In this document: positions 1 through 21,963 of the stretch, one piece after another | Layout: each line of letters starts with the position of its first letter | Numbering within the stretch: the first letter of the stretch is position 1 | Origin: a virus | Reading direction: 5' to 3' (one strand) | Virus record (IMG/VR): IMGVR_UViG_3300037264_002289 | Coordinates: 1-21,963 of that record | DNA length: 21,963 bases | Notes under the pieces: generated by a model | Seen by the model: only the letters and a program-made list of their open reading frames with translations | The model's database searches: none | Told to the model about the DNA's origin: nothing | Translations under genes and position numbers: made by a program

Positions 1-1
1 C

Positions 2-175
2 TTTGATCTGCCCCTAGTGGCACTGGGCGATGGCAGACTCAACGTGGCCCAGGACGCCCCTATTTTGATCCCTCTGGATGTAGAGGCAGCGCGCGGTAGG
101 ACGGTGCACGCGGATCTAGATCACACCTTTTTGTTCAGCTTTTTTGATTACCTGCCCGCGCTGGCGGACACGTAA
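2..175 (+). CDS. Major tail (tail tube) protein, C-terminal 57 residues only
   Basis: An open frame enters from the left edge and stops with TAA at 173-175. It reads from FDLPLVALGDG to the end FDYLPALADT. The C-terminal stretch of short hydrophobic strands, with DAPILIPLD followed later by HTFLFSFFDYLPA, resembles the ends of siphophage tail tube subunits, which stack as hexameric rings around the tape measure. The main support is position: the gene sits directly before a frameshifted tail chaperone pair and a tape measure, exactly where the tail tube gene lies in lambda-type modules. The start and most of the protein lie outside the window, so the family cannot be confirmed from the fragment alone. 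Another tail protein is possible but less likely. Confidence 0.6.
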   Translation, partial: FDLPLVALGDGRLNVAQDAPILIPLDVEAARGRTVHADLDHTFLFSFFDYLPALADT

Positions 176-198
176 GCTTGATCGACAAGGACGGTGAA

Positions 199-219
199 CG
201 GGGGCGCTTGTGGCCCCCG
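199..219 (+). promoter_or_regulatory. GC-rich hairpin between tail tube and chaperone genes
   Basis: CGGGGGC at 199-205 and GCCCCCG at 213-219 form a perfect 7-bp stem with a 7-nt loop (GCTTGTG). No U-run follows, so it is not a standard intrinsic terminator. It lies in the only non-coding gap between the tail tube gene and the chaperone gene. By inference it could be a weak attenuator or a 3'-end stabiliser that keeps the abundant tube mRNA above the downstream messages. Confidence 0.5.
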
Positions 220-245
220 CACCGCAGAACAGATAGGAGAGAAAC

Positions 246-716
246 ATGGGCCTATACGAGAAACTTCAAACTTCAGTAGAGCTAGAGACACAAGGCGTCC
301 TGATGGTTTACAAGGACCTGGGGCTACGTATGTGCGTACGCCGCGCGGGCGGCAAGAACAGCGCCTACACTCGCGCCATCGCGCGACAGACCAGAGATTT
401 CCAGCGGGCCTTAGATCTGGACCAGGTCTCAGAAGAAACGATGACAGCAATCTTGCTGCCGGTGTTCGCGGACCACGTCGTTGCGTGCGATACGGTGGAA
501 ACCGAAGTCAACGATGAAGGCACCCCGACCGTAGGCACAGACAAGTGGGCCAAGGGCATCGAGAACGAAAACGGCGAGGTCGTGCCGGCGACGAAAGAGC
601 AGATCATCGAGACGTTCAAAGCACTACCCCTGCTGTTCCAGCGAGTTCGCGAAGACTCGTCTCGTGAGTCGTTGTACCTGGCGTCAGCAAGAGAGGCCGC
701 TGCAAAAAACTCGTAG
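246..716 (+). CDS. Tail assembly chaperone (lambda gpG-like), pre-frameshift product
   Basis: This 156-aa protein begins at ATG 246, preceded by AGGAG at 235-239 with good spacing. It stops at TAG 714-716. Position after the tail tube gene, size near lambda gpG (140 aa), and a slippery heptamer just before the stop identify it as the short tail assembly chaperone. Such proteins coat the tape measure and recruit tube subunits in the cytoplasm, and are absent from the virion. The sequence shows an N-terminal beta-rich part, a helix rich in Arg/Gln (about residues 35-60) and an acidic middle. The last codons GCA AAA AAC TCG TAG carry the frameshift site. Sequence similarity to known gpG proteins is not obvious by eye, so the call rests on context and the frameshift signal. 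Confidence 0.78.
   Translation: MGLYEKLQTSVELETQGVLMVYKDLGLRMCVRRAGGKNSAYTRAIARQTRDFQRALDLDQVSEETMTAILLPVFADHVVACDTVETEVNDEGTPTVGTDKWAKGIENENGEVVPATKEQIIETFKALPLLFQRVREDSSRESLYLASAREAAAKNS
704..710 (+). promoter_or_regulatory. -1 programmed frameshift site (A AAA AAC)
   Basis: The heptamer A AAA AAC lies in the correct phase: 705-707 and 708-710 are zero-frame codons, and the zero frame ends at TAG 714-716. A -1 slip moves ribosomes into the frame that is open from 710 to the TGA-free end at 1057. A hand-folded hairpin begins six bases downstream: CCGT 717-720 with ACGG 749-752, then CCTC 721-724 with GGGG 742-745 across a bulge. That is the spacing usually seen for -1 stimulators. Lambda G/GT-type frameshifting is the known precedent. 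Confidence 0.85.
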
Positions 717-1057
717 CCGTCCTCCTGTATAGCCTGGGCCAGGGGCCAACGGAAAAGAAGATTATCCAGGACTGCATGCGGCGTAAGAAGCCGCTGCCCG
801 AAGCGATCAAGAACGCCCCACGGCTTCACGTCGGGCTCGACATCTTCTACTTCGCGTATGGCGACCTTCAGGGCGACCGAGGCGGCATGGGCGATGGGCG
901 TATCCCGTGGACCGCCGTCCAAGCGTATTGCCTCGCCAATGACTTTGAGCCCGATTTGATCGAGGACTGCCACCACTACGTCCAGGCTATGGACGACGCT
1001 TGGCACGAGTACCAAAGGGCCAAAAGAGATAGGGAAAACGCGGCCGGCAGGAGGTAG
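710..1057 (+). CDS. Tail assembly chaperone extension (lambda gpGT T-like domain), expressed by -1 frameshift
   Basis: The -1 frame is open from the slippery site to the TAG at 1055-1057 and adds 115 residues. The full product, encoded by 246-710 joined to 710-1057, is about 270 aa. An internal ATG at 776 would give a 93-aa protein, but it has no Shine-Dalgarno sequence, and the open frame upstream encodes plausible protein (LLYSLGQGPTEKKIIQDC). The C-terminal part carries a GDRGGMGDGRIPW segment followed by helices. An IPW-type motif followed by a helix is frequent in second-frame chaperone domains. In lambda the T domain binds the tail tube protein while G binds the tape measure, and the fusion is made at a few percent of G. 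Function here is inferred from this architecture. Confidence 0.75.
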   Translation, partial: LVAVLLYSLGQGPTEKKIIQDCMRRKKPLPEAIKNAPRLHVGLDIFYFAYGDLQGDRGGMGDGRIPWTAVQAYCLANDFEPDLIEDCHHYVQAMDDAWHEYQRAKRDRENAAGRR

Positions 1058-1091
1058 CTTAGGCGTCCGATATGCGCTATGATAGGCTCCA

Positions 1092-1562
1092 ATGGCCCGG
1101 TTCGTAGTCGTCAAAGACTTCGCCGCTCTTGCGACGGAGATGCAGAAGCTCGGCATTGAGATCGAGGGCGGGGAAAATCGCCTGGTCAAAAACATCGCCA
1201 CGCACATCCACGAGCCGCTGGTGCTTGGCACGGCCGCAGACACGGGCGAAGCGCGGTCGAATTGGGTCGTCACGACTGGCAGGCCGAACGCAGCGGCGAT
1301 TGACCCGTACGCCCCAGGTGAGCACTTGGGCATGGGGGAGCGACAGAATGCGCGGGCTGCGATCGACCAAGGGCAGGGCGTGATTCAGTCTCGCAGGCCG
1401 GGGGATACCGTCTTCATCACGAACCTGGCTGACCATATCGGTCAGTTGAACGATGGTCTGGTGAGATTCCGACCGGAGAATCGCGCGGCCAAGGCAGGCT
1501 TCATAGAGCAAGCGATTGACGAGGGCATCGAAATGGGGGTCAGGACTACTACGATCCTTTGA
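1092..1562 (+). CDS. Tail completion protein, HK97 gp10 / lambda gpZ-like
   Basis: This 156-aa protein shows the gp10/gpZ pattern: an N-terminal helix (AALATEMQKLGIEIEG), a central TAADTGEARSNWVVTTG motif matching the family's T-x-DTG-x-x-R-x-x-W core, and VFITNLADHIGQLNDG near residue 120, matching the usual N-x-xPY-x-x-x-x-E/N-x-G strand. Such proteins complete the head-proximal end of the tail and mediate joining to the head. Its place between the chaperones and the tape measure differs from the usual position before the tail tube gene, but occurs in some siphophages. The start at ATG 1092 has only a weak upstream AGG. A TATGAT hexamer lies at 1078-1083, too close to the start for a normal leader. 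Confidence 0.72.
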   Translation: MARFVVVKDFAALATEMQKLGIEIEGGENRLVKNIATHIHEPLVLGTAADTGEARSNWVVTTGRPNAAAIDPYAPGEHLGMGERQNARAAIDQGQGVIQSRRPGDTVFITNLADHIGQLNDGLVRFRPENRAAKAGFIEQAIDEGIEMGVRTTTIL

Positions 1563-1571
1563 GGTTGATAG

Positions 1572-4115
1572 GTGGCTTCACGCACTTACACAGTAAACGT
1601 AAATATCGCCTCCACTGGGGGGCGTGCGGTTGCTCAGCAGCTCGGAGCTGTTCAGCAACAGGCTAAGTCAGCAGCGGGTGCACTTACGTTTTTCAGACGC
1701 ACGCTTGCGGGGCTAGGGCTCGGGCTGGGCATCCGACAGCTCGTTGAGTACGCCGATAGTGTTACGAACCTCCGTAATAGACTGTCCTTGGTCACGTCTT
1801 CGTCACTGGAGGTTAGCCGTATTACAAAGGAGCTGTTCTCGGTCGCCAAGGACACCCGAAGCGCGTTCGACGATACCGCACAAGTCTTCACCCGCCTGGC
1901 GCTGTCCTCGAAGCAACTCGGTGAGACGCACGATTCGTTGCTTTCTATCACGCGATCGTTGAACCAAGCAGTCATCCTCTCGGGCGCCAATGCTCGCGAA
2001 GCATCAAACGGCCTCATTCAGTTGTCGCAGGCCATCGCATCGAACCGGCTCGGTGGCGACGAACTGCGCAGCGTGCTAGAACAGTTACCGCTCGTCACGG
2101 ACATCATCGGCGAGCATCTGGTGAGGCTGGGCCTCGCTGTCAATGGAACGCGCGGTGAAGTTCGCGAGCTTGGCTTCCAGGGCAGAATCACGGCGCGCAT
2201 CATCATCGACGCCTTCAAGGAAGCGCGCGATCGGCTGGAGAAGGACTTCGCGAACACCGTTCCGACTATCACGCAATCCTTCATTTACCTGAGTACGACG
2301 CTTGTGGAACTGGTGGACGATTTCAACCGATTTAGCAACAGCGCCAGCGTCCTCGCGGGGTCGATCATCTTCTTGGCGGACCACTTAAGAGACTTGCTGA
2401 ACTTAGCGGTCTTGTTGGGCGGTGCGTTTGCGGGGGTCAAACTTGGTGCCCTGCTTGCCACTATTGTACGGCTAGGAAAAGGCTTCTTTGCGGCTCGCGC
2501 CGCGATGGCTTTGTACGTGGCGGGCGCAGGGTCCGCAGTCGTAGGAATCACTACGCTTACAGGCGCAGTAAAGGCCCTGTTCCTTGCACTCGGGGGGTTG
2601 CCCGCGCTGATTGGTCTCATCGTTACTGGCCTTGCGCTGTTGGCGAACGCCAATATCAACTTCTTCGGCAAGCAAAATGCCGGCAATGAAAGCGCGGCAA
2701 AGGAAGCAAAAGATGCTCTGACAGACATCATGAAGTTTGCCCCTGAGGTTCGCGCAGAAGTGCAAGCGATCGCGCAGGAGATTGCGTTCGTTAACAAACT
2801 GTTGGACGAGCAGGACAAGAGCTGGATTCGTAATGATGAAGCCGCTGAAGCGATGCAAAAGAACCAGGAACAGCTTAACAAGCGCCTGATTGAGTTGCGT
2901 AAGGGTGGTGGTAAAGACGACCCCAATAAGGAAGCTAAAGAACAGGCCGAGTTGTTGGATAAGATCATGCGACAGCTCGAAGGCGAGTTCAAGTCACTTC
3001 AGCTCAACCGTCGCGAGCGCGAGCGCTTCGTTGAGTTGCTACGTATCGAGGAGCAGCTACGCGCGAAAGATTTCAAAGGAGACCAGCTAACCAACGCGCT
3101 CGCGCTGGTCGAAGCACAATTGAAACTGAACCAGTCGGAGTCTGAGTATCGCGAGATCCTTGATGGCTTGCTGGCACCGCAGGAAGCACTGAACATCGCT
3201 ACGATAGACTATCAGCGTATCATCGCGGAGCAGCCCCAGTTTGCGGAGCAGGCGAAGCGCGCCCTGATACAGTACAGGATCAATGCACTGGAGCCGATGA
3301 CTGACGCCGTTTCGGGTCTGGCTCGCGCGCAGATGGAGCAGCAACTAGAGTTCAGCAACGATGCCAAAGCAGCGGCAGACGCATATCGCGCGTTGACCGA
3401 TCCGGCGATGGAGTATGAGCAGACGATGCGCGCGTTAAATGCTACCATCGCGGAGTTTCCCGCGTTGCAACGCGAAGCTACTGTTGCGGCCATCGACGCG
3501 CGTATAGCGTTGTTGGAAACGCAAACGACCGCAGAGGCAGGCATTCAGCGCGGTGCCTTGAAGATACAGAAGGAACTTAGTGACACCGCGTCCCTAACGG
3601 AGACCGCCTTCGTCGGCGCGTTCCAAGATGCTAAGAGCGCGATGCTCGACTTCTTCGAAACGGGCAAGCTATCTACGGATGACTTCATCAACAACTTGCA
3701 TCGCAGGCTTCTGGACCTAGCGCTGAGCGGCCTCTTGGAGAAGGCGCTTGGTGGTGCGCTCTCGATAGCAGGGGGCCTCGGCGGCGGCCTCGGCGGCGGC
3801 ACCGGGGGTGGCACCGGGGGTGGCGCTGGCAGCCCGGCGGTATTCGCAGGCGACCCAACCAACTTCGCTCGTGGTGGCGGATTCACGGTCGGGGGCATGG
3901 GCGGCACAGACAGCCAGATGGTTGCGTTCCGCGCGTCGCCCGGCGAGCGCGTAAGTGTGCAGACGCCCGAGCAGCAGCGTAGAGGCGGCAGTCGCCCGGC
4001 GAACGTGAACATCTATGTCACCACACCCGATGCAAAGAGCTTTGATCGAGCGCAGGGGCATATTTTGGCTCGCATGGGCGCCCAGCTAAGTCGGGCGTCG
4101 CGGAGGGACGGGTAA
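1572..4115 (+). CDS. Tail tape measure protein
   Basis: This 847-aa protein starts at GTG 1572, behind GAGGT at 1561-1565. Residues ~60-235 match the tape-measure N-terminal domain (TIGR02675 type), with LRNRLSLVTSSS, FDDTAQVFTRLA, LNQAVILSGA and the LGGDELRSVLEQLP segment. Residues ~257-365 are strongly hydrophobic and could be several membrane helices, as expected for a protein that is ejected and helps DNA cross the inner membrane. Residues ~420-500 are charged coiled coil. A glycine linker (about residues 735-757) leads to the FTVGGMGGTDSQMVAFR and SPGERVSV C-terminal motif common in prophage tape measures, which lies next to the hub. At about 0.15 nm per residue, a tail near 125 nm is expected. 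The stop overlaps the next start (TAATG). Confidence 0.95.
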   Translation: MASRTYTVNVNIASTGGRAVAQQLGAVQQQAKSAAGALTFFRRTLAGLGLGLGIRQLVEYADSVTNLRNRLSLVTSSSLEVSRITKELFSVAKDTRSAFDDTAQVFTRLALSSKQLGETHDSLLSITRSLNQAVILSGANAREASNGLIQLSQAIASNRLGGDELRSVLEQLPLVTDIIGEHLVRLGLAVNGTRGEVRELGFQGRITARIIIDAFKEARDRLEKDFANTVPTITQSFIYLSTTLVELVDDFNRFSNSASVLAGSIIFLADHLRDLLNLAVLLGGAFAGVKLGALLATIVRLGKGFFAARAAMALYVAGAGSAVVGITTLTGAVKALFLALGGLPALIGLIVTGLALLANANINFFGKQNAGNESAAKEAKDALTDIMKFAPEVRAEVQAIAQEIAFVNKLLDEQDKSWIRNDEAAEAMQKNQEQLNKRLIELRKGGGKDDPNKEAKEQAELLDKIMRQLEGEFKSLQLNRRERERFVELLRIEEQLRAKDFKGDQLTNALALVEAQLKLNQSESEYREILDGLLAPQEALNIATIDYQRIIAEQPQFAEQAKRALIQYRINALEPMTDAVSGLARAQMEQQLEFSNDAKAAADAYRALTDPAMEYEQTMRALNATIAEFPALQREATVAAIDARIALLETQTTAEAGIQRGALKIQKELSDTASLTETAFVGAFQDAKSAMLDFFETGKLSTDDFINNLHRRLLDLALSGLLEKALGGALSIAGGLGGGLGGGTGGGTGGGAGSPAVFAGDPTNFARGGGFTVGGMGGTDSQMVAFRASPGERVSVQTPEQQRRGGSRPANVNIYVTTPDAKSFDRAQGHILARMGAQLSRASRRDG
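3774..3824 (+). repeat. 12-bp in-frame tandem repeats coding a glycine linker in the tape measure
   Basis: GGCCTCGGCGGC occurs twice (3774-3785 and 3786-3797). After one GGC, ACCGGGGGTGGC also occurs twice (3801-3812 and 3813-3824). Each unit codes four residues (GLGG or TGGG). The run forms a flexible glycine hinge ahead of the C-terminal hub-facing motif. Such a run can expand or contract in frame by slippage. Confidence 0.85.
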
Positions 4116-4741
4116 TGGCGTTCATCAATCAGCGGCTGCCCGAGGAAGTGGAGAGGGGGTCTAGCGGCGGCCCATCCTTCAGCACGACGGTGGCTACGTT
4201 GTCGTCTGGCTTCGAGAAGCGCAACATCAACTGGTCTGCGTCTAGGCAGCAGTTCGATATTGGATACGGGATTCAGAGCAAAGAAGACTTTTCCGAAGTG
4301 CTGGCGTTTTTCTATGTATGCAACGGCCGTGCACACTCGTTCCGTTTCAAGGACTGGGGCGACTATGTCATAGGCAACGACGAGGCTGACAGTCCGCAAG
4401 AGATTGGTACGGGTGACGGCGCGGACACGACGTTTCAGATCGTAAAGAGGTACACAGTTGGTGCAACCACGCACGAGCGCGAGATTACTAAGCCGGTCAA
4501 CGGTACCGTGCGTGCGTTCGTGAATTTCGTAGAGAAGACTGAGGGCGCGGACTACACAGTAAACTATCTTACTGGGCTGATAACCTTCACAGTTTTTCCT
4601 CCTGCGGCACAGTCGGTTGGCGTGATTTGTGAGTTTGACGTAGCTGTTCGTTTCGATGTTGACAACTGTGACGTTACGCTGGAGACCTTTCAGGCTGGCG
4701 CGGTTCCTAGCTTACCCCTGATTGAGGTTCGCAGCGAGTGA
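4115..4741 (+). CDS. Distal tail protein, DUF2460 / GTA gp12-like
   Basis: This 208-aa protein matches the DUF2460 family (TIGR02217), the distal tail protein of the Rhodobacter gene transfer agent. It has the opening MAFINQRLPEEVERGSSGGP, an NINWSASRQQFDIGYGI strand, and the diagnostic GRAHSFRFKDWGDY near residues 71-84. The second half (T-x-FQIVKRY, ITKPVNGTVRAFVN, DYTVNYLTGLITF, FDVAVRFD) is the usual beta-barrel part. It forms the ring joining the last tail tube ring to the hub. GGAGG at 4102-4106 serves a start that overlaps the tape measure stop by one base. Its own TGA overlaps the next GTG start (GTGA), so translation is probably coupled. Confidence 0.93.
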   Translation: MAFINQRLPEEVERGSSGGPSFSTTVATLSSGFEKRNINWSASRQQFDIGYGIQSKEDFSEVLAFFYVCNGRAHSFRFKDWGDYVIGNDEADSPQEIGTGDGADTTFQIVKRYTVGATTHEREITKPVNGTVRAFVNFVEKTEGADYTVNYLTGLITFTVFPPAAQSVGVICEFDVAVRFDVDNCDVTLETFQAGAVPSLPLIEVRSE

Positions 4742-5805
4742 AGACGATCAGCGCAAACATGACCACCCACCTTGCGGGTACGGTCACGTCGCTGTGCTCG
4801 TTGTGGACGGTCACGCGTCTGGACGGTCAGGTCTTTCGCTTTACCGACCACGACCGCAACGTCGTGTACGGAGGCAACACTTTCTTCGCAGCGATGGGCT
4901 ACGACCGCACCGCTATCAAGAACGAAGCCTCGCTCGCGGTGGACGGTCTCAACGTGCGCAGCTTCTTTGATGCGGCGCACATTACCGAGGCCGATCTTCG
5001 CGCCGGCCTGTACGACCGAGCCGAAATCCATATCCGCACCGTAAACTGGGCGGACCCCGATGGCGACGGTGAAGTCAAGATGCGACGCGGGTGGTTCGGC
5101 GAAGTCACGGTCCCGCTGGATTCGGGCTTGTTCTCGACAGAGCTGCGGAGCTTGTCGCAAGCGTTGTCGCAGCAGCTACTCGAAGTCTATCAGCCTACGT
5201 GTCGTACGGACCTTGGCAGCACGAAGTGTGGTATACCGATTCAGCCGCCTGTACTCGGTCGGCTGGCCCTTGTCGCCGTGGGCCAGTTTTATCGAGTAGC
5301 CACAGATCTTGTTGCGCTCGAACAGGCGCAGTACGAGAACCGTATCTATGAAGTAACAACCCAAGGTACCACGGCGGGCGCGCAGCCGGTATACGACGAG
5401 ACGCCTGGCAATACTACGCTGGATGGCAGCGCCGTCCTCACTGCGCGAGAGGCGTGGACGCGGCACGCGGTTGTTGCGACAGTGACGGACCGGCGCGTGT
5501 TTACGATTACCGTGTCAGAGTCCCGTGCCACGGACGGCTGGTTCGCCAACGGAGCGATCACGTTTGAGAGCGGCAACAACGAGAACGATACCACCGAGGT
5601 TAAGGAGTGGATTGAGAGCACTTCGAGAGTAACGACATACTTGCCGTTGCCGTTCGACATTCAGGTTGGCGACCGACTGCGTCTGTACGTTGGTTGTGAC
5701 AAGCTGCGCTCGACCTGTTTCGAGAGGTTTGCAAACGTCATCAACTTCCGTGGCGAGCCTGACCTGCCGGGCCTCGACGCGCTGACACGCGTGGGGGAAA
5801 ACTAA
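4738..5805 (+). CDS. Tail hub protein, DUF2163 / GTA gp13-like, with putative iron-sulfur cysteines
   Basis: This 355-aa protein belongs to the DUF2163/BR0599 family (TIGR02218). The N-terminal half has FRFTDHDRNVVYGGNTF and the LEVYQPTCRTDLG element. The C-terminal end has LYVGCDKLRSTCFERF followed by NVINFRGEPDLPGLD, a typical family ending. Four cysteines at 155, 164, 320 and 327 form two pairs brought together by the fold. Related hubs (lambda gpL and relatives) bind a 4Fe-4S cluster through such cysteines, so a cluster is likely here. About 60 residues between the pairs (roughly 180-245: YEVTTQGTTAGAQPVYDE, then LDGSAVL...W) form a small extra beta domain. The start is GTG 4738, overlapping the upstream TGA. 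An internal ATG at 4759 is an alternative. Confidence 0.92.
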   Translation: MKTISANMTTHLAGTVTSLCSLWTVTRLDGQVFRFTDHDRNVVYGGNTFFAAMGYDRTAIKNEASLAVDGLNVRSFFDAAHITEADLRAGLYDRAEIHIRTVNWADPDGDGEVKMRRGWFGEVTVPLDSGLFSTELRSLSQALSQQLLEVYQPTCRTDLGSTKCGIPIQPPVLGRLALVAVGQFYRVATDLVALEQAQYENRIYEVTTQGTTAGAQPVYDETPGNTTLDGSAVLTAREAWTRHAVVATVTDRRVFTITVSESRATDGWFANGAITFESGNNENDTTEVKEWIESTSRVTTYLPLPFDIQVGDRLRLYVGCDKLRSTCFERFANVINFRGEPDLPGLDALTRVGEN

Positions 5806-5806
5806 C

Positions 5807-8800
5807 ATGTCGTGGCAGGGTTTGGTTCTTGGGATCGCGGGGGCAGTAGTCGGCGCTCGGTTCGGCGGAGCCACGGGCGCGCAGATCGGCTTCCTGATCG
5901 GAAGCCTTGCCGGCGCACTATTGTTCCCAGACTCGGCCAAGGGTCCCCGACTCGACGATCTGCGGATCACGACTTCCGCATACGGACAGCCCATGGCGTT
6001 GTGCTACGGGACGTGGCGCAAGGCCGGCAACGTCATCTGGTCCGAGGAAATTGAGGAAAAAAAGAAAAGCAGTCGCCAAGGTCTGGTCGGCCCCAAGGTC
6101 AAGGAGTACACCTACTTCCTCACGTTCGCCGTGGCGTTCTGCAACAACGAACAGGCGGACTTAATCCGCATTTGGGCCAACGGCACTCTGGTCTACGATG
6201 TGTCAGGCATCGTAACGTACCCTGAGCAGGAAATGGGCGAGACGTACGAAGACTACAAGGAGCGGCGCGAGCTGTTCCGCAACCTGTACCGTCGTGGCGC
6301 GGACGGCTTCTACCGCATGAGGGGGCTGTCGTTCGTCTTCTATCCCGGCAGCGAGACGCAAGAAGTCGATCCCACGATAGAAGCTGTTGTGGGCGTAGGG
6401 CAGACTCCCGCATACAGGGGCCAGTGCTATATCGTGTTCAACCGTCTTCCGCTGGCCGAGTTCGGTAATCGGATGCCGAACATCGAGTGTGAGATCGCCC
6501 AAACTGTTGTCGAAGTGGGTGAGAATAATTCTGTAGACCTGGCTCTGCCCAGAGAAGGCGGTACGTTGGATACCGCCAACAACCTGTTCTTCGCTGTGGA
6601 TTGGATACGCCAGTTGGCGTTCGCCATTGACACTGCTGGTGACGTAAGCCTAAGCGGCATACGGCGACTCAATATCGAGACGATGGAGGAAGATCGCCAG
6701 CGACTAAATGAAGATGCGTTTGCCCAGATAAACACCGAGGACTTCAACGCGGCCACTGTCAAGGTACGCAACAGCGTGGGCTGTGTGCTGCCTGTCAGTG
6801 GCAACCTGTTCGTTCAACTAGAAACCAGTGCGGGCACAAACAACCAGCCCTTTGCGATTGTAGATGGCAACACGCTGCGGGAGATAGCGCGTAATGGTGT
6901 ACCTGACACGGGCAGCCTAACCTTCAATCGTGAGACAGAGAGGTTTGGTGTGGCCAGCGGCTGCGCACCGATAGTAGCTAACGGTTCGCTTGGACCGCAA
7001 GAATTTGCTATCGTGCGCAACGACAACGGATCAATCGGGGTGTTCTTGGGCGGGACGATGCCGTTTTGCATCTGGTCTACTGATAGCGACGAAAACGCGT
7101 TCGTCGTAGAAGACGTGAAAGCAGTGTGCGGGGGAAAGACCGGCACAGGCTGGGGCTATGGCTGGGCTACGGTGGGCAGCGACTACAGCCCGTCGCCGCA
7201 AAGTGCTCCGCTGACTATCATGAGGATCAAGGTGCCCTATCTGCCGCAGCGCGACCTCAAGACTGAGCTGCTTAACCTTGCCATAGCGGACTATTTCAGC
7301 CCCCGCTCGGCCCAGGTCGCTTCGGCCATGCTCATTATCAAGACCGTCATTTGGAACTACACGGACAGCCAACTGAGATTCGAGACACTGGGCACGTACG
7401 ACCCCGGCGATCTGATTCCTGGGGAGACAGCCCTTCAGACCGCAGGGCGGGGACTGGTCTACGACGAGACCCATGCCGCAGTTATGTTCCACGCTCGCGC
7501 GGACAGCAATAGCGCGAACTACATCATATCGGTTTCAGACCTCGACGGCTCTGTTCGATGGCGCACCGAGTACCAGGGCGGCGAGCCCAACAACAACAGC
7601 ACCTGGTCGCACAGCCGCGTGCAGAACGATACGTTCAGCTTCCTTGATCTGAACGGCGATGGGCACAGCATCAACACCAGGACGGGCGAGCTTCTAGTAG
7701 ACAACGTGGACTTCCCAGGAGGCGTGGCGACCGGCGCGCTTGGCGCGTACGACAGCCGATCAGACTCCTTCGTCGGGCTGACTGGCGACACAGCCAGCGT
7801 GTGGGCGCGGTGGTGGTTTAGCCGGCGTGATCGACAGCCGGTCACGCTTGCCTCGATCGTGACCGACATCTGTGTGCGCTGTGGGCTGTCAGCCGGCGAC
7901 ATCAATGTAACCGACCTTGTGGATGACGATGTTACGGGCTACCTTGTGGTTGGGCAGAACAGCGGCCGTAACGCTATCTCGCCGCTGTCCTTGGTGTACT
8001 TCTTCGACGGAGTCGAGAGCGACTTCGTTTTGAAATTTCCACAGCGTGGCGGTGCTGTGGCTCGTACCATTGACACTGACGACATGCTCCGCGATAACGA
8101 CGGCCATCTGGTTACGGAAAGCCGCAGGCAGGAGATAGAATTACCAGCGCGACTTAGTCTGTCTTACATGAACTACAATCGCGACTACGAGATCAACGTG
8201 CAGGCGGCTAAGCGAATACTTGAGCCCGCTAGTGCGATGGAGAGCCGCGAACAAGCTGACATACAGACCACCATTATAATGGACGCGAACCAGGCTGCAC
8301 AGTTCGTTGAGAGGGCGTTGTTCGCGACCTGGATCGAGCGCATGTCCTACGGCCACAGAGTGCCGTGGACGCACCTCGATCTTGATCCGACCGACGTTAT
8401 CGCGATCACCACGGACACGGAGACCCTCGAACGCGTGCGCATCAGCACGATAGACGTGGGCGATGACCTGCACATGGAGCTGTCCGAGCTGCGCGAGGAA
8501 GAAGGGGAGTGGGAAAGCACGGCGGTAGGAGATGCGGGCGCGATTCCAGACATGCCGGTGGGAGCTACACGCTGTAAATTGCTCCTGCTAGACTGTCCTC
8601 TGTTGGAAGACGTTGACGAGCAGTTCGGCCGCGCAGGTGCGCCTCTGTACTACCTGATGGGTGGTTATGGCTTCCCAGGCTGGACGGCTGCAACCCTTTA
8701 CAAGAGCGAGACGGGCGCATTGAGTGAGTATGAGATCGCGGGGCGCGAGACTAATGAAATGATATGGGGTGTTGCCGTTGACACTCTCGGTGATCCGGTT

Positions 8801-9571
8801 TCGCCGTGGATGACCGACACCGTGAACACCTTGACTGTTGAATTTCAGGCCGGTGACACGTCGGGTCTAGTGTCCATTACTACCCTGCAACTATTGGCCG
8901 GTATGAACCGAGCGGCTGTCCTCAAGGCCAACGGGGAGGTCGAGATCATTCATTATAAGAACGTCACCGACAACGGTGACGGCACGTTCACGTTCGACAC
9001 GTTCTTGCGAGCCCGACGCGGCACCGACACCCTGTGCTACAACCACCTACCGGGGGAGATCTTTTTGCCACTGCCCGACTATGAAGACGACGCAGTCTCT
9101 GTAGACTATGTGCCGCTGAAGCTCGAAGAAATACGCCAGTCGCGCTTCTACAAAGGCGTGGGCGACCGACAGTTGTTCGAGGACGCCGAGACCGTCGGCA
9201 AGATCAGCGAGGGCCGCGCGCTGATGCCTTATGCACCGGCCAACATTCATACGTCCCTTAGTGGCAATGACGTGGTGTTTACTTGGTTCCGACGCGACCG
9301 TCTCGGTGCAGAAATAGAGTTGGACGACTTGGGCGGTGACATTTTGTTGAGCGAAGACGAGGAGGTGTACGAGATCGACGTGCTCGATGAACCGGGGGGC
9401 GACATTGTGCGTACTATCATCGAGATACCTGGGCCGACGTACACGTACACCGACGCCGATCAAACCACGGATGGGCTAGAGGCAGAGGCTCAATTGACGG
9501 TTCGCATCTATCAGATAAGCGGTCAGGTCGGTCGTGGTTTCGCGCAAGAGATCACGTTGGACGTACGATAA
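5807..9571 (+). CDS. Tail tip / host specificity protein (GTA gp15- and lambda J-like) with beta-propeller-like insertion
   Basis: This 1254-aa protein follows the hub gene by one base. Residues 4-40 form a hydrophobic glycine-zipper stretch (GLVLGIAGAVVGARFGGATG), typical of this family and probably released into membranes or packed in the tail lumen. Residues ~50-235 carry the conserved first hub domain, ending in PAYRGQCYIVFNRLPLAEFG and NRMPNIECEI. Normal homologues then run on into VTLASIVTDICVRCGL, but here that motif appears only at ~680, leaving a ~420-residue repeat-rich insert. Residues ~700-900 match the J-like hub domains (RLSLSYMNYNRDYEIN). Residues ~1050-1120 hold the FLRARRGTDTLCYNHLPGE motif, and an FN3-like domain ends the protein. 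No GTA TIM-barrel glycosidase domain is evident. The gene's TAA overlaps the next ATG. Confidence 0.88.
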   Translation: MSWQGLVLGIAGAVVGARFGGATGAQIGFLIGSLAGALLFPDSAKGPRLDDLRITTSAYGQPMALCYGTWRKAGNVIWSEEIEEKKKSSRQGLVGPKVKEYTYFLTFAVAFCNNEQADLIRIWANGTLVYDVSGIVTYPEQEMGETYEDYKERRELFRNLYRRGADGFYRMRGLSFVFYPGSETQEVDPTIEAVVGVGQTPAYRGQCYIVFNRLPLAEFGNRMPNIECEIAQTVVEVGENNSVDLALPREGGTLDTANNLFFAVDWIRQLAFAIDTAGDVSLSGIRRLNIETMEEDRQRLNEDAFAQINTEDFNAATVKVRNSVGCVLPVSGNLFVQLETSAGTNNQPFAIVDGNTLREIARNGVPDTGSLTFNRETERFGVASGCAPIVANGSLGPQEFAIVRNDNGSIGVFLGGTMPFCIWSTDSDENAFVVEDVKAVCGGKTGTGWGYGWATVGSDYSPSPQSAPLTIMRIKVPYLPQRDLKTELLNLAIADYFSPRSAQVASAMLIIKTVIWNYTDSQLRFETLGTYDPGDLIPGETALQTAGRGLVYDETHAAVMFHARADSNSANYIISVSDLDGSVRWRTEYQGGEPNNNSTWSHSRVQNDTFSFLDLNGDGHSINTRTGELLVDNVDFPGGVATGALGAYDSRSDSFVGLTGDTASVWARWWFSRRDRQPVTLASIVTDICVRCGLSAGDINVTDLVDDDVTGYLVVGQNSGRNAISPLSLVYFFDGVESDFVLKFPQRGGAVARTIDTDDMLRDNDGHLVTESRRQEIELPARLSLSYMNYNRDYEINVQAAKRILEPASAMESREQADIQTTIIMDANQAAQFVERALFATWIERMSYGHRVPWTHLDLDPTDVIAITTDTETLERVRISTIDVGDDLHMELSELREEEGEWESTAVGDAGAIPDMPVGATRCKLLLLDCPLLEDVDEQFGRAGAPLYYLMGGYGFPGWTAATLYKSETGALSEYEIAGRETNEMIWGVAVDTLGDPVSPWMTDTVNTLTVEFQAGDTSGLVSITTLQLLAGMNRAAVLKANGEVEIIHYKNVTDNGDGTFTFDTFLRARRGTDTLCYNHLPGEIFLPLPDYEDDAVSVDYVPLKLEEIRQSRFYKGVGDRQLFEDAETVGKISEGRALMPYAPANIHTSLSGNDVVFTWFRRDRLGAEIELDDLGGDILLSEDEEVYEIDVLDEPGGDIVRTIIEIPGPTYTYTDADQTTDGLEAEAQLTVRIYQISGQVGRGFAQEITLDVR

Positions 9572-10971
9572 TGCCAGTTGCTAACCCATGGTCACGTTAC
9601 ACTTGGCGCCCTGCGGAGCAGCGCGACTACATTCGGGACAACGGCCCCGAAGCAGCGCGGCTGTTGGCCGAGGCGGTTGGATCGACTACCTACGCTGTTT
9701 TGCCACCGCAGTCGCTTCAGGGTGACGCAGTAGAGCCAGACTACTTTGCTCTGTTCGTTCACACACACGATCACGGCAGCAACACTGACCTGCTTGCAGA
9801 CGACCACACGCAGTACGCCCTACTCGCAGGACGCGCGGCCAACCAGACACTGGTTGGCGGTACGACCGCGTCAGGTTCGTTGACGCATCAGAGCACGGCG
9901 GGCATGGGCACAACGGACTTCGTTCGCTTTTTGGTCGGCAACAATGGCGCGGTTGAAGCGATGCGCATCCTGACTAGTGGGGCCATTGGGATTGGCACCA
10001 CGACAGTCACGAACCCCGGCAAGGTCGAGATCAAGCAGACCATTACTGCCAATACCGGGACTGCCCACACTCTCCGCGTTGAAAATCAGTTTGCGCCAAC
10101 AGCGGCGGCCGACAACAACATCACGGCCATCAACGTCCTGAATCAGTGGACCAACGACAACGCTGCGGGCAACAGCACCGGCTCGCTGAACGCCGGCATC
10201 TTTGTCGCGTCCAACCGCTCTGAACAGCTGCTGGCCAATCTGTCGGGCAACACGGCGCAGGCCGCACTTGGCCCCACGTCTGGAGCAGCGGTGGACGGCG
10301 CTACGGCCACTACGATGCGCGGCATGGTAATGCTCGCGCTCGACAACGCGCTGACCGGCACCACGACGCGCATGATGGCGTCGTACTCGGAAGCCCGGAA
10401 TTCAGGCACCCAGACCATCACAAGGATGACCGGTCACATCATCGGGGTGGGGTCTACAAACAGCGGCTCCGGGGCAGGTGTCATAACCGAAGCCATGGGG
10501 CTGCGCGTCGGTGGGCGCGATCAGTCTCTGACCAACATCCTGCTGGCGGGGACCATTACCAGCGCTGTGATGGTAGAGATCGACGACTGGCTCTCAGGGG
10601 CCGGCGTCACGTACACCGACGACCCGATCCAACTGCGGCTCAATGCGCTGACGGAAACGGGAGCCATCGCGATTCAACAGCTCGGCACGGTGGGTCACAA
10701 CCGAATCCAAGGCTTTACCATGATAGGCGTCAATGCCGCCCCGGACGCGCCGCTTGAGATCAACTCAACAGCGAGCCTGGGCCAGCAACTCCTGACCCTG
10801 GATCAGGACGACACAGATCAGCCGTTCGTAGATTTTCAGGGGAACACGGGGGCCAACGCTACGGCTAGCATTTCTACTTTTACCGTAGCCGGTGCAACGG
10901 CAGGCTTTATTCAGATCGAGATAAACGGAACGAAGCGGTGGATTCAGGTCTACAACGACCCGACCGCGTAA
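9571..10971 (+). CDS. Tail fibre protein, short paralogue
   Basis: This 466-aa protein has a modular fibre layout. An N-terminal anchor of ~40 residues (NPWSRYTWRPAEQRDYI, then LLAEAVGS) is shared with the 1805-aa fibre downstream. A DDHTQYALLAGRAANQT motif at 77-93 is a widespread phage fibre element. GIGTTT follows at 140-145, then a beta-helix-like shaft. A module around residues 325-395 (AGTITSAVMVEIDDW, PIQLRLNAL) matches duplicated parts of the long fibre. The C-terminal TAGFIQIEINGTKRWIQVYN is a common phage ending. It probably attaches to the tail tip and contacts host surface glycans. ATG 9571 overlaps the tip gene stop, with no clear Shine-Dalgarno, so translational coupling is likely. 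Confidence 0.85.
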   Translation: MPVANPWSRYTWRPAEQRDYIRDNGPEAARLLAEAVGSTTYAVLPPQSLQGDAVEPDYFALFVHTHDHGSNTDLLADDHTQYALLAGRAANQTLVGGTTASGSLTHQSTAGMGTTDFVRFLVGNNGAVEAMRILTSGAIGIGTTTVTNPGKVEIKQTITANTGTAHTLRVENQFAPTAAADNNITAINVLNQWTNDNAAGNSTGSLNAGIFVASNRSEQLLANLSGNTAQAALGPTSGAAVDGATATTMRGMVMLALDNALTGTTTRMMASYSEARNSGTQTITRMTGHIIGVGSTNSGSGAGVITEAMGLRVGGRDQSLTNILLAGTITSAVMVEIDDWLSGAGVTYTDDPIQLRLNALTETGAIAIQQLGTVGHNRIQGFTMIGVNAAPDAPLEINSTASLGQQLLTLDQDDTDQPFVDFQGNTGANATASISTFTVAGATAGFIQIEINGTKRWIQVYNDPTA

Positions 10972-10981
10972 GGAGACCACG

Positions 10982-11251
10982 ATGCTAGACCCACAATTTG
11001 TGAAACTACTGAGCGGCTACGTTGATGACGCGGCGCAGAGCGATTACGACACGCTGAAAAAGACTTTCATGCAGTTCATCGAGCTGTCAGACGACGACCA
11101 GTTGGCGGTGCTCAAGGTGTACGCGACTGCGGTGTCGGCTGCTAGCGCGTTGGAAAGTGCTTCGTTTGCAACTGCGTCCCAAAGAGCGCTGGACAGGGTC
11201 GGGGAATACGAAGGGATAGCGAATGGCCCCATCGTAAAGAGCGCGAAGTAA
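10982..11251 (+). CDS. Small helical protein of unknown function between fibre genes
   Basis: This 89-aa protein starts at ATG 10982 behind AAGGAG, one of the best ribosome binding sites in the window. It is predicted to be almost wholly helical and acidic in the middle (IELSDDDQLAVLKVYATAV), with an alanine/serine-rich amphipathic stretch (ASALESASFATASQRAL). There is no signal peptide or membrane segment. I do not recognise a family. Its place between two fibre genes that share an anchor, and the similar placement of the 110-aa gene at 16776, suggest a fibre assembly or trimerisation helper. That is inference from position only. Confidence 0.75.
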   Translation: MLDPQFVKLLSGYVDDAAQSDYDTLKKTFMQFIELSDDDQLAVLKVYATAVSAASALESASFATASQRALDRVGEYEGIANGPIVKSAK

Positions 11252-11254
11252 GCT

Positions 11255-11283
11255 TTGTCCCAGCGCACAGGATAGGGTAAAGT
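11255..11283 (+). promoter_or_regulatory. Weak sigma-70-like promoter candidate before the long fibre gene
   Basis: TTGTCC (11255-11260), a 17-bp gap and TAAAGT (11278-11283) match the two consensus hexamers at four of six positions each. The expected start of transcription would fall almost on the ATG at 11291, giving a leaderless message. The gene indeed lacks a clear Shine-Dalgarno. The match is marginal and may be chance. Confidence 0.2.
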
Positions 11284-11290
11284 AGTCAAA

Positions 11291-14200
11291 ATGGCCGAAA
11301 TACAGAATCCATGGTTGGCCGAGCACTGGAACATGACGGCTCAGTCCGCCTTCATCCAGCAGCACGGCAGACCCAAGGCGGACGAGTTTGCGAAAGCGGC
11401 CGGTAGTTTTGTGGGTGCGACCGCGCCAGCTAAGCGTGACCGCGTCGTTCATACCACGATCATCAAGCCGACGCGCAATCTAGACATCAATCAGAACCGC
11501 GATGTTCGGACGGTCGGCGCGAACGCACCGGACGATGGTGACGTACTGACCTTCGATGCATCGGCCCTGCCTGCGCCCGGCCAGTGGGTGCCGATGGCAC
11601 CGACAGGCGGCGGGGGCGGTGCGCCAGTCAGTGCGCAGTACCTGACTCTGGCTCTCAACGGTACGCTTAGCGCCGAGCGACGATTCGTGCCGCGCGCCGG
11701 GCTAGAGGCTACGGATGGCGGGGTCAACGCCGACTACACGCTGGACCTCGCGACGGGCCTGATCGACTACTTCCACGATGAAGGCGACGGCCCCGTGGCC
11801 GTCACGGTCGAAGAGTTCCACAAGAACATCACGTTCCGCGTGTCTGATGGCGCGCCGGTGCCCACTACTGATTTTGATATCGTGTTCCCTGTCAGCCAGG
11901 CGCGTGCATTTTTCTGCGTCATTAACGAGACGAGTGTCAATCTTGGGATACTGAAAACCGGCTACAGCAGCGGGCTTGAGATCGGTCCATTCGAAACAAT
12001 CGTGGTACTCGATGACGGCATTAAGTTGCGACAGATAGGACGCACCGAGGCCATAGAGTCGCACATACCGGGCACGCCCGGAAACTTCGTTGGTATTTCG
12101 AGCACGAACTTTCTCGAAGACAGCGGTTTCGACGTGACAGATTTTGCTGCCGCTGCGCACGCGCACTCAGCCGCCGACATCACCAGCGGCCTTTTGGCGC
12201 TCACGCGAGGAGGCACCAACGCCGACCTCGATGCAGCGGTAGCTTTGAACATCATACGAGTCAACGCTGCGGGCACAGCACTCGAAGACAGCGGTTTCGA
12301 CGTGACAGATTTTGCGGCGACCGCGCACGCGCACTCAGCCGCTGACATCACCAGCGGGCTACTTGCCCTGGCGCGCGGCGGCACTAACGCGGACCTGGGC
12401 GCGGGCACGCCGCTCAATCTGATACGGCTCAACGCCGGGGGAACCGCGCTCGAAGACGCGGGCTTCGACACGGGGGACTTCCTGACGCCTGCTGCCGCTG
12501 ACGCGGTCTACCTACGCCTTGACACTGCCAACGACCCGATGCAGGCCGACCTAGACATGGGTGGCTTCGCGTTGAAGAACACGGGACTTGTCGAGGGTGG
12601 GGGTGCGGTTGCAGGATTTCTCGCCCTGGCACCTGATGACACAACCACAATAAGCGCAGGAGGTCTACGGGGGGTTGCCGTTGATCCGTTCTTCACCGCT
12701 AATAATGGTGGTTCCTGGGTGGGGATTAGTTCCCTGTCAGTCGTCCCCTCCGTCTATACCGCTGACGGCACTACAGGGGCTTGCGTATTTGCGGTGCTCA
12801 CGTTCGGGGTGACCAGTGGCGCGGGCTCCACCATTCTCTTATCGAACACGGACATCAACCCGTGCGCGGGGACACTATTCAACCACGGGCAGCGGTATCG
12901 CTCTGAGAGCGCAGGTCAGATTGTCGCTGCCTTTACTCTGTTGGATACACCTAGCTTCGATTCGGTGGGAGCTACAGCAGCCCTTGCCGCGCAGTATAGA
13001 GGGGTGTACACCGCTCCGAGATTTACCGCGTCGGCCGGTGGTACGGGCACCACGAGCACTTGCGATCACTTTACCGCCTTGCTCAGCACTGACGTTGGCT
13101 GGACTATCCCAGACCGTCGGGGCTTCTACTACAGACAGGCTTTAGGCACTGGGGCAGTCACCGATGAGGCCGCCCTCTACATTGGAGGCTTCGCGGCCAC
13201 CGGTAACAGATACACGCTTTACTCCCCGGACACCACCGGGGTCATGCTCCACGCCGGGAGTGTACGGATCGGCGCAGCACCCGCGACCCTAGATACCCTG
13301 AACGTTGACGGATCTTCTTTCCTTGAGCACGTCGCCGTAGAAGATGACGACTACGCCTTTGGAATAGAGTGCCGCGCAGCAGGGCTCGGCGATGTCAAGG
13401 CGCTAGGTATTCACTATGTCACCGGGGCTCTCGCAGCGGGCGAACGCGGAGCGGCGGTTCTGGTAGGCGTTGACGGAACCACGGCAGCGGGCGGCGCCAT
13501 CGCAGGGCTTACGGTAGTTGCAACCGAGACAGCAGCTACGGCGGTGGTTGGCCTAGCGGTTGGCGCGTTAGTCGGACCCATCTTTCAGTTTTCGGGTACG
13601 TTCGCCGATGCTGATTCAATCCTCAACAATGCTGCCGATGTGCTAGCCGCACTTTCTACGGGCGGCGCAGGGAACATCTCGGTATTCGTCGCTGACAACG
13701 ACACGGTGACGATTGGGTTCGCGTCGGAATTTGAAGAAATTGAAATCATCGTAGACACCCCGTCGTCAGGAGGGGGCATCGCCCCGACGTTTGAGTTCTC
13801 AACCGGCGTAGGCACATGGGCCACGTTCAGCCCGACAGACGGTACGAACGGGCTCAGGAACACGGGCGTAATCGTTTGGCGCGAGAGCGACATCCCCTCG
13901 TGGGCAGTGGGCGTGGGCGCGGAGTTTCTGATCCGAATCACACGCACGCGAAACTCGCTTACAACCACGCCAATCATTGACAAGGTCCAAGTCTCCGCAA
14001 CCGTAAAGTATATGTGGGACGCGACCGGCAGCGTCGTCATCAACAAACTGGAAAGCACGATTGTAACGGGCACCCCGCCGTTCGTCGTCGCGAGCACCAC
14101 GAAGGTTGATAACCTCAACGTTGATCTGCTCGACAACGAAACTGGGGCGTACTACTTAGACAGCGCCAACTTCACCGGGACCGAATGGGACGACCTGACG

Positions 14201-16708
14201 GACGGGCTAGGGACAACGCTTCACACGCACGTCCACGCCAATCTGACTTCGCTCATCGCGCCTGCAGACGACCACACCCAATACATCTACTGGCCAGGGC
14301 GCGCAGGCGGCCAAACCGCGAAGGGCGGCACGGCACCGGCAGACTTCCTGAAACTACAGAGCACTTCCGGTGCTGGCAGCGGTGACTACATCGCAATGCT
14401 CGGCGGCACTGACGGTGCCACCGAGATAGCGCGCTTCTTGGGATCGGGCAAGGTAGGCATCGGAACGACTACGGCTGCCAACGCATCCAGCTTCGAGGTA
14501 GCGACCACCACAACCGCGCTCGTGGCCGGAACCTACGCGGGGAGTTACATGGGCCAGACGTGGGCGCCGTCTGGGGCTATAACGGGCTCCCCAGATGTAA
14601 TCACGTTTCGCACTCGGGCTACATATGAAGACGGCAACGTTAACTCAACTACGGGGCAGATACGAGGGTTTCAGGTCATCGCAGAACACCTGGGGGATAG
14701 TAGTATAGCTGGTGTCCAGGGCGCGCAGCTTTTTGCTATCGTTGGTCCACTAGCCGGCGCCGAGTCTGGAACGTCGTTTGCAACCGACGTAGTCGGCATC
14801 ATACTTCAGTCGGTAGCAAACGCGGACATGGGCGCGGCAGCTACTCCAATGTCTACGCGCGTCATTGGTGGCGCGTTTGCGGCAGACAACCGTGGGCGCG
14901 GCACGGTTGGCACCATGGCGCCGGGTACGTTCTCCATCGGGTGCCAGGACGCCAACTCGATCATCACTAACGCATTTGGTATTCGTGTCGCTGGTATCGT
15001 GCTACAGGGCGCGCTTGCTGGGATAGACATCCTGACCGCAGGCACTATAACGAACGGCACGATGGTGGAGATCGGGGACTGGTCCAGTGGGCCGACCTAC
15101 ACCAACCAGCCTGTGCAGCTGAAGTTGCTCGCGGCAAGTGTTGCGGGCCGCATCGGCATCTACCAGGACGGGACGAATGCCTACAACAAATTCGAGGGCT
15201 CAACCACGCTTGGAGCCGACGACGTTCCGACGACTGGCTTCGCGGCTGACGTGCGAGGCGACCTGCGGGTCAGTGGATACGTAGACATCACGGCAGCATC
15301 GGCGGTCGCGCCGCGCTTGTCGGCTTCGTTTACTTCGACCAACACGTCTGGCACACGACGCACCGCTTTGTTGACTGCGTTCATGGACCCGAGCGCGCCT
15401 ACGTCCGAGACACTGGCCGCGCTGATCGCGACTTCGGCCTCAACGGCGGGCGACACTAACGCTCTTTCCGGCACCATATACGGCGCCCAGTTTGCGTCGC
15501 AGCATTTGTCCACCGCCCTCTTGACTACGCTCTACGGGACGCACGTCACAACGTCGCTTGGTCAGGATACCGGCGCGGAAACAGCCGCATCGTCTGCGAC
15601 CAACGTGGGTGGGATCACGTCAGTGTGTGTTGGTAACGCCGACATGGGCGCGGCCGCTACACTGATGGCGACGCGCATGTACGGCGTTGGGTCTTTCTGC
15701 ACCAATATCGGCAGAGGTACAGTCACCACCTTCGCGGCCGGGCACTTCGGCATCGGGATTCAGGATGCGAACGCCATAATCGCAACCGCCTATGCAGCCC
15801 GTTTCTCTGGTCTCAATGCTGCGGACGGGAACACTCTAACAGCGGGAACGATCACTAATGGTTCGTTCGTCGAGATCGGCGACTGGGTCGCCGGCCCCAC
15901 GTACACCAACCAGCCCGTCCAGCTCAAGCTCGTGGCGGCAACTGTTGCTGGTCGCATCGGTATCTACCAGGACGGTACGAACGCCTACAATAAGTTTGAA
16001 GGTAAGACCGGCCTGGGGATAGACGCCGTACCCGATGCATGGGCGGAATTGGGCGCGGCTACGGCCACAATCGCGCCCTTAAAGTTCAACTCTGCGGCGC
16101 TGATTGCATCGCCCCTGAGGGGTTGCGTCGAATTTCTTACAGATGACTACTACGGCACGATTACCACGGGTGACGCCCGCAAGAAGTTCGTTCTGGACAA
16201 CGGCGTCGATCTGGTTTCCGGCCGAGTCCCTTTCGCCACGACTAACGGCCGGCTGGTGGACGACGCAGACATGACCTTCTCCGGGGCGACCCTGACGGTA
16301 ACAGGCGTCGCGGTAGGAGCGACCGGCCTGACTTCTACGGGCCTCATCAAGTCTTCATCTGCATCGGCCGGCGTAGGCTACGCCGCGGGCGCGGGCTCGA
16401 CCGTAACGCAGCTCACCAGCAAAGCGACGACCGTAATCATCAACGCCTTATGCGGCACCATCACGACGCACAACGCTGCGCTCGCCAACAACGCCCAAGT
16501 TACTTTCACCGTCACTAACTCGTCGATGGCGGCGACCGACGTAGTAATACTCAACCACCAGTCGGGCGGCACGCTTGGAGTCTACATCATCAGCGCGGGC
16601 GGCGCAGCGGCAGGTTCGTTCACGATCACCCTGGGTAATGAGAGTGGCGCGTCGCTGTCGGAAGCCTTGGTGCTGCGGTTCGCGATAATCAAGGCTGTGG
16701 CGGCATGA
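11291..16708 (+). CDS. Giant tail fibre / adhesin, long paralogue
   Basis: This 1805-aa protein contains many separate modules. Residues 1-40 are an anchor (NPWLAEHW, QQHG, FAKAAGS) paralogous to the short fibre. Residues ~150-255 contain DGAPVPT (186-192), shared with the 401-aa fibre downstream. Residues 275-386 hold two 56-residue repeats (SGFDVTDF, HAHSAADITSGLLAL, RGGTNADL), with a third begun. Residues ~830-910 look like a beta-sandwich (NGLRNTGVIVW, FLIRITRTRNSLTTTP). DDHTQY at 993-998 and IGTTT near 1057 repeat the short fibre layout. Two large related shaft modules lie at ~1070-1303 and ~1335-1571. The last ~115 residues (GYAAGAGSTVTQLTSKAT, ALANNAQVTFTVTNS, SGASLSEALVLRFAIIK) are a C-terminal beta-sandwich seen on many phage structural proteins, likely receptor binding or trimer capping. 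Confidence 0.88.
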   Translation: MAEIQNPWLAEHWNMTAQSAFIQQHGRPKADEFAKAAGSFVGATAPAKRDRVVHTTIIKPTRNLDINQNRDVRTVGANAPDDGDVLTFDASALPAPGQWVPMAPTGGGGGAPVSAQYLTLALNGTLSAERRFVPRAGLEATDGGVNADYTLDLATGLIDYFHDEGDGPVAVTVEEFHKNITFRVSDGAPVPTTDFDIVFPVSQARAFFCVINETSVNLGILKTGYSSGLEIGPFETIVVLDDGIKLRQIGRTEAIESHIPGTPGNFVGISSTNFLEDSGFDVTDFAAAAHAHSAADITSGLLALTRGGTNADLDAAVALNIIRVNAAGTALEDSGFDVTDFAATAHAHSAADITSGLLALARGGTNADLGAGTPLNLIRLNAGGTALEDAGFDTGDFLTPAAADAVYLRLDTANDPMQADLDMGGFALKNTGLVEGGGAVAGFLALAPDDTTTISAGGLRGVAVDPFFTANNGGSWVGISSLSVVPSVYTADGTTGACVFAVLTFGVTSGAGSTILLSNTDINPCAGTLFNHGQRYRSESAGQIVAAFTLLDTPSFDSVGATAALAAQYRGVYTAPRFTASAGGTGTTSTCDHFTALLSTDVGWTIPDRRGFYYRQALGTGAVTDEAALYIGGFAATGNRYTLYSPDTTGVMLHAGSVRIGAAPATLDTLNVDGSSFLEHVAVEDDDYAFGIECRAAGLGDVKALGIHYVTGALAAGERGAAVLVGVDGTTAAGGAIAGLTVVATETAATAVVGLAVGALVGPIFQFSGTFADADSILNNAADVLAALSTGGAGNISVFVADNDTVTIGFASEFEEIEIIVDTPSSGGGIAPTFEFSTGVGTWATFSPTDGTNGLRNTGVIVWRESDIPSWAVGVGAEFLIRITRTRNSLTTTPIIDKVQVSATVKYMWDATGSVVINKLESTIVTGTPPFVVASTTKVDNLNVDLLDNETGAYYLDSANFTGTEWDDLTDGLGTTLHTHVHANLTSLIAPADDHTQYIYWPGRAGGQTAKGGTAPADFLKLQSTSGAGSGDYIAMLGGTDGATEIARFLGSGKVGIGTTTAANASSFEVATTTTALVAGTYAGSYMGQTWAPSGAITGSPDVITFRTRATYEDGNVNSTTGQIRGFQVIAEHLGDSSIAGVQGAQLFAIVGPLAGAESGTSFATDVVGIILQSVANADMGAAATPMSTRVIGGAFAADNRGRGTVGTMAPGTFSIGCQDANSIITNAFGIRVAGIVLQGALAGIDILTAGTITNGTMVEIGDWSSGPTYTNQPVQLKLLAASVAGRIGIYQDGTNAYNKFEGSTTLGADDVPTTGFAADVRGDLRVSGYVDITAASAVAPRLSASFTSTNTSGTRRTALLTAFMDPSAPTSETLAALIATSASTAGDTNALSGTIYGAQFASQHLSTALLTTLYGTHVTTSLGQDTGAETAASSATNVGGITSVCVGNADMGAAATLMATRMYGVGSFCTNIGRGTVTTFAAGHFGIGIQDANAIIATAYAARFSGLNAADGNTLTAGTITNGSFVEIGDWVAGPTYTNQPVQLKLVAATVAGRIGIYQDGTNAYNKFEGKTGLGIDAVPDAWAELGAATATIAPLKFNSAALIASPLRGCVEFLTDDYYGTITTGDARKKFVLDNGVDLVSGRVPFATTNGRLVDDADMTFSGATLTVTGVAVGATGLTSTGLIKSSSASAGVGYAAGAGSTVTQLTSKATTVIINALCGTITTHNAALANNAQVTFTVTNSSMAATDVVILNHQSGGTLGVYIISAGGAAAGSFTITLGNESGASLSEALVLRFAIIKAVAA
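12113..12482 (+). repeat. 168-bp in-frame tandem repeat in the long fibre (two full copies, one partial)
   Basis: Copies begin at 12113, 12281 and 12449, an exact 168-bp (56-codon) period. The first 34 bases of copies 1 and 2 are identical (12113-12146 and 12281-12314). The third copy starts CTCGAAGACGCGGGCTTCGA and then diverges. The protein unit contains SGFDVTDF, AHAHSAADITSG, RGGTNADL and the NAxGTALE linker, typical of phage fibre stalk repeats. Differences at synonymous sites elsewhere show that the duplication is not brand new. Confidence 0.9.
14500..16003 (+). repeat. Large internal protein-level duplication in the long fibre shaft
   Basis: The segment ending at 15199 and the segment ending at 16003 are paralogous. 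They share NADMGAAAT (coded at ~14819 and ~15635), RGTV, QDAN, the LTAGTITNG...VEIGDW block, PTYTNQPVQLKL and the long AGRIGIYQDGTNAYNKFEG end. The conserved parts are about 381 and 369 bp, and weaker similarity reaches back ~300 bp further in each. The short fibre (9571-10971) holds a diverged third copy around its AGTITSAVMVEIDDW block. Confidence 0.85.
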
Positions 16709-16733
16709 CAAGGCCCCCACGTCGTGCTATGAT
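16705..16733 (+). promoter_or_regulatory. Sigma-70-like promoter with extended -10
   Basis: ATGACA (16705-16710) matches TTGACA at five of six positions. A 17-bp spacer follows, then TATGAT (16728-16733), matching TATAAT at five of six. TGC directly before the -10 box makes it an extended -10. It overlaps the end of the long fibre gene, whose stop is TGA 16706-16708. It would start a transcript near 16740 with a ~36-nt leader holding a small hairpin (GCCC-AAAC-GGGC, 16750-16761) and a good ribosome binding site (AAGGGAGA) before the ATG at 16776. This is the best promoter in the window. Confidence 0.6.
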
Positions 16734-16775
16734 GAGCCTCAAAATCACAGCCCAAACGGGCAAGGGAGAACCAAA

Positions 16776-17108
16776 ATGAGCCAGCCTCAGATGACCGTTC
16801 AGGAAGCAGCCGCGACGTTGCAGATCGTGATTCAGAAGAAGTGCACCATGTCCGGCGACGAGTACGACGCTGCGCGCACAGCACTCAACATGCTGTTTCA
16901 GAACTACATGGCGCTCGACCGCGCGGCAGGCGCGCTGAAAGTAGCGGCCGAGCAGGCCGGCGTAGATGTTGATGCGGTCCTTGCGGCCGTTCAGCAGGGG
17001 CAGCAAGGCCAGCAGGCGCCGCCAGCGGCACCGCCGCGCGCCGAGAAGCGTCGGGGCAAGCTGGAAGCTGTGAAGCCGACCAACGGAGCAGCGACCGCGC
17101 AGGAGTAA
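16776..17108 (+). CDS. Small helical protein of unknown function after the giant fibre
   Basis: This 110-aa protein starts at ATG 16776, preceded by AAGGGAGA and the sigma-70-like promoter. Residues 1-75 are predicted helical (EAAATLQIVIQKK, DEYDAARTALNMLFQNYMALDRAAGALK). The C-terminal third is low-complexity and basic (QQGQQGQQAPPAAPPRAEKRR), a flexible tail. No membrane segment or signal is seen, and I do not recognise the family. Its place after one fibre and before another parallels the 89-aa gene at 10982, though I see no clear sequence similarity between the two. A fibre assembly factor is one guess. The AGGAG that serves the next gene lies within its last codons. Confidence 0.78.
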   Translation: MSQPQMTVQEAAATLQIVIQKKCTMSGDEYDAARTALNMLFQNYMALDRAAGALKVAAEQAGVDVDAVLAAVQQGQQGQQAPPAAPPRAEKRRGKLEAVKPTNGAATAQE

Positions 17109-17112
17109 ACAG

Positions 17113-18318
17113 GTGAGTGACAACTTAGCTCTAGATCAAGTAGCTGAAGGCCAGGACTCTTCTGAGATCACGATAAATGATAAGGGTGGGCAGCTCGACG
17201 CCGCCATCACCGAAGTGTTGTCGGTCGCGGTCACGAACACCAACGCCTACACACTCAGTGCAACCCAATTGCGCCGCAACTTCATGTTCCATGTCATAGA
17301 TGGCGCGCCGGTTCCTACGGCGACCATCACACTGACCGTGCCGGGCTCGATTGAGCGCGGCACCTTCGGCGTAATCAATGATACCTCGTTTGACGTGGAG
17401 GTCGAGATCACAGGCCAGACCGAGCCGGTCGTAACCGTGGGATCGGGGGACACGTCTGCGATCTACAGCGACGGCATCAACACGCGTTCAATCGGGGGCG
17501 GCGGCGGGGGAGCGTTCTTGCCGATAGACGGTAGCCTCCCCATGACGGGCGATCTTGAGATCGTCGTGGGCGGCATTGACATCAACATAGACCCAGCCAG
17601 CGCTACCACTTCTTACTTGACCACAGACAGTTTGTTTTGGGAGTTTGTCGTAGACTTCGATGGTACGTCGCGCAGTATGCTTTTGTCGGCGTCTTCGCTG
17701 ATCCCTTCTGTCACCGACGTGCTTGCTTTAGGCGAGTCGTCGTTTCGGTGGAGCCAGTTGCTCGTCGGCACAGGCACGTCAGACTTTCGGGGCCACGTCG
17801 GAATTGACAACCAGATGGAGCTTCGGCTCTATGAGCTAGACGCGAACGGCTCCAGCTATTCAGCGCTGCGTGCCGCAGCAGCGATGGCCGGAACCGTAAC
17901 CTACACCCTTCCCGATGCAGACGGTGCGGCCGGCGCAGAGCTGAGCACCAGCGGCGCGGGCGTCCTGTCGTGGGTGCCGCCGCCGTACGACGTGGTCGGC
18001 TTCTTCGCGACCGCACCAGGCAACGGCGAGCTAATCACGCGCGTCGTGTTCAACCGCGCCGTGACCATGGCTACGAACCTGACTGGCTCGCAGGGCTTTC
18101 TGGGTACTGCTACGACGCTTACGACTACCTTTGACCTTCAGAAGAACGGCGTCAGCTTTGGCTCTATGACGTTCACTGGAGTCGGCGCGACCGTCGCGAC
18201 CTTCACGTCAACGGCCGCCAGCTTCGCGGCTGGCGACCGCTTCGAGATCGTGGGCCAGAACCCAGCCGACGCATCAGCGGCCAACCTGAGCTACGCGCTA
18301 CGGGCAACACGTGCCTGA
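17113..18318 (+). CDS. Tail fibre / adhesin protein sharing a domain with the giant fibre
   Basis: This 401-aa protein starts at GTG 17113, seven bases after AGGAGT (17101-17106). Residues ~15-128 form a beta domain with EITINDKGG, FMFHVIDGAPVPT (63-69), VPGSIERGTFGVINDTS and a closing DGINTRSIG. The giant fibre has the same block at its residues ~155-255. A Gly-rich hinge (GGGGGG at ~128-133) follows, then FLPIDGSLPMTGDL, a common fibre motif. The middle (SSFRWSQLLVGTG, YTLPDADGAAGAELST) is a shaft with the TLPDADG element frequent in fibres. Residues ~290-401 (YDVVGFFATAPGNGELITR, VVFNRAV, FAAGDRFEIVGQNPADAS) form a C-terminal domain widespread among phage structural proteins. Its stop overlaps the next GTG start. 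Confidence 0.85.
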   Translation: MSDNLALDQVAEGQDSSEITINDKGGQLDAAITEVLSVAVTNTNAYTLSATQLRRNFMFHVIDGAPVPTATITLTVPGSIERGTFGVINDTSFDVEVEITGQTEPVVTVGSGDTSAIYSDGINTRSIGGGGGGAFLPIDGSLPMTGDLEIVVGGIDINIDPASATTSYLTTDSLFWEFVVDFDGTSRSMLLSASSLIPSVTDVLALGESSFRWSQLLVGTGTSDFRGHVGIDNQMELRLYELDANGSSYSALRAAAAMAGTVTYTLPDADGAAGAELSTSGAGVLSWVPPPYDVVGFFATAPGNGELITRVVFNRAVTMATNLTGSQGFLGTATTLTTTFDLQKNGVSFGSMTFTGVGATVATFTSTAASFAAGDRFEIVGQNPADASAANLSYALRATRA

Positions 18319-19360
18319 TCCGACGCCAATACTGTTCGCTGGCGGTGAGTTGGAAGCCTTCGACACAATCGGCGGCTTCGGCATCAACGACTTCGTGTTT
18401 GCCGGCGCGGGGGGCTCGTTCGACGCAAACTTCGCAACCGGCGCGATTGCACTTGGAGGCTTCGGCTGGGCGGAAGCGGTCTTTCGCGATGCGACCACTG
18501 GTGCCGTCTCGCCGCAGACCAACTTCTGGGTGCACATGGAGGTCGTGCCCGGCACGCTCGGCGGCTCCACCATCGCGCCGTACTTCGTGCTGGTCGATTC
18601 TTCTACCGGCACTGTCGCATTCCAGTTTGACTGCGACGGCTCGGCAGCCACACACAACTTGGAATACTGGACGGGTGCTGCGTTTACGGCGATAACACCC
18701 AACGACACCCTGGTGGCGGCGACGCTTTACAGACTAGACTTTTGGATCAAGATTGACAACGTCAACGGGGAGCTGCGTTACTACCGCGATGGTGTCCTAA
18801 GGCAGACCTTCAGCGGCGACACGCTGTACAGCGGCTTCTCTGTGATCGACACGCTCGTGCTGTTTTGCCCCAACAATGAGACCGGCACCAACGCGACGAC
18901 GAGCACGAAGTACAGCCAAGTCATCGTATCGACACAGGACACCCGTGGCATGCGGCTGGCGACGCTCAACGCCACCGCGCTTGGGACTACGAGTGCGTGG
19001 ACTGGTGTCAACGCAGACATCAGTGACACGGTTGTGGTCAATGAAAACACGTTCCTTTCAAGCATCGCCAACGGCAACGTGTCTACGCACACCGCGACAG
19101 ACTTGACCACCGTGGCCGGCGGCTACCAGCCAATCGCGGTTGTGGTCGCCGCACGCGCGCGCAAAGACAGTACCGGCCCGCAGAATTTGCATCTGGGTGT
19201 GCGGACCAACGCGGCCGACAACTTCCCTGACGCTGTCACCGGCCTGGAGGCGGGGCTTCGAGGCTTTCGCCGCGTCATGCACGCCAATCCCGTCACCGGG
19301 CTGAGCTGGACGAAGACCGAGATCAATGCGATTGAGGTCGGCGTCAAGGCGGTGACGTAA
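18311..19360 (+). CDS. Lectin-like tail adhesin, tandem paralogue 1
   Basis: This is a 349-aa protein. The likely start is GTG 18311, overlapping the previous stop by eight bases. No better in-frame ATG lies nearby, and the N-terminus (ILFAGGE) aligns with the two following genes. The N-terminal half (about 1-205) looks like a concanavalin/LamG-type jelly roll: LEYWTGAAF at 117-125, KIDNVNGELRYYRDGVLRQTFSGDT at ~147-171, and the YSQVIVSTQDTRG strand at 201-213. The C-terminal half carries SAWTG, ADI, GPQNL, VRTNA and the ending SWTKTEINAIEVGVKAV, a second module common in siphophage proteins. A carbohydrate-binding role is inferred. No signal peptide is present, as expected for a virion protein. 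Confidence 0.8.
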   Translation: MPDPTPILFAGGELEAFDTIGGFGINDFVFAGAGGSFDANFATGAIALGGFGWAEAVFRDATTGAVSPQTNFWVHMEVVPGTLGGSTIAPYFVLVDSSTGTVAFQFDCDGSAATHNLEYWTGAAFTAITPNDTLVAATLYRLDFWIKIDNVNGELRYYRDGVLRQTFSGDTLYSGFSVIDTLVLFCPNNETGTNATTSTKYSQVIVSTQDTRGMRLATLNATALGTTSAWTGVNADISDTVVVNENTFLSSIANGNVSTHTATDLTTVAGGYQPIAVVVAARARKDSTGPQNLHLGVRTNAADNFPDAVTGLEAGLRGFRRVMHANPVTGLSWTKTEINAIEVGVKAVT

Positions 19361-20448
19361 TGGCCGACTTGTTCGTAGGGTCCGAAAACGACAGCTACTA
19401 CCTGCTGGGCCACCATGTCCAGAGTGCGTCGGTAACGTCCCTCTTTCGAGGTACGGCGTCACCGGACATAGATACCAACTTCTCGCAGAACGGCGTGGGA
19501 CCGTACAACAACGCGCATCTGGTCATAGACATCGCTGGCACCACGGAGCTGTGGTTTCACTGCTTGGTCAACTTTCGGGGCAACAGCACGACGGCGCTGT
19601 TTGTGCCCATCAAATTTATCGACACTGCATCGGGCGCATTCCCCGGCCAGGTTGTCGCGCAACTGGACCCCGACCTCGGTGTGGCACCGTACAACGGCAC
19701 CAGCGTGTTTGACCTGGAGTATTGGGACGGCGCTGCGTTTCAGGCGTGCGCCGGCCGTGGCGCGGATCGCCGAAGCATCAGGTTTGCCACTGGCTGTCGC
19801 CAGAAGATCGACATCCACATCAAGATCGACAACGTCGCCGGCTGGTTTCGCTTCTACGTGGACGGCGTGCTGCGACAAGAATTCACTGGCGATACACTCA
19901 ACGCCGGCTACACCCAGATCAATCGCATCATCTTGCACACCAACGTCTCTCCTGATTTGGGGTCAGCGTCCGCGACAGTGTATACTGAGGTCATTGTATC
20001 TCAGGACGATACGCGTGGCCGTCGAGTAGCGAATCTGGAGCCCACGGCAGACGGGGCGAACACGGCGTGGGGCGGCGCGATAGCGGAGATCAATGATGAC
20101 GCGCTCCGCGACACGGAGTTCATATCGAGCACGACGGCGAACCAAGTCGAGACCTACGTCACATCGGACTTGAGCGCGGTGGCGGACAACCTCTACGTCA
20201 TGTCCATCGTGACCAACGCCCGCGCCAAGATCGGCAACCTGGGAACCGGGCCGCAGAACCTGCAACACGTAGTGCGATCCAACAGCGTGGACTACTTCAG
20301 CGCGAACGTGACGCGCCCTAACGGCGGCGCGCTCGACGCGCGAACAGGGCCGACGCAAGCCATCTGGCTCGTCGATCCCAACACGAGTGCGGCGTGGGCT
20401 ACTGCGGCGGTCAACGCAATGCAGATCGGAGTCAAGTCGATAGCGTAG
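19360..20448 (+). CDS. Lectin-like tail adhesin, tandem paralogue 2
   Basis: This 362-aa protein has its ATG at 19360, overlapping the upstream TAA. AAGG at 19346-19349 is a modest ribosome binding site. The same two-module plan as its neighbours is visible: LFVGSEND near the start, LEYWDGAAF at 119-127, KIDNVAGWFRFYVDGVLRQEFTGDT at ~155-179, VIVSQDDTRG to 220, then NTAWGG, AEI, GPQNLQHVVRSN, FSANVT and the ending AAVNAMQIGVKSI. The region ~130-148 (CAGRGADRRSIRFATGC) is an insertion with two cysteines not found in the other copies. That is a candidate variable loop on the presumed binding face. It is closest to paralogue 1 in the DNTRG-type core (VDGVLRQ versus RDGVLRQ). Confidence 0.82.
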   Translation: MADLFVGSENDSYYLLGHHVQSASVTSLFRGTASPDIDTNFSQNGVGPYNNAHLVIDIAGTTELWFHCLVNFRGNSTTALFVPIKFIDTASGAFPGQVVAQLDPDLGVAPYNGTSVFDLEYWDGAAFQACAGRGADRRSIRFATGCRQKIDIHIKIDNVAGWFRFYVDGVLRQEFTGDTLNAGYTQINRIILHTNVSPDLGSASATVYTEVIVSQDDTRGRRVANLEPTADGANTAWGGAIAEINDDALRDTEFISSTTANQVETYVTSDLSAVADNLYVMSIVTNARAKIGNLGTGPQNLQHVVRSNSVDYFSANVTRPNGGALDARTGPTQAIWLVDPNTSAAWATAAVNAMQIGVKSIA

Positions 20449-20450
20449 CC

Positions 20451-21455
20451 ATGGCGATACTATTTGCATCAACTGAGGAAGACCCGTACGTCATCGTCAA
20501 CGCGGCGCAGATATTCAGCACGCGCGACGAGACCGACAACACCGACTTCACGCGCACAGACGGCGCGGTAAACCTGTCATCGACCGCGACGCTGACCGCG
20601 ACGTTCACGGCTTCGGACGAACTGTGGGTAGTGGCGTCTATCTCGCACACCACGGTCAACATCAACAATGATGATCCGTACCTGCAACTCAAGGATAGCG
20701 GTACGGGCCAAGTCCTGCTGCAACTAGACGCCGACAATGGCCTGTACAACATGGAATACTGGAACGGCGCCGCGTTCGTGGAAATCTCCAGCGCCGATTT
20801 GGAGATTCCGATCAGCGCCACGCTGATCCGCCACACGATCTATTGCAAGCTGGACAACAGCGTCGGCGTGTTCGAGTGGTACATGGATGATTGCTTGGTG
20901 GCGCGCTTCACGGGCGACACGATCCTGACTGCGGCTACGACGGTGGACACATTGATCCTGGCGAGTGCGAACACTACTGACACCGGCTCGCTCAACTCAA
21001 CGGTGTTCAGCGAAGTCATCGTCAGCGAGGAGCCGACGTGGGGCCTGCGCTTGTTTGCGAATTACGCGACGGGAGACGGCACGAACACGGCGTGGACTGG
21101 AACTTTCGCGGACATCGACGAGCCCGGTGAGGCCAACGACGCTGACTTCATCACCGACGATGTCAACGGCGACATCGAGACGTTCGCAAACCAGAACCTC
21201 TCGACCGAGGCGGCCGGCATGACGCCCATCTGCCTTGTGACGGCTTTCCGTGGGCAGAATAGTGGCGCGGGCTCGGCCAACAACATTCAGCACTGCGTGC
21301 GAAGCACCAGCGACTTCTTCAGCGCGAACGTGACGGGCCTGGGCGTGACGCTCGCGCCCTTCTACACAATTTGGGCGCAGAACCCCAACGGTCCCACAGC
21401 GTGGACATCGACGACCATCAACGCGATGGAATTTGGCGTGAGGGCGCAAACCTAA
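20451..21455 (+). CDS. Lectin-like tail adhesin, tandem paralogue 3
   Basis: This 334-aa protein starts at ATG 20451. A longer in-frame reading from 20394 is unlikely because it would overlap the previous gene by 55 bases, and only the 20451 start gives MAILFASTEED, aligning with MADLFVGSEND of paralogue 2. Motifs in order are MEYWNGAAF at 101-109, KLDNSVGVFEWYMDDCLVARFTGDT to 157, VIVSEEPTWG at ~189-198, NTAWTG, ADI, NIQHCVRS, FFSANVTGLG and the ending TTINAMEFGVRAQT. The DTRG motif of the other copies is PTWG here, and the DGVL turn is DDCL, so the core is more diverged. A 19-bp stretch (21317-21335) is identical to 20295-20313 in paralogue 2. The TAA overlaps the next ATG. Confidence 0.82.
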   Translation: MAILFASTEEDPYVIVNAAQIFSTRDETDNTDFTRTDGAVNLSSTATLTATFTASDELWVVASISHTTVNINNDDPYLQLKDSGTGQVLLQLDADNGLYNMEYWNGAAFVEISSADLEIPISATLIRHTIYCKLDNSVGVFEWYMDDCLVARFTGDTILTAATTVDTLILASANTTDTGSLNSTVFSEVIVSEEPTWGLRLFANYATGDGTNTAWTGTFADIDEPGEANDADFITDDVNGDIETFANQNLSTEAAGMTPICLVTAFRGQNSGAGSANNIQHCVRSTSDFFSANVTGLGVTLAPFYTIWAQNPNGPTAWTSTTINAMEFGVRAQT

Positions 21456-21667
21456 TGTCTGTAACAGTCACGAAGAACACCGCGCATACCGTACTCGGCA
21501 TGACCGTCGGCGACGGGCTCGCGGTCAGCAAACTGAATTCGATGGCGGTGCTCGGCTATCGCCCCGCAGGGATTTCCTGCACGAAGCTCTGCGGCTACGC
21601 CGTGCTGGCAGTGTTCGCAGCGCCAACCACGCCGCAGACCCGACGGCCCAACCTGGTGATGTCATGA
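21455..21667 (+). CDS. Small protein with three decapeptide repeats
   Basis: This 70-aa protein starts at ATG 21455, overlapping the upstream TAA. A longer in-frame ORF from 21371 would lie inside the previous gene and is rejected. Three similar decapeptides are visible: VTKNTAHTVL (5-14), VSKLNSMAVL (24-33) and CTKLCGYAVL (42-51), spaced 18-19 residues apart. The third is followed by a proline/arginine tail. Small phage proteins with repeated VSKL-x-x-YAVL motifs are familiar from siphophage genomes near fibre and lysis genes. Their function is not known to me. Its stop overlaps the next start (ATGA). Confidence 0.75.
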   Translation: MSVTVTKNTAHTVLGMTVGDGLAVSKLNSMAVLGYRPAGISCTKLCGYAVLAVFAAPTTPQTRRPNLVMS

Positions 21668-21954
21668 GTAAACCTCGGCAGTTCGACGCAGGTGACGACC
21701 CCTATGATACGAGCGCACCGCTTGAGCCGGCTTGTGTCGAGCCCATCGGGTCGTGGAAGTATCGTCGGCGCATGATGTTCGGAGTCGTGTTGTTTTGCAT
21801 GGGCGTCGTGGTATACGTGTTACACGCTAACCTTACGTCGCCGGTCGCGGAGACGTGCGTGACCATGTCGTTTACCGCGATCATTTCTACCGTGGGGTCC
21901 TACTGTTTCTCTGCCTCATGGGACGACGCGAACGCTAGAAAGGCCACACGATGA
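21664..21954 (+). CDS. Small phage membrane protein with two transmembrane helices
   Basis: This 96-aa protein starts at ATG 21664 (ATGA overlap with the previous stop). After a polar N-terminus comes SWKYRRRMMF, then helix 1 (about residues 38-54, FGVVLFCMGVVVYVLHA), a short loop (NLTSPVAETCV), helix 2 (about 66-82, TMSFTAIISTVGSYCF), and the ending SASWDDANARKATR. The pattern of a WxxRRR turn, two helices and a YxF-x-A-x-WDD tail is common to a family of small siphophage proteins often found just before lysis genes. The function is unproven. A holin-like role is possible, but the family is not an established holin. Confidence 0.8.
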   Translation: MSKPRQFDAGDDPYDTSAPLEPACVEPIGSWKYRRRMMFGVVLFCMGVVVYVLHANLTSPVAETCVTMSFTAIISTVGSYCFSASWDDANARKATR

Positions 21955-21963
21955 GAGTGTGTC
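21951..21963 (+). CDS. First codons of a further gene (truncated by window edge)
   Basis: ATG 21951 overlaps the previous TGA (ATGA), and AAAGG lies about seven bases upstream, so a coupled gene probably begins here and reads MRVC before the window ends. Its identity cannot be told. Downstream of such a small membrane protein a lysis gene would be unsurprising, but that is only an expectation. Confidence 0.4.

Follow-up and report, generated by a model that had tools for sequence, protein, structure and literature searches.

Three tandem PHROG 6368 genes in a phage tail module as candidate virion surface adhesins

Three adjacent genes of a virus record of 21,963 bases (the window, meaning the whole stretch of DNA that was analysed) are probably, at a rough probability of 0.6, virion surface adhesins of the PHROG 6368 family, with duplicated and diverged heads of differing binding preference encoded in one coupled operon. 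We infer that the N-terminal ConA/LamG-like lectin-type domain of each protein would touch a cell-surface or matrix glycan and that the C-terminal beta-sandwich domain would serve for attachment to the tail tip or to partners. The copies would have arisen via duplication within the lineage of the window phage and then diverged, and heads with different binding preferences would be co-produced from the one operon.

Genes of the array and the surrounding tail module

Judged from its sequence, the window can be read as the tail module of a phage with a long tail: it has tail-assembly chaperones, a tape measure, a GTA-type hub and fibre-like genes, followed by the array and a small ORF. The array was located 3' of the GTA-type hub and the fibre genes, as follows.

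5807..9571, + strand: tail hub of the GTA gp15 (Rcc01698) type, which places the array in the tail module
11291..16708, + strand: 1805 aa fibre-like protein
17113..18318, + strand: 401 aa tail fibre-like protein (phrog_11660 tail protein N-terminal, phrog_7049 tail fibre C-terminal)
18311..19360, + strand: copy 1, 349 aa, GTG start, PHROG 6368 two-domain protein
19360..20448, + strand: copy 2, 362 aa, ATG start, PHROG 6368, longer loop with two cysteines
20451..21455, + strand: copy 3, 334 aa, ATG start, PHROG 6368, structure modelled
21455..21667, + strand: small ORF, 70 aa, TAATG coupling with copy 3

The three adjacent ORFs of 349, 362 and 334 aa described in an earlier note on this DNA were found to be present and tightly packed, and they directly follow the fibre genes as described there, with the upstream 401 aa tail fibre-like gene ending at 18318. 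The start of copy 1 overlaps the stop of this preceding gene by 8 nt, the start of copy 2 is coupled to copy 1 via TAATG, and copy 3 begins two bases past the stop of copy 2 (the longest ORF of copy 3 runs from GTG at 20394, and ATG at 20451 yields the family N-terminus MAILFA). The start/stop overlaps suggest translational coupling. The 401 aa protein was also tested as a fourth paralogue and was rejected.

Further observations were made in the rest of the module. A 466 aa fibre-like protein (9571-10971) matches the 1805 aa protein twice, at residues 977-1313 (36% identity) and at residues 1328-1609, so the fibre region is likewise duplicated. Two tail-assembly chaperone ORFs (246-1057) are likely joined by a -1 frameshift fusion, since a slippery A AAA AAC (704-710) keeps the frame of the first ORF, and the frame of the second is open from position 668 onwards. 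No NlpC/P60 peptidase ORF (GTA orf14 type) was found at 4738-5807 between the orf13-like and orf15-like genes of the window, whereas phage V10 has such an ORF between these genes.

Paralogy, family membership and predicted fold

The three copies are paralogues, with a similarity far past chance in BLASTP (33-38% pairwise identity, E 4e-50 to 5e-43, full-length or nearly). All seven motif groups that had been listed for a shared full-length plan were found in the copies, and the unique loop of copy 2 was confirmed to be longer and to carry two cysteines (about C130 and C146). The DTRG and DGVL elements said to be lost from copy 3 are indeed missing, but they are substituted (by PTWG and DDCL) and not deleted. 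The most divergent stretch of the copies is N-domain residues 11-80. Strands are 43% identical vs 30% for loops, which is compatible with the proposal that divergence is greatest at binding surfaces but not diagnostic of it, as strands are usually better conserved than loops in proteins.

Copies 1, 2 and 3 matched PHROG 6368 over most of the profile (E 2e-36, 6e-46 and 2e-33, respectively). Homologues were obtained from Brevundimonas siphophages, N4-like roseophages, Ruegeria phage V10, Loktanella phage pCB2051-A, Erythrobacter phage XM05, Rhodobacter phages, Vibrio phage VpV262, Vibrio jumbo phages, IMG/VR contigs and a Collimonas genome contig, and part of the IMG/VR scans and of the genome scans yielded no relative. 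A match in an archaeal MAG (L065) covers 30 residues and was set aside as probably spurious. Sequence searches of Pfam, NCBIfam and PDB gave nothing significant, and a literature search gave nothing directly on PHROG 6368 arrays.

Copy 3 was modelled with AlphaFold2 by using an alignment of 34 relatives (pLDDT 84.6, pTM 0.87); an early model of copy 1 from a three-sequence alignment (pLDDT 41) was too poor for use. The copy 3 model consists of two beta domains, the N-domain (residues 1-193) and the C-domain (residues 196-334). The N-domain is predicted to be a ConA/LamG-like jelly-roll sandwich, with VIA Z scores of 14-18 over 167-195 residues; its best VIA match is 2zzj (Z 17.8, rmsd 3.1 over 195 residues), followed by Cip1 (Z 17.0) and sialidase BT_1020 (Z 16.6). 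Foldseek matches for copy 3 include laminin LG, neurexin LNS and the tailspike of cyanopodophage Pan3. For the C-domain, searched within whole copy 3, no match was found among the PDB matches listed, from which a novel fold should not be concluded. In the viral structure library, whole copy 3 is covered by a VpV262 protein (TM 0.84) and by a Roseovarius sp. 217 phage protein (TM 0.79); a protein of Achromobacter phage AchV4 named virion structural protein was matched as well, and the matches include several runs of near-consecutive accessions, which are probably arrays.

The two-domain plan with a ConA/LamG-like N-domain, as proposed earlier, was thus borne out for copy 3 by the model and the structural searches, and copies 1 and 2 would take the same fold according to their alignment with copy 3. 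The predicted N-domain fold is that of ConA-like/LamG domains such as neurexin LNS, laminin LG, the sialidase lectin domain and PL20 glucuronan lyase, whereas the copies differ from these domains in a sequence below Pfam detection and in a second domain outside the listed PDB matches. None of the window copies reached the cut-off of the Pfam LamG profile, which 1 of 35 relatives matched at E 0.026, so membership in ConA/LamG is a claim on the fold only. At this level the lectin-like reading of the modelled domain is well supported.

The same structural matches would also suit virion-carried polysaccharide-degrading enzymes (depolymerase or lyase), since glucuronan lyase 2zzj, GH131 and two alginate lyase matches (PL14 and Aly36B) are among the top VIA matches, and glycoside hydrolase is the annotation of the relatives in RcMenchie and vB_SupP_AX. 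However, the ConA-like fold is common to many non-enzymes, the nearly invariant W59, Y144, G210, P312 and W318 look structural, and D129, the only widely conserved acid, is T in copy 3. The family alignment holds few invariant residues and none that is obviously catalytic, as judged from conservation. An enzymatic role is accordingly regarded as improbable.

Virion presence and genomic position of the relatives

A virion link was obtained for one distant family member, in the podovirus relative RPP1, a roseophage. RPP1 gp82, a 323 aa PHROG 6368 protein (E 2.8e-55), is one of 13 proteins identified by mass spectrometry in CsCl-purified virions (PMC4193335). DSS3phi2 gp79 and SUFG_00074, which are listed as its homologues (PMC4193335), are the same genes as those matched by the PHROG 6368 homologue searches. 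A second PHROG 6368 copy of RPP1 (orf34) is absent from the 13 published virion proteins (PMC4193335). These N4-like roseophage proteins belong to the same family as the window copies, with the full profile and a similar length, but they are about 20% identical overall to the window copies and occur as one copy, or as two far apart, with no local array.

The mass spectrometry of RPP1 gives virion presence without position, and the PHROG 6368 gene of N4-like roseophages adjoins the terminase genes, away from obvious tail genes. Both points would suit capsid decorations or head fibres in place of tail proteins. We nevertheless hold such a location to be improbable for the three proteins, with the gene lying among tail genes in the window and in long-tailed phages (Strzyga, Leszy, V10 and XM05).

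Copy number and recurrent duplication in the family

Tandem triplication had been called unusual in the earlier note, and this was not supported, as arrays of 2 to 6 same-family copies occur in unrelated phages. By profile search, Vibrio jumbo phage vB_VpaM_sm033 (sm033) has six PHROG 6368 copies in two triplets, Vibrio jumbo phage vB_pir03 (pir03) has five or six in tandem, and IMG/VR contig 3300017963_000228 carries a local array of five. Leszy and Fanboy have two adjacent copies, Strzyga likewise but weakly, and V10 has three dispersed copies. The number per phage is from one to six, with a single copy in many phages.

The two Vibrio jumbo phages share tandem same-family paralogues with the window, but their copies are of 430-465 aa, carry a C-terminal extension and fall in a separate clade. 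A gene of about 500 aa lies ahead of each sm033 triplet (6707-8209 and 14137-15636; the pair is 43% identical), and the pir03 array is likewise preceded by a relative of these genes. The Brevundimonas siphophages Strzyga, Polewnik, Leszy and Fanboy are the closest named full-length relatives (up to 33% identity by tblastn) and, like the window, have PHROG 6368 genes in the tail module. Their copies are adjacent in Leszy and Fanboy and, weakly, in Strzyga; however, they have two copies of which the second is very divergent, whereas the three window copies are similar. A neighbouring 361 aa protein of Strzyga (7912-8997) matches the family in its C-terminal part only, and the PHROG 6368 C-terminal domain may therefore be paired with other heads too.

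In the family tree, which has long branches and an unsure deep order, one group is formed by the window copies (SH-aLRT 89, under the mark of 95), another by the four main copies of the IMG/VR array L058 (100) and a third by the six sm033 copies (99). With the window, sm033 and IMG/VR copies in separate clades, duplication has probably recurred independently across lineages. The window array therefore adds an example to a family that has been little studied, rather than revealing a new type of system.

Of 861 pairs, which are not independent of one another, 83% showed lower conservation of the N-domain than of the C-domain. The difference is strongest in other arrays, with 21-29% for the N-domain vs 34-53% identity for the C-domain in array L058, and small among the window copies (about 0.32 vs 0.38). 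Lower N-domain conservation is consistent with a head that varies in binding and is carried on a mount common to the copies, as a small effect in the window. That the C-domains are more alike than the N-domains would also suit an obligate hetero-oligomer (e.g. a heterotrimer) at the tail tip with a distinct position for each copy, for which the tight gene coupling would co-express the copies. The two sm033 blocks of three, with a 500 aa gene at the head of each and these two genes paralogous, also speak for it. A fixed triplet is not the rule of the family, however, since copy number varies from phage to phage and a single copy suffices in many, and we consider this arrangement unlikely. Parallel, diverging specificities of the three adhesins are favoured over it on account of this variability.

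More tentatively, and with some doubt, PHROG 6368 arrays might represent a general phage strategy in which a modular set of lectin heads, produced together and sharing a C-terminal mount, is expanded independently in several phage lineages, giving a rapidly diverging receptor repertoire. PHROGs assigns no function to PHROG 6368, and the family lacks any sequence relative with a solved structure. Taken together, the predicted fold, the virion link and the repeated local duplication mark it as a candidate, open to testing, for a role in receptor recognition among phages of Alphaproteobacteria and vibrios.
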